From the NCBI RefSeq assembly GCF_013374995.1, contig NZ_CP056030.1, positions 4,930,501 through 4,994,500 of the forward strand: a stretch of 64,000 bases of DNA, read 5' to 3'. Position 1 is the first letter of the stretch; each line of letters starts with the position of its first letter. The stretch comes from Pseudomonas eucalypticola (GTDB taxonomy: Bacteria; Pseudomonadota; Gammaproteobacteria; Pseudomonadales; Pseudomonadaceae). Both the position numbers and the translations under genes were made by a program. The notes beneath the pieces were generated by a model. It was not told the origin of the DNA. It saw only the letters and a list, made by a program, of their open reading frames with translations, and made no database searches. Below, one piece after another: positions 1-64,000 of the stretch.

Positions 1-2
1 AA

Positions 3-488
3 GGCGATTGCAGCCACCCTGACATTGAAGTACAGCCATGGGTGGCCGACGAACTGGTGGTGTTCTGCGCCCCCCGGCACCCCTTGGCCACGCGCGGCCG
101 GGCAACGCTGGAAGAACTGACCCGCGAAGCCTGGATCCTGCGCGAGCAGGGGTCCGGCACACGGCTGACGTTCGACCAGGCCATGCGCCACCATCGCTCG
201 TCATTGAACGTGCGACTCGAACTGGAACACACCGAAGCCATCAAGCGAGCCGTGGAGTCCGGCTTGGGCATTGGCTGCATCTCACGGCTGGCGCTGCGCG
301 ATGCTTTCCGCCGCGGCAGCCTGGTCGCGGTGGAGACCCCGGACCTGGACCTGACCCGGGAGTTCTTCTTCATTTGGCACAAGCAGAAATACCAGACCCA
401 GGCCATGCGCGAATTCCTGGAACTGTGCCGCGCGTTCACGGCAGGGGTGAAACGCAGCGACGAGATCGTGCTGCCCGCCATCCCCTGA
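3..488 (+). CDS. LysR-family transcriptional regulator, C-terminal part (5' end outside window)
   Basis: The reading frame is open from the first bases of the window and ends at a TGA at 486-488, so only the last ~161 codons are present. The protein reads as the effector-binding half of a LysR regulator (periplasmic-binding-protein fold): it has the RHPLA segment, the SGLGIGCISRLAL core typical of the second subdomain, and a terminal FIWHKQK...FLELCR helix. The N-terminal winged HTH lies upstream of the window. The stop abuts the convergent dgkA stop, forming the hexamer TGATCA. Its target cannot be told from here. Confidence 0.85.
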   Translation, partial: GDCSHPDIEVQPWVADELVVFCAPRHPLATRGRATLEELTREAWILREQGSGTRLTFDQAMRHHRSSLNVRLELEHTEAIKRAVESGLGIGCISRLALRDAFRRGSLVAVETPDLDLTREFFFIWHKQKYQTQAMREFLELCRAFTAGVKRSDEIVLPAIP

Positions 489-851
489 TCAGAGCAGAAT
501 AACGCCCCACACCACGGCGATCATGCACAGCACCACGAACTGGGCAGCGCTACCCATGTCCTTGGCATTCTTGGACAAGGGGTGGCGGTCCAGGGAAATA
601 CGGTCGATGGCCGCTTCCACTGCCGAGTTGAACAGTTCCACGATCAGCGCCAGCAGGCACACCGCGATCAGAATGGCGCGCTCGGCGCGGCTGACATGCA
701 CCATGAAGGCGATGGGCACCAGCACCACGTTGAGCAGCACCAGTTGGCGGAACGCTGCCTCGCCTACGAACGCGGCGCGCAGGCCGTCAAGCGAGTAGCC
801 AGTGGCGTTGAAGATACGTTTCAGGCCGGTCTGGCCTTTATATGGGGACAT
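489..851 (-). CDS. dgkA: Diacylglycerol kinase
   Basis: This is a small integral membrane kinase of 120 aa, the usual family length, that phosphorylates diacylglycerol to phosphatidic acid and recycles diacylglycerol released during envelope glucan or lipid A modification. An N-terminal amphipathic segment (TGLKRIFNATGYSLDGLRAAF) precedes three hydrophobic helices. The family signature ELFNSAVEAAIDRI is present near residues 72-85, with the acidic residues that bind metal-ATP. It ends head-to-head with the partial LysR gene and lies downstream of erdR on the same strand, separated by 75 bp. Confidence 0.92.
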   Translation of the reverse strand: MSPYKGQTGLKRIFNATGYSLDGLRAAFVGEAAFRQLVLLNVVLVPIAFMVHVSRAERAILIAVCLLALIVELFNSAVEAAIDRISLDRHPLSKNAKDMGSAAQFVVLCMIAVVWGVILL

Positions 852-926
852 GAAGAGTCAACTGTCGCAAAGTAAAAAAGGGACGCTAATGGAGTCTGGG
901 TCAAAAAAGCGTGAAGGCACTATGCC

Positions 927-1577
927 TCAAGTCGACGAAATTGACTCAAGTTGTTGCAACAACAACGCCGCCTGTGTCCGGGTGCGTACGTTGAGCTTGC
1001 GGAAGATGGCGGTGACATGGGCCTTGATCGTGGCCTCCGACACGCTCAGCTCGTAGGCGATCTGCTTGTTCAACAAGCCCTCGCAGACCATGGTCAACAC
1101 CCGGAACTGCTGCGGCGTGAGGCTGGCGAGGCCCTCGCTGGCGGCCTTGGCTTCAGCCGAAACACTGACCGCTTCGAACGCCTGCGGCGGCCACCATACC
1201 TCCCCTTCCAGCACAGTGCGTACCGCCTCCTGAATGACTTCCAGGGGGCTGGATTTGGGAATGAAACCGCTGGCGCCAAACTCGCGGGCGCGCACTACCA
1301 CCGCGGCTTCTTCCTGGGCAGACACCATGACCACCGGCACCTGGGGGTATTGGCCGCGCAACAGCACCAGGCCGGAGAAGCCATAGGCACCGGGCATGTT
1401 CAGGTCCAGCAGCACCAGGTCCCAGTCGGCCTTGGTCGCCAATTGGGCTTCCAGCTCGGCGATGGTCGCCACTTCCACCAGGCGGGTATCGGGACCCAGT
1501 CCCAGGGTCACGGCCTGGCGCAAGGCGCCGCGAAAAAGAGGGTGGTCATCGGCTATCAGGATGTCGTATGTGGCCAT
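927..1577 (-). CDS. erdR: LuxR/NarL-type response regulator, ErdR-like
   Basis: This 216-aa two-component regulator has an N-terminal receiver domain: acidic pair D10-D11, phospho-acceptor D58 in LLDLNMPG, and conserved K108 in FIPKSS. A C-terminal LuxR-type helix-turn-helix follows at about residues 153-197 (LTPQQFRVL...NKQIAYELSVSEATIKAHV). Its position beside dgkA matches ErdR of pseudomonads, which is known to control ethanol/acetate oxidation (exaA, acsA). No cognate sensor kinase lies nearby, as expected for ErdR. The ATG at 1577 is preceded by an AGGA sequence. The name is inferred from similarity and neighbourhood. Confidence 0.8.
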   Translation of the reverse strand: MATYDILIADDHPLFRGALRQAVTLGLGPDTRLVEVATIAELEAQLATKADWDLVLLDLNMPGAYGFSGLVLLRGQYPQVPVVMVSAQEEAAVVVRAREFGASGFIPKSSPLEVIQEAVRTVLEGEVWWPPQAFEAVSVSAEAKAASEGLASLTPQQFRVLTMVCEGLLNKQIAYELSVSEATIKAHVTAIFRKLNVRTRTQAALLLQQLESISST

Positions 1578-1840
1578 CGATCTAATGATCCTGTTCTGTG
1601 CAGGCGCGCAGGAGTCGGCGCCTGCCGAGGCAACTCGGGCTTATTTTAACGCCAACTCACGGAAAGATTGGCGGTTGTGACCTATGGGGTGCCCGAATCG
1701 GCGCCAAGGATGCCGGGGCCTGACAGGGTGGTCAAGTTCGATGCTTTACGGCTAAAGTCGCACCCCTCGTTTCACACCGCGCCTGGCCGCCGGTTCATTG
1801 CCGTGGCCGGGCCACGCTCGTCCATTACAAGAGACCCCCC

Positions 1841-2737
1841 ATGCGTCGCCAAGCCTTGCGTGCAGACCTGCTGATGTTGTTGACCGCCATGATCTGGGGC
1901 TCGGGCTTTGTCGCCCAGACCGCGGGCATGCACCACATCGGCCCCTTCCTTTATTCGGGCCTGCGCTTTGCGCTGGGCTCGTTGTGCCTGCTGCCACTGG
2001 TGCTGGGGAACGGCAACGCCGAAGCCCCCCGTGAGCCATTCATGACCCGCGGCTTGTGGCTGGGGGGCGTCCTGATGGGGCTGGCCCTGGCGCTGGGTAT
2101 CAACCTGCAACAGGTGGGCTTGCTCTTTACCAGCGTGACCAATTCCGGCTTCATCACCGGCCTTTACGTGATTGTAGTACCGCTGCTGGGGCTGTTGCTG
2201 GGCCACAAGACCGGCACCGGCACCTGGCTGGGCGCCGCGCTGGCCGTGGTCGGCATGTTCCTGCTGAGCGTGGGCGACAACTTCCAGGTGTCGTCGGGGG
2301 ACTGGTTGCAACTGGCTGGCGCGTTCGTCTGGGGTGGGCATGTGGTGCTTGTGGGCCTGTTTGCCAGCCGCCACGACCCGATTCGCCTGGCGTTCCTGCA
2401 GTTCGCCACCTGCGCGGTGGTCAGCCTGGTGCTGGCGCTGGTGATGGAACCTGTCGAGCCAGCCGCCATCATGGCCGCGGGCCCCGCCCTGCTCTACGGC
2501 GGCATCGTTGCCGTGGGCATCGGCTACACCCTGCAGGTCGTGGCGCAAAAACACGCCATTGCTTCCCACGCGGCAATCATTCTGTCACTGGAAGCAGTAT
2601 TTGCCGCCATCGCGGGGGCCTGGCTGCTGGGCGAAGCGCTGCAACCGCGCGGCTACCTGGGATGCGCACTGATGCTCGCGGGCATGTTGATCGCCCAACT
2701 GTGGCCCCAGCGCCCACCCGCTGCCGTGACGGCCTAA
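1841..2737 (+). CDS. EamA/DMT-family permease
   Basis: This is a 298-aa inner-membrane protein with about ten hydrophobic helices arranged as two EamA repeats. The first runs from LLMLLTAMIWGSGFV to about residue 140, the second from GDWLQLAGAFVWGGHVV to the end. The drug/metabolite transporter motif IGPFLYSGLRFALGSL is near residues 34-49. DMT exporters move amino acids, nucleotides or drugs out of the cell, and the substrate cannot be read from sequence. The gene is convergent with the following gene and overlaps it by 4 bp, so there is no room for a separate terminator. Confidence 0.88.
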   Translation: MRRQALRADLLMLLTAMIWGSGFVAQTAGMHHIGPFLYSGLRFALGSLCLLPLVLGNGNAEAPREPFMTRGLWLGGVLMGLALALGINLQQVGLLFTSVTNSGFITGLYVIVVPLLGLLLGHKTGTGTWLGAALAVVGMFLLSVGDNFQVSSGDWLQLAGAFVWGGHVVLVGLFASRHDPIRLAFLQFATCAVVSLVLALVMEPVEPAAIMAAGPALLYGGIVAVGIGYTLQVVAQKHAIASHAAIILSLEAVFAAIAGAWLLGEALQPRGYLGCALMLAGMLIAQLWPQRPPAAVTA

Positions 2738-3447
2738 CGCACTGCAGCTGCCAGGCGAGCATGGACGTCGTCCAGGCCGCTGAGCGGGAGTTGAAACTTG
2801 GCGGCCAGGTAGTGGCCAGTGAACACATCCAGCCAGGTGTCCAGCACCGTGGCGGCCTGCTGGTCGCCCGCCAATTCCAGACACAGGGCGGCGACCTCCG
2901 CCGTGCAGAAGTGGTCGTCGCGCTTGGAGCGCCGCAGCTTGTATCGCGAAAGCTGGTCGCTGGCCAGGCTCAGTACCGGAAAGCGTTCCAGATACGGGCT
3001 TTTGCGGAACATCTTGCGCGCCTCGGTCCACGTGGCATCCAGGAGGATGAACAGCGGGCGTTTGCTTTCCAGGGGCTGGACCTCGGTCACCACACGCTGC
3101 GGCGCCACGAACTCGCCCGGAAAAACAATGTAGGGCTGCCATTGCGGGTCATTCAGCAGTGCCAGCAGTTGCTCGTCCACCGTGGTGCGTGACCAGGCGA
3201 AGGCGTGGGTATCGGCCAGCACATCGGCAATCAGCCAGCCGGTATTGGATGGCTTCAAGGGCTCCACATCATGCATCACCAGGCACACGCCCGAATGCGC
3301 CGCCACGGTGGGCCGGTATTGGCACAGGCAGTACTCGAAAATCACGCGGCAACCGGGGCAGCGCGGCGCACGGGAACCACGGGAAACGAAAGGCTTGAGG
3401 CACTGGGCCAGGCGCGCACTGCGCAGGCGGGAAACAGCATGGGGCAT
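2734..3447 (-). CDS. tapT: tRNA-uridine aminocarboxypropyltransferase (DTW domain)
   Basis: This 237-aa DTW-domain enzyme belongs to the family that transfers the 3-amino-3-carboxypropyl group of SAM to U47 of tRNA, forming acp3U (TapT/YfiP, TDD superfamily). A cysteine cluster C30, C33, C40, C42 (RCPGCRVIFEYCLC) should bind zinc. The family motif appears as DATW at 137-140, followed by TEARKMFRKS and the conserved RSKRDDHFCTAEVAAL segment. The length is normal. It stands alone on the minus strand, overlapping the convergent permease gene by 4 bp. The gene symbol is a homology-based assignment. Confidence 0.8.
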   Translation of the reverse strand: MPHAVSRLRSARLAQCLKPFVSRGSRAPRCPGCRVIFEYCLCQYRPTVAAHSGVCLVMHDVEPLKPSNTGWLIADVLADTHAFAWSRTTVDEQLLALLNDPQWQPYIVFPGEFVAPQRVVTEVQPLESKRPLFILLDATWTEARKMFRKSPYLERFPVLSLASDQLSRYKLRRSKRDDHFCTAEVAALCLELAGDQQAATVLDTWLDVFTGHYLAAKFQLPLSGLDDVHARLAAAVR

Positions 3448-3546
3448 GGTGACAAATGGCTCGCATGGGCATGACCGGCATGGCCGCCAGCCTGAAAGAC
3501 CGAGAGTTTATCAGAGCTTGCACTGCCGAACCGGCGGCTTTGCCCC

Positions 3547-3552
3547 TATAAT
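3547..3552 (+). promoter_or_regulatory. -10 promoter element for the PA3611-like gene
   Basis: A perfect TATAAT lies 68 bp upstream of the ATG at 3620. No convincing -35 hexamer sits at 16-18 bp spacing. Confidence 0.45.
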
Positions 3553-3619
3553 CAGCGGCTTTATGAACGCACGGGCCGGTCGCTGGTCCAACAGCCAGTC
3601 ACCGAATCAGGAGAGTTTC

Positions 3620-4048
3620 ATGCTGCGCTTTATCGCCCCCCTCACCCTCGCACTGGTGCTGCCGGCAGCAGCTCAAGCTGCATCGCTGCAAGAGTTCGAG
3701 CTGGGCAAACTGCTTCAGCAGGTCGCCGAGCAGAGCAACCTGGGTACGCCGCGTGAGGTCAACGAGAACATTCTCGACCAGGGCTACACCGTGGAAGGCA
3801 GCGAGCTGGTCGACCACCTCAGCGTGCAGCAGGGTGAAGCCGAGAAAATGCGCGCCAACCCCGAGGCCGTGCGCGTGCAACTCGGCCGTAGCGTGTGCAG
3901 CAACAAAGGCTACCGCGATTTGATGAACAAAGGCGCGGCGATGCGCTACGAGTTCACCGAGAACCACACCAACCTGGCCGTCACCACCCAGCGGTACACG
4001 GCGGAGCACTGTGCACTGCTCAACGGCAAGGCGACCAAGAAGAAGTAA
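3620..4048 (+). CDS. PA3611-family secreted protein (quorum-sensing-regulated virulence factor family)
   Basis: The protein is 142 aa from the ATG at 3620, which follows a GGAGAG ribosome-binding sequence; the open frame extends further upstream but lacks support. A Sec signal peptide covers residues 1-20 (ending AAAQA, then ASLQEF). The mature domain carries NENILDQGYTVEGSELV, a paired-cysteine pattern (RSVCSNKGY and EHCALL) likely to form a disulfide, and a lysine-rich tail. It resembles the small alpha/beta protein PA3611, described as quorum-sensing regulated in P. aeruginosa and proposed to be chaperone-like. The function here is unknown, and location should be the periplasm or outside the cell. 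Confidence 0.75.
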   Translation: MLRFIAPLTLALVLPAAAQAASLQEFELGKLLQQVAEQSNLGTPREVNENILDQGYTVEGSELVDHLSVQQGEAEKMRANPEAVRVQLGRSVCSNKGYRDLMNKGAAMRYEFTENHTNLAVTTQRYTAEHCALLNGKATKKK

Positions 4049-4243
4049 TCATCCGGCTCGTTCGCGCCGCTGTGCATCATCGGCGCGCAAGTCGGCCAGC
4101 AGCGCCTGCATGTAGCTGGAACGGCGCTGCCCACCTTCCAGCCGACGCAAACATTCCTCTTCCAGCGTCACGTGATTGGCTTGGGCCGAACGGCTCAACA
4201 TTCCAAGCAGTTCGTTGTTCAATTCCAGGCTGATTCGCTTCAT
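4049..4243 (-). CDS. Small ribbon-helix-helix (Arc/FitA-like) DNA-binding protein
   Basis: This 64-aa protein begins MKRISLELNNELLGML, the beta-strand/helix pattern of Arc/MetJ-type repressors and FitA-type antitoxins, followed by a second helix (VTLEEECLRRLEG). I chose the ATG at 4243 because AGGGAGG sits 5 bp upstream; the open frame continues 34 codons further without a good start. The C-terminus is charged (LLADLRADDAQRRERAG), where antitoxins usually carry the toxin-neutralising tail, but no toxin gene (PIN, RelE or other) lies beside it. It is therefore an orphan antitoxin or a small stand-alone repressor. Confidence 0.65.
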   Translation of the reverse strand: MKRISLELNNELLGMLSRSAQANHVTLEEECLRRLEGGQRRSSYMQALLADLRADDAQRRERAG

Positions 4244-4629
4244 CCTTGCCTCCCTGCGGACGACATTATTTCGCCATCCCTGTCTCATCAGTAAATCAGA
4301 CCTTCCAGGGCGATGGATCCATTCAGACGAACGGTTTGCGGGCAATATCTTTCATCAATCCATCCCTTGCCCGCGGTGACTTCCCAGGCCCATCATCAAG
4401 CCAGCGCACACCCCCGGCAGGGTCTAGAGTTACACCATACTCCTGCGCCGCTGGGCTCGAAGAGGCCACCCCAGGGCGCCACGCTCCAGAACCACTGCCT
4501 CGACCGCCCCTCGCGGGCTTACTGCAATGTCCAGCCATTAACCTGGACAGCCAGCGACACAAGCAGTGTCGCGGCCAGCCGAACTGCTCGGCACCGGCCA
4601 AAGGCTCATATGCAGAAGGAGACGTTTGA
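4244..4629. other. 386-bp intergenic region without a gene
   Basis: This gap separates the divergent RHH gene and the LOG-family gene. I see the ribosome-binding sequences of both flanking genes (AGGGAGG on the left, AGAAGGAG at 4614-4621 on the right) and no persuasive -10/-35 pair, hairpin or conserved small ORF. The short open frames across it have no family resemblance. Confidence 0.5.
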
Positions 4630-5763
4630 ATGCCTTACGAACCCAACGAATTCCTGTCCACCCACTTCAGCAGCAACGGCCTGGACCTTACCCGGCAAGT
4701 CGACACCCAACTGAGTATCATCGCCCCCAACAGCCCCAACCTGGCGCTCTACCGCGACATGATGCTGACCGTGCTGCGCATGGCCCAGGACGACCGCAAC
4801 CGCTGGAACGCCAAGATAACCCTGCAGGCACTGCGTGAACTGGAACATGCCTTTCGCGTGCTGGAACACTTCAAGGGCCGCCGCAAAGTGACGGTCTTTG
4901 GCTCGGCGCGCACACCGCTAGAACACCCTCTATACGGCCTGGCCCGAGAACTGGGCGCCGCCCTGGCACGCTCGGACCTGATGGTGATCACCGGTGCTGG
5001 CGGCGGCATCATGGCCGCCGCCCACGAAGGCGCAGGCCTGACTCACAGCCTGGGCTTCAATATCACCCTGCCCTTCGAGCAACACGCCAATGCCACCATG
5101 GAAGGCAGCGACCAACTGCTGCCTTTTCATTTCTTCTTCATCCGCAAGCTGTTCTTCGTCAAGGAAGCCGACGCGCTGGTGCTGTGCCCTGGCGGCTTCG
5201 GCACGCTGGACGAAGCACTGGAAGTACTGACCCTTATCCAGACCGGCAAGAGCCCACTGGTGCCAGTGGTACTGCTGGACGCACCTGGCGGCAGTTTCTG
5301 GCAGGACTGCCTGGACTTCATCGGCAAACAGCTACGCGACAACCACTACATCCTGCCCACAGACTTGAAACTGCTGCGCCTGGTGTACAGCGCCGAGGAA
5401 GCCGTGGACGAGATCAACGGGTTCTACGCCAACTTCCATTCCAGCCGCTGGCTCAAGAACCTGTTCGTGATACGCCTGAAGCACGCCTTGAGCGACGACG
5501 CTCTGACGCAGCTACAGCAGGACTTCGCCGACCTGTGCCTGAGCGACACCTTTCATCAACATGCTTACGACGACGAAACCCATGAAGAGCCGCAGTTCAG
5601 CCACCTCACTCGCCTGGCCTTTACCTTCAACGGCCGTGACAACGGCCGGTTGCGTGAGTTGGTGGACTACCTGAACCAACCTGCACACTGGGGTGCGGCC
5701 CCTGCCACCAGCGTGCCGGCCACTACCAGCACGCGCCCTCGGCAACCCATGAAGGCGACCTGA
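4630..5763 (+). CDS. LOG-family (TIGR00730) Rossmann-fold protein
   Basis: This 377-aa protein has the LOG signature: TGAGGGIM at 121-128 and PGGFGTLDE at 187-195, the motif for the phosphoribohydrolase active site that frees cytokinin-type bases from their nucleotides. Proteins like this were long misnamed lysine decarboxylases. It is about twice the length of plant LOG or YgdH-core domains, with ~85 N-terminal residues of helical extension and ~120 C-terminal residues (dimerisation/regulatory). YgdH/PpnN-type relatives cleave purine and pyrimidine nucleoside monophosphates, which is a plausible role here. AGGAG at 4617-4621 supports the ATG. Its TGA abuts that of recX. Confidence 0.8.
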   Translation: MPYEPNEFLSTHFSSNGLDLTRQVDTQLSIIAPNSPNLALYRDMMLTVLRMAQDDRNRWNAKITLQALRELEHAFRVLEHFKGRRKVTVFGSARTPLEHPLYGLARELGAALARSDLMVITGAGGGIMAAAHEGAGLTHSLGFNITLPFEQHANATMEGSDQLLPFHFFFIRKLFFVKEADALVLCPGGFGTLDEALEVLTLIQTGKSPLVPVVLLDAPGGSFWQDCLDFIGKQLRDNHYILPTDLKLLRLVYSAEEAVDEINGFYANFHSSRWLKNLFVIRLKHALSDDALTQLQQDFADLCLSDTFHQHAYDDETHEEPQFSHLTRLAFTFNGRDNGRLRELVDYLNQPAHWGAAPATSVPATTSTRPRQPMKAT

Positions 5764-6231
5764 TCAGTCGTCGATGCTTCGGCCGCTCAACAGGCGGCCG
5801 ATCATCTCCAGCGGATAGCCCCGGTAGCTCAAGAAGCGAGTCTGCTGGGCGCGGCTGCGTGGATCGGTCGGCAACTGCCCGGCAAACTTGCGCCGCCAGA
5901 CATCCGCCAACTGGGCAGCCCAGTCGAAATTGCTTTCACGCAATGCCTGCTCGATATCCGCCCGTTGCAAGCCACGTTGGCCCAGTTCTTCACGGATGCG
6001 CACAGGTCCATACCCGGAGCGGGCACGGTAGTTGATAAAACTTTCGAGGTAACGGGATTCGGACAGCAGTCCCTCTTCCGTCAGACGGTCAAGTTCCTGG
6101 TCGATCATTTCGGGGCAGGCGCCGCGCTGACGCAGTTTACGCGTCAGCTCTACCCGACCGTGCTCGCGTCGCGCGAGCAGGTCCATGGCGCTCCGTCGCA
6201 CGGCGACGGGGGTATCCAGTATGACGGACAT
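5764..6231 (-). CDS. recX: Regulatory protein RecX
   Basis: This 155-aa protein is made of tandem three-helix repeats ([43 protein letters not shown], ...[16 protein letters not shown]) typical of RecX. RecX caps or disassembles RecA filaments and limits RecA's recombinase and co-protease activity. Its ATG lies 7 bp after the recA stop, so the two genes are co-transcribed under the same LexA control. The stop codon is back to back with the convergent LOG-family gene, again forming TGATCA. Confidence 0.95.
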
Positions 6232-6238
6232 GACGTAC

Positions 6239-7303
6239 TTAGAAATCGACGTCTGCGTCTACCATTTCGTCTTCGGCATCCGCTTCAACCGCGGTTGCTT
6301 TCTTGGCATCAACGCCGCCGGTCAGCAGCTTGTCACGGATCTGCTTCTCGAGGGCCGCACCGATTTCCGGGTTATCTGCCAGGAATTTGGCCGAGTTGGC
6401 CTTGCCCTGACCGATCTTGCTGCCCTGGTAGCTGTACCAGGCACCGGCTTTTTCCAACAGGCCGTGGGCAACGCCCAGGTCGATGATTTCGCCGTTGAGG
6501 TAGATGCCCTTGCCGTAAAGGATCTGGAATTCAGCCTGACGGAAAGGCGGTGCCACCTTGTTCTTGACGATCTTCACGCGGGTTTCGCTACCGACCACTT
6601 CGTCGCCTTCCTTCACCGCGCCGGTGCGACGGATGTCCAGACGGACCGAAGCGTAGAACTTCAGTGCGTTACCACCGGTAGTGGTTTCCGGGCTGCCGAA
6701 CATCACGCCGATCTTCATGCGGATCTGGTTGATGAAGATGACCAGGCAGTTGGCGTTCTTGATGTTACCGGTGATTTTGCGCAGCGCCTGGGACATCAGG
6801 CGAGCCTGCAGGCCCACGTGCATGTCCCCCATCTCGCCTTCGATCTCGGCCTTCGGTACCAGGGCTGCCACGGAGTCGACGATGATCACGTCAACGGCGT
6901 TGGAGCGCACCAGCATGTCGGTGATTTCCAGGGCCTGTTCGCCGGTGTCCGGCTGGGAGACCAGCAGGTCATCGACGTTCACGCCCAGTTTGCCGGCGTA
7001 TTCAGGGTCCAGGGCGTGCTCGGCGTCGACGAACGCACAGGTAGCGCCCATCTTCTGAGCCTGGGCGATCACCGACAGGGTCAGGGTGGTCTTACCCGAC
7101 GATTCCGGGCCGTAGATCTCGACGATACGGCCTTTCGGCAGGCCGCCGATGCCCAGCGCGATGTCCAGGCCCAGGGAGCCGGTGGAGATAGCAGGAATAG
7201 CCTGGCGGTCGTGGTCACCCATACGCATCACGGCACCCTTGCCGAATTGACGTTCGATCTGACCCAAGGCCGCAGCCAAGGCTTTCTTCTTGTTGTCGTC
7301 CAT
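6239..7303 (-). CDS. recA: RecA recombinase
   Basis: This is the 354-aa DNA-strand-exchange ATPase and LexA co-protease. It has Walker A GPESSGKT at 65-72, the Walker B strand [13 protein letters not shown], the L1/L2 DNA-binding region around [17 protein letters not shown] and [20 protein letters not shown], and a strongly acidic C-terminal tail ending VDADVDF. It is full length. A LexA-type operator lies 44-59 bp upstream. It precedes recX by 7 bp and follows cinA, as in other pseudomonads. The product acts in homologous repair, in SOS induction, and potentially in inactivation of the PrtR-like repressor encoded nearby. Confidence 0.98.
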
Positions 7304-7346
7304 TAAAGTCCTCTCTAGAAATCAATTAGGCCTGATGGCCGAATAA

Positions 7347-7362
7347 CTGTATAAGTAGCCAG
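7347..7362 (-). promoter_or_regulatory. LexA (SOS) box upstream of recA
   Basis: The sequence CTGTATAAGTAGCCAG fits CTG-N10-CAG, the gammaproteobacterial LexA operator. It lies 44 bp before the recA ATG at 7303. The half-sites are perfect and the AT-rich spacer is partly conserved. Confidence 0.85.
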
Positions 7363-7389
7363 TATTATTCCACAGGGATCGTTGCACGC

Positions 7390-7890
7390 CTACCCCCGTG
7401 ATGAGATTTCTGCTGCTACAAGACGTATCAGCCCCTCTAGCGCGGCCTTTACCGTTTGTCGGCGGACCTCGTCGCGGTCGCCGGCGAACTGTTGGCGCTC
7501 GCACACCACCTGCCGCCCCTGTGCCCAGGCGAGCCACACGGTGCCCACCGGCTTGCCCGGCGTACCTCCGTCCGGCCCGGCGATGCCGCTCACGGCCACC
7601 GAAAAATGCGCGTCGCTGCGCTCCACCGCGCCCAGCGCCATGGCCTCGACCACTTCGCGACTGACCGCGCCAACCTGGGGAAACAGTGCAGGCGGTACAC
7701 CCAGCTGGGCGGTTTTCTGTTTATTGGAATAGGTGATGTAGCCGGCCTCGAACCAGGCGGAACTGCCCGCAATGCGCGTGATCGCCTCGCCGATACCGCC
7801 ACCGGTGCAGGACTCGGCGGTGGTGACCTGCTGGTTCAGGCGCTTGAGGCCTTCACCCAGCGACTGCGACAGTTGAGTGATCGGATCCAT
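7390..7890 (-). CDS. pncC: Nicotinamide-nucleotide amidohydrolase (CinA C-terminal domain type)
   Basis: This single-domain enzyme of 166 aa is usually annotated CinA. It deamidates nicotinamide mononucleotide to nicotinate mononucleotide in NAD recycling. Family motifs are present: TTAESCTGGGIGEAIT near residues 22-37, the AVSREVVEAMALGA helix, and AVSGIAGPDGGTPGKPVGTV. The N-terminal COG1058 domain of two-domain CinA is absent, as is normal in proteobacteria. It lies 86 bp upstream of recA and forms the right-hand border of the locus where pseudomonads place tailocin clusters. Confidence 0.92.
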   Translation of the reverse strand: MDPITQLSQSLGEGLKRLNQQVTTAESCTGGGIGEAITRIAGSSAWFEAGYITYSNKQKTAQLGVPPALFPQVGAVSREVVEAMALGAVERSDAHFSVAVSGIAGPDGGTPGKPVGTVWLAWAQGRQVVCERQQFAGDRDEVRRQTVKAALEGLIRLVAAEISSRG

Positions 7891-7957
7891 CGAAATGCTC
7901 CATGGCGACAGGGGGGATATGCGTTACCGTACACCACCGCCCACACGCCCGACACCC

Positions 7958-8311
7958 TCAGTCGCCACGCTCGGGCAAGCGCTTGCGGCGTGTGCCGCTT
8001 GCCAGGCCCAGGCGCTTGACCAACCAGCGCTCGTAGATCCCCACGGCCAGGTCCGCGCCCGCCATGGCGGTCATGCAACCCAGCGCGCTGGCCGACCACA
8101 GTGAAAGGCCCGCACCGTAGAGCAGCATGGTGCCGGCGAGACCGCAGGCCATGCACGCTCCCGAACGCATCAGCACACGCCGCAGCAGATGCCAACCCTG
8201 TGCGCCTTCCTTGTCCGCGCGCCACATTTCACCTGTCACCCCGCCGAGCAGCGCCAGCATCAGCACCAGCCACACAGGGACTTCCTGAAGAAAAGCCTGG
8301 TTCAGTTGCAT
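7958..8311 (-). CDS. Phage/tailocin-type holin (LydA-like superfamily III)
   Basis: This 117-aa membrane protein has an N-terminal hydrophobic segment (VPVWLVLMLALLGGVTG), a charged loop with MWRADKEG, and two further hydrophobic segments (ACMACGLAGTMLLYGAGL and ASALGCMTAMAGADLAVGI) before a basic tail (RWLVKRLGL...TRRKR). Holins of this type form inner-membrane lesions that start lysis. AGGAGG stands 8 bp before the ATG. A promoter overlapped by two operator palindromes lies just upstream. In related Pseudomonas tailocin clusters the holin is the first gene after prtR. Here no endolysin or tail gene follows, and cinA comes next. Confidence 0.7.
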   Translation of the reverse strand: MQLNQAFLQEVPVWLVLMLALLGGVTGEMWRADKEGAQGWHLLRRVLMRSGACMACGLAGTMLLYGAGLSLWSASALGCMTAMAGADLAVGIYERWLVKRLGLASGTRRKRLPERGD

Positions 8312-8346
8312 GTCTTGTCCCTCCTGGCTAGACCGTTAGAGGGGAG

Positions 8347-8373
8347 ATTATGCACTGATGCATATTTTTACAA
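8347..8373 (-). promoter_or_regulatory. Predicted promoter of the holin gene
   Basis: Read on the minus strand, TTGTAA (8368-8373) and CATAAT (8347-8352) are separated by 15 bp and lie 36-62 bp before the holin ATG. Operator 1 overlaps the -10 and spacer, and operator 2 overlaps the upstream edge of the -35, the layout expected for a repressed promoter. Confidence 0.55.
8350..8363. promoter_or_regulatory. Operator palindrome 1 (predicted PrtR-like repressor site)
   Basis: ATGCACTGATGCAT is a perfect 5-bp inverted repeat (ATGCA/TGCAT) around a 4-bp spacer, positioned over the holin -10 region. The same ATGCN-N4-TGCAT pattern occurs at 8373-8386 and at 9217-9230, only around the holin and repressor starts. 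Confidence 0.65.
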
Positions 8374-8386
8374 TGCGTTTTTGCAT
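8373..8386. promoter_or_regulatory. Operator palindrome 2 (predicted PrtR-like repressor site)
   Basis: ATGCGTTTTTGCAT has arms ATGCG/TGCAT around TTTT, with four of five positions symmetric. Its centre is 23 bp from that of operator 1, about two helical turns, which would suit cooperative binding of two repressor dimers. Confidence 0.6.
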
Positions 8387-8466
8387 TTATTTGATGGATG
8401 GGTGGCAAGCGCCTGGATGGGTACCTTCAGGGCTCGGCAATATCAGACCATGCGCTCAGCCGCGCA

Positions 8467-9189
8467 TCACCGCGCATACATCCCCCACCAGAACACGTGC
8501 CCCAAAATGGCAATCTGCTCATCCTGCATCTGCGCGAAGGTATAGTCCTCGTCCGGGTGTTCGTCCCGGTTGAAGCTGCGCAGCCGTATGCCAGTGGGCA
8601 AGCGGTACAACTGCTTCACCCGCAGCTGGCCATTGTGGTTGATCGCGTACAGGTCGCCGTCGACGATGTCGCCAATGCCGCGCTTGCCAGCATTCACGCC
8701 CACGGTGGCGCCGTCGCGCAGCACCGGCAGCATGCTGTTGCCGCGCACGGTCACGCATTTGGCCTGGTCGAACTGCACCCCGTTGTGACGCAGGCTGCGC
8801 TTGCCGAAGCGCAGGCTGGCACGCTCGCTTTCCTCGATGACGAACCGCCCGGAACCGGCCGCGAGTTCAACTTCGCGTAGGAAAGGAATGGAGACCTCGT
8901 CGTCTTCCACCGGGGTGTCGTCGTCCCACAGGCTGATGTCACGCAATTCGGCATGGCCACCGGCTGCCAGGCTCGCGCGCCCGCGCAGCTGGTCAGTGCT
9001 GACGCGAAAATATTCGGCCAGCTTGGCAATGTGCTTGTCGGCGGGGTCGACGATCTTGCCGCTCAGAATGCGCGACAGCGTGGACTGGGGGACTCCCGTG
9101 CGGCGGTGCAACTCCGTGGCGGAGAGGCCGTCGCGCGCGAGCAATTCCTTGAGGACGTAGGCTACGTTTCGTGTGTGCATGCCCTGCAT
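8467..9189 (-). CDS. prtR: PrtR/CI-like repressor (HTH-XRE with S24 autoprotease domain)
   Basis: This 240-aa LexA/CI-type regulator has an N-terminal XRE helix-turn-helix (LSATELHRRTGVPQSTLSRILSGK, residues ~19-42) and a C-terminal S24 peptidase domain with a likely Ala-Gly cleavage site in AAGSGRF, the nucleophile serine in VRGNSMLPVL and the general-base lysine in RVKQLYRL. Such repressors are cleaved with RecA help after DNA damage. PrtR controls pyocin and tailocin genes in Pseudomonas. A second in-frame ATG lies three codons in. The gene diverges from mutS with one operator palindrome in between. The symbol follows location and domain order. Confidence 0.78.
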   Translation of the reverse strand: MQGMHTRNVAYVLKELLARDGLSATELHRRTGVPQSTLSRILSGKIVDPADKHIAKLAEYFRVSTDQLRGRASLAAGGHAELRDISLWDDDTPVEDDEVSIPFLREVELAAGSGRFVIEESERASLRFGKRSLRHNGVQFDQAKCVTVRGNSMLPVLRDGATVGVNAGKRGIGDIVDGDLYAINHNGQLRVKQLYRLPTGIRLRSFNRDEHPDEDYTFAQMQDEQIAILGHVFWWGMYAR

Positions 9190-9216
9190 AGTGCGCGGCC
9201 CAGCCCGGGTTTGTAA

Positions 9217-9230
9217 ATGCTCCAGTGCAT
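9217..9230. promoter_or_regulatory. Operator palindrome 3 upstream of the PrtR-like gene
   Basis: ATGCTCCAGTGCAT has the ATGCN-N4-TGCAT pattern with four of five symmetric positions, 28 bp before the repressor ATG. It would allow autoregulation. It also lies 115 bp upstream of mutS. Confidence 0.55.
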
Positions 9231-9344
9231 TTTTGCCTCATGGAAGGCATATTGACGCCATCGGGGGGCGGCACCGCTGAAAAAATCCCTGTAGTATTCG
9301 CCGCTTGCCTTTTGTCACACCGCCACCGCGAGCCAAGTTTCTGC

Positions 9345-11912
9345 ATGAGTGATCTTTCCAGCCACACCCCCATGATGCAGCAGTACTGGAAGCTGAAGAA
9401 CCAGCACCCGGACCAGTTGATGTTCTACCGCATGGGCGACTTCTACGAAATCTTCTACGAAGATGCGAAGAAAGCGGCCAAGTTGCTGGATATCACCCTG
9501 ACCGCTCGCGGCCAGTCGGCGGGGCAGTCGATCCCCATGTGCGGTATTCCCTACCACGCCGCCGAGGGCTACCTGGCCAAGCTGGTGAAGCTCGGCGAGT
9601 CGGTGGTGATCTGCGAGCAGGTGGGTGACCCTGCCACTAGCAAAGGCCCGGTGGAACGCCAGGTGGTGCGCATCATCACCCCGGGCACGGTGAGTGACGA
9701 AGCACTGCTGGACGAACGCCGCGACAACCTGATCGCCGCCGTGCTGGGCGACGAGCGGCTGTTCGGCCTGGCGGTGCTGGACATCACCAGCGGCAACTTC
9801 AGCGTGCTGGAGATCAAGGGCTGGGAAAACCTGCTGGCGGAGCTGGAGCGTATCAACCCGGTTGAACTGCTCATCCCCGACGACTGGCCCCAGGGCCTGC
9901 CTGCGGAGAAGCGTCGTGGTTCGCGCCGTCGCGCGCCATGGGACTTCGAGCGCGACAGCGCGCACAAGAGTCTGTGCCAGCAGTTCTCCACCCAGGACCT
10001 CAAGGGCTTTGGCTGCGAGAACCTGACCCTGGCCATCGGCGCCGCCGGCTGCCTGCTGGGCTACGCCAAGGAAACCCAGCGCACCGCCCTGCCCCACCTG
10101 CGCAGCCTGCGCCATGAGCGCCTGGATGACACCGTGGTGCTGGACGGCGCCAGCCGCCGCAACCTGGAACTGGACGTGAACCTGGCCGGCGGCCGCGACA
10201 ACACCTTGCAATCGGTGATCGACCGCTGCCAGACCGCCATGGGCAGCCGCCTGCTGACCCGCTGGCTGAACCGCCCGCTGCGTGACCTGAAAGTGCTCCA
10301 GGCGCGCCAGAGCTCCATCCGCTGCCTGCTGGAAGGCTACCGCTTCGAAAGCCTGCAACCGCAGCTCAAGGAAATCGGCGACATCGAGCGCATTCTGGCC
10401 CGTATCGGCCTGCGCAACGCGCGCCCGCGGGACCTGGCGCGCCTGCGCGACGCCCTGGCCGCGCTGCCGGACCTGCAAATGGCCATGGCCGACCTGGAAG
10501 CGCCGCACCTGGCGCTGCTGGCTACCATCGCTGGCACCTACCCGGAGTTGGCCGACCTGCTGGGCAAGGCCATCATCGACAACCCGCCTGCGGTGATCCG
10601 CGACGGCGGCGTGCTCAAGACCGGCTATGACAGCGAGCTGGACGAATTGCTGGCACTGAGCGAGAACGCCGGCCAGTTTTTGATTGACCTGGAAGCGCGG
10701 GAGAAGGCTCGTACGGGCCTGGCCAACCTGAAGGTCGGCTACAACCGTGTGCACGGCTATTTCATCGAACTGCCCAGCAAGCAGGCCGAGCAGGCGCCCG
10801 CCGACTATATCCGTCGCCAGACCCTCAAGGGCGCCGAGCGCTTCATCACCCCGGAACTCAAGGCGTTCGAAGACAAGGCGCTGTCGGCCAAGAGTCGCGC
10901 CCTGGCCCGGGAAAAGATGCTGTATGACGCGCTGCTGGAGAACCTGATCGGCCACCTGCCGCCCCTGCAGGACACTGCCGCGGCGCTGGCCGAGCTGGAC
11001 GTGCTGAGCAACCTGGCCGAGCGCGCGCTCACCCTGGACCTCAACTGCCCGGTGTTTGTCGACGAACCCTGCATGCGCATCAACCAGGGTCGCCACCCGG
11101 TGGTCGAGCAAGTATTGACCACGCCGTTCGTCGCCAACGACCTGGACCTGGATAACAACACCCGGATGCTGGTGATCACCGGCCCGAATATGGGCGGTAA
11201 ATCCACCTACATGCGCCAGACCGCACTGATCGTGCTGATGGCCCATATCGGCAGCTTCGTGCCGGCCGCCAGTTGCGAGCTGTCACCGGTGGACCGCATC
11301 TTTACCCGGATCGGCTCCAGCGACGACCTGGCCGGCGGGCGCTCGACCTTCATGGTGGAAATGAGCGAAACTGCCAACATCCTGCACAACGCCACGGACA
11401 AGAGCTTGGTGCTGATGGACGAAGTGGGCCGCGGCACCAGTACCTTTGACGGCCTGTCGCTGGCCTGGGCTGCCGCCGAGCGCCTGGCGCAACTGCGCGC
11501 CTACACGCTGTTTGCCACGCACTATTTCGAACTGACGGTGCTGCCGGAAAGCGAACCCCTGGTCGCCAACGTGCACCTGAGCGCCACCGAACACAAGGAA
11601 CGCATCGTGTTCCTGCACCACGTACTGCCAGGGCCTGCCAGCCAGAGTTATGGCCTGGCCGTGGCGCAGCTGGCCGGCGTGCCGAATGCCGTCATCGCCC
11701 GTGCCAAAGAACACCTGGGCCGCCTGGAAACGGCGAGCCTGCCACACGAACCCCTCGCCAGCGCCCCGGGCCAACCCCAGGTACCGCACCAGAGCGATCT
11801 GTTCGCCAGCTTGCCGCACCCGGTGCTGGAACAACTCAGCAAGACCGACGTTGATGGCCTGACGCCACGTCAGGCAATCGAATTACTCTATACACTGAAG
11901 ACACGGATCTAA
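9345..11912 (+). CDS. mutS: DNA mismatch repair protein MutS
   Basis: This 855-aa protein recognises mismatches and recruits MutL. The start is set at the ATG at 9345 ([15 protein letters not shown]), which matches MutS N-termini; the open frame begins earlier at a GTG at 9225 but that stretch overlaps the repressor promoter. The mismatch-reading Phe-X-Glu is F33-Y34-E35 within GDFYEIFYE. Walker [10 protein letters not shown] is at 613-621, followed by the [18 protein letters not shown] signature. The C-terminus includes the tetramerisation tail ([17 protein letters not shown]). Length is the same as P. aeruginosa MutS. fdxA follows on the same strand. Confidence 0.97.
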
Positions 11913-12051
11913 CGCAGCAGCGTGCAAGCTGATAGAATCGCGCGCGGTTTGGGAATGCCACGGGCTCCTAGCCTGGTCCGCCGGCTGACCAGCCCAAACC
12001 GAGCGGCCCTTGCACAGGGGCTTCGCTGCCGCCTTGAGGAGATATTTTGAA

Positions 12052-12375
12052 ATGACCTTCGTCGTCACCGACAACTGCATCAAGTGCAAGTACACCGACT
12101 GCGTAGAAGTCTGTCCGGTGGACTGCTTTTACGAAGGCCCGAACTTCCTGGTTATTCACCCGGATGAGTGCATCGATTGCGCGCTTTGCGAGCCTGAATG
12201 CCCTGCCGTCGCGATCTTCTCTGAAGACGAAATCCCTGCCGGGATGGAGAACTTCATCGAGCTGAACGCTGAACTGGCAGAAGTCTGGCCAAACGTCACC
12301 GAGCGCAAGGACCCCCTGCCGGACGCGGCGGAGTGGGACGGCAAGACCGGCAAGATCGAGCACCTGGAACGCTGA
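12052..12375 (+). CDS. fdxA: Ferredoxin FdxA, 7Fe-8S type
   Basis: This 107-aa ferredoxin has cysteines C9, C12, C17, C21 and C25 in the first half and C40, C43, C46, C50 in the second, the arrangement of Azotobacter-type seven-iron ferredoxins with one [3Fe-4S] and one [4Fe-4S] cluster. The start is the ATG at 12052, preceded by AGGAGAT; upstream codons have no family match. The C-terminal ~45 residues form the usual family extension. It carries electrons in the cytoplasm, and its partners are not defined by context. A strong terminator follows. Confidence 0.93.
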
Positions 12376-12393
12376 GGCGCTGGCGATTGCCGG

Positions 12394-12420
12394 AAGGCCC
12401 CCTCGTGGGGCCTTTTTTGT
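12394..12420 (+). terminator. Rho-independent terminator after fdxA
   Basis: An 8-bp perfect stem (12394-12401 with 12407-12414) and a 5-nt loop lead into a T-rich run (TTTTTTGT), 19 bp after the fdxA stop. Confidence 0.9.
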
Positions 12421-12474
12421 TCGGGCTGGCTGGCAAACCTGCTTGCGCCAATAGCCCCCAGTCGAATTTCAGGC

Positions 12475-12607
12475 AAAAAAAAGGGGCGGTTTGACCCGCC
12501 CACCTTTTTGTCCCTATTCCCTGTATTCCTTGTCATCGTCCTGATGAATCGCTTCTTGCGATGTCCTGACCTTCTTCCTTGAAAGCCTGTGCCGAATCCT
12601 TGGCACG
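12475..12607 (-). ncRNA. rsmZ: RsmZ, CsrA/RsmA-sequestering small RNA
   Basis: On the minus strand between rpoS and fdxA, the known rsmZ location, a ~133-nt transcript is predicted. A -10 (TAATAT, 12614-12619) precedes four hairpins: 12589-12606 (loop AAGGATTC), 12570-12585 (loop AAGGAA), 12548-12562 (loop AAGAA) and 12533-12547 (loop AGGAC). A single-stranded stretch with further GGA motifs follows, then a GC-rich terminator hairpin at 12484-12501 and eight Ts. I count seven GGA motifs. RsmZ is induced by GacA and titrates RsmA/RsmE, relieving repression of secondary metabolism and biofilm mRNAs. The third hairpin lacks the GGA found in the RsmZ I recall from P. protegens. Confidence 0.88.
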
Positions 12608-12613
12608 GGTTCG

Positions 12614-12619
12614 ATATTA
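12614..12619 (-). promoter_or_regulatory. -10 element of rsmZ
   Basis: TAATAT on the minus strand lies 7 bp before the first nucleotide of the predicted 5' hairpin. No clear -35 is visible, as expected for an activator-dependent promoter. Confidence 0.5.
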
Positions 12620-12795
12620 ATGGAATGGGCCCGCCGTTCAAGCCGCCAAACTTTTCAGGAAAAGTCGTTACCCGGCGGAAATACCTCAGATTATCCAAGG
12701 AAAACAACAGGATACCGGCAGCGTCGGAGAACTGTTGACAGCCACGCCGCACAATCGCTTACAGAACCTGTACGCGATCACGCACAGGCACGTCA

Positions 12796-12848
12796 GCCGC
12801 ACACATGAAAACGCCCCGAACCAGTCGGGGCGTTTTCATGTGTGCGGC
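12796..12848. terminator. 24-bp perfect palindrome; bidirectional terminator after rpoS
   Basis: The arms 12796-12819 and 12825-12848 are exact reverse complements over 24 bp, around the 5-nt loop ACCAG. The inner part is a classic terminator (GC-rich CGCCCCGA/TCGGGGCG flanked by AAAA/TTTT), so it works on both strands. The outer 12 bp extend the stem beyond normal terminators. It starts 8 bp after the rpoS stop and separates rpoS from rsmZ. Confidence 0.85.
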
Positions 12849-12855
12849 CAGGCGG

Positions 12856-13860
12856 TTACTGGAACAGTGACTCGCTGGACAGGCCGTTCTTCTCGAGGAT
12901 CTCGCGCAGCCTTTTCAGGCCCTCTACCTGGATCTGCCGTACCCGCTCCCGGGTCAGGCCAATTTCCAGGCCTACGTCCTCAAGGGTGCTGCTTTCATGG
13001 CCGCGCAGGCCGAAGCGGCGCACCACCACTTCGCGTTGCTTGTCGGTGAGTTCCGACAGCCATTGGTCGATGCTCTGGGACAGGTCGTCGTCCTGAAGCA
13101 GTTCACAGGGGTCGGTAGGGCGATCGTCCGTAAGGGTGTCCAACAGCGTCTTGTCCGAATCCGGCCCCAGGGACACGTCCACCGAGCTGACACGCTCGTT
13201 CAGGCCCAACATGCGCTTGACCTCGCCCACCGGCTTCTCCAGCAGGCTGGCGATCTCCTCCGGGGAGGGCTCGTGGTCGAGTTTCTGGGTCAGTTCACGC
13301 GCCGCCCGCAGGTAGACATTGAGTTCCTTGACGACATGAATCGGCAACCGGATGGTCCGGGTCTGGTTCATGATGGCGCGTTCGATGGTCTGGCGAATCC
13401 ACCACGTGGCGTAGGTGGAAAAGCGGAAGCCGCGCTCGGGGTCGAATTTCTCCACGGCGCGAATCAGGCCCAGGTTGCCTTCCTCGATCAGGTCGAGCAG
13501 GGACAGCCCACGGTTCACGTAGCGACGCGCGATCTTCACGACCAGGCGCAGGTTGCTTTCGATCATGCGCTTGCGGCCAGCCGGATCGCCTTTTTGCGAC
13601 AACCGCGCAAAATGCACTTCTTCTTCCGGAGACAGCAGGGGGGAAAAGCCGATTTCATTCAAATACAGCTGTGTCGCATCCAGCGCACGGGTGTAATCGA
13701 TGTACTTGTGTTGCTTGAGCGTTGTCGATTGTTTGGCCTTGGCACGAACAGAGGGAATCGCCGGTTCTTCATCCGCCTCCGCGTCCAGGACGATGCCGGT
13801 TTCCATAAGGAGCACCTCATCGTCGATGTCAAACTCCGGCGCTTCTTTGTTGAGAGCCAT
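12856..13860 (-). CDS. rpoS: RNA polymerase sigma factor RpoS
   Basis: This 334-aa stationary-phase and general stress sigma factor, of normal Pseudomonas length, has region 1.2 ([21 protein letters not shown]), region 2 with the core-binding and -10 recognition helices ([39 protein letters not shown]), region 3 ([14 protein letters not shown]) and region 4 with the -35 HTH ([25 protein letters not shown]). It lies downstream of nlpD, whose coding region usually holds the main rpoS promoter. It precedes the long palindrome and rsmZ, the RNA of the Gac/Rsm system with which RpoS is linked. Confidence 0.98.
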
Positions 13861-13967
13861 TTTTTATAATCCCTTGTTGAGTTCGACCTCAAGCTCAAGC
13901 GCCGCGCATATCCTTGGCAGCGCTGAAGCCTGTCCCCGCTACGTCGCGGAACAGGCTCGGCAACACG

Positions 13968-14861
13968 TCATCGGCGCGGCAGGAATTGCAGCGGGTCTAC
14001 AGGTTTGCCCTGGCGGCGAATTTCAAAATGAAGCTTCACCCGGTCGGTACCCGTGGAACCCATCTCGGCAATTGTCTGCCCGGCCTTGACCTGCTGCCCC
14101 TCCCGAACCAAGAGCCTGCGGTTGTGACCGTAGGCGCTGACGTAGGTATCGCTGTGCTTGATGATGATCAACTCGCCGTAGCCCCGCAAGCCACTCCCGG
14201 CGTACACCACTGAACCATCAGACGCAGCAAAAACAGGCTGTCCCAATTCCCCGGCGATATCAACGCCTTTATTCAAACTACCGTTTGAAGCAAATTTTCC
14301 AATCAGGACACCATTGGCAGGCCACGTCCACCCGCCGGCGATCTTCTCTCCGGCCGGCACCGGCACGGGCTCTGGAACCGTGGCCGGAGCGCTCTGCGCC
14401 GGAGCTTTCTGGTTCTTGTCGCCCGGCACCGGGGTAAAGATGATGGGCCGACGAGTGACGGTGAAGGAGCCACCCGTGGAGGCGGATGTCTCAGTTTTTG
14501 TAGTGGAAGTCGCTACAGTCGGGGCACGCCCATCACCGAAGCGAATGGTCTGCCCCGGATGAATGGTATAGGGCTCCGGGATGCTGTTGCGCGCCGCCAG
14601 GGCCTTGTAGTCCCAGCCGTAACGGAAGGCGATGGAGAACAGGGTGTCGCCACGCTTGACCCGGTATTGCCCCGTGGTGACCGGCTGGCGCTCGGACGCC
14701 GCCGACGCGCCGGCCGAGCCACCATTGCTGCGGTCAACGACCCGCACGCCGCCCGAAGGGCTGCTGGAGCAACCGGCCAATGTGGCTGCGAGGGCGAGGC
14801 CAATCACCAGAAGCTTGTAGCTCGATAGTCCTGCATGCTGCCGATTGACTGTGGGACTCAC
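13968..14861 (-). CDS. nlpD: Lipoprotein NlpD (LysM + degenerate LytM/M23 domain)
   Basis: This 297-aa protein starts from the GTG at 14861, chosen because GGGAG lies 6 bp upstream and it places a lipoprotein signal at the N-terminus (LLVIGLALAATLAGC, lipobox LAGC). A LysM domain (YRVKRGDTLFSIAFRYGW to HPGQTIRF) binds peptidoglycan and a C-terminal M23 domain follows. Zinc ligands are incomplete: the expected HxGxD motif reads NKGVD and HxH reads LHF. It should therefore not hydrolyse peptidoglycan but activate an amidase, as E. coli NlpD does for AmiC in daughter-cell separation. It sits between pcm and rpoS. Confidence 0.92.
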   Translation of the reverse strand: MSPTVNRQHAGLSSYKLLVIGLALAATLAGCSSSPSGGVRVVDRSNGGSAGASAASERQPVTTGQYRVKRGDTLFSIAFRYGWDYKALAARNSIPEPYTIHPGQTIRFGDGRAPTVATSTTKTETSASTGGSFTVTRRPIIFTPVPGDKNQKAPAQSAPATVPEPVPVPAGEKIAGGWTWPANGVLIGKFASNGSLNKGVDIAGELGQPVFAASDGSVVYAGSGLRGYGELIIIKHSDTYVSAYGHNRRLLVREGQQVKAGQTIAEMGSTGTDRVKLHFEIRRQGKPVDPLQFLPRR

Positions 14862-15024
14862 CCGCCGCTCCCTTGAAAATGGTGGCTGATAGAAAAATAG
14901 ACTGTTGTGTCGCAATTATAACCATCCACTCGGACTTTACTGACCCATTCGCGTTACAACCTGTGAAGGCTGCGCTGTCAGACACATACCCTGCGGAAGA
15001 ATTCACCCGGCGCGGGAAAACCGC

Positions 15025-16435
<1,411 letters not shown>

Positions 16436-16448
<13 letters not shown>

Positions 16449-17494
16449 GGGCTGTCCGTGTGCCCTGCAGGCAGCAGATCGACGAGCTCGCGCACCACGA
16501 CGGTGGCAAAGCATCCGGCCGGCAGGACGAATTCCAATTGCAGAATGTCAGGCTCTGGATAATGCCACGCCAAACCGCCGATGGGCAGCCGCAGGATGCG
16601 TCGTTCGTGCGCCATGCCCGCTTTTGCCAGCCATTGACCAAGCGGCGCCAGCGCTGCACCGACATTCTGTTCCAATGCATGGATGGCGCCAGCAGCCGGC
16701 GAGTCACCTTCGCCCCACATCGGGCCGGTAGGGTGCAGGTCGAGAACGGCCAGGCGCGGGTCGCTGCACTCGGCCTCACCGGCCGGGAAGAAGCTGCGGC
16801 TGTCGGTGAACGCCAGCAGGTCGCCGACCTGGGCCTGGTTCCACGTGCCATCGGCCACCCTTGCCGCCAGCACCTGGTTGAACAGGTAGCTGCGCGCCGT
16901 GGACAGCAACCGCGAGCGCACGTTGCGCTGCTCGGGCAGGGCCTGGCGCTCGGCCCACTGCCGAGCATCATGGACGTTGCCACCTTGGAAACCGAAGCGC
17001 TGGGTACCGAAGTAATTCGGTACGCCAGTCTGGCTCAATTGCTTCAGCCTGGCGTCCAGCGCCTCGCGGTCGGCCTGCAGCGCGGTCAGGCGCAGGGTGA
17101 AGCCATTGGCAGCGTGAGCGCCGCGCTGCAGCTTGCGCTTGTGCCGGGCCACCTTGAGGATGCTCAAGGTCTCGTTTTCGGCAGCACGCAAGTCAGGGTC
17201 GGCCTTGCCCGGCAGGTGCAGGCTGAACCACTGCCGGGTCAGCGCCTGGCGGTCCTTCAAGCCGGCGTAGCTGACGGTGCGCAGCGGCACGCCAGCGGCC
17301 TTGGCCAGGCGCCGGGCCGCTTCCTCGGTGTTGAGGTTGCGCTTTTCCACCCACAGCCAGAGGTGCTCGCCCTCCCCGGCCAGGGGAATATCCAGCACCT
17401 CGTCGACCTGGAAATCTTCGGCGGTGGCTTTCAGGACGGCACGGCCCAGGGCAGGCCCGGCGGCGCAGGGGCCCAGCAATTCGAATTCAGTCAT
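16436..17494 (-). CDS. truD: tRNA pseudouridine(13) synthase TruD
   Basis: This 352-aa synthase converts U13 of tRNA-Glu to pseudouridine. Catalytic aspartate D81 is in [17 protein letters not shown]. The TruD insertion domain ([17 protein letters not shown], then [10 protein letters not shown]) is complete. The start overlaps the ispF stop by 4 bp and the end overlaps surE by 13 bp, consistent with one transcript. Confidence 0.96.
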
Positions 17495-17964
17495 GCTGGC
17501 AGCAACAAGGCCACGGCGTGAACCGCGATCCCTTCCTCACGGCCGGTGAAACCCAGCTTTTCGGTGGTGGTGGCCTTGACGTTGACCTGGTCCAGTTCGA
17601 CCTGGAGGTCTTCGGCGATCAGGCTGCGCATGGCGTCGATGTGCGGCGCCATCTTCGGCGCCTGGGCCACGATGGTGGCGTCGACGTTGCCGACTTTCCA
17701 GCCTTTGGCCTGCACGATGCCGACCACGTGGCGCAACAGCACACGGCTGTCAGCCCCTTTGAACTGGGGGTCGGTGTCGGGAAAGTGCTTGCCGATGTCA
17801 CCCAGGGCTGCGGCGCCGAGCAAGGCATCGCTCAAGGCATGCAGCAGCACGTCGCCATCGGAGTGGGCGAGCAGGCCGAATGTGTGAGCGATGCGAACGC
17901 CGCCCAGGGTAATGAAATCGCCGTCAGCGAAACGGTGCACATCGTAGCCGTGGCCAATACGCAT
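17491..17964 (-). CDS. ispF: 2-C-methyl-D-erythritol 2,4-cyclodiphosphate synthase
   Basis: This 157-aa enzyme of the non-mevalonate isoprenoid pathway converts CDP-ME 2-phosphate to MEcPP. Zinc ligands D8 and H10 ([12 protein letters not shown]) and the [22 protein letters not shown] block are present. Family N-termini require the ATG at 17964. That codon lies directly after a hairpin and a T-run, and the only Shine-Dalgarno-like sequence (AGGG, 11 bp upstream) is inside the hairpin stem. Unlike E. coli, ispD is not adjacent: the adhC-fghA cassette lies between. Confidence 0.96.
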
Positions 17965-17966
17965 AG

Positions 17967-17995
17967 AAAGAAACGCCCTGAATGAGACAGGGCGT
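17967..17995 (-). terminator. Terminator after fghA, at the ispF start
   Basis: An 8-bp perfect stem (17973-17980 with 17988-17995) has a 7-nt loop and, on the minus strand, is followed by TTTCTTT. It ends one or two bases before the ispF ATG. It could end fghA transcription and also affect ispF translation. Confidence 0.7.
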
Positions 17996-18082
17996 GATTC
18001 TACCTGCTTTACGTAACAACGGGGCTGCAAAAAGCGGCGCCAGGCTGCCGCTGCGCGGACGCGCCCGGCCCCCGGGGCCGAC

Positions 18083-18925
18083 CTACACCAGCGCCTTGGC
18101 GTGATAGCGCAGGTGGTCGTCGATGAAACTGGCGATGAAGTAGTAGCTGTGGTCATACCCCGGCTGCATGCGCAGTTCCAGGTCGTGGCCCGCCGCCTTC
18201 GCCGCCTGCACCAGCGCTTCGGGCTTGAGCTGGTTTTCCAGGAAATCGTCGCGGTCACCCTGGTCCACCAGCAGCGCCAATGGCGCCTTGGCTTCGCTCA
18301 GCAACACCGAGGCGTCCCACTCGCGCCAGCGCGAACGCTCTTCACCCAGGAAGCGGGAGAACGCTTTCTGGCCCCAGGGGCAATCCATGGGGTTGCTGAT
18401 GGGTGAGAACGCCGACACCGAGCTGTAGCGGCCCGGGTTGCGCAGGGCGCACACCAAGGCCCCGTGCCCACCCATGGAGTGGCCGCTGATGGCACGACGG
18501 TCCGAGGCGGGGAAATGCGCCTCCACCAGCGCGGGCAGCTCGTCCACCACGTAATCGTGCATGCGGTAATGCTGGGCCCAGGGCTGCTGGGTGGCATTGA
18601 GGTAGAACCCCGCCCCCAGGCCGAAGTCCCAGGCACCGTCCGGGTCACCGGGTACGTCAGCGCCGCGGGGGCTGGTGTCGGGCGCCACGATGATCAGCCC
18701 CAGCTCGGCCGCCAGCTTGTGGGCACCGGCTTTCTGCATGAAGTTCTCATCAGTGCAGGTCAGGCCCGAGAGCCAGTACAGCACCGGTAACTTGCCGCCC
18801 TGCTCCGCCTGCGGCGGCAGGTACACCGCGAACACCATGTCACACCCCAGCACCTCGGAGCGATGGCGGTAACGCTTGTGCCAGCCACCTGCGCTTTTCT
18901 GGCAGGAAATATTGTCCAGAGTCAT
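18083..18925 (-). CDS. fghA: S-formylglutathione hydrolase
   Basis: This 280-aa alpha/beta-hydrolase of the esterase D family hydrolyses S-formylglutathione to formate and glutathione, the second step of formaldehyde detoxification. The nucleophile serine is in [12 protein letters not shown], and the histidine is in [16 protein letters not shown] near the C-terminus. It lies 81 bp after adhC on the same strand and is very likely in the same operon. A terminator follows it directly before ispF. Confidence 0.95.
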
Positions 18926-19006
18926 AGATTTTCTCCAGCGTCAGGCTTCAAGCCTCAAGCCACAAGGGGCGTGCGCCCGTTGCGGCTCCTGGCTTGCAGC
19001 TGCTCC
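18926..19006 (-). repeat. adhC-fghA spacer with short palindromic repeat
   Basis: The 81-bp spacer contains AGGCTTCAAGCCT (two 6-bp arms around one base, at about 18942-18954) and a second, related GCTTGCAGCTG sequence. CTTCAAGC/GCTTGCAGC units of this kind are common intergenic repeats in pseudomonads. The relationship is judged by eye only. Confidence 0.35.
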
Positions 19007-20140
<1,134 letters not shown>

Positions 20141-20160
20141 TCAGTAAGACATCCAGTGTA

Positions 20161-20181
20161 ATTCATGCACCGATGATGAAT
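20161..20181. promoter_or_regulatory. Dyad in the adhC/LysR divergent promoter region (site 1)
   Basis: ATTCAT and ATGAAT are exact inverted 6-bp arms around a 9-bp spacer, lying 42 bp before adhC. This is a plausible LysR-type recognition site. Confidence 0.4.
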
Positions 20182-20193
20182 AATCAGGACAAA

Positions 20194-20210
20194 GGCAAAA
20201 CATTATTGCC
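20194..20210. promoter_or_regulatory. Dyad in the adhC/LysR divergent promoter region (site 2)
   Basis: GGCAAAACATTATTGCC has 5-bp arms GGCAA/TTGCC with an AT-rich core, 16 bp before the LysR start. It could serve autorepression. Confidence 0.4.
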
Positions 20211-20225
20211 ACACAGGGACAATCC

Positions 20226-21125
20226 ATGAGCGACAACCGCTGGGACGGCATCGATGAATTCGTCGCCGTCGCTGAATGCAGCCAATTCACGGCCGCCGCC
20301 GAGCGTCTGGGCATTTCCTCCTCGCACATCAGCCGGCAGATCGCCCGGCTGGAGGAGCGTCTGCAAACCCGCCTGCTGTACCGCAGTACCCGGCGGGTGA
20401 CGCTGACCGAAGCCGGGCAGACCTTCCTGCAGCATTGCCAGCGCCTGCAGGACGGCCGCGAAGAAGCATTGCGCGCCATGGGCGACCTCAACAGCGAACC
20501 CAAGGGGCTGTTGCGCATGACCTGCGCAGTCGCCTATGGCGAGCGCTTTATCGTGCCGCTGGTGACCCGCTTCATGGGCCAGTACCCGCAGTTGCGCGTG
20601 GACATCGAACTAAGCAACCGTACCCTGGACCTGGTGCACGAGGGCCTTGACCTGGCCATTCGCCTGGGGCGCCTGCAGGATTCGCGGCAGGTGGCCTCGC
20701 GGCTGGCGCCACGGCGCATGTACCTGTGCGCCTCGCCGACCTACCTTGAGCGCTATGGTCGCCCCCACAGCCTGTCGGAGCTGGCGCGGCACAATTGCCT
20801 GATCGGCAGCACAGACCAGTGGCCGTTGCAGAATGACGGCCGTGAGCTGACCCAGCGGGTACAAGGCAACTGGCGCTGCAACAGCGGCCAGGCCGTGCTG
20901 GATGCGGCGCTGCAAGGGATGGGCTTATGCCAGCTACCTGACTATTACGTGCTGGAGCATCTGAAGACGGGCGCGCTGGTGTCGCTGCTGGAAGCCCATC
21001 AACCGCCGAATACCGCGGTGTGGGCGTTGTACCCGCAGCAACGGCATCTGTCGCCGAAGGTGAGAAAACTGGTGGATTTCCTGAAGGCAGGATTGGCGTC
21101 AAGGCCGGAGTATCAGGGTGCCTGA
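20226..21125 (+). CDS. LysR-family transcriptional regulator, divergent from adhC
   Basis: This 299-aa regulator has an N-terminal winged HTH (FVAVAECSQFTAAAERLGISSSHISRQIARLEERL) and a LysR effector domain (FIVPLVTRFMGQYPQLRVDIEL, LDLAIRLGRLQDS). It belongs to the CrgA/PA-type branch common in pseudomonads. Its divergent position makes adhC-fghA the natural target, although the inducer is not defined. Two inverted repeats lie in the shared 106-bp promoter region. It converges on ispD. Confidence 0.9.
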   Translation: MSDNRWDGIDEFVAVAECSQFTAAAERLGISSSHISRQIARLEERLQTRLLYRSTRRVTLTEAGQTFLQHCQRLQDGREEALRAMGDLNSEPKGLLRMTCAVAYGERFIVPLVTRFMGQYPQLRVDIELSNRTLDLVHEGLDLAIRLGRLQDSRQVASRLAPRRMYLCASPTYLERYGRPHSLSELARHNCLIGSTDQWPLQNDGRELTQRVQGNWRCNSGQAVLDAALQGMGLCQLPDYYVLEHLKTGALVSLLEAHQPPNTAVWALYPQQRHLSPKVRKLVDFLKAGLASRPEYQGA

Positions 21126-21192
21126 ACAGAGCCCTGCCCACCCCGCAGGGGCTGATTGCCCCCCGCGGGACCAGGCGAAGCTCGAGAAGCCG

Positions 21193-21903
21193 TCACCGTG
21201 ATCGTTGCGCCCAACGCTGGCGCAGCCAGTCGAGGTCTTCGGGGCGGGTGACCTTGAGGTTGTCCGAACGCCCTTCGATCAAGCGGGGGGATTGCCCCGC
21301 CCATTCCATGGCACTGGCCTCATCGGTAATCGCCACATCCGCCACCAGGCTGTCAGCCAGTGCCCGATGCAAGGCGCCCAAACGGAACATCTGCGGCGTG
21401 TAGGCCTGCCAGATGGTGCTGCGGTCAATGGTCTCGGCCACACGCCCATTGGCATCGGCGCGCTTGAGGGTGTCCTTGGCGGGCACCGCCAGCAGGCCGC
21501 CCACCGGGTCATGGGCCAGTTCGCCCAGCAGCTTGTCCAGGTCGCTGCGCGCCAGGTTCGGGCGTGCCGCATCATGCACCAGCACCCAATCGTCTTCGCT
21601 GGCACCTTGGGCGTGCAAGTGCAACAGGGCATTGAGCACCGAATCGGCACGTTCGGCGCCGCCAGGGGCACGCTGGATACGTGGGTCGCGGGAACTGGCC
21701 AGGTCAGGCCAGTAGGGGTCGTCTTCAGCCAGGCTCACTACCAGGCCTTTCAGGCCAGGGTGGTCGAGAAAGCAGTCGAGGCTGTGTTCAAGAATGGTTC
21801 GTCCGCCCAGGTGCAGGTACTGCTTGGGCCGGTCGGCTGCCATCCGGGCGCCAACGCCCGCAGCAGGAATCACTGCCCAGAAGGCAGGCGAGGAATAAGT
21901 CAT
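21193..21903 (-). CDS. ispD: 2-C-methyl-D-erythritol 4-phosphate cytidylyltransferase
   Basis: This 236-aa MEP-pathway enzyme joins CTP and MEP to CDP-ME. The CTP-binding N-terminus VIPAAGVGARMAADRPKQYL has the conserved arginine and lysine, with the WVLVHDAARPN block and the DSLVADVAITDEASAMEW region. Its ATG overlaps the ftsB stop by 4 bp. It is the last gene of the long minus-strand series and converges on the LysR gene. Confidence 0.96.
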   Translation of the reverse strand: MTYSSPAFWAVIPAAGVGARMAADRPKQYLHLGGRTILEHSLDCFLDHPGLKGLVVSLAEDDPYWPDLASSRDPRIQRAPGGAERADSVLNALLHLHAQGASEDDWVLVHDAARPNLARSDLDKLLGELAHDPVGGLLAVPAKDTLKRADANGRVAETIDRSTIWQAYTPQMFRLGALHRALADSLVADVAITDEASAMEWAGQSPRLIEGRSDNLKVTRPEDLDWLRQRWAQRSR

Positions 21904-22178
21904 TGGGCCAACTGATAAAGGGTTTCACCGTCCTTGACCATGCCCAGTTCATGGCGAGCCCGCTCTTCAACGGTCTCCATGCCCTTTTTCAGCTCGGCCA
22001 CTTCCGCATCCAGCACGCGGTTGCGCTCCAGCAAGCGCTCGTTCTCGGCGTGCTGATCGGCGATCTGCTGCTCCAGGCTCGTGACCTGGGCCAGGCTGCC
22101 ATTACCCACCCACAGGCGGTACTGCAGGCCACCGAGCAGCAAGAGCAGGACAAGGAACAACCAATAAGGACTGCGCAT
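21900..22178 (-). CDS. ftsB: Cell division protein FtsB
   Basis: This 92-aa bitopic membrane protein has one transmembrane helix (MRSPYWLFLVLLLLLGGLQYRLW) followed by a periplasmic coiled coil (LEQQIADQHAENERLLERNRVLDAEVAELKKG) and a short C-terminal domain that binds FtsQ. FtsB acts with FtsL and FtsQ in septum assembly. The start is at the ATG at 22178; upstream codons would place polar sequence before the membrane helix. It overlaps ispD by 4 bp and follows eno. Confidence 0.93.
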   Translation of the reverse strand: MRSPYWLFLVLLLLLGGLQYRLWVGNGSLAQVTSLEQQIADQHAENERLLERNRVLDAEVAELKKGMETVEERARHELGMVKDGETLYQLAQ

Positions 22179-22214
22179 CAAGGTATCCAGTGGAAATAAA
22201 CGGCCGTACTGATG

Positions 22215-22245
22215 GCACGAAGCCTGGCTAGGCCAGGCTTTGTGC
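22215..22245. terminator. Hairpin between eno and ftsB
   Basis: Arms 22215-22228 and 22232-22245 pair over 14 positions with one G-T wobble, around the loop TAG. The T-run on the minus strand is weak, so it may be a leaky terminator or a processing site rather than a full stop. Confidence 0.55.
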
Positions 22246-22275
22246 TGTACAGCGCTTGCTTTGTACATCTAAAGC

Positions 22276-26234
<3,959 letters not shown>

Positions 26235-26382
26235 TTAAAGCGGTCAGAGCCGCCGGGGAAAGCGAAGGAAGGCCGAAGCCCCCGACGGCCAAAAACGGTT
26301 TGGCAATCGGCAACCGCCGTGTTTGCTGGGCAAGCACAGAAGTTGTATCAAGAAGGGAGCGTAGTCTACCGGAAACAGGCTT

Positions 26383-27681
26383 TCATCTCAAACGTTGTGC
26401 GTTCGTCGGTGGCAGCCAGCGCAAATCCACGCCGTTGCCGCCAATGGCTGGCAGGTTCGCCACGGCAGTCAACTGGCCATCCACGAACAGCAGGGGCAGA
26501 CGCCCGCGTACGAAGGGTGGCAGGCCGGTTTCGTTAAGCAGGCGCTTGAGGTCGCGGCGGCCACGGCCAGGGGTATGCATCACCTCGCCGCCCTGGCGAT
26601 AGCGCACCTGCACCCTGCCCTGCGGCGCCAGGCCGCACAGGCGCACCTGGCCGTTGCCAGGCAAATCCAGAGGCTGGGCCGGCATCGGCCAGTGCACCTG
26701 CCCCTGGGGCTCTGCCCGCCACAGCTCGCTCAACCACCACAGCCGCCCCCCCGCACGCAGCAGACGGCCATCGCCCAGGGCCCAGACGGGCGTGGCCGAC
26801 GGGGCGGCGTCGCGCAGTTCCGGCCAGCTCGCCCAGTGCTGGGTGTCCGGCAAGCGGGTGAAGCCTGCCAACCAATGCTGCAATGCATTGCGCTGGCGCG
26901 CGTCGGAGAGCGCCACCAGCGGGGCCAGCTCCAGCGACGGCACGTTCAGCCAGGGGAAGGCGCCTGGCGTGGCGGCAGCGCGCAGGTCACCTTCGGCCAG
27001 CTCCGCCAGCAACCCCTGCGCCTCAGCCATGTGGCTGGCTGCACGGGCAAGGGTTTGCGCGGCCTGGGGCCAGCGCCCGGTAATCAGCGGCATCACGTCC
27101 TGGCGCAGGTAGTTGCGGGCGAAGCGGGTGTCGGTGTTGGAGGGGTCGTCCACCCAGTCAAGGTGGTGCGCCTGGGCGTAAGCCTGCAACTGCGTCCGCG
27201 AAATGTGCAGCAACGGCCGCACCAGGTGGCCCACGCCCAAGGCCCTCTGTTCTGGCATCGCCGCCAGGCCGCGCACCCCTGCACCGCGCAACAGGCGAAA
27301 CAGCAGGGTTTCGGCCTGGTCATCGCGGTGCTGGCCAGTGAGCAGCACCTCCCCTGCGCCGAGCGCCTGCTCGAATGCCTGGTAGCGCGCAGTTCGCGCC
27401 GCGGCTTCAAGGCTGGCGCCAGGCGCCACCTGCACCCGCACCACCGTCAGCGGCACACCCAGGGCATCGCACAGACGTTGGCAATGCTGCGGCCAGGCAT
27501 CGGCCGCGGCCTGAAGGCCGTGGTGGACGTGAATGGCGTGCAACGGGGGAAAGGTGTCGGTGCGGGCCAGGGTGGCCAGTTGGTGCAGCAGGACGGTGGA
27601 GTCGAGGCCGCCGGAAAGGGCCACATGCCAGCGTGGGGCGGTGCGCCAGGGCGCGAGGCGATGGAGCATGGCGTGGGTCAT
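26383..27681 (-). CDS. tilS: tRNA(Ile)-lysidine synthase
   Basis: This 432-aa N-type ATP pyrophosphatase attaches lysine to C34 of tRNA-Ile(CAU), switching it to read AUA. The ATP loop is SGGLDSTVLLHQLA near residues 22-35, HHGLQAAADAW and TGQHRDDQAETLLFRLLRG follow, and the TilS C-terminal domain (FVRGRLPLLFVDGQLTAV) ends the protein. I chose the ATG at 27681 because family proteins begin shortly before the ATP loop. A long inverted repeat separates it from accA. Confidence 0.93.
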   Translation of the reverse strand: MTHAMLHRLAPWRTAPRWHVALSGGLDSTVLLHQLATLARTDTFPPLHAIHVHHGLQAAADAWPQHCQRLCDALGVPLTVVRVQVAPGASLEAAARTARYQAFEQALGAGEVLLTGQHRDDQAETLLFRLLRGAGVRGLAAMPEQRALGVGHLVRPLLHISRTQLQAYAQAHHLDWVDDPSNTDTRFARNYLRQDVMPLITGRWPQAAQTLARAASHMAEAQGLLAELAEGDLRAAATPGAFPWLNVPSLELAPLVALSDARQRNALQHWLAGFTRLPDTQHWASWPELRDAAPSATPVWALGDGRLLRAGGRLWWLSELWRAEPQGQVHWPMPAQPLDLPGNGQVRLCGLAPQGRVQVRYRQGGEVMHTPGRGRRDLKRLLNETGLPPFVRGRLPLLFVDGQLTAVANLPAIGGNGVDLRWLPPTNAQRLR

Positions 27682-27716
27682 TTCAGGCTCCCCTCTTGTG
27701 GTGACCCTGACGCAGC

Positions 27717-27806
27717 CCCGTAGCAGCGGACCTGGCCGCGTCCTGGCCCCGCGGAGTGCCAGGCACACCGCATGAAGACTGACGCGGCCAGGTCCGCTGC
27801 TACGGG
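27717..27806. repeat. REP/BIME-like long inverted repeat between tilS and accA
   Basis: Two 26-bp arms, 27717-27742 and 27781-27806, are exact reverse complements with a 38-bp spacer. The arms contain TAGCAGCGGACCTGGCCGCG, a repeat type that I recall as dispersed in putida-group genomes. It fits two head-to-head REP elements between an upstream accA and a downstream tilS, where it could stabilise accA mRNA 3' ends. Confidence 0.75.
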
Positions 27807-27816
27807 CGCGGGTGGC

Positions 27817-28764
27817 TTACAGGCCGTAGCTCATCAGGCGGTCATAGCGGCGCTTGAGCAGCGCGTCCATGTCCAGTTCCTTGAGCATGGCCAGTTGCGA
27901 GGCCAGTTCCTTGCGGATCAGTGCCGAAGCCGCCGCCGGGTCGCGGTGGGCGCCGCCCAGTGGCTCCTGGATGACCTTGTCGACGATGCCCAGGCCTTTG
28001 AGGCGCTCGGCCGTGATACCCATGGCCTCGGCAGCGTCCGGGGCCTTGTCGGCGGTCTTCCACAGGATCGAGGCGCAGCCTTCCGGCGAGATCACCGCAT
28101 AGGTGGAGTACTGCAGCATGTTCAGCTGGTCGCACACGCCGATGGCCAGTGCGCCGCCCGAACCACCTTCACCGATCACGGTGGCGATGATCGGGGTTTT
28201 CAGGCGTGCCATGACACGCAGGTTCCAGGCGATGGCTTCGCTCTGGTTGCGCTCTTCGGCGTCGATGCCAGGGTAGGCGCCCGGGGTATCGATGAAGGTC
28301 AGGATCGGCATCTTGAACCGTTCGGCCATTTCCATCAGGCGGCACGCTTTGCGGTAGCCTTCCGGGCGCGGCATGCCGAAGTTGCGGCGAACCTTTTCAC
28401 GCACTTCCCGGCCTTTCTGATGGCCGATGACCATCACGGGCTGGTCGTCCAGGCGCGCGATACCGCCGACGATGGCGGCGTCGTCGGAGAAGTGGCGGTC
28501 GCCGTGCAGCTCATCGAACTCGGTGAAAATGTGCTGGATGTAGTCCAGGGTATACGGGCGGCGCGGGTGACGCGCCATGCGCGCGATCTGCCAGCTGGTC
28601 AGGTTGCCGAAAATGCTCTCGGTCAGGGTGCTGCTCTTGTCTTGCAGGCGCGAGATCTCGTCGCTGATGTTCAGCGAGTTGTCGTTGCCGACCAGGCGCA
28701 GTTCTTCGATCTTGGCTTGCAGGTCAGCGATCGGCTGTTCGAAATCAAGAAAATTCGGGTTCAT
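27817..28764 (-). CDS. accA: Acetyl-CoA carboxylase carboxyltransferase subunit alpha
   Basis: This 315-aa subunit works with AccD to transfer carboxyl from carboxybiotin to acetyl-CoA, the first committed step of fatty acid synthesis. Start [15 protein letters not shown] is the family N-terminus. Carboxyltransferase features include [53 protein letters not shown] and [14 protein letters not shown]. It lies after dnaE, the usual order in gammaproteobacteria. Confidence 0.98.
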
Positions 28765-28893
28765 AGGCATCCGTCTTGGGTCGACGGCCAAGCGGCCGGC
28801 CGGTTGATCCGTTTAGGCGCCCTACCCTACGGGAAAGGGCGCATTGAGGTCGAGTTTAACGATCTGGGTCGAGTCTAGTCACCTTTGACTGGC

Positions 28894-32415
<3,522 letters not shown>

Positions 32416-32541
32416 GGTGATCCTATGGGTGCACAAAACAACAAAAGCGGGATTGTAGCGTAATGGGCTTGGTTTGAGGGTTTGCGGTGTCGGGGGGGCT
32501 GTGCATGGCCCGGCACACACCAGAGGCAACGGCTGGGGCTG

Positions 32542-33183
32542 TCAGCTGTCCGCCAGATCAGCGTCCAGCATCGCCCGTGCCTCGTAAGCCTGACGGACAG
32601 GCGCAAACGAGCGCCGATGAATCGGCGTAGGCCCCAAACGCGCCAGCGCTTCCAGATGAGCGGCCGTCGGGTACCCTTTGTGCCCACCCATGCCATAGCC
32701 GGGATAGATCAGCTCAAACGCAGCCATCTCCCGGTCACGGCTCACCTTGGCCAGGATCGACGCCGCCGCGATGGCCGGCACCTTGGCATCGCCCTGCACC
32801 ACGGGAGCGCTGGGCACCGCCAGTTCCGGGCAGCGGTTGCCGTCGATCAATGCCAGTTTCGGCGTCACGTGCAGCCCCTCCACCGCGCGCTGCATGGCCA
32901 GCATGGTGGCGTGCAGGATGTTCAGCTCGTCGATTTCGTCGACCTCGGCGCGCGCGATGCACCAGCTCAGGGCTTTTTCGCAGATCTCGTCGTAGAGCTT
33001 CTCGCGCTTGGCCTCGGTGAGTTTCTTGGAGTCATTGAGGCCAAGGATGGGCCGGTTCGGGTCGAGGATCACCGCCGCAGTGACCACGGCGCCGCACAGT
33101 GGGCCGCGGCCGACTTCGTCGACGCCGGCCACAAGGTCTTCGACCAGGGTGTAGTCCAGGCCCATTTGCAGTTGATTGCTCAT
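32542..33183 (-). CDS. rnhB: Ribonuclease HII
   Basis: This 213-aa enzyme removes ribonucleotides misincorporated in DNA and RNA-DNA hybrids. Catalytic acidic residues are in [15 protein letters not shown] and [12 protein letters not shown]. Family motifs [27 protein letters not shown] and [14 protein letters not shown] are present. The ATG at 33183 overlaps the lpxB stop (TAATG); a later Met at codon 7 would give a more typical 207 aa. The genes lpxB-rnhB-dnaE follow one another. Confidence 0.96.
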
Positions 33184-34319
33184 TATTTCGCCAGCAGTGC
33201 CAGCACCCCGTCGGCGGCCTGGTTGGAGGCATCGCGACGCAAGGTGCGGTGAATGTCATCGAAGCCCTGGGTCTGCGCTTCACCCCCTTCCAGCAAGGGT
33301 AGCAAATGATCGACCAGGGCCTGGGGGGTGGCGGCGTCCTGCAGCAACTCAGGCACCAGCAGACGCTGGGCCAGCAGGTTGGGCAGGGACACGTAAGGGC
33401 TTTTCACCAGGCGCTTGAGGATCCAGTAGGTCAGGCCCGCCAGGCGATAGGCGACCACCATGGGGCGCTTGTACAACAGCGCTTCCAGGGTCGCGGTGCC
33501 GGACGCTATCAAGACTGCGTCGCAGGCCGCCAGGGCTCGATGGGACTGGCCATCCAGCAAGGTCAGCGGCAGCTCGCGGCCTGCCAGCATGACCTCCAAC
33601 TGGGCACGGCGCGTGGCGTTGGCGCAAGGCAGCACGAAGCGCATATCGGGCCGTACGGCGAGCAGACGCTGGGCAGCGTCGAGGAACAGCTCGCCCAGGC
33701 GCCCTACTTCGCCCCCGCGGCTGCCAGGCATCAACGCCACCAGCGGGCCGTCACCCGGCAGGGCCAGCTCGGCACGGGCCTGAGCCTTGTCGGCGTGCAA
33801 CGGGATGGTGTCGGCGAGCGGGTGGCCGACGAAGCGCACCGGCACGCCTTTCTCTTCGTAGAACCGTGCCTCGAACGGCAGCAGCGTGAGCATCAGGTCG
33901 CAACCTTCGCGAATCTTCAGCACGCGCTTCTGCCGCCAGGCCCACACGGACGGGCTGACGTAATGCACGGTCTTGATCCCGGCCTGGCGCAGTTTCAGCT
34001 CCAGGGTCAGATTGAAGTCCGGTGCGTCGATACCGATGAAGACATCGGGCTTGCGCTCGATCAGGGTCTGGATCAGTTGCTTGCGACGCCCCAGCAACTC
34101 ACGCAGGCGCCCCAGCACTTCCACCAGCCCCATCACGGCCAGGCGCTCCATGGGAAACTCGGAGACCAGCCCCTGGGCTTCCATCAGTGGCCCGCCCACG
34201 CCCATGAACTCGATGTCCGGGTGCCGGGCCTTGAGCGCCTGCATCAGGCCGGCACCCAGGATGTCACCACTGGCCTCGCCTGCCACCAACGCGACGCGCA
34301 ACTTGCCTGGCAACGCCAT
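33183..34319 (-). CDS. lpxB: Lipid-A-disaccharide synthase
   Basis: This 378-aa GT19 peripheral membrane glycosyltransferase joins UDP-2,3-diacylglucosamine and lipid X to form the tetraacyldisaccharide of lipid A. It has [18 protein letters not shown] at the N-terminus, [21 protein letters not shown], and [14 protein letters not shown]. The ATG overlaps the lpxA stop and the stop overlaps the rnhB start, so all three are translationally linked. Confidence 0.97.
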
Positions 34320-35095
34320 TAGCGGGTAATGCCGCGGGTCGAGGTCTGGATGGAGCGCAGGAACACGTCCACTTCCGGGTATTGGGCAGCCGGCGCGGCC
34401 AGCTCGGCGATAGCCTGCTCCACGGTCAGCCCCTGGCGGTACACCACCTTGTAGGCGCGGCGCAGGGCATGGATGACCTCGTCGCTGAAACCGCGGCGGC
34501 GCATGCCTTCGAAGTTCATGCTGCGCGCCTCGGCCGGGTTGCCGAACACTGTCACGTAGGCGGGCACGTCCTTGCCGATGGCGGTACCCATGCCGGAAAA
34601 GCTGTGGGAGCCGATGTGGCAGTACTGATGCACCAGGGTGAAACCGGAGAGGATGGCCCAGTCATCCACATGTACATGGCCGGCCAGCGCAGTGTTGTTG
34701 ACCAGGATGCAGTGGTTGCCGATGACGCTGTCGTGGCCGATGTGGGCATAGGCCATGATCAGGTTATGGTCACCCAGGGTGGTTTCAGCGCGGTCCTGAA
34801 CGGTGCCACGGTGAATGGTCACGCCTTCGCGAATGACGTTGTGGTCACCGATGACCAGGCGCGTGTCCTCGCCCTTGTACTTGAGGTCAGGGGTGTCTTC
34901 GCCTACCGAGGAAAACTGGTAGATGCGGTTGTGCTTACCGATTTTGGTCGGCCCCTTGAGAATCACGTGGGGGCCGATGACCGTCCCCTCGCCGATTTCC
35001 ACGCCAGCGCCGATGATCGACCAAGGGCCGACCTCGACGCCGTCAGCCAGGATGGCCGAAGGGTCGATGATGGCGCGAGGGTCAATCAAACTCAT
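34319..35095 (-). CDS. lpxA: UDP-N-acetylglucosamine acyltransferase
   Basis: This 258-aa left-handed parallel beta-helix enzyme transfers the R-3-hydroxyacyl chain from ACP to UDP-GlcNAc, the first step of lipid A synthesis. Hexapeptide repeats fill the first ~190 residues. The catalytic histidine region reads [18 protein letters not shown], and a C-terminal helical domain follows. It overlaps fabZ by 4 bp and lpxB by one base. Confidence 0.97.
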
Positions 35096-35532
35096 AGTTT
35101 ACGTTCCGCACAGATGATTTCAGCCGAGCACACCGGCTTGCCGTCCACCGAGGCCTGGCACTCGAATTTCCAGATCTGACGCTTGCAGCTGATGAACTTG
35201 GCTTCCAGGATCAGTTGGTCACCCGGCAGCACCGGCTGGCGGAAACGCAGCTTGTCCGAACCCACGAAGTAGTACAGGGTACCGTCAGCCGGCTTCACGT
35301 CCAGCATCTTGAAACCAAGAATACCAGCTGCCTGGGCCATTGCTTCGATGATCAGCACGCCCGGCATGATCGGGTGCGCTGGGAAGTGGCCGTTGAAGAA
35401 TGGCTCGTTGATGCTGACATTCTTGTAGGCGCGAATGCGCTGTGCCTCGACGTCCAGCTCCACTACCCGGTCCACCAGCAGGAACGGGTAACGGTGAGGC
35501 AGGTATTCGCGAATCTCGTTGATGTCCATCAT
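35092..35532 (-). CDS. fabZ: 3-hydroxyacyl-[acyl-carrier-protein] dehydratase FabZ
   Basis: This 146-aa hot-dog-fold dehydratase of the fatty-acid elongation cycle starts at [18 protein letters not shown]. The catalytic histidine is in [22 protein letters not shown], with the glutamate in the same helix. It competes with LpxA for the same 3-hydroxyacyl-ACP pool, and the two genes overlap by 4 bp, which suits balanced expression. Confidence 0.97.
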
Positions 35533-35644
35533 TTCGGGGGGAAGCCTGTATAAAAGATAGGGAGCGCGCGACTGACGCGCAGCACTCCTATTGCAAATCA
35601 AGGAGGCAGTTTAGCGGCTGTGCACACTTGATATGGAAATGGTA

Positions 35645-36700
35645 TCAGCCATCAGATGATGCTTTGTCGTCCGGGGTCACGGACTGGACACGCTTTTCTA
35701 CCTGTTTCAAGCGACGGAACATGTCGTCGATCTGTCGCAGGCGGGCCGCGCTCTTGCGCCACTCACCCGCTGGCTGCATCGCCGTGCCCGAGGAATACGC
35801 CCCAGGTTCGGTGATGGAATGGGTCACCATGGTCATGCCGGTAATGAACACTCCGTCACAGATGTCGATGTGGCCTACCAGGCCAACGCCGCCTGCCAGC
35901 ATGCAGTTCTTGCCGATCCTGGTGCTGCCGGAAATACCGACGCACGCGGCCATGGCGGTGTTATCGCCGATCTGCACGTTGTGGGCGATCTGGATCTGGT
36001 TGTCGAGCTTGACGCCATTGCCGATGACGGTATCGGCCAGGGCACCGCGGTCCACGGCCGTATTGACGCCGATTTCCACGTCATCGCCGATGCTGACGCC
36101 GCCGATCTGGGCGATCTTGTTCCACACGCCTTTCTGGTTGGCGAAGCCGAAGCCTTCACCGCCCAGCACCGCGCCGGACTGGATGACCACACGCTTGCCG
36201 ATGCGGACATCGTGGTACAGGGTCACGCGCGGGGCCAGCCAGCCACCTTCGCCGATCACGCAACGGGCACCAATGAAGCAGTGGGCACCGATGGCCGTGT
36301 CGGCACCGATCTGCGCGCCGCTCTCGATGACCGCGAAGGCACCGATGCTGGCGCTTGGGTGCACCACCGCGTCAGGCGCCACCACGGCGCTGGCATGAAT
36401 GCCAGCCGCTGCCTTGGGCTTGGGGTCGAACAGGTGGGAAACCCGGGCGTAGGCCAGGTACGGGTCCGGCACAACCAATGCCGCGCCTTCATAGCCTTCC
36501 GCGTCCGCGGCCTTGAGCAGCACGGCGGCCGCCTTGCAGTCAGGCAGGAATTTGCGGTACTGGGGGTTTGCCAGGAAGCTCAACTGACCTGGGCCGGCCT
36601 CTTGAAGAGTCGCCAGCCCAGTGATGTCGGTGTCCTCGCTGCCCCGCAGGGTGGCACCGAGGAACTCGGCCAATTGGCCGAGTTTCAGGGTTGCAGTCAT
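35645..36700 (-). CDS. lpxD: UDP-3-O-(3-hydroxyacyl)glucosamine N-acyltransferase
   Basis: This 351-aa trimeric acyltransferase performs the third step of lipid A synthesis. The N-terminal uridine-binding domain ([16 protein letters not shown]) precedes a beta-helix of hexapeptide repeats. The catalytic histidine lies in [20 protein letters not shown]-terminal helix ([13 protein letters not shown]) binds ACP. It follows skp with 2 bp between them. Confidence 0.97.
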
Positions 36701-36702
36701 GA

Positions 36703-37212
36703 TCAGCGCGCTTTGTTCATGCGCTCGATGACTTGGCGAGTGATGTCATATTGCGGTTTGACATCGATCACTGCGCCGCGCTCGAGCACCAGGTCAAAGC
36801 CGCCATTCTTGATGACTTCTTCAACGGCACCGTCCAGCTTCGGTTTCAGTTGTTTCAGCATGTCGCGGTCAGCATTGGCCTTGGCTTCGTTCAGTTCCTT
36901 GGACTGGAACTGGAAGTCGCGGGCCTTTTGCTTGAAGTCCAGTTCCAGCTTCTCGCGGTCGCCTTGTGGCAGCTTGTCGCCGCCGCTGACCAGGCGGTCC
37001 TGGATGCCCTTGGCACTGCTTTCCAGCGCCTTGAGCTTGGTCAGTTGCGGGCCGAATTTCTTCTCGGCGTCCACGGCGTATTGCTTGGCCGCGTCAGACT
37101 CCAGCAGGGCCATCTGATAGTTCAGCACGGCAATTTTCATGTCAGCGAACGCGGGGGTAGCGGTAGCGGCCAGGGTGGCAGCCAGAAGAACCATTTGAGT
37201 CAACTTACGCAC
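36703..37212 (-). CDS. skp: Periplasmic chaperone Skp/OmpH
   Basis: This 169-aa protein has a Sec signal peptide ([23 protein letters not shown]) and a long charged helical arm region rich in Lys, Glu and Gln (residues ~55-135), typical of the jellyfish-shaped trimer that escorts unfolded outer-membrane proteins to BamA. It stands directly after bamA on the same strand, the normal arrangement. Confidence 0.93.
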
Positions 37213-37251
37213 GATGCACTCCTACAGAAACTGTTGTCGGTCGGGCAGACC

Positions 37252-39603
37252 TCAGAAGGTCTGGCCCAGGGAGAATTGGAAGATCTGGGTTTCGGAATAG
37301 TCCGGCTTCTTGATCGGCGTCGCCAGGCTGAAGCTCAGAGGACCCAGCGCGGTGACCCAGGTCACGCCCAGACCGACGGAGGCGGCCATTTGCGAGAAGT
37401 CGACGCTTTCGCAGTACTTGGACGACGAGGAGCAGTTGGTGTCGAAGGTGCTACCCATGTCCAGGAACAGCGAGGTCCGCAGGGAGCGCTGGTCTTTCAC
37501 GAACGGCATCGGGAACAGGACCTCGGCACCGCCAGTGATCAGGACGTTGCCACCGAAGGCTTCCGGGTCCTGGTCAGGGTCGGCGATGGTACCCGGGTAC
37601 TTGCCCGTGCTCGGCGTGCTGCGCGGGCCCAGGGTACTGTCCTTGAAGCCACGTACCGAGTTGAAACCGCCCGCGTAGTAGTTCTCGTAGAACGGCAGGC
37701 CCTTGGTATCGCCAAAGCCGTCGCCGTAACCCAGTTCAGAGTGAAGGCGCAGTGTGTAGGTATCGGTCAGCGGGGCGAACAACTGGCCACGGTAGTCGAT
37801 CTTGTAGAACGACAGGTCGCTGCCAGGCGTGGTCGTCTCCAACGTCAGGCTTTGCGAGTGACCGCGAGTCGGCAGCGTCCCCTTGTTCAGGGTCGAGTCG
37901 GACCAGCCCACGGAGGCCTTCAGGTTGGTGAAGCTGTCGCCTTCCCGGTTGATGAAATCGAAAATCTCGTCAACGGTGTAGTCACCGGTGCTGATGGTGT
38001 CGCGCTGCAACGTCAGGCCGTAGGTCATGCGCGACGTTTCGCTGATCGGGTAGCCGAACGTCACACCAGCGCCGTAGCTGTCCACCGAGTAGCTGGAGAT
38101 ATCGACGTCGAGGTCGCTGTAGTCGGTCTTGCGGTAGAACGCGTTGTAACCCAGGCTGACACCGTCCGGCGTGAAGTACGGGTCGACGTAGCTGAAGTTG
38201 TAGCGGGTCTGGTACTCGGACTTGGTCAGGCCGATGGACACCTTGTTACCGGTACCCAGGAAGTTGCTCTGACTGATCGAACCACCCAGGATCAGGCCGG
38301 CGCTCTGGGCGAAACCGACACTGGCGGTGATCGAACCGGAGGCTTGCTCTTCCACGGAGTAGTTCACGTCGACCTGGTCATCCACGCCCGGAACGGCCGG
38401 GGTCTCGACGTTGACTTCCTTGAAGTAGCCCAGGCGCTCCAGGCGGGTCTTGGACTGGTCGATCAGGTAGGTCGACGCCCAGCCACCTTCCATCTGGCGC
38501 ATTTCACGGCGCAATACCTTGTCATCGGTCTTGGTGTTGCCGCGGTAGTTGATGCGGTTCACGTAGGCGCGCTTGCCCGGGTCGACCACGAAGGTGATGT
38601 CCACGGTGTGGTCATCGTCATGGGGGGTAGGCACGCCGTTGACGTTGGCGAAGGTGTAGCCGTCGTTACCCAGGCGGCGAGTGATCAGCTCCGAGGTGGT
38701 GGTCATCAGCTTGCGCGAGAACACCTGGCCTTTCTGCACCAGCAGCAGGGCCTTGACCTGGTCTTCCGGCACCTTCAGGTCGCCGGACAGCTTGACGTCG
38801 CGAACGTTGTACTTCTGGCCTTCGTTGATGTTGACCGTGATGTAGACGCTTTTCTTGTCCGGGGTGATGGACACCTGGGTAGAGGTGATGTCCATGTTGA
38901 TATAGCCGCGGTCCAGATAGTAGGAACGCAGGCGCTCAAGGTCACCCGACAGCTTCTCGCGGGCGTACTTGTCGTCGTTCTTGAAGAACGACAGCCAGTT
39001 GGTGGTCTTGAGCTGGAACTGGTCGGTCAGGTCTTCTTCGGAGAATACCGTGTTGCCCACCACGTTGATGTGCTGGATGGCAGCGACGGTACCTTCGTTG
39101 ATCTTGATCTTCAGGCTGACGCGGTTACGCGGCTGCGGCACCACGTCGGCGTCCACGGTAGCCGAATAACGGCCCTGGGCCACGTACTGGCGCTGCAGTT
39201 CGTTGCGCACACCTTCGAGGGTGGCGCGCTGGAAGATCTCGCCCTCGGCCAGGCCGGACTGCTTGAGCCCCTTCATCAGGTCTTCGGTGCTGATGGCCTT
39301 GTTGCCTTCGATCTCGATGCTGGAGACCGACGGGCGCTCGACTACACTGATAACCAGGACGTTGCCGTCGCGGCCCAGCTGGATATCTTGAAAGAAACCG
39401 GTCTTGAACAGCGCGCGAGTGGAATCCACCAGGCGTCGATCATCCGCTTCGTCGCCCACGTTCAATGGCAAGGCACCAAACACGCTGCCCGCGGATACCC
39501 GCTGCAAGCCGTTGACACGAATATCAGAGATTTTGAAGGACTCGGCGTGAACTTCGGTGACCATCAATGCGGCAAGAACCGCAGTAAGCAGCAGACGTTT
39601 CAT
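37252..39603 (-). CDS. bamA: Outer membrane protein assembly factor BamA
   Basis: This 783-aa outer-membrane insertase starts MKRLLLTAVLAALMVTEVHA (signal peptide). Five POTRA domains cover about residues 22-420, and a 16-strand barrel follows. The conserved barrel-lumen loop motif VRGF is in GGFNSVRGFKDSTLG, and the protein ends in the C-terminal aromatic signature FQFSLGQTF. The order rseP-bamA-skp-lpxD is conserved. Confidence 0.97.
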   Translation of the reverse strand: MKRLLLTAVLAALMVTEVHAESFKISDIRVNGLQRVSAGSVFGALPLNVGDEADDRRLVDSTRALFKTGFFQDIQLGRDGNVLVISVVERPSVSSIEIEGNKAISTEDLMKGLKQSGLAEGEIFQRATLEGVRNELQRQYVAQGRYSATVDADVVPQPRNRVSLKIKINEGTVAAIQHINVVGNTVFSEEDLTDQFQLKTTNWLSFFKNDDKYAREKLSGDLERLRSYYLDRGYINMDITSTQVSITPDKKSVYITVNINEGQKYNVRDVKLSGDLKVPEDQVKALLLVQKGQVFSRKLMTTTSELITRRLGNDGYTFANVNGVPTPHDDDHTVDITFVVDPGKRAYVNRINYRGNTKTDDKVLRREMRQMEGGWASTYLIDQSKTRLERLGYFKEVNVETPAVPGVDDQVDVNYSVEEQASGSITASVGFAQSAGLILGGSISQSNFLGTGNKVSIGLTKSEYQTRYNFSYVDPYFTPDGVSLGYNAFYRKTDYSDLDVDISSYSVDSYGAGVTFGYPISETSRMTYGLTLQRDTISTGDYTVDEIFDFINREGDSFTNLKASVGWSDSTLNKGTLPTRGHSQSLTLETTTPGSDLSFYKIDYRGQLFAPLTDTYTLRLHSELGYGDGFGDTKGLPFYENYYAGGFNSVRGFKDSTLGPRSTPSTGKYPGTIADPDQDPEAFGGNVLITGGAEVLFPMPFVKDQRSLRTSLFLDMGSTFDTNCSSSSKYCESVDFSQMAASVGLGVTWVTALGPLSFSLATPIKKPDYSETQIFQFSLGQTF

Positions 39604-39676
39604 GAAGTCCTTTCTTATTCCAACTGGCAATAAGCAAACTGCCGCAAAGGCGGCAGGTTCGCAATTGAGCGAAGCT

Positions 39677-41029
39677 TTACAGTCGACCCAAATCGTTGAT
39701 CAGGGCAAGCAACATCACCCCGACTACCAAACTGATACCGATCTGGATCCCCCAACCCTGTACCCGATCCGACACCGGGCGACCACGCACCCATTCGATC
39801 AGGTAGAACAGCAAGTGCCCCCCATCCAACACGGGGATGGGCAGCAAATTCAGAACCCCAAGGCTAATGCTCAGATAGGCGAGGAAATTCAGGAAATCCC
39901 CAACGCCCGACTGGGCTGAAGCGCCCGCCACTTTAGCAATGGTTATCGGTCCACTCAAGTTTTTTACCGAGAGCTCGCCGAACAGCATTTTCTTCAACGA
40001 ATCAAGGGTCAGCACGCTCATGGTCCAGGTACGCCTGGCGCCCTCGCCAATGGCGGCGACCGGGCCGTAGCTGACTTCGCGGGTCATCTCGGCGGGCCAT
40101 TGCACCGCCTTCACACCGGCGCCCAGGTAGCCCGCGGCGTCCTTGCCTTCGCCCCGCGAAGCCAAGGTAACGGGCACTTCCAATGACTGGCCATCGCGCT
40201 GCACGCGCAGGGTCACCTTGGCGTCCGGGCGCTCGCGCACCTGGTCCACCACTTGCTGCCAATCACCCAGCGCCTTGCCGTCCAGCGCCAGCAGGCGGTC
40301 GCCGGTTTTCAGACCAGCGGCCTGGGCCGGACCCTTCGGATCGAGTTCAGCCAGCACCGGCTCCAGCGCCGGGCGCCATGGCCGAATGCCCAGGGAGCGG
40401 ATAGGGTCTGGTTCGTCGGTGCCCTGCAGCCAGTGGTCCAGCGCCAGGGTGTGCGGCTCGTCCGCCGAGGCGCCTTGTGGGCGCACATTAATCTGCAGCG
40501 AACCGGTTTCACCCAGGCGGCGCACCAGTTGCAGGTTCACCTGGGACCAACCGCTGGTGGCTTCGCCATCGACGGATACAATTTCAGCATTGGCTGGCAA
40601 CCCGGCCAGCGCCGCGATACTGCCCGCCTCGACGCTGCCGATGACCGGGCGTACCTGCTGGCTGCCCAGCATCGCCAGCACCCAGAAGAAAAACAGTGCC
40701 AACAGAAAGTTGGCCACCGGGCCCGCGGCCACGATGGCGATGCGTTGCCCCACGCGCTTGCGGTTGAAGGCCTGGTCCAGCTGCTCGACCGGCACGTCGC
40801 CCTCACGCTCGTCGAGCATCTTCACGTAGCCGCCCAACGGGATGGCCGCCACCACGTACTCGGTGCCCTGGCGATCATGCCAGCGCACCAGCGGCATGCC
40901 AAAGCCCACGGAAAACCGCAGCACCTTCACGCCACAGCGCCGCGCGACCCAGAAATGGCCGAATTCGTGAAAAGTGACCAGTACACCCAATGCCACCAGG
41001 GTACCGACAATCATGTAGAGCGCACTCAT
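39677..41029 (-). CDS. rseP: Site-2 zinc protease RseP
   Basis: This 450-aa inner-membrane protease cleaves anti-sigma factors of the RseA/MucA type within the membrane after first-site cleavage. The zinc motif HEFGH is in LVTFHEFGHFWVARR in the first membrane helix. Two PDZ domains follow (LPANAEIVSVDGEATSGW and LKTGDRLLALDGKALGDW), and the third zinc ligand is in PIPVLDGGHLLFYLIE. It lies between dxr and bamA, so sigma-E/AlgU signalling and OMP assembly share a transcript. Confidence 0.97.
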   Translation of the reverse strand: MSALYMIVGTLVALGVLVTFHEFGHFWVARRCGVKVLRFSVGFGMPLVRWHDRQGTEYVVAAIPLGGYVKMLDEREGDVPVEQLDQAFNRKRVGQRIAIVAAGPVANFLLALFFFWVLAMLGSQQVRPVIGSVEAGSIAALAGLPANAEIVSVDGEATSGWSQVNLQLVRRLGETGSLQINVRPQGASADEPHTLALDHWLQGTDEPDPIRSLGIRPWRPALEPVLAELDPKGPAQAAGLKTGDRLLALDGKALGDWQQVVDQVRERPDAKVTLRVQRDGQSLEVPVTLASRGEGKDAAGYLGAGVKAVQWPAEMTREVSYGPVAAIGEGARRTWTMSVLTLDSLKKMLFGELSVKNLSGPITIAKVAGASAQSGVGDFLNFLAYLSISLGVLNLLPIPVLDGGHLLFYLIEWVRGRPVSDRVQGWGIQIGISLVVGVMLLALINDLGRL

Positions 41030-41087
41030 AACTCTCTCCGAATAGCGTCGCGGCGCGGATCAAGGGGTGCGCAGGCACACCGCGCGA

Positions 41088-42278
41088 TCAGCGCCCGTGG
41101 CGATTCAACCATTGCCCGGCCAGCTCCCTTGCCCGTGTGTCGGCGGCAAACACCGCGTCCAGCGCGTCCAGCGCAACGACAGGCTCCAGGCTCACGACAT
41201 CCTCGATCATACGCGCGATCTCCGGATAACGGATGCGCCGCTCGAGAAATGCCGCCACCGCCACTTCGTTGGCGGCATTGAGCATCGTCGGCGCGCTGTT
41301 GCCGGCCTCCGCGGCCTGGCGAGCCAGGCGCAGGCAAGGAAACCGCAGCTCGTCCGGCGCCTCGAAATCCAGGCGCCCTACCGCAAACAGGTCCAGCGGC
41401 GCCACCCCGGAGTCGATACGCTCAGGCCACGAGAGGGCGTGAGCGATGGGGGTGCGCATGTCCGGGTTGCCCATCTGGGCCAGCACCGAACCGTCGACAT
41501 AATCGACCATGGAGTGAATCACACTTTGGCGATGCACCACCACCTCGACCTGATGGGGCCGAGCGTCGAACAGCCAGCACGCCTCGATCAGTTCCAGGCC
41601 CTTGTTCATCATGCTGGCCGAGTCGACCGAGATCTTGCGGCCCATGGACCAATTGGGGTGCGCGCAGGCCTGCTCCGGCGTGACCTGTTCCAGTTGTGCC
41701 AACGGCGTCTCGCGGAACGGGCCACCACTGGCGGTCAGCAGGATTCGACGCACACCCACCCGGCCCAGCCCCGGGGAAAAATCACGGGGCAGGCACTGGA
41801 AAATGGCATTGTGCTCGCTGTCGATAGGCAGTAACAACGCGCCACTGCGGCGTACAGCTTCCATGAACAGCGCGCCGGACATCACCAGCGCTTCCTTGTT
41901 GGCCAGCAACACCTTCTTGCCGGCTTCCACGGCCGCCAGGGTCGGGCGCAGGCCCGCCGCGCCGACGATGGCCGCCATCACGGCGTCCACGCTCGGGTCG
42001 GCCGCCACCTGGCACAGCCCCTCCTCACCCACCAGCACTTCGGCAGCCAGGCCCGCGGCCCGCAGGCCAGCCTGCATGCGCTGAGCGCCAGCGGCGTCAG
42101 GCACCACCACGCACTGAGGCCGGTGCTTGACACACAAGGCGAGCAACTCGTCCAGGCGCGAGAAGCCGCTGAGGGCAAACACCTGGTAGCGGTCGGGGTG
42201 ACGCGCGATGACGTCCAGGGTGCTCAGGCCGATGGAGCCCGTGGCACCCAATACGGTGATCCGTTGAGGCTTGCTCAC
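41088..42278 (-). CDS. dxr: 1-deoxy-D-xylulose 5-phosphate reductoisomerase
   Basis: This 396-aa NADPH-dependent enzyme makes MEP, the entry to the isoprenoid pathway completed by IspD and IspF in this window. I place the start at the GTG at 42278 ([22 protein letters not shown]), which gives the 396-aa length known for P. aeruginosa and overlaps the cdsA stop as GTGA. Active-site blocks [48 protein letters not shown] and [13 protein letters not shown] are intact. Confidence 0.97.
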
Positions 42279-43090
42279 AGCGCGCTCCAGTTGGCCGCCC
42301 ACAACAGCACCGCGAACACCGGGATGGCGGCGGTGAGGCTGTCGATACGGTCGAGGATACCGCCATGGCCAGGCAGCAGGTTGCTGCTGTCCTTGATGCC
42401 AGCACGGCGCTTGAACATGCTTTCGGTCAGGTCACCCACCACCGACAGCGCCACCACGATGGCGGCGCCAACCAGGCACAGCAGGGTTTCGCCAAACCCC
42501 CACTGGCGGACCTGGCCCACCACCAGGGTAATGACCAGGCTCACGGCCATGCCGCCATAGAAGCCCGCCCAGCTCTTGCCGGGGCTGACCTGCGGGGCCA
42601 GTTTGCGCTTGCCGAAGGCCCGGCCGGAGAAGTAGGCACCGATGTCGGCAGCCCACACCAGCACCATCACCGCCAGGATCAGCCAGTTACCCTGGCCCTG
42701 CGCCTTGATCAGCACCAGGCCCTGCCAGGCCGGCAGCAGAATGAGCAGGCCGATCAGCAGCTTGCAGGCCACACTGGCCCAATGCTCGCTGGTACCTGGG
42801 AAGGTCAGCACCAGGTAGGTGGCCACCCCCCACCAGATCAGCGCCGCCGCCAGCACGAAAGGTGCCAGGGCAGGCGACAGGTACAGGAAGAACAAGGCGG
42901 CCGCCACCACGGCGGCGAAGGCCACGCGCGCAGGCTGGGCTTCGAAACCGGCCAGACGGGCCCACTCCCAACCACCGAGGGTCACCACCAGGCCGATGAA
43001 CAGGGCAAACGCGCCTCCGTCGAGCAGGAAGAAACCGCACAGGGCGATCGGCAACAGGATCAGCGCTGTCATGATGCGTTGTTTAAGCAT
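42275..43090 (-). CDS. cdsA: Phosphatidate cytidylyltransferase
   Basis: This 271-aa polytopic membrane enzyme makes CDP-diacylglycerol from CTP and phosphatidic acid for all phospholipids. It has about eight hydrophobic helices and the C-terminal CDS signature [33 protein letters not shown]. Its start overlaps uppS (TAATG) and its stop overlaps dxr (GTGA), so the three are tightly coupled. Confidence 0.97.
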
Positions 43091-43845
43091 TAAGCACGGG
43101 CTCCGGCTTCCACCTGCTCGCTGGTCTTACCGAAGCGGCGCTGGCGCGAAGCGAAATCGGCCAGCGCAGTGCGCATGGCGTCGTGTTTGAAGTCCGGCCA
43201 GAACAGGTCGGAGAAATACAGCTCGGCGTAGGCCAGCTGCCAAAGCAGGAAGTTGCTGATGCGCCGCTCGCCACCGGTGCGGATGCACAGGTCGGGCAAC
43301 GGCAAGTCGCCCGTGGCCAGGCAGGTTTGCAGCAACTCGGGGGTGATATCGTCCGGGCGCAAATGCCCGGCCTGGACTTCGCGCGCCAGCCGCTGGGCAG
43401 CCTGGGCGATGTCCCACTGGCCGCCGTAATTGGCGGCGATCTGCAGCACGAAGCGGTCGCTGCCAGCGGTCAACGCCTCGGCTTCACGCATGGACGCCTG
43501 CAGCTCAGGGTGAAAGCGCGAGCGATCACCGATGATCCGCAGGCTGATGCGGTTCTCATTCAGCCGCCGTGCCTCGCGGCGCAATGCCGTGAGGAACAGC
43601 TCCATCAGCGCCCCGACCTCTTCGGCCGGCCGCTGCCAGTTTTCACTGGAGAAGGCGAAGAGCGTCAGGACCTCGACCTTGGCCTCAGCACACACCTCGA
43701 TGACCGCACGAACGGCGTCCACGCCAGCCTTGTGCCCGGCGATACCGGGCAGCAAGCGCTTTTTCGCCCAGCGATTATTCCCATCCATGATGATCGCAAC
43801 GTGTCGCGGTACCGAGGCCGGCACAGTCAGCTTGGTCTTTTCCAT
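43090..43845 (-). CDS. uppS: Undecaprenyl diphosphate synthase
   Basis: This 251-aa cis-prenyltransferase elongates farnesyl diphosphate to C55-PP, the lipid carrier of cell-wall and LPS sugars. The catalytic aspartate is in HVAIIMDGNNRWAKKR, and TLFAFSSENWQRP and DLCIRTGGERRISNFLLWQLAY are the other conserved blocks. It lies 19 bp after frr. Confidence 0.97.
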   Translation of the reverse strand: MEKTKLTVPASVPRHVAIIMDGNNRWAKKRLLPGIAGHKAGVDAVRAVIEVCAEAKVEVLTLFAFSSENWQRPAEEVGALMELFLTALRREARRLNENRISLRIIGDRSRFHPELQASMREAEALTAGSDRFVLQIAANYGGQWDIAQAAQRLAREVQAGHLRPDDITPELLQTCLATGDLPLPDLCIRTGGERRISNFLLWQLAYAELYFSDLFWPDFKHDAMRTALADFASRQRRFGKTSEQVEAGARA

Positions 43846-43864
43846 GGAAACGCGCAGACCCTTC

Positions 43865-44422
43865 TTATACAGCCATCAAATCGGCTTCTTTCTGCTTCAC
43901 GGCCACTTCGATTTCGGCCACGAATTTGTCCGTCAGCTTCTGGATGTCGTCAGCGGCGCGGCGCTCTTCGTCTTCGCTGATTTCCTTTTCCTTGACCAGG
44001 TCTTTCAGCTGGCCCAGGGCGTCGCGACGAATGTTGCGCACGGCAACACGGCCGTCTTCAGCGGCTTCACGCGCCTGCTTGGTGAAGCCCTTGCGGGTTT
44101 CCTCGGTCAGTGCCGGCATGGTGATCAGCAGCAGTTCACCCAGGTTGGTCGGGTTGAAACCCAGGCCCGAGCTCTGGATGGCCTTGTCGACGGCCGACAG
44201 CATGTTGCGTTCGAACGCCACGACCTGCAGGGTACGCGAGTCTTTCACGGTCACGTTGGCGACCTGGTTCAGGGGGGTGTCGGCACCATAGTAAGGCACC
44301 ATCACGCCGCCCAGGATGCTGGGGTGGGCCTGACCGGTACGGATGCGGCTGAACGCGTGGGCCAGCGACTCCAGGGATTTCTGCATGCGCTCTTGCGCGT
44401 CTTTCTTGATTTCGTTGATCAT
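43865..44422 (-). CDS. frr: Ribosome recycling factor
   Basis: This 185-aa protein releases ribosomes from mRNA with EF-G after termination. It is a tRNA-shaped two-domain protein: [19 protein letters not shown] and [25 protein letters not shown] belong to the family, and the long helices ending [23 protein letters not shown] close it. The ATG overlaps the pyrH stop by 4 bp. Confidence 0.97.
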
Positions 44423-45162
44423 TCTTCGCCTTCCTCGATCAGAGTTCCTTCAGCGCCGCCCACTACGATATTCAGCAGAGCGCCAGGCTTGTTCATGTTA
44501 AACACCCGCAACGGCATGTTGTGGTCACGGCACAGGCAGATGGCGGTCAGGTCCATCACGCCCAGCTTGCGGTCCAGCACTTCATCGTACGTCAGGCGGT
44601 CAAATTTCTCAGCATGCGGATCCTTGAATGGATCGGCAGTGTACACACCATCGACCTTCGTTGCCTTCAGCACCACGTCTGCACCGATTTCGATGGCGCG
44701 CAGGCATGCGGCGGAGTCGGTGGTGAAGAACGGGTTGCCGGTACCGGCAGCGAAAATGACCACGTCACCGGACTTGAGCAGGCGGTCGGCCTTGCGGCGG
44801 TCGTAGTGGTCGGTGACGCCGACCATGGTGATGGCGGACATGACGATGGCAGGAATGTTGGAACGCTCCAGGGCGTCACGCATTGCCAGGGCGTTCATTA
44901 CAGTCGCCAGCATACCCATGTGGTCGCCGGTGACGCGGTCCATGCCGGCTTCGCTCAGGGCGGCACCACGGAACAGGTTGCCCCCGCCGATGACCAGGCC
45001 TACCTGAACACCGATACCCACCAGTTGGCCAACTTCCAGGGCCATGCGATCCAGCACCTTCGGGTCGATCCCGAAGTCTTCCGAGCCCATCAGGGCCTCG
45101 CCGCTAAGTTTGAGCAAAATGCGTTTATAGCGAGGTTGACGACCACTCACCTGCTGAGCCAT
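44419..45162 (-). CDS. pyrH: Uridylate kinase
   Basis: This 247-aa UMP kinase of the amino-acid kinase fold feeds the UTP and CTP pools (see pyrG). The start [24 protein letters not shown] is set by family agreement, and the open frame upstream has no match. It has [38 protein letters not shown] and the [12 protein letters not shown] block. It overlaps frr by 4 bp. A 187-bp gap with a hairpin separates it from tsf. Confidence 0.97.
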
Positions 45163-45291
45163 TGCGAATCTCTCCTGCGGCGTTAAAAAATTCTGGGCGG
45201 GCTGTTTGCAGCCTGCGCTAACTCTAGCTTGGCACCGCTGCGGCGCCATCGGAAGCAGCCTTGTAAGCCACGATTCCGTCTTTCATTTTGA

Positions 45292-45327
45292 CAAAGAGGC
45301 TGCGCGCGTGAGCGGGCAGCCTCTTTG
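45292..45327 (-). terminator. Hairpin/terminator after tsf
   Basis: Arms 45292-45303 and 45316-45327 are perfect 12-bp reverse complements around a 12-nt loop, 23 bp after the tsf stop. The following T-run is short, so termination may be partial and allow some read-through into pyrH. Confidence 0.65.
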
Positions 45328-45349
45328 GGGCGACAGTGGTTAGACCGTC

Positions 45350-46219
45350 TTACTGCTTGGCAGCAGCCAGCTGGGCGGCAACTTCTTCAGCGAAGTTGTC
45401 GACTGGCTTCTCGATGCCTTCACCGACTTTGAAGTAGGTGAACGAAACGATTTCAGCGCCGCCTTTCTTGGCCAGTTCGCCAACCTTGATCTCAGGGTTC
45501 TTGACGAACGCCTGCTCGACCAGGGAAGCCTCGGCCAGGAACTTCTTGATACGACCGTCGATCATGTTGGCAACGATGTTCTCAGGCTTGCCTTTGATCT
45601 TGTCTTCGTTCAGCTGCAGGAACACGGCTTTTTCGCGCTCGATGGCTTCGGCCGAAACTTCCGACGGCAGCAGGAACTCAGGGTTGCTGGCGGCCACGTG
45701 CATGGCGATGTCTTTGGCCAGCTCGGCGTTGCCGCCTTTCAGGGCAACCACGACACCGATCTTGTTACCGTGCAGGTAAGCGTCGACCACGTCACCTTCT
45801 ACGCGAACAAGGCGGCGGATGTTGACGTTTTCGCCAACTTTGGCAACCAGGGCTTCGCGCGCGGCTTCCTGAGCGGCGATCAGCGGGGCTGCGTCGGTCA
45901 GTTTGTCTTCCAGGGCTTTTTCAACGCTGGCGGTGACGAAGTTCTTGAAGTCGTCCTGCAGGGCCAGGAAGTCGGTCTGCGAGTTGACTTCCAGGATGAC
46001 GGCGGACTTGTTGTCAGCAGCAACCTTGACAGCAATGGCGCCTTCGGCGGCAACGTTGCCAGCCTTCTTGGCGGCCTTGATGGCGCCCGAGGCACGCATG
46101 TCGTCGATCGCTTTCTCGATGTCGCCGCCAGCCTTGGTCAGGGCTTTCTTGCAGTCCATCATGCCTTCGCCGGTACGCTCGCGCAGTTCTTTGACCAACG
46201 CTGCAGTAATTTCTGCCAT
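45350..46219 (-). CDS. tsf: Elongation factor Ts
   Basis: This 289-aa nucleotide-exchange factor for EF-Tu has the UBA-like N-terminus MAEITAALVKELRERTGEGMMDCKKAL, the TDFLA motif in LEVNSQTDFLALQDDF that contacts EF-Tu, and two core subdomains. It is co-transcribed with rpsB, with an intervening terminator that probably sets their ratio. Confidence 0.98.
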   Translation of the reverse strand: MAEITAALVKELRERTGEGMMDCKKALTKAGGDIEKAIDDMRASGAIKAAKKAGNVAAEGAIAVKVAADNKSAVILEVNSQTDFLALQDDFKNFVTASVEKALEDKLTDAAPLIAAQEAAREALVAKVGENVNIRRLVRVEGDVVDAYLHGNKIGVVVALKGGNAELAKDIAMHVAASNPEFLLPSEVSAEAIEREKAVFLQLNEDKIKGKPENIVANMIDGRIKKFLAEASLVEQAFVKNPEIKVGELAKKGGAEIVSFTYFKVGEGIEKPVDNFAEEVAAQLAAAKQ

Positions 46220-46344
46220 TTCAAAATCCTCTTGGATAGGTTTTCAACCATTCCACCCGATTGGCACGGGCGCTCAATTCGTGAAGCTTGCCAGCTACTG
46301 CGTTAAAAAAATGCAATGACTACACCGGCAAGGTTCTCAAGGTG

Positions 46345-46373
46345 GCAAAAAGGGGGCCTAGCCCCCTTTTTGC
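46345..46373 (-). terminator. Intercistronic terminator between rpsB and tsf
   Basis: 13-bp perfect arms (46345-46357 and 46361-46373) with the 3-nt loop CTA include A5/T5 tracts on either side, so it can act on both strands. Placed 29 bp after rpsB, it should attenuate transcription into tsf. Confidence 0.85.
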
Positions 46374-46401
46374 GTACCGAGTAAACGCTGGGCGTCTAGA
46401 C

Positions 46402-47142
46402 TCAGCCTTCTACCGCTGCAGCAGGTGCGTCCTGGACGTACTCTTCGGTACCGCCAGCAACGTGGTTGCGGCCACGGATAACGGCGTCAGCCATCGAACC
46501 CATGTACAGCTGGATAGCGCGGATGGCGTCATCGTTACCTGGGATGATGTAGTCGACGCCTTCTGGGCTGGAGTTGGTATCGACTACGCCGATGACCGGG
46601 ATACCCAGCTTGTTGGCTTCGGTGATCGCGATGCGCTCGTGATCAACGTCGATGACGAACAGTGCGTCAGGCAGACCGCCCATGTCCTTGATACCACCCA
46701 GGGAGCGATCCAGTTTTTCCAGATCACGGGTGCGCATCAGGGCTTCTTTCTTGGTCAGCTTGGCGAAGGTGCCATCTTCGGCCTGGGTTTCCAGGTCGCG
46801 CAGACGCTTGATCGAAGCACGGATGGTTTTGAAGTTGGTCAGCATGCCGCCCAACCAGCGGTGGTCGACGTACGGCGAGCCGCAACGTGCTGCTTCTTCA
46901 GCAACGATCTTGCCAGCCGAACGCTTGGTGCCGACGAACAGGATCTTGTTCTTGCCCTGGGCCAGGCGCTCTACGAACGTCAGAGCGTCGTTGAACATTG
47001 GCAGGGTTTTTTCCAGGTTGATGATGTGAATCTTGTTGCGCGCGCCGAAAATGTACTTGCCCATTTTCGGGTTCCAGTAACGGGTCTGGTGGCCGAAGTG
47101 CACACCGGCCTTCAGCATATCGCGCATATTGACTTGGGACAT
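46402..47142 (-). CDS. rpsB: 30S ribosomal protein S2
   Basis: This 246-aa protein begins [27 protein letters not shown], the S2 signature, with [15 protein letters not shown] and [27 protein letters not shown] later. It binds the 30S head late in assembly and, in related bacteria, represses its own mRNA through the leader. Map diverges from it, as is usual in proteobacteria. Confidence 0.98.
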
Positions 47143-47280
47143 GATAGTTCCTTGATAAGTCGGGTTAGGCCTCCACGTACCCCAATGACCAACCAGCAGC
47201 TAGAGCTGAAGGCACCCAGGTCATCGTGCCGATACGTGTGTGGGTTTGGTGCTTTCGGGGCTATCCCCGGAAAGCGGCGC
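47143..47280 (-). ncRNA. rpsB leader (t44/tff-type, S2 autoregulatory RNA)
   Basis: The ~138-nt untranslated leader lies between a TATAAA -10 (47283-47288, minus strand) and the rpsB ATG. It can fold a 5' hairpin (CGGGGATAGCCCCG) and a longer stem between a TGACC segment near 47220 and GGTTGGTCA near 47190. Enterobacterial rpsB leaders at this exact place form the t44/tff RNA that S2 binds. The assignment rests mainly on location. Confidence 0.5.
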
Positions 47281-47432
47281 ATTTTATACCACAGAACCTT
47301 TGCCAGCGAAACCCGAATTCACGTTGTCGATCAACGACTTTTGCGTGCGGGCTTGATTCGCGCAACAATGGCCCTATGAACTCTATATAGAGAAGCGATG
47401 CCTGGCGACAGTTCCCGCTGCCGGCCGTCTGG

Positions 47433-47438
47433 TAGAAT
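47433..47438 (+). promoter_or_regulatory. -10 element of map
   Basis: TAGAAT lies 48 bp before the map ATG, in a 344-bp divergent region that otherwise holds the rpsB leader and promoter. No good -35 is seen. Confidence 0.4.
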
Positions 47439-47486
47439 CGTTTCATTTCGTGTTTGCCTGCGCCATGGAGCGCCGAGAGAGCCTGT

Positions 47487-48269
47487 ATGACCGTCACCAT
47501 CAAAACCCCCGAGGACATCGAGCACATGCGCGTTGCCGGCCGCCTGGCCGCGCAAGTGCTGGAAATGATCGAACCGCACGTCAAGCCCGGCGTGACCACC
47601 GAGGAACTGGACCGCCTGTGCCACGACTTCATCGTCAATGAGCAGAAGGCCATCCCCGCCCCGCTGAACTACAAGGGCTTTCCCAAGTCGATCTGCACCT
47701 CGATCAACCACGTGGTGTGCCACGGTATTCCCGGTGACAAGGTGCTGAAGGACGGCGACACCCTGAACATCGACGTCACCGTGATCAAGGATGGCTACCA
47801 CGGCGACACCAGCCGCATGTTCCACGTGGGCACCGTGCCAGCTTGGGCCGAGCGCCTGTCCAAGGTGACCCAGGAATGCCTGTACAAGGCCATCGAACTG
47901 GTGAAGCCGGGCTGCCGCCTGGGCGACATCGGTGAAGTGATCCAGAAGCACGCCGAAAAGAACGGTTTTTCGGTGGTACGCGAGTTCTGCGGCCATGGCA
48001 TCGGCAAGGTGTTTCACGAAGAGCCGCAGATCCTGCACTACGGCCGTGCTGGCACCGGCATGGAGCTCAAGGAAGGCATGACCTTCACCATCGAGCCCAT
48101 GATCAACCAGGGCAAGGCCGACACCAAGGTGCTGGGCGACGGCTGGACGGCCATCACCAAGGACCGCAAGCTGTCGGCCCAGTGGGAACACACCCTGGTG
48201 GTGACGGCCACGGGCTATGAGATCTTTACCTTGCGGGCGGACGATACCATTGCGCGGGTTTCCGCTTAG
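47487..48269 (+). CDS. map: Methionine aminopeptidase, type I
   Basis: This 260-aa enzyme removes N-terminal methionine from new proteins. The start is MTVTIKTPEDIEHMRVAGRL. The pita-bread fold metal ligands are seen in LNIDVTVIKDGYHGDTSRMF (two Asp), CGHGIGKVFHEEP (His), FTIEPMIN (Glu) and SAQWEHTLVV (Glu). It diverges from rpsB and is followed by glnD. Confidence 0.98.
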   Translation: MTVTIKTPEDIEHMRVAGRLAAQVLEMIEPHVKPGVTTEELDRLCHDFIVNEQKAIPAPLNYKGFPKSICTSINHVVCHGIPGDKVLKDGDTLNIDVTVIKDGYHGDTSRMFHVGTVPAWAERLSKVTQECLYKAIELVKPGCRLGDIGEVIQKHAEKNGFSVVREFCGHGIGKVFHEEPQILHYGRAGTGMELKEGMTFTIEPMINQGKADTKVLGDGWTAITKDRKLSAQWEHTLVVTATGYEIFTLRADDTIARVSA

Positions 48270-48374
48270 GGCTTGATCGAGGGGGTGGGCCCGGGCTTGC
48301 CCGGGAACGCCTCACCACACAGCCACAGCCAAGAATAGCCTCACCCCCCAACACAGTTCAGGAAGGCCCATTCG

Positions 48375-51077
48375 ATGCCCCAGGTGGATCCGGAGTTGTT
48401 CGATCGCGGCCAGTTCCAGGCGGAACTGGCCCTCAAGGCGAGCCCTATCGCCGCCTTCAAGAAAGCCATTCGCCAGGCCCGCGAGGTGCTGGACGGGCGC
48501 TTTCGCAGCGGACGCGACATTCGCCGGCTGATCGAGGACCGCGCCTGGTTCGTCGACAATATCCTGCAACAGGCCTGGAATCAGTTCGATTGGAGCGAGG
48601 AAGCCGATATCGCCCTGGTGGCGGTGGGTGGCTATGGCCGGGGCGAGTTGCACCCCTACTCCGATATCGACCTGCTGATCCTGCTGGAAAGCTCGGACCA
48701 CGAGATCTTCCGCGACTCCATCGAGCGTTTTCTCACCCTGCTGTGGGACATTGGCCTGGAAGTGGGCCAGAGCGTGCGCTCCATCGAAGAGTGCGCCGAG
48801 CAGGCCCGCGGTGACCTGACCATCATCACCAACCTGATGGAAAGCCGCACCGTGGCCGGCCCCGAGCGCCTGCGCAAGCGCATGCTGGACGTCACCAGCA
48901 CCGCGCACATGTGGCCCAGCAAGGAATTCTTCCTGGCCAAGCGCGCCGAGCAGAAAGCCCGGCACCACAAGTACAACGACACCGAATACAACCTGGAACC
49001 CAACGTCAAGGGATCCCCAGGCGGCCTGCGTGATATCCAGACCATTCTCTGGGTGGCCCGGCGCCAATACGGCACCCTCAACCTGCATGCCCTGGCGGGT
49101 GAAGGCTTCCTGCTGGAAAACGAGAACAACCTGCTGGCCAGTTCCCAGGAGTTCCTGTGGAAAGTGCGCTACGCCCTGCACATGCTGGCCGGGCGCGCCG
49201 AGGACCGCTTGCTGTTCGACCACCAGCGCAGCATCGCCGGGCTGCTGGGTTTCAAGGACAGCGACGCGAAGCTGGCCATCGAGCGCTTCATGCAGAAGTA
49301 TTACCGTGTGGTGATGAGCATCGCCGAGCTCAGTGACCTGATCATCCAGCACTTCGAAGAAGTGATCCTGGCCGACGACGTGGGCAGCGTCACCCTACCG
49401 GTCAACTCGCGCTTCCAGTTGCATGACGGCTACATCGAGGCCACCCACGCCAACGTGTTCAAGCGCACGCCGTTCGCCATGCTGGAAATCTTCGTGCTGA
49501 TGGCGCAGAACCCCGAGATCAAGGGCGTGCGCGCGGACACCATTCGCCTGTTGCGCGAACACCGCCACCTGATCGACGACGATTTCCGCAATGACATTCG
49601 CAACACCAGCCTGTTCATCGAGCTGTTCAAGTGCGAAATCGGCATACACCGCAACCTGCGGCGCATGAACCGCTATGGCATTCTGGGCCGTTACCTGCCC
49701 GAATTCGGTCACATCGTGGGGCAAATGCAGCATGACCTGTTCCACATCTACACCGTGGACGCCCACACGCTGAACCTGATCAAGCACCTGCGCAAATTGC
49801 AGTACACGCCGGTGTCCGAGAAATTCCCGCTGGCCAGCAAGCTCATGGGCCAGTTGCCCAAGCCGGAGCTGATCTACCTGGCCGGCCTGTACCACGACAT
49901 CGGCAAGGGCCGCCATGGCGACCACTCGGACCTGGGCGCCATCGACGCCGAGGCCTTCTGCCAGCGCCATCAGTTGCCCGTGTGGGACAGCCGCCTGATC
50001 GTCTGGCTGGTGCAGAACCACCTGGTGATGTCCACCACCGCCCAGCGCAAGGACCTGTCCGACCCGCAGGTAATCCACGACTTCGCGCAACTGGTAGGTG
50101 ACCAGACGCACCTGGACTACCTGTATGTGCTGACCGTGGCCGACATCAACGCCACCAACCCCAGCCTGTGGAACAGCTGGCGCGCCAGCCTGCTGCGCCA
50201 GCTGTTCACCGAGACCAAGCGCGCCCTGCGCCGTGGCCTGGAGAACCCGCTGGACCGCGAAGAGCAGATCCGCCAGACCCAGAGCGCCGCCCTGGACATC
50301 CTGGTGCGCGCCGGTACCGACCCCGACGACGTCGAGCAACTGTGGTCGCAACTGGGCGATGACTATTTCCTGCGCCACACCGCCGGCGACGTGGCCTGGC
50401 ACAGCGACGCCATTCTGCAGCAGCCGGTGGACGGCGGGCCGCTGGTGCTGATCAAGGAAACCACCCAGCGCGAGTTCGAGGGTGGCACGCAGATCTTCAT
50501 CTACGCGCCTGACCAGCACGACTTCTTCGCCGTGACCGTGGCCGCCATGGACCAGCTCAACCTGAACATCCATGACGCGCGCATCATCACCTCCAGCAGC
50601 CAGTTCACCCTCGACACCTACATCGTGCTGGACAACGACGGCGGCTCCATCGGCGACAACCCGGTGCGGGTCAAAGCCATCCGCGAAGGCCTCACCGAGG
50701 CCCTGCGCAACCCGGATGACTACCCCACCATCATCCAGCGCCGGGTGCCGCGCCAGCTCAAGCATTTCGCCTTCGCGCCGCAAGTCACCATCCACAATGA
50801 CGCCCAGCGCCCGGTGACCATCCTGGAGCTCAGCGCCCCGGACCGCCCTGGCTTGCTGGCGCGCATCGGCAAGATTTTCCTGGAGTTCGACCTGTCACTG
50901 CAGAACGCCAAGATCGCCACCCTCGGCGAACGGGTGGAAGACGTGTTCTTCATCACCGACGCCGACAACCACCCGCTTTCCGACCCGCAACTGTGCAGCC
51001 GCCTGCAGGATGCCATCGTCGACCAACTGAGTGTCAGCCAGCCGCAGGGCGTCGAGCTGTCGCGCCTGAGCATTTAG
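48375..51077 (+). CDS. glnD: Bifunctional [PII] uridylyltransferase / uridylyl-removing enzyme
   Basis: This 900-aa nitrogen sensor adds UMP to PII protein when glutamine is low and removes it when high. The nucleotidyltransferase motif [20 protein letters not shown] is near residues 80-100. An HD hydrolase domain ([18 protein letters not shown]) is near 510-530, and two C-terminal ACT domains that bind glutamine follow (from [20 protein letters not shown] and [20 protein letters not shown]). Full length. Confidence 0.98.
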
Positions 51078-51087
51078 AGGAACATTC

Positions 51088-52284
51088 GTGAACAACGCTT
51101 TGAACCAGCTGCAGCCCTACCCGTTCGAGAAACTGCGCAAGCTGCTGGGCGCCGTGACGCCAGCGGCCGACAAGCGCCCTATCGCCCTGTCGATCGGCGA
51201 GCCCAAGCACCGCTCGCCCAGCTTCGTCGCCGAAGCGCTGAGCGCCAACCTTGACCAGATGGCTGTGTACCCCACCACCCTGGGCATTCCGGCGCTGCGC
51301 GAAGCCATTGGCAAATGGTGTGAGCGCCGTTTCAATGTGCCGGCCGGCTGGATCGACCCGGCGCGCCACGTGCTGCCGGTCAATGGCACGCGCGAGGCAT
51401 TGTTTGCCTTTACCCAGACAGTGGTGGAGCGCAGCGATGATGGCCTGGTGATCAGCCCCAACCCGTTCTACCAGATCTATGAAGGCGCGGCGCTGCTGGC
51501 CGGGGCCACCCCCCACTACCTGCCGTGCCTGGACAGCAACGGCTTCAACCCGGACTTCGACGCCGTGTCGGCCGAGACCTGGAAACGCTGCCAGATCCTG
51601 TTCCTGTGTTCGCCCGGCAACCCCACCGGCGCGCTGGTGCCGATGGACACCCTGAAGAAGCTGATTGCCCTGGCCGACGAACACGACTTCGTCATCGCGG
51701 CCGACGAGTGCTACAGCGAGCTGTACTTCGACGAACAGAGCCCGCCCCCAGGCCTGTTGAGCGCGTGCGCGGAGCTGGGCCGCAGCGACTTCAAGCGGTG
51801 CGTGGTGTTCCACAGCCTGTCCAAGCGCTCCAACCTGCCCGGCCTGCGTTCCGGCTTCGTGGCCGGTGACGCCGACATCCTCAAGGCGTTCCTGCTGTAC
51901 CGCACCTACCACGGCTGCGCCATGCCCGTGCAGACCCAGCTGGCCAGCATCGCCGCCTGGAACGATGAAGTGCATGTACGCGCCAACCGCGCGCTGTACC
52001 GCGAAAAGTTCGACGCGGTGCTGGCGATTCTTGCGCCAGTGCTGGATGTGCAGCGCCCCGATGGCAGTTTTTACCTGTGGCCGAAAGTGCCGATGGACGA
52101 TGCCCTGTTCTGCCAGCAGCTGTTCGAACAGCAACATGTGACCGTGGTGCCGGGTTCGTACCTGTCCCGTGAGGTCGACGGCGTCAACCCGGGTGCGGGC
52201 CGGGTGCGCATGGCCCTGGTCGCGCCGCTGGCCGAGTGCGTGGAAGCCGCTGAACGCATCCGCGACTTTCTCAGCCAGCGCTGA
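51088..52284 (+). CDS. dapC: Succinyldiaminopimelate transaminase
   Basis: This 398-aa class I/II PLP aminotransferase of the lysine and meso-diaminopimelate pathway starts with GTG 10 bp after glnD, after GAGGAAC. PLP lysine is in VVFHSLSKRSNLPGLRSGF, and the cofactor-binding FLCSPGNPTGALVP and DECYSELYFDE segments are present. DapC uses the succinylated substrate produced by DapD, encoded 2.3 kb further on. N-terminus: NNALNQLQPYPFEKLRKLL. Confidence 0.95.
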   Translation: MNNALNQLQPYPFEKLRKLLGAVTPAADKRPIALSIGEPKHRSPSFVAEALSANLDQMAVYPTTLGIPALREAIGKWCERRFNVPAGWIDPARHVLPVNGTREALFAFTQTVVERSDDGLVISPNPFYQIYEGAALLAGATPHYLPCLDSNGFNPDFDAVSAETWKRCQILFLCSPGNPTGALVPMDTLKKLIALADEHDFVIAADECYSELYFDEQSPPPGLLSACAELGRSDFKRCVVFHSLSKRSNLPGLRSGFVAGDADILKAFLLYRTYHGCAMPVQTQLASIAAWNDEVHVRANRALYREKFDAVLAILAPVLDVQRPDGSFYLWPKVPMDDALFCQQLFEQQHVTVVPGSYLSREVDGVNPGAGRVRMALVAPLAECVEAAERIRDFLSQR

Positions 52285-52338
52285 TCACACCGCTACCTCC
52301 ACACGCCCCGCCCTGGGGGCGCGTGCCGCAGCTCAGGC

Positions 52339-53988
52339 TCAACGGCCGTGCCCCAGGTTTGCCTCATTCAGGTCCAGCTCACTGAGGATCTCGCGCAGCA
52401 CCTCATCGCCGATGTGGTGATGGCGGCGCAGGTCATACAGCTCCAGGCGCTGGGCTCGCAAGCCACGAATGCGCAGGCGACGTTCCAGCTGGTCCAATTG
52501 CTGGGCCTGCACCTGGGCCTCGGCGGAGTCGTTGTAGGTGTCCAGCTGGTGCCGGTACTCGGCCATGATCTGCGCTTTCAATTCCGCCGCCAGCGCCGCC
52601 TGTGCAGCATCGGCTGGCGGAGCGGCGGGCTCGCTGACCTCCTCTGCCTCCAACGCACGGATCGCCGCCTCGGCGGTGCGCCGCCACACTTCACGCACTT
52701 CCTTGCGCAGCGCCTCGTCGGAACTGCGCTCTACCCCCCGCAACAACAGCGGCAAGGCAATGCACGCCGCCAGCAACGACAGCAGGATCACCCCCGCAGC
52801 AATGAAGATCAGCAGGTCGCGTTCGGGAAAATCCTGCCCAGCGCTCAGCAGCAGGGGCACCGACATCACGCCCGCCAGCGTCACCGCCCCACGCACGCCG
52901 CCCACCGTCAGCAACCAGCAGGACCGCGCGGTGGGGACCAGGGTGATGGTGTCCTTGCCCCGCCAGCGGCGCAGCCTGCCGATGAAACGCCAGGTGCTCT
53001 GCACCCACACGAACCGCAGCACCACCAGCACGAGGAAAATGCACACCACGTCGAACAGGCGATAGGCCAGGGTTGGCCACAACGACGCCTCGTGGCTGGT
53101 CACCGCCTTGATGATGTCCGGCAGCTGCAGGCCCAGCAGCAGGAAGATCAAGCCATTGAAAGCGAACTCCAGCAGCGACCACACACTGCGGTTCAACAAC
53201 CGGGTGCTGGTCTGGCGGGGCAACAGGTCAAGCCAGCTCTGCATCATGCCCGCCGCCACGGCCGCGAGAATGCCCGAGGCCCCCAGGCGCTCGGCCAGTA
53301 CATAGGCCGCGAACGGCAGCAGCAACATGAACACCACATGGGTGGCAGGGTCATCCCAGCCGCGGGCGATCATCCAGCGGCGCAGGCGCCCCACCAGCCA
53401 GCTGAGGGCCACGCCCAGGGCCAGGCCGCCGATAGCCACCAGCACGAAGGTCACGCTGGCTTCGGCCAGGGAGAAGTAGCCGGTGACCGCCGCCGCCAGC
53501 GCGAACTTGAAGGTCACCAGGCCCGAGGCATCGTTCATCAGCGCCTCGCCCTGCAAAATCCGCATCAACGGTGTGGGCAACTTGTCTTGGGCGATGGCTG
53601 ACACCGCCACTGCATCGGTGGGCGACAGCACGGCGGCCAGTGCGAAGGCCACCGGCAGCGCAATGCTCGGCAACAGCCAATGGATGAAGTAGCCGGCGCC
53701 GACCACAGTGAACAGCACCAGGCCCACCGCCAGCATCAGGATCGAGCCCCGGAGCCGCCACAGGTCGCGCTTGGGCATGCGCCAGCCGTCAGCGAACAGC
53801 AACGGTGGCAGGAACAGAAACAGGAACAGCTCAGGGTCCAGTGCCACATGCAGGCCCAGGCTCGGCCAGGCCAGAATGGCCCCGGCGGCGATCTGCACCA
53901 ACGGCAATGGAATCGGTATCACCCGCGCCACCAGCCTTGAGATGCCCACCAGCATCAATAGAATCAGCACGGTATAAGCGGTTTGCAT
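52339..53988 (-). CDS. Na+/H+ antiporter (CPA1-type)
   Basis: This 549-aa protein has about twelve transmembrane helices (residues 1-415) in the Na_H_exchanger pattern, with ALAAVLSPTDAVAVSAIA (the CPA1 ion-binding helix region), an FKFALAAAVTGYF helix and GGVRGAVTLAGVMSVPLLL. A ~130-residue cytoplasmic tail is helical and rich in Gln, Glu and Ala (QLDTYNDSAEAQVQAQQLDQLERRLR), likely regulatory. It would exchange Na+ or K+ for protons in pH and salt homeostasis. It interrupts the dapC-dapD neighbourhood on the opposite strand. Confidence 0.88.
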   Translation of the reverse strand: MQTAYTVLILLMLVGISRLVARVIPIPLPLVQIAAGAILAWPSLGLHVALDPELFLFLFLPPLLFADGWRMPKRDLWRLRGSILMLAVGLVLFTVVGAGYFIHWLLPSIALPVAFALAAVLSPTDAVAVSAIAQDKLPTPLMRILQGEALMNDASGLVTFKFALAAAVTGYFSLAEASVTFVLVAIGGLALGVALSWLVGRLRRWMIARGWDDPATHVVFMLLLPFAAYVLAERLGASGILAAVAAGMMQSWLDLLPRQTSTRLLNRSVWSLLEFAFNGLIFLLLGLQLPDIIKAVTSHEASLWPTLAYRLFDVVCIFLVLVVLRFVWVQSTWRFIGRLRRWRGKDTITLVPTARSCWLLTVGGVRGAVTLAGVMSVPLLLSAGQDFPERDLLIFIAAGVILLSLLAACIALPLLLRGVERSSDEALRKEVREVWRRTAEAAIRALEAEEVSEPAAPPADAAQAALAAELKAQIMAEYRHQLDTYNDSAEAQVQAQQLDQLERRLRIRGLRAQRLELYDLRRHHHIGDEVLREILSELDLNEANLGHGR

Positions 53989-54208
53989 AGGGCAGCATTC
54001 TCCTTCATCGGTCGGTGCATCTTACCGGCCCAGGCCGCGCGCCGCGCCTGCACATTGGTCGCACCAGCCACGGGACGGACATCTTCTGTCGTCCCTTGGC
54101 GAGCAACAGTCATGGCGCCGAAAGAATCGATGCCGCATAATTCGTCGATTCGTTTCCAGGAGACCGCTGAGCCAGGCCCCGTTCATCCGGGCCGCTCCCT
54201 TTGAAACC

Positions 54209-54559
54209 ATGGCTTACACACTTTTCGGCATCAAGGCCTGCGACACCATGAAGAAGGCCCGCACCTGGCTCGACGAGCATGGCGCCGGCTACGACTTCCA
54301 TGATTACAAGACCCAGGGCATCGACCGTGAGCACCTGGAACAATGGTGCAACGAACACGGCTGGGAAGTCGTGCTCAACCGCGCTGGCACCACCTTCCGC
54401 AAGCTCGCTGACGAGCAGAAGGCCAATCTGGACCAGGCGAAGGCCATCGAACTGATGCTCGCCCAGCCTTCCATGATCAAGCGCCCGGTGCTGGACCTTG
54501 GCGACCGGACCCTCGTGGGCTTCAAGCCCGATATCTATGCGGCGGCCGTCCAGCAATAA
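54209..54559 (+). CDS. ArsC/Spx-family protein (YffB-like)
   Basis: This 116-aa thioredoxin-fold protein has a single N-terminal cysteine (C11 in FGIKACDTMKKARTWLDEHG) in place of a CXXC pair and the family end block PVLDLGDRTLVGFKPD. These proteins are named arsenate reductases, but many (YffB) are thought to be glutathione-dependent thiol reductases. There are no ars genes nearby. It stands 42 bp before dapD on the same strand, as in other pseudomonads, so it may be co-transcribed. Confidence 0.88.
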   Translation: MAYTLFGIKACDTMKKARTWLDEHGAGYDFHDYKTQGIDREHLEQWCNEHGWEVVLNRAGTTFRKLADEQKANLDQAKAIELMLAQPSMIKRPVLDLGDRTLVGFKPDIYAAAVQQ

Positions 54560-54601
54560 TGCTGGCAACAGGGCCCCATTCATTTGCAAAGAGGTAACTG
54601 C

Positions 54602-55636
54602 ATGTCCACTACTCTGTTCAGCCTGGCCTTCGGCGTCGGCACCCAGAATCGCAACGGCGCCTGGCTGGAAGTGTTCTACGCCCAACCGCTGGTTTCCCCT
54701 TCTGCCGAACTGATCGCTGCCATCACCCCTGTACTGGGCTACACCGGCGGCAACCAGGCCATCACGTTCACCACCGCCCAGGCTTCGCAACTGGCCGAAG
54801 CGGTGAAGGGCATCGACGCCGCCCAGGCCGCGCTGCTGACCCGCCTGGCCGAAAGCCACAAGCCGCTGGTGGCCACCTTGCTGGCCGAAGACGCCGCCCT
54901 GGCCTCCACCCCCGAGGCTTACCTCAAGCTGCACCTGCTGTCGCACCGCCTGGTAAAACCCCATGGCGTGAGCCTGGCCGGTATCTTCCCGCTGCTGCCA
55001 AACGTGGCCTGGACCAGCCAGGGCGCCGTCGACCTGGCCGAACTGGCCGAGCTGCAACTGGAAGCGCGCCTCAAGGGCGAGCTGCTGGAAGTGTTCTCGG
55101 TGGACAAGTTCCCGAAAATGACCGACTACGTGGTACCCGCCGGCGTGCGCATCGCCGATGCTGCCCGTGTGCGCCTGGGCGCCTACATTGGCGAAGGCAC
55201 CACCATCATGCACGAAGGCTTCGTCAACTTTAACGCCGGTACCGAAGGCCCGGGCATGATCGAAGGCCGGGTATCGGCCGGCGTATTCGTGGGCAAAGGC
55301 TCGGACCTGGGTGGCGGCTGCTCGACCATGGGCACCCTGTCGGGCGGCGGCAACATCGTCATCAAGGTTGGCGAAGGCTGCCTGATCGGCGCCAACGCCG
55401 GTATCGGCATCCCGCTGGGCGACCGCAACACCGTGGAAGCGGGCCTGTACATCACCGCCGGCACCAAAGTGGCGCTGCTGGACGAGCAGAACCAGTTGGT
55501 CAAAGTGGTCAAGGCCCGTGACCTGGCTGGCCAGACCGACCTGCTGTTCCGTCGCAATTCGGAAACCGGCACAGTGGAATGCAAGACCCACAAGTCGGCC
55601 ATCGAGCTGAACGAAGCGCTGCACGCTCACAACTAA
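54602..55636 (+). CDS. dapD: 2,3,4,5-tetrahydropyridine-2,6-dicarboxylate N-succinyltransferase
   Basis: This 344-aa enzyme succinylates tetrahydrodipicolinate in the diaminopimelate/lysine pathway, just before DapC. It is the longer P. aeruginosa-type DapD, with an N-terminal ~170-residue domain and a left-handed beta-helix (VRLGAYIGEGTTIMHEGFVNFNAG, GGCSTMGTLSGGGNIVIKVGEGCLIGANAGIGIPLGDRNTVEAG). The start at 54602 follows AGAGGTAACTGC. Confidence 0.96.
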   Translation: MSTTLFSLAFGVGTQNRNGAWLEVFYAQPLVSPSAELIAAITPVLGYTGGNQAITFTTAQASQLAEAVKGIDAAQAALLTRLAESHKPLVATLLAEDAALASTPEAYLKLHLLSHRLVKPHGVSLAGIFPLLPNVAWTSQGAVDLAELAELQLEARLKGELLEVFSVDKFPKMTDYVVPAGVRIADAARVRLGAYIGEGTTIMHEGFVNFNAGTEGPGMIEGRVSAGVFVGKGSDLGGGCSTMGTLSGGGNIVIKVGEGCLIGANAGIGIPLGDRNTVEAGLYITAGTKVALLDEQNQLVKVVKARDLAGQTDLLFRRNSETGTVECKTHKSAIELNEALHAHN

Positions 55637-55649
55637 GCGGCACCGCGCG

Positions 55650-55670
55650 GGCCCGGCTGCACGCCGGGCC
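55650..55670 (+). terminator. GC-rich hairpin after dapD
   Basis: An 8-bp perfect stem (55650-55657 with 55663-55670) with loop TGCAC, 13 bp after the dapD stop. There is no T-run, so it may be a processing or Rho-dependent signal. Confidence 0.35.
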
Positions 55671-55692
55671 TGCCTGCCCAGAGCCCCTTATC

Positions 55693-56898
55693 ATGTTCCA
55701 GCCCTCACCCTGGCGCGCCGATTTCCCGGCCATCGCCGCCCTGCAACGCCAGCACCAGACATACCTGGACAATGCGGCGACCACTCAGAAACCCCAGGCC
55801 CTGCTCGATGCACTGGCCCACTATTACCAACACGGCGCCGCCAACGTGCACCGTGCCCAGCACCTGCCCGGCGCACTGGCGACCCAGGCCTTCGAGGCCA
55901 GCCGCGAGAAAGTCGCGCAGTGGCTCAATGCTGCCAGCCCCAGCCAGGTGATCTTCACCCATGGCGCCACCAGCGCCCTCAACCTGTTGGCCTATGGCCT
56001 TCAAGGCCAATTCCAGGCAGGCGATGAAATAGCCGTCAGCGCCCTGGAGCACCATGCCAACCTGCTGCCCTGGCAACAACTGGCGCTGCGCGCTGGCCTG
56101 AAGCTGGTGGTGCTGCCCCTGACCGCCGCCGGCCTGATTGACCTGGAGGCCGCGCGCCAGCTGATCGGCCCGCGTACGCGGCTGCTGGCGGTGAGCCAGT
56201 TGTCCAACGTGCTCGGCGCCTGGCAGCCACTGGAAGCCTTGCTGGCCTTGGCCAAGGCCCACGGCGCCCTGACCGTGGTCGACGGTGCGCAGGGCGTGGT
56301 CCATGGCCGCCACGACGTGCAGCGACTGGGCTGCGACTTCTACGTATTTTCCAGCCACAAGCTGTACGGCCCGGACGGTGTCGGCGTGCTCTATGGGCGC
56401 AGCGAGGCCCTGGGCAAACTGGCCCACTGGCAATTCGGCGGGGAAATGGTACACGTTGCCGACTACCACAGCGCCAGTTTCCACCCGGCCCCCCTGGGCT
56501 TCGAGGCGGGCACGCCGCCAGTGGCCGGGGTGATTGGCCTGGGGGCCACCCTGGACTACCTGGCCAGCCTGGACCAGGCGGCGGTCATTGCCCATGAACA
56601 GGCCCTGCACGGTCTGTTACTGCGCGGGCTGCACGACCGCGAAGGCGTGCGCCTGCTGGGCGAGCCGAAACTGGCCCTGGCCAGCTTCGTGGTCGAGGGC
56701 GTGCACAATGCCGACCTCGCCCACCTGTTGACCGAGCAGGGCATCGCCGTACGCGCCGGCCATCACTGCGCCATGCCCTTGCTCAAGGGCTTGGGGCTGG
56801 CGGGAGCCATCCGCGTGTCGCTGGGGCTCTATAACGACAGCGATGACCTGCAGCGCTTTTTCGAGGCGCTGGACAAGGCACTGGAGATGCTGCGATGA
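55693..56898 (+). CDS. csdA: Cysteine desulfurase (CsdA/SufS type)
   Basis: This 401-aa PLP enzyme liberates sulfur from cysteine as a persulfide for Fe-S or tRNA thiolation. The TYLDNAATTQKP start, the PLP lysine in FYVFSSHKLYGPDGVGVLYGR, and the reactive cysteine in GHHCAMPLLKGLG are seen. It overlaps csdE by 4 bp, so the sulfur acceptor is made with it. The pair with tcdA opposite mirrors the E. coli csdA-csdE-csdL (tcdA) locus, so CsdA is a better name than SufS. Confidence 0.9.
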   Translation: MFQPSPWRADFPAIAALQRQHQTYLDNAATTQKPQALLDALAHYYQHGAANVHRAQHLPGALATQAFEASREKVAQWLNAASPSQVIFTHGATSALNLLAYGLQGQFQAGDEIAVSALEHHANLLPWQQLALRAGLKLVVLPLTAAGLIDLEAARQLIGPRTRLLAVSQLSNVLGAWQPLEALLALAKAHGALTVVDGAQGVVHGRHDVQRLGCDFYVFSSHKLYGPDGVGVLYGRSEALGKLAHWQFGGEMVHVADYHSASFHPAPLGFEAGTPPVAGVIGLGATLDYLASLDQAAVIAHEQALHGLLLRGLHDREGVRLLGEPKLALASFVVEGVHNADLAHLLTEQGIAVRAGHHCAMPLLKGLGLAGAIRVSLGLYNDSDDLQRFFEALDKALEMLR

Positions 56899-57311
56899 GC
56901 CTGTCGACACACGCCGCCGAGGCGCTGCACGCGTTCGAACAGGCCGCAGGCTGGGAACAGCGGGCGCGGCTGTTGATGCAATGGGGAGAGCGACTGCCCC
57001 CCCTGAGTGACGTAGAAAGGAGCCCCGAGCACCTGGTGCACGGCTGCGAAAGTCAGGTGTGGTTGATCGCCAGCCAGGCAGACGGCCACTGGCAGTTTCG
57101 CGCCAACAGCGATGCGCGGATGATCCGCGGGTTGCTGGCATTGCTGCTGGTGCGTGTCGAAGGCCTGGGTGCCGATGAGCTGATGGCCATCGACCTGCCG
57201 GCATGGTTCAACCAGCTGGGCCTGGGGCGGCAACTGTCGCCGTCGCGCAGCAACGGGTTGAACGCGGTGCTCAAGCGCATGGCTGAGCTCGCGGGCCAAG
57301 CCCGGGGGTGA
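56895..57311 (+). CDS. csdE: SufE/CsdE-family sulfur acceptor
   Basis: This 138-aa protein accepts persulfide from its desulfurase at the cysteine in LVHGCESQVWLIA (near residue 50) and activates it. The fold and length fit SufE/CsdE. Its start overlaps csdA (ATGA). The stop is separated by only 1 bp from the stop of convergent tcdA, which depends on the same desulfurase in E. coli. Confidence 0.93.
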   Translation: MSLSTHAAEALHAFEQAAGWEQRARLLMQWGERLPPLSDVERSPEHLVHGCESQVWLIASQADGHWQFRANSDARMIRGLLALLLVRVEGLGADELMAIDLPAWFNQLGLGRQLSPSRSNGLNAVLKRMAELAGQARG

Positions 57312-57312
57312 G

Positions 57313-58113
57313 TCAGCCGCGCTCCGATGGCCGGCGGGTGCCCGCCACCAGCTTGTCCACCGCGCGCGCGGCGGCCACCATGCCGAAGGTGGCCGTGACC
57401 ATCATCACCGCGCCAAAGCCACCGGCGCAGTCCAGCTTGACCCCCTCGCCCACGAACGCCTTTGACAGGCACACCCCGCCATCGGCCTTGGGGTAGCGCA
57501 ACTGTTCGGTGGAATACACGCACGGCACGCTGTAATGGCGCGACGTGTTGCGTGAAAAACCGTAGTCGCGGCGCAGAGTGGACCGCACATTGGCGGCCAA
57601 CGGGTCATTGTAGGTGCGGTTCAGGTCCACCACCTGGATCTGTGTGGGGTCTACCTGGCCACCCGCGCCGCCGGTGGTGATGATGCCGATCTTGCGCCGC
57701 TTGCACCAGGCGATCAGCGCCGCCTTGGCGTTGACGCTGTCGATGCAGTCGATAACGTAATCCAGGTCGGCGGTGATGTACTCGGCCATGGTGTCACGGG
57801 TGACGAAGTCGGCCACCGCATGCACGGTGCACGCCGGGTTGATGGCTCGCAGACGTTCGGCCATGACCTCGACCTTGGGCTTGCCAACGTTGCCGTCCAG
57901 CGCATGTAGCTGGCGGTTGGTGTTGCTGACGCATACATCGTCCAGGTCAAACAGCGATATCTCCCCCACACCACTGCGGGCCATGGCTTCGGCCGCCCAG
58001 GAACCCACGCCGCCAATGCCGACAACGGCCACATGGGCGGCGCGCAAGCGCTGCATCCCCTCGCGGCCGTACAGCCGGGCAATACCTTCGAAACGTGGAT
58101 CGTCTGTGCTCAT
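57313..58113 (-). CDS. tcdA: tRNA threonylcarbamoyladenosine dehydratase
   Basis: This 266-aa E1-like enzyme (CsdL) dehydrates t6A37 to the cyclic ct6A form. The ATP loop is VVGIGGVGSWAAEAMARSG, and FDLDDVCVSNTNRQ and DCIDSVNAKAALI follow, with the C-terminal AGGFGAVMMVTATFG. I start it at the ATG at 58113 (MSTDDPRFEGIARLYG). A -10 (TATAAT on the minus strand, 58141-58146) lies 28 bp upstream. Confidence 0.95.
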   Translation of the reverse strand: MSTDDPRFEGIARLYGREGMQRLRAAHVAVVGIGGVGSWAAEAMARSGVGEISLFDLDDVCVSNTNRQLHALDGNVGKPKVEVMAERLRAINPACTVHAVADFVTRDTMAEYITADLDYVIDCIDSVNAKAALIAWCKRRKIGIITTGGAGGQVDPTQIQVVDLNRTYNDPLAANVRSTLRRDYGFSRNTSRHYSVPCVYSTEQLRYPKADGGVCLSKAFVGEGVKLDCAGGFGAVMMVTATFGMVAAARAVDKLVAGTRRPSERG

Positions 58114-58140
58114 GGACCTGGACCTCAAAAACCGGCGCGC

Positions 58141-58146
58141 ATTATA
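58141..58146 (-). promoter_or_regulatory. -10 element of tcdA
   Basis: A perfect TATAAT on the minus strand lies 28 bp before the tcdA ATG. The -35 region is not clear. Confidence 0.5.
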
Positions 58147-58367
58147 GGCCTGTCGACCGCCGAGTTCACCTTCGTCGGTCTTTTTTGCGGTCTGCTAAGG
58201 AAATGGACTACACATTAGAGGGAAGAACTTAAAATGACATTTTCACTCTAATCGTATGTTTTCGGACAATTCCTATACACACTTGTAAGGTGCAGAGTAG
58301 GATGCGCGCCGATTCGGCGCCTGTCGCCGGCACTCCCCGTTCCCCCGTCTCGGAACCAGAACCCCCT

Positions 58368-60959
58368 ATGTCATCGCGTAAATTTGGTCTCAACCTGGTG
58401 ATAGTCGTCGCGATCGCGGCACTCTTCACCGGTTTCTGGGCGCTGATCAACCGCCCGGTCAGCGCCCCCGACTGGCCTGAACAAATCTCCGGTTTCTCCT
58501 ACTCGCCGTTCCGCCTGGGCCAAAGCCCGCAGAAAGAGCAGTACCCCACTGACGACGAAATGCGCCAGGACCTGGAGCAACTGAGCAAGCTCACCGACAG
58601 CATCCGTATCTACTCGGTAGACGGCACCCAGGCGGATATCCCCAAGATCGCCGAGGAATTCGGCCTGCGGGTGACGGTGGGCGTGTGGATCAGCCCGGAC
58701 CTGGAGCGTAACGAGCGGGAAATTGCCAAGGCCATCGAACTGGCCAACACCACCCGCAGTGTCGTACGCGTGGTAGTGGGCAACGAGGCGCTGTTCCGCA
58801 AGGAGGTCACGGTCAAGGACCTGGAAGCCTATCTGGACCGCGTCCGCGCGGCCGTCAAGGTACCGGTGACCACCTCCGAACAATGGCACATCTGGGAGCA
58901 CAACCCGTCGCTGGCCAAGCACGTGGACCTGATCGCCGCGCACATCCTGCCGTACTGGGAATTCATCCCGGTGGACAAGGCCGAGCAGTTCGTCCTGGAC
59001 CGCGCCCGCGAACTCAAGCACCTGTTCCCGAAAAAGCCGTTGCTGTTGTCTGAGGTGGGCTGGCCGAGCAACGGGCGCATGCGCGGTGGCGCCGACGCGA
59101 CCCAGGCCGACCAGGCCATTTACCTGCGCACGCTGGTCAATAAGCTCAACCGCCAGGGCTACAACTACTTCGTGATCGAAGCCTACGACCAGCCGTGGAA
59201 GGCCAGTGACGAGGGCTCGGTGGGCGCCTACTGGGGCGTGTACAACGCCCAGCGCCAGCAGAAGTTCAACTTCGAAGGGCCGGTGGTGGCCATTCCCCAA
59301 TGGCGCGTACTGGCCGTGGGTTCGGTGGTGCTGGCCATGCTCTCGCTGGCCCTGCTGCTGATCGATGGCTCGGCCCTGCGCCAGCGGGGCCGTACTTTCC
59401 TGACCTTCATTGCCTTCCTGTGCGGTTCGGTGCTGGTATGGATCGGCTACGACTACAGCCAGCAATACAGCACCTGGTTCAGCCTCACCGTGGGCTTCCT
59501 CCTGGCCCTGGGAGCGCTGGGGGTGTTCATCGTGCTGCTCACCGAGGCCCATGAACTAGCCGAAGCCGTATGGATTCACAAGCGCCGGCGCGAATTCCTG
59601 CCCGTGGAAGGTGACTCCACCTACCGGCCGAAGGTGTCCATTCATGTGCCGTGCTACAACGAGCCACCGGATATGGTCAAACAGACCCTGGACGCGCTCG
59701 CGGCATTGGACTATCCGGACTACGAAGTCCTGATCATCGACAACAACACCAAGGACCCGGCGGTGTGGGAACCGGTTCAGGCCTACTGCCAGACGCTGGG
59801 CCCGCGCTTCAAGTTCTTCCACGTCGCACCGCTGGCCGGTTTCAAGGGCGGTGCGCTGAACTACCTGATTCCGCACACCGCGCCAGACGCCGAAGTGATC
59901 GCCGTGATCGACTCCGACTACTGCGTGGACAAGAACTGGCTCAAGCACATGGTGCCGCACTTCGCCGACCCGAAGATCGCCGTGGTGCAATCGCCCCAGG
60001 ACTACCGCGACCAGAACGAGAGTACCTTCAAGAAACTCTGCTATTCGGAATACAAGGGCTTCTTCCACATCGGCATGGTGACCCGCAACGACCGCGACGC
60101 GATCATTCAGCACGGCACCATGACCATGACCCGCCGCTCGGTACTCGAAGAGCTGGGCTGGGCGGACTGGTGCATCTGTGAAGACGCTGAACTGGGCCTG
60201 CGCGTGTTCGAGAAAGGCTACTCGGCTGCGTACTACCACAACAGCTACGGCAAGGGCCTGATGCCCGACACATTCATCGACTTCAAGAAGCAGCGCTTTC
60301 GCTGGGCCTACGGTGCCATCCAGATCATCAAGCGCCACACCGCCAGCCTGCTGCGCGGCAAGGACACCGAACTGACCCGTGGGCAGCGCTACCACTTCCT
60401 GGCCGGCTGGCTGCCGTGGGTCGCCGACGGCATGAACATTTTCTTCACCGTGGGCGCACTGCTGTGGTCGGCGGCCATGATCATCGTGCCGCAACGGGTC
60501 GACCCGCCCCTGTTGATCTTCGCCATCCCGCCCTTGGCGCTGTTCGTCTTCAAGGTGGGCAAGATCGTGTTCCTGTACCGCCGCGCGGTGGGTGTGAACC
60601 TCAAGGACGCCTTTGCCGCCGCGCTGGCGGGTCTGGCGCTGTCGCACACCATTGCCAAGGCCGTGCTGTACGGGTTCTTCACCACCAGCATCCCGTTCTT
60701 CCGTACACCGAAAAACGCCGACAGCCACGGTTTGCTGGTAGCCATTTCCGAAGCCCGGGAAGAACTGTTCATCATGCTGCTGCTGTGGGGCGCCGCCTCG
60801 GGTATCTGCCTGGTGCAGGGCCTGCCCAGCAATGACATGCGCCTGTGGGTGACCATGTTGCTGGTGCAGTCGCTACCTTACCTGGCCTCGCTGATCATGG
60901 CCTTCCTGTCGTCGCTGCCCAAACCGGCGCCAGCGCCGGAACCCGCCACCGCCCAGTAA
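58368..60959 (+). CDS. GH17-GT2 membrane beta-glucan synthase/transglycosylase, NdvB-like (copy A)
   Basis: This 863-aa protein starts at the ATG at 58368, chosen because it is followed at once by the membrane anchor; two earlier starts (58290, 58302) add polar residues. A membrane helix (8-27) is followed by a GH17 domain (~35-305) with acid/base E140 in VVVGNE and nucleophile E229 in LLSEVGWPS. Three helices (~314-333, 343-361, 370-391) precede a GT2 domain from ~421 with DSD at 515-517, ED at 605-606 and QRFRW at 642-646, then C-terminal helices. The anchor plus three linker helices put GH17 in the periplasm and GT2 in the cytoplasm. Relatives make and remodel periplasmic beta-1,3/1,6-glucans. 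Confidence 0.88.
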   Translation: MSSRKFGLNLVIVVAIAALFTGFWALINRPVSAPDWPEQISGFSYSPFRLGQSPQKEQYPTDDEMRQDLEQLSKLTDSIRIYSVDGTQADIPKIAEEFGLRVTVGVWISPDLERNEREIAKAIELANTTRSVVRVVVGNEALFRKEVTVKDLEAYLDRVRAAVKVPVTTSEQWHIWEHNPSLAKHVDLIAAHILPYWEFIPVDKAEQFVLDRARELKHLFPKKPLLLSEVGWPSNGRMRGGADATQADQAIYLRTLVNKLNRQGYNYFVIEAYDQPWKASDEGSVGAYWGVYNAQRQQKFNFEGPVVAIPQWRVLAVGSVVLAMLSLALLLIDGSALRQRGRTFLTFIAFLCGSVLVWIGYDYSQQYSTWFSLTVGFLLALGALGVFIVLLTEAHELAEAVWIHKRRREFLPVEGDSTYRPKVSIHVPCYNEPPDMVKQTLDALAALDYPDYEVLIIDNNTKDPAVWEPVQAYCQTLGPRFKFFHVAPLAGFKGGALNYLIPHTAPDAEVIAVIDSDYCVDKNWLKHMVPHFADPKIAVVQSPQDYRDQNESTFKKLCYSEYKGFFHIGMVTRNDRDAIIQHGTMTMTRRSVLEELGWADWCICEDAELGLRVFEKGYSAAYYHNSYGKGLMPDTFIDFKKQRFRWAYGAIQIIKRHTASLLRGKDTELTRGQRYHFLAGWLPWVADGMNIFFTVGALLWSAAMIIVPQRVDPPLLIFAIPPLALFVFKVGKIVFLYRRAVGVNLKDAFAAALAGLALSHTIAKAVLYGFFTTSIPFFRTPKNADSHGLLVAISEAREELFIMLLLWGAASGICLVQGLPSNDMRLWVTMLLVQSLPYLASLIMAFLSSLPKPAPAPEPATAQ

Positions 60960-60965
60960 CCCGTG

Positions 60966-60986
60966 AAGCCCGCGCAAGCGGGCTTT
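60966..60986 (+). terminator. Terminator between the two GH17-GT2 genes
   Basis: An 8-bp perfect stem (60966-60973 with 60978-60985) with a GCAA tetraloop ends in TTT, 6 bp after the stop of copy A. The T-run is short. It suggests that copy B has its own promoter. Confidence 0.7.
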
Positions 60987-61001
60987 CGGTGGGTGCCAAA
61001 C

Positions 61002-61079
61002 GTTGCAATGCAACCCACAATAACGTCCTGTTTGAATCATTTTATACCTTAGTTGCAACGACTATTACGCCGGTATAAA
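61002..61079 (+). promoter_or_regulatory. Promoter region of the second GH17-GT2 gene
   Basis: This AT-rich stretch contains GTTGCAATGCAAC (61002-61014, arms GTTGCA/TGCAAC), a second GTTGCAAC at 61052-61059, and a TATAAA (61074-61079) 27 bp before the ATG. The TTGCAA at 61053-61058 could be a -35 but the spacing of 15 bp is short. The repeated GTTGCA unit may be a regulator site. Confidence 0.4.
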
Positions 61080-61106
61080 AACCCTTGTGCCAGAGGGTAT
61101 TCAAAC

Positions 61107-63656
61107 ATGAACTTACCGCACGCCGACAATAATGAAAAAACATTCGCGGACTACTGGAACGGAAAAAAATCCTTCCCCCCCGCCTGGCCAGCGAAAGTGT
61201 CAGGCTTTTCCTACGCTCCGTTCAAAGCCGGGCAAACGCCTGGCACGGCCAAGACAGTGCCTGAAGAAGGAATCCGTGATGACCTGAAGTTATTGCAACA
61301 ATTCACCGATCATGTCCGCTGCTATTCAAGCACCGGTGCAAACAAGGCCATCGCTGAAATCGCCGTATCACTGGGCATCACAGTGACCCTCGGCATCTGG
61401 ATCGGCGAAGACCTGGAGCAGAACGAAGCGGAACTGGCCGCTGGCATCGCACTGGCCAACAGCACCCTCAGCGTGGTGCGCGTGATCGTCGGTAACGAGT
61501 CGCTGTTCAAACGACTGATATCGCCCGAACAGATGATCCACTATCTGGACCGCGTCAGGCAGGCTGTACAGGTACCGGTCACGACAGCGGAGCCCTGGCA
61601 TCTATGGTCCGTGTACCCAGAACTTATCGAGCACGTCGACCTTATTGCCGCCCATGTGCTGCCTTACTGGGAATTCATCGAAGCCCGGGATGCCTGCCCC
61701 ATCATCCTGGCGCGGGCTGCCCAATTGCAGGCGCTGTACCCTCGAAAGAAAATTCTGTTGGCTGAAGTAGGCTGGCCTAGCCAGGGCCACCTCATAGGCG
61801 GTAAACCCACAACTCCTTCTGAGCAGGCAATACTGCTGAGGTCATTGACCCATGCCCTGAACGACCAGGCGATCGACTATTTTCTCATCGAAGCCTTCGA
61901 CCAGCCTTGGAAAATCGACGAGGGTAACTCGGGGCCCCACTGGGGCATTTTCGACGGCACCCGTCGACCGAAATTTCCGTTCCAGGGGCCCGTCGATAAC
62001 CGCACACGCTGGAGGAACCTGTTTCCACTGCTTGTTAGCCGGATGGCGTTACGCAAGCGTGGCTGGCTGTTTCTGGCGGTTGTGGGCATGGCGGCGCTGG
62101 TGTTCGCCGGCGCAGGCGTCGTGATGGGCGCCGCGCAGGCATTTACACCCTATGCTCTGGGAGCAGCGGCCCTGTGGACAGCGTTGATCGGCGTCGCGCT
62201 GTTTTCCCAAGCCCATGAAATGGCAGAAGCTGCCTGGTCACTGCATCACCGTCGCGTGTTCTACCCGGTGACCTACCCCCGCGCCTATCGCCCGAAAGTG
62301 TCCATACATGTGCCCTGTCACAATGAACCGGCCGCCATGGTCATGCAGACCTTGGACGCACTGGCGCAATTGGACTATCCCGATTACGAAGTGCTGGTGA
62401 TCGATAACAACACCCCACTGGCCGCGACCTGGCTGCCGGTACAAGCTCACTGCCGGGCTCTCGGCCAGCGCTTCAGGTTTTATCATGTTTCCAATTTGCA
62501 AGGGTTCAAGGCCGGCGCCCTGAATTACGCGTTGGCACTAACGGCCGCTGACGCAGAACTGGTGGCGGTGATCGATTCGGACTATTGCGTGCACCGTGAC
62601 TGGCTCAAACAACTGGCACCGCTGATGCTGGATCCGCACCTGGGGTTCATTCAGTCGCCGCAAGACTACCGGGACCACCACATAAATCTCTACAACCAGA
62701 TTTGTTATGACGAATACCGTACGTTCTTCCATGTCGGAATGGTCATCCGCAATAACTACGATGCCATCATTCAACATGGCACCATGACCATCATCCGAAA
62801 GTCGGTACTGGATCAATTGAAATGGTCGCCCTGGTGCATTTGTGAAGATGCGGAACTGGGCCTGAATATCCTGAGCCATGGTTATTCCAGTGCCTACTGC
62901 ACCGATAGCTACGGCCGAGGGCTTATCCCCCATACCTTCGAAGACTTTCAAAAACAGCGATTTCGCTGGGCGTACGGCGCGGTGCAAATCCTCAGGCACC
63001 ATCGGCGGGCGCTGGTGCGGCCCGGGAAACTGAGTATTGCCCAACGCTACCACTTTGTCGTGGGCTGGCTACCCTGGCTCGGCAATGGCATCGCGCTGCC
63101 ACTGACCCTGGCTAGCCTTGCGTGGTCGGTGTTGATGGTGGTGGCGCCCACCCAGCGCCCTGCCCCCTGGTTGCTGACCCTTCCGATACTGGCGCTAACC
63201 CTCTTCAAACTGGTCAAGATAGCGTTCATCTACCTGCGCGTCATGGGGCTGCATTTCAAACACGCATTGCTTGCCACCGTCGGCGGCATGGCCCTTCACC
63301 ACACCATTGCCAAAGCCGTGATTTACGGCGCCATCAGCGAGCACATGCCATTCGTGCGCACGCCCAAATACCCCAAGTCCCAAGGCTGGCGCCGTTCGCT
63401 GCACAGCGTGCGCGATGAGTTGGCTTTGGCGGTCGCCCTGATGGCAGCAGGGGGTGGCATCCAAACACGTCACGGCTTCGCCTCGTTCGACCTGCTGCTG
63501 TGGCAACTCCTGCTGCTGGCTGAATCGCTGCCGTACCTAGCCGCGCTGTTCATGGCGTTCCTGGGGTGGCATTGCAACGCGGCCGACACCGTGAACGCGC
63601 CAGGACCGCTGGCGGAGAGCAGCCCGCCCCCCAGCTCAGAGCGAGAAATTTCCTAG
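61107..63656 (+). CDS. GH17-GT2 membrane protein with altered topology (copy B)
   Basis: This 849-aa paralogue of the preceding protein starts at the ATG at 61107 (GAGGG 10 bp upstream). GH17 acid/base E131 (VIVGNE) and nucleophile E220 (LLAEVGWPS) are kept, as are GT2 DSD (490-492), ED (580-581) and QRFRW (617-621). Its N-terminus (MNLPHADNNEKTFADYW) has no membrane anchor or signal, and only two linker helices (~320-341, 347-367) remain; the first linker helix of copy A is missing. With GT2 cytoplasmic, GH17 should also be cytoplasmic. The gene appears AT-richer at its 5' end and carries A6, A7 and C7 runs there. Confidence 0.85.
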   Translation: MNLPHADNNEKTFADYWNGKKSFPPAWPAKVSGFSYAPFKAGQTPGTAKTVPEEGIRDDLKLLQQFTDHVRCYSSTGANKAIAEIAVSLGITVTLGIWIGEDLEQNEAELAAGIALANSTLSVVRVIVGNESLFKRLISPEQMIHYLDRVRQAVQVPVTTAEPWHLWSVYPELIEHVDLIAAHVLPYWEFIEARDACPIILARAAQLQALYPRKKILLAEVGWPSQGHLIGGKPTTPSEQAILLRSLTHALNDQAIDYFLIEAFDQPWKIDEGNSGPHWGIFDGTRRPKFPFQGPVDNRTRWRNLFPLLVSRMALRKRGWLFLAVVGMAALVFAGAGVVMGAAQAFTPYALGAAALWTALIGVALFSQAHEMAEAAWSLHHRRVFYPVTYPRAYRPKVSIHVPCHNEPAAMVMQTLDALAQLDYPDYEVLVIDNNTPLAATWLPVQAHCRALGQRFRFYHVSNLQGFKAGALNYALALTAADAELVAVIDSDYCVHRDWLKQLAPLMLDPHLGFIQSPQDYRDHHINLYNQICYDEYRTFFHVGMVIRNNYDAIIQHGTMTIIRKSVLDQLKWSPWCICEDAELGLNILSHGYSSAYCTDSYGRGLIPHTFEDFQKQRFRWAYGAVQILRHHRRALVRPGKLSIAQRYHFVVGWLPWLGNGIALPLTLASLAWSVLMVVAPTQRPAPWLLTLPILALTLFKLVKIAFIYLRVMGLHFKHALLATVGGMALHHTIAKAVIYGAISEHMPFVRTPKYPKSQGWRRSLHSVRDELALAVALMAAGGGIQTRHGFASFDLLLWQLLLLAESLPYLAALFMAFLGWHCNAADTVNAPGPLAESSPPPSSEREIS

Positions 63657-63792
63657 GACAAATCACAAAATCAAACAGAACCGTCTGATAGGGCCGCCCA
63701 AGTCACATCCTTAAACTTTCTCTCGTTGGAGTCACCCAGGGAATCCCCTGAGGACTTCAGTCAACACTTAACCAAGAGAAAGGAACACGTTC

Positions 63793-64000
63793 ATGATTCG
63801 CACTCCAAAAAGCCTCATCGCCGTTTGCCTGCTGGCTGCCAGCTCCGCCGCCATGGCGGCTACCACCGCCGAACTGACCGTCAAGGGCCAGGTCGTTCCG
63901 ACCGCTTGCGAACCCTCCTTCGCCAACGCTGGCGTGGTGGAATATCAACTGTCCCACGCCGACCTGAACCCCGACGCTACCCTGCCTACCACCGTGGCAC
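63793..64000 (+). CDS. DUF1120-like secreted/fimbrial-type protein, 5' part (cut by window end)
   Basis: Only the first 69 codons are present. A Sec signal peptide (MIRTPKSLIAVCLLAASSAAMA) leads into ATTAELTVKGQVVPTACEPSFANAGVVEYQ, the start of DUF1120-type proteins, which in pseudomonads often lie beside chaperone-usher genes and share the early ELTVxGxxxPxAC pattern of fimbrial subunits. AAAGGA precedes the ATG by 8 bp. No terminator separates it from copy B in the 136-bp gap. Downstream genes outside the window would decide whether it is part of a chaperone-usher cluster. Confidence 0.7.
   Translation, partial: MIRTPKSLIAVCLLAASSAAMAATTAELTVKGQVVPTACEPSFANAGVVEYQLSHADLNPDATLPTTVA

Follow-up and report, generated by a model that had tools for sequence, protein, structure and literature searches.

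The window analysed here, a stretch of 64,000 nucleotides from Pseudomonas eucalypticola, contains a tandem pair of GH17-GT2 membrane synthase genes, copy A followed by copy B, as seen in an open reading frame check. Proteins of the copy A type were named 'Orphan', and it was proposed that their GT2 domain makes beta-1,3-glucan, which a periplasmic GH17 domain cleaves and cyclises; in vitro, two A-type proteins were shown to have GH17 domains with beta-1,3-glucanosyltransferase activity (PMC10237404, 2023; here and below we refer to the accessible part of that paper). A preliminary description of the window claimed that copy B lacks the N-terminal anchor and precisely one of the three linker helices of copy A, which would leave its GH17 domain in the cytoplasm. 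This raises the question on which side of the membrane the GH17 domain of copy B lies, and whether it is still a working enzyme there.

Part of the answer has been anticipated. The Orphan of P. syringae DC3000 has no signal peptide according to several programs, its AlphaFold model has GH17 on the GT2 side, and for five other P. syringae Orphans Protter predicted no signal peptide and a GH17 domain in the cytoplasm; the DC3000 protein was suggested to be non-functional, and indels of 3-9 residues and a 14-residue insertion were mentioned (PMC10237404). The cytoplasmic GH17 of P. syringae Orphans is therefore prior art. No mention of a missing linker helix was found in the accessible part of that source, and the word 'cysteine' is absent from its main text. 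Searched by titles and abstract openings, the literature on such a topology switch or on GH17-GT2 enzymes held nothing else on point. The paired helix loss, the reverse anchors, the cysteine switch and the evidence for selection appear to be new.

Results

Gene pair and locus

Copies A and B (Table 1) are about 50% identical over 815 aligned positions. Copy A sits at the tcdA-Orphan-dapE locus, the left-hand gene of which we take to be tcdA, and the gene order in this genome (G000) is tcdA - A - B - fimbrial operon - dapE. Copy B thus shares the tcdA-Orphan-dapE locus of the Orphans, in the canonical order found in L189. The operon that separates it from dapE is of the chaperone-usher type, with genes for what we take, from their sequence, to be pilin-like proteins, a chaperone and an 813-aa usher; it extends from 63794 to the end of the window and onward in L141 (8794-13232). 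In L189 the Orphan gene directly adjoins dapE. The GC3 of copy B (0.70) is lower than that of copy A (0.86) and of the neighbours (0.83-0.84).

Directly 3' of copy A an 8-bp hairpin, AAGCCCGC-GCAA-GCGGGCTT, was found by eye at 60966-60985. It may mark the end of the copy A transcript, so that copy B may form its own transcription unit. A terminator scan of the plus strand after copy A called none by its own rule, this hairpin included, and a sigma-70 scan found no promoter upstream of copy B.

Anchor, linker and domains of copy B

A hydropathy scan placed the helices of copy A before GT2 at residues 9-27, 314-332, 343-361 and 373-391, which agrees with the anchor and three linker helices of the preliminary description. 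In copy B it revealed two linker helices (321-339 and 349-367) and no N-terminal anchor or signal. Two further hydrophobic stretches (81-99 and 110-128) belong to the GH17 fold, where the structure model shows helices and strands. A hidden upstream start that would provide an anchor was ruled out, since an in-frame stop directly precedes the TTG at 61053, which limits any extension to 18 non-hydrophobic residues. Nor did inspection by eye of the two remaining frames between 60960 and 61260 reveal a hidden anchor. A third linker helix at 300-320 was not found on two hydrophobicity scales. In the structure model a continuous helix spans 302-345, of which 302-318 is Arg-rich and partly of low confidence. 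The linker of copy B is 15 residues shorter than that of copy A (102 versus 117), and what remains, NRTRWRNLFPLLVSRMALRKRG, is charged and not long enough to span the membrane. The claims that copy B has lost the anchor and precisely one linker helix thus both stood.

Domain matches and structure alignment place GH17 ahead of GT2 within one membrane protein. The GH17 fold with its two catalytic glutamates is present, as are the GT2 motifs D, DxD, ED and QxxRW and a BcsA-like TM core. Pfam and NCBIfam gave matches to GH17 and GT2 types alone, those from NCBIfam being of the GT2 type and below the cut-off. In the model (pLDDT 84.1, the side of GH17 not being given by it), residues 319-835 align with residues 66-613 of R. 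sphaeroides BcsA, and the GH17 part aligns with 4wtp; no entry fusing GH17 and GT2 was among the PDB structure matches listed. The FVRTPK motif is presumably the counterpart of the BcsA gating loop.

Table 1. Coordinates of the gene pair, its left-hand neighbour and the parts of copy B
Feature	Position in window	Strand	Remarks
tcdA (CsdL-type)	57313-58128	-	left marker of canonical Orphan locus; gene order matches L188 and L189
Copy A	58368-60959	+	863 aa; canonical GH17-GT2 synthase of the 'Orphan'/NdvB (PA1163) type; N-in anchor, then GH17, three linker helices, GT2 and TM helices at the C-terminus
Sole possible N-terminal extension of copy B	61053-61106	+	TTG start, 18 aa, not hydrophobic
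Copy B	61107-63656	+	849 aa; anchorless two-linker GH17-GT2 synthase, GH17 predicted cytoplasmic
GH17 domain of copy B	61185-61988	+	aa 27-294; acid/base E131, nucleophile E220; two cysteines
Arg-rich remnant of copy B	61989-62066	+	aa 295-320, opposite linker helix 1 of copy A in alignment; model helix from 302, pLDDT <50 at 311-318
Two linker TM helices of copy B	62067-62207	+	aa 321-343 and ~349-367
GT2 domain of copy B	62292-63026	+	aa 396-640; PF13641, 89.6 bits; D433, D490, D492, E580-D581, Q617, R620, W621 intact
C-terminal TM region of copy B	63027-63575	+	aa 641-823; gating-loop-like FVRTPK (F749, T752-K754 invariant)

Anchor and linker helices across homologues

We counted helices in 293 distinct homologues on a free-energy scale, with Kyte-Doolittle hydropathy as a check on it. 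An anchor and three linkers were found in 244 proteins, no anchor and two linkers in 33, an anchor and two linkers in 11 and other combinations in five, the sequences being related and the counts therefore not independent events; for P0151 and P0155 the call of 'no anchor' is uninformative because both lack their N-termini. Of the five others, P0003 is annotated with a short start, L134 lies at a contig edge, and in P0143, P0148 and P0157 one of the two helices stays under the cut-off. Kyte-Doolittle hydropathy at four cut-offs gave the same split, apart from four proteins read as having no anchor and three linkers. Linker lengths are bimodal without overlap (116-118 versus 100-107).

The orientation of the anchors, judged by flanking charge, follows the number of linkers. 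Three-linker anchors are N-in in 231 cases, tied in 10 and N-out in three. Proteins with fewer than three linkers have 12 anchors between them, of which 10 are N-out, two are ties and none is N-in. One of these 10 belongs to L145, a fragment of the broken G632 gene, which was kept in the parity and charge census but excluded from the tree, from the cysteine counts and from the Kyte-Doolittle census.

Charge and cysteine signals

For the residue counts the sequences were thinned by core identity, from 46 to 37 two-linker (97%) and from 246 to 31 three-linker representatives (88%), and rows with more than 150 gaps were dropped. Between GH17 and the first linker helix the mean number of K+R was 4.44 in two-linker (n=34) versus 0.81 in three-linker proteins (n=31), and in the loop after that helix 0.21 versus 2.71; the 34 are those of the 37 two-linker representatives with both helices called, and the reversed pattern occurred in none of them.

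Cysteines in GH17 separate the two groups as well. They are absent from all 31 three-linker representatives and present in 29 of 36 two-linker ones (one to four each, leaving seven without), P0155 being outside the counts as its GH17 is too short; in the fuller set the figures are 2/246 versus 31/45. Parsimony assigned 0 GH17 cysteine changes to the three-linker and 44 to the two-linker proteins, on trees of 10.75 and 10.92 units, and 21 versus 36 to the always cytoplasmic GT2 domain used as a control (Fisher p 8.7e-7, the counted changes being not fully independent). Scattered over 28 sites and often odd in number, these cysteines do not look like disulfide partners. A 517-residue frame elsewhere in this genome (L003, G000:C1:1449977-1450813) encodes a membrane protein with GH17, an N-terminal hydrophobic stretch, C-terminal helices and no GT2 match. 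Its GH17 carries two cysteines, and the cysteine rule consequently holds for the GH17-GT2 family and not for all GH17 domains.

Catalytic residues and selection

The catalytic residues of both domains are intact in all 37 two-linker representatives, and the preliminary description was right that copy B keeps them, those of GT2 included. The residue preceding the GH17 acid/base (position 130 in copy B numbering) is N in 31/37 two-linker representatives, H or S in the other six, and N in 31/31 three-linker representatives. GH17 dN/dS ranged from 0.11 to 0.21 in five two-linker pairs versus 0.10 to 0.26 in 13 three-linker pairs. These 13 were the first found in random order, have two reference genes in common and lack independence; a sixth two-linker pair had been planned but was skipped, its locus lying outside the set. 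The GH17 domain of the two-linker relatives is thus under purifying selection. Together with the intact catalytic residues, the dN/dS of the relatives disfavours copy B as a pseudogene.

Relative to GT2, the rates in the B pair were 1.99 for GH17 and 2.83 for the C-terminal TM region, against 1.52 and 1.38 in three-linker Pseudomonas proteins, and this faster evolution may reflect partial relaxation. The C-terminal TM rate was 1.84-2.83 in the two-linker groups and reached 1.81 in three-linker proteins outside Pseudomonas, so that a relaxed channel in the two-linker groups is only hinted at.

Distribution of two-linker proteins

Close relatives of copy B are rare. Among the best 120 of 6485 matches in 5.8 billion proteins there was one other B-type protein, P0002 from a metagenome contig, which is 76% identical to copy B and lacks the same anchor and linker helix; the other 118 were 49-53% identical. 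At 1e-100 or better, 125 of 149 genus genomes match copy B, the B-type gene occurring only in the window's own genome. In a contig scan the best segments were 48-52% identical to copy B among the best 80 of 566 loci, a set that may omit records near the window's genome.

Two-linker architecture as such is more widespread, which rules out copy B as a single-gene oddity. The Orphan genes of the P. syringae group also lack the first linker helix. P0149, P0150, P0152-P0154 and P0156-P0158 combine two linkers with a very N-terminal helix that has positive charges after and not before it; two of the eight are ties because of Arg residues inside the called helix. G024, G438 and G593 contain an extra paralogue that likewise has two linkers and such a reverse anchor. 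A two-linker gene is present in at least 11 of 398 genus genomes, namely six with intact syringae-type or P0149-type genes, G632 with a broken one, the three with the extra paralogue and the one with copy B. All 18 class-level loci that were fetched have three linkers. With the reverse-anchor protein P0156 as query, matches in the 398 genus genomes reached 57% identity, no better than the 57% of copy A; the 12 that were fetched all have three linkers, and no further reverse-anchor gene of the P0156 group was found in these genomes.

The syringae-type gene of G632 matches in three separate pieces (L177, L183, L184) and appears broken. The extra paralogue of G438 (L186, 7406-9931) lies between transposase-like ORFs at 6250-7233 and 10310-11191, the displayed starts of which share one stretch, and has a GC3 of 0.56, below most of its neighbours (0.7-0.9); it looks mobile.

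Phylogeny

In a tree built from 695 columns without anchor and linker, the two-linker proteins fall on one side of a branch with 98/98 support. Support for joining the B pair to the extra paralogue is weak (75/63). A placement of copy B among three-linker Pseudomonas proteins was not rejected by an AU test (p 0.07). Core identity to copy B is 0.54 for copy A, 0.46-0.51 for the syringae-type and reverse-anchor groups and 0.41-0.43 for the extra paralogue. Inside the two-linker clade reverse anchors occur in several lineages and anchorless proteins twice, once as the B pair and once as the syringae-type group; from this we propose as a plausible order that the linker helix was lost with reversal of the anchor, and that the anchor was then lost twice. 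The canonical tcdA-Orphan-dapE order holds a three-linker gene in L189 and a two-linker gene in L188, and such gene order supports descent at one locus.

Discussion

The placement of the copy B GH17 domain in the cytoplasm, as first suggested from its helices, gained support from helix parity, positive-inside charges and the cysteine switch, and on these signals we hold it with high confidence. That the domain is functional is very likely, and cytoplasmic location and function taken together remain likely. A coordinated architecture rather than decay was also borne out, by parity, charges, cysteines, catalytic residues and the dN/dS of relatives. The design is not peculiar to copy B, however, because the set includes the Orphans of the P. 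syringae group, for which a cytoplasmic GH17 had been predicted (PMC10237404).

We propose that copy B represents an inverted-topology branch of the pseudomonad GH17-GT2 'Orphan'/NdvB synthases and acts as a membrane beta-glucan synthase. Its BcsA-like GT2 domain would be cytoplasmic, and so would its N-terminal GH17 beta-1,3-glucanosyltransferase domain. Anchor and first linker helix would have been altered as a pair, with one crossing before GT2 removed and the N-terminal helix either reversed (N-out) or dropped. The GT2 domain would extend glucan from UDP-glucose, while the tethered GH17 may cut and re-join it on the cytoplasmic face before export, so as to prime the chain, control its length or cyclise it. 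The preliminary description had suggested the nascent chain or a lipid-linked primer as putative substrates. In a BcsA-like synthase the chain normally passes directly into the membrane channel, so that a cytoplasmic GH17 may hardly be able to reach it. As copy B has kept a BcsA-like core and a gating-loop-like motif, such threading may still take place, and GH17 may act on primers or recycled oligosaccharides.

A bolder reading, to which we give a probability of about 0.35, is that a single switch moved a working GH17 domain from the periplasm to the cytoplasm within a fused synthase: membrane parity would have been kept by dropping the linker helix and reversing the anchor, which would then have disappeared on two or more later occasions. 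This would have created a second design of beta-1,3-glucan synthase, with cutting, joining or cyclisation of the chain before export, convergent with Agrobacterium Cgs. The conserved catalytic residues would also fit a GH17 domain that is cytoplasmic and catalytic but works off the nascent chain, remodelling soluble or recycled laminari-oligosaccharides or supplying primers, and the retained BcsA-like core and gating-loop-like motif suggest that the chain may go directly to the channel; on the other hand, every two-linker protein examined has retained the fusion, which favours a role on the chain made by the attached synthase, and we consider the off-chain role rather unlikely. Degeneration to non-functional proteins, as suggested for the DC3000 Orphan (PMC10237404), seems improbable to us. 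It would account for the difference of the published DC3000 model from the canonical form, for the G632 gene in pieces and for the somewhat faster evolution of GH17 and the TM region, but it conflicts with open frames, invariant catalytic residues, dN/dS values like those of three-linker proteins and a parity that was maintained through further changes of the N-terminus. For GH17 to be still periplasmic, either an unrecognised route or mis-assigned helices with the first linker crossing the other way would be needed; with neither signal nor anchor in copy B, GT2 cytoplasmic by homology to BcsA, no reversed charge pattern among the 34 proteins and the switch in cysteines, this is very improbable.

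As for history, and compatible with our main proposal, the architecture of copy B could have arisen independently of the P. syringae-type proteins by a convergent double loss. The AU test leaves copy B a place with three-linker Pseudomonas proteins, and its core is no nearer to the two-linker groups (0.41-0.51) than to copy A. Yet the columns without the trait gave a single two-linker clade at 98/98, the tcdA-dapE locus is shared, and the 102-residue linker of copy B equals that of several reverse-anchor proteins, which makes an independent origin unlikely.

Copy B resembles the Orphan/NdvB (PA1163) cyclic-beta-glucan synthases (PMC10237404) in domain order, catalytic residues, BcsA-like core and the tcdA-Orphan-dapE locus. 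It differs from them by the lack of an N-in anchor and of linker helix 1, by a GH17 predicted on the GT2 side and by its GH17 cysteines. The consensus Orphan is characterised by a periplasmic GH17, an N-terminal signal or anchor and three linker helices; copy B departs from this topology, and we therefore file it as a member of an inverted-topology sister branch. With two linkers and no anchor it fits the inverted two-linker branch, which we define by two linkers and either no anchor or an N-out anchor. Copy B and the Orphans of the P. syringae group (subclade 6.1, PMC10237404) have in common the absence of a signal peptide, a GH17 domain predicted to be cytoplasmic, two linkers and, probably, the same clade, at a core identity of 46-51%. 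Those Orphan genes, however, adjoin dapE at the canonical locus and had no second copy that we found in intact cases, whereas copy B stands beside copy A.

The closest works-like model for copy B is Agrobacterium Cgs, as far as described in the accessible part of PMC10901819. All soluble domains of Cgs are cytoplasmic, and its GT2-like domain uses the protein itself for priming. Synthesis of the main chain takes place in the cytoplasm and precedes export, and the TM domain does not provide an export channel. Both proteins would combine a GT2-like synthase under the membrane with cytoplasmic soluble domains, the Cgs product being exported by the Cgt transporter. Where copy B has GT2 and GH17, however, Cgs carries GT84, a putative cyclase and GH94; it comprises about 2,800 residues and makes a beta-1,2 linkage. 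The structural match to the 849-aa copy B is confined to the TM/GT part, and the likeness is a functional analogy only; by this analogy, a Cgs-like use of the copy B GH17 is possible at somewhat less than even odds. Among the other structural relatives, BcsA cellulose synthase and the hyaluronan synthases (4p00, 8snc) are without GH17, and the PilZ domain of BcsA was not found in copy B. The Rhizomucor miehei GH17 beta-1,3-glucanosyltransferase (4wtp) is a stand-alone fungal enzyme, unlike the fused copy B.

It is unusual for a catalytic domain to switch compartment while it stays fused and functional. Since possible intermediates, the reverse anchors, survive, one can trace the route that the switch took. 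The presence or absence of GH17 cysteines provides a simple sequence test of compartment within the GH17-GT2 family. The Orphans of P. syringae, one of which was described as probably non-functional, are recast as likely working enzymes of another design, and the tandem paralogues A and B in one genome make cyclisation before versus after export testable.
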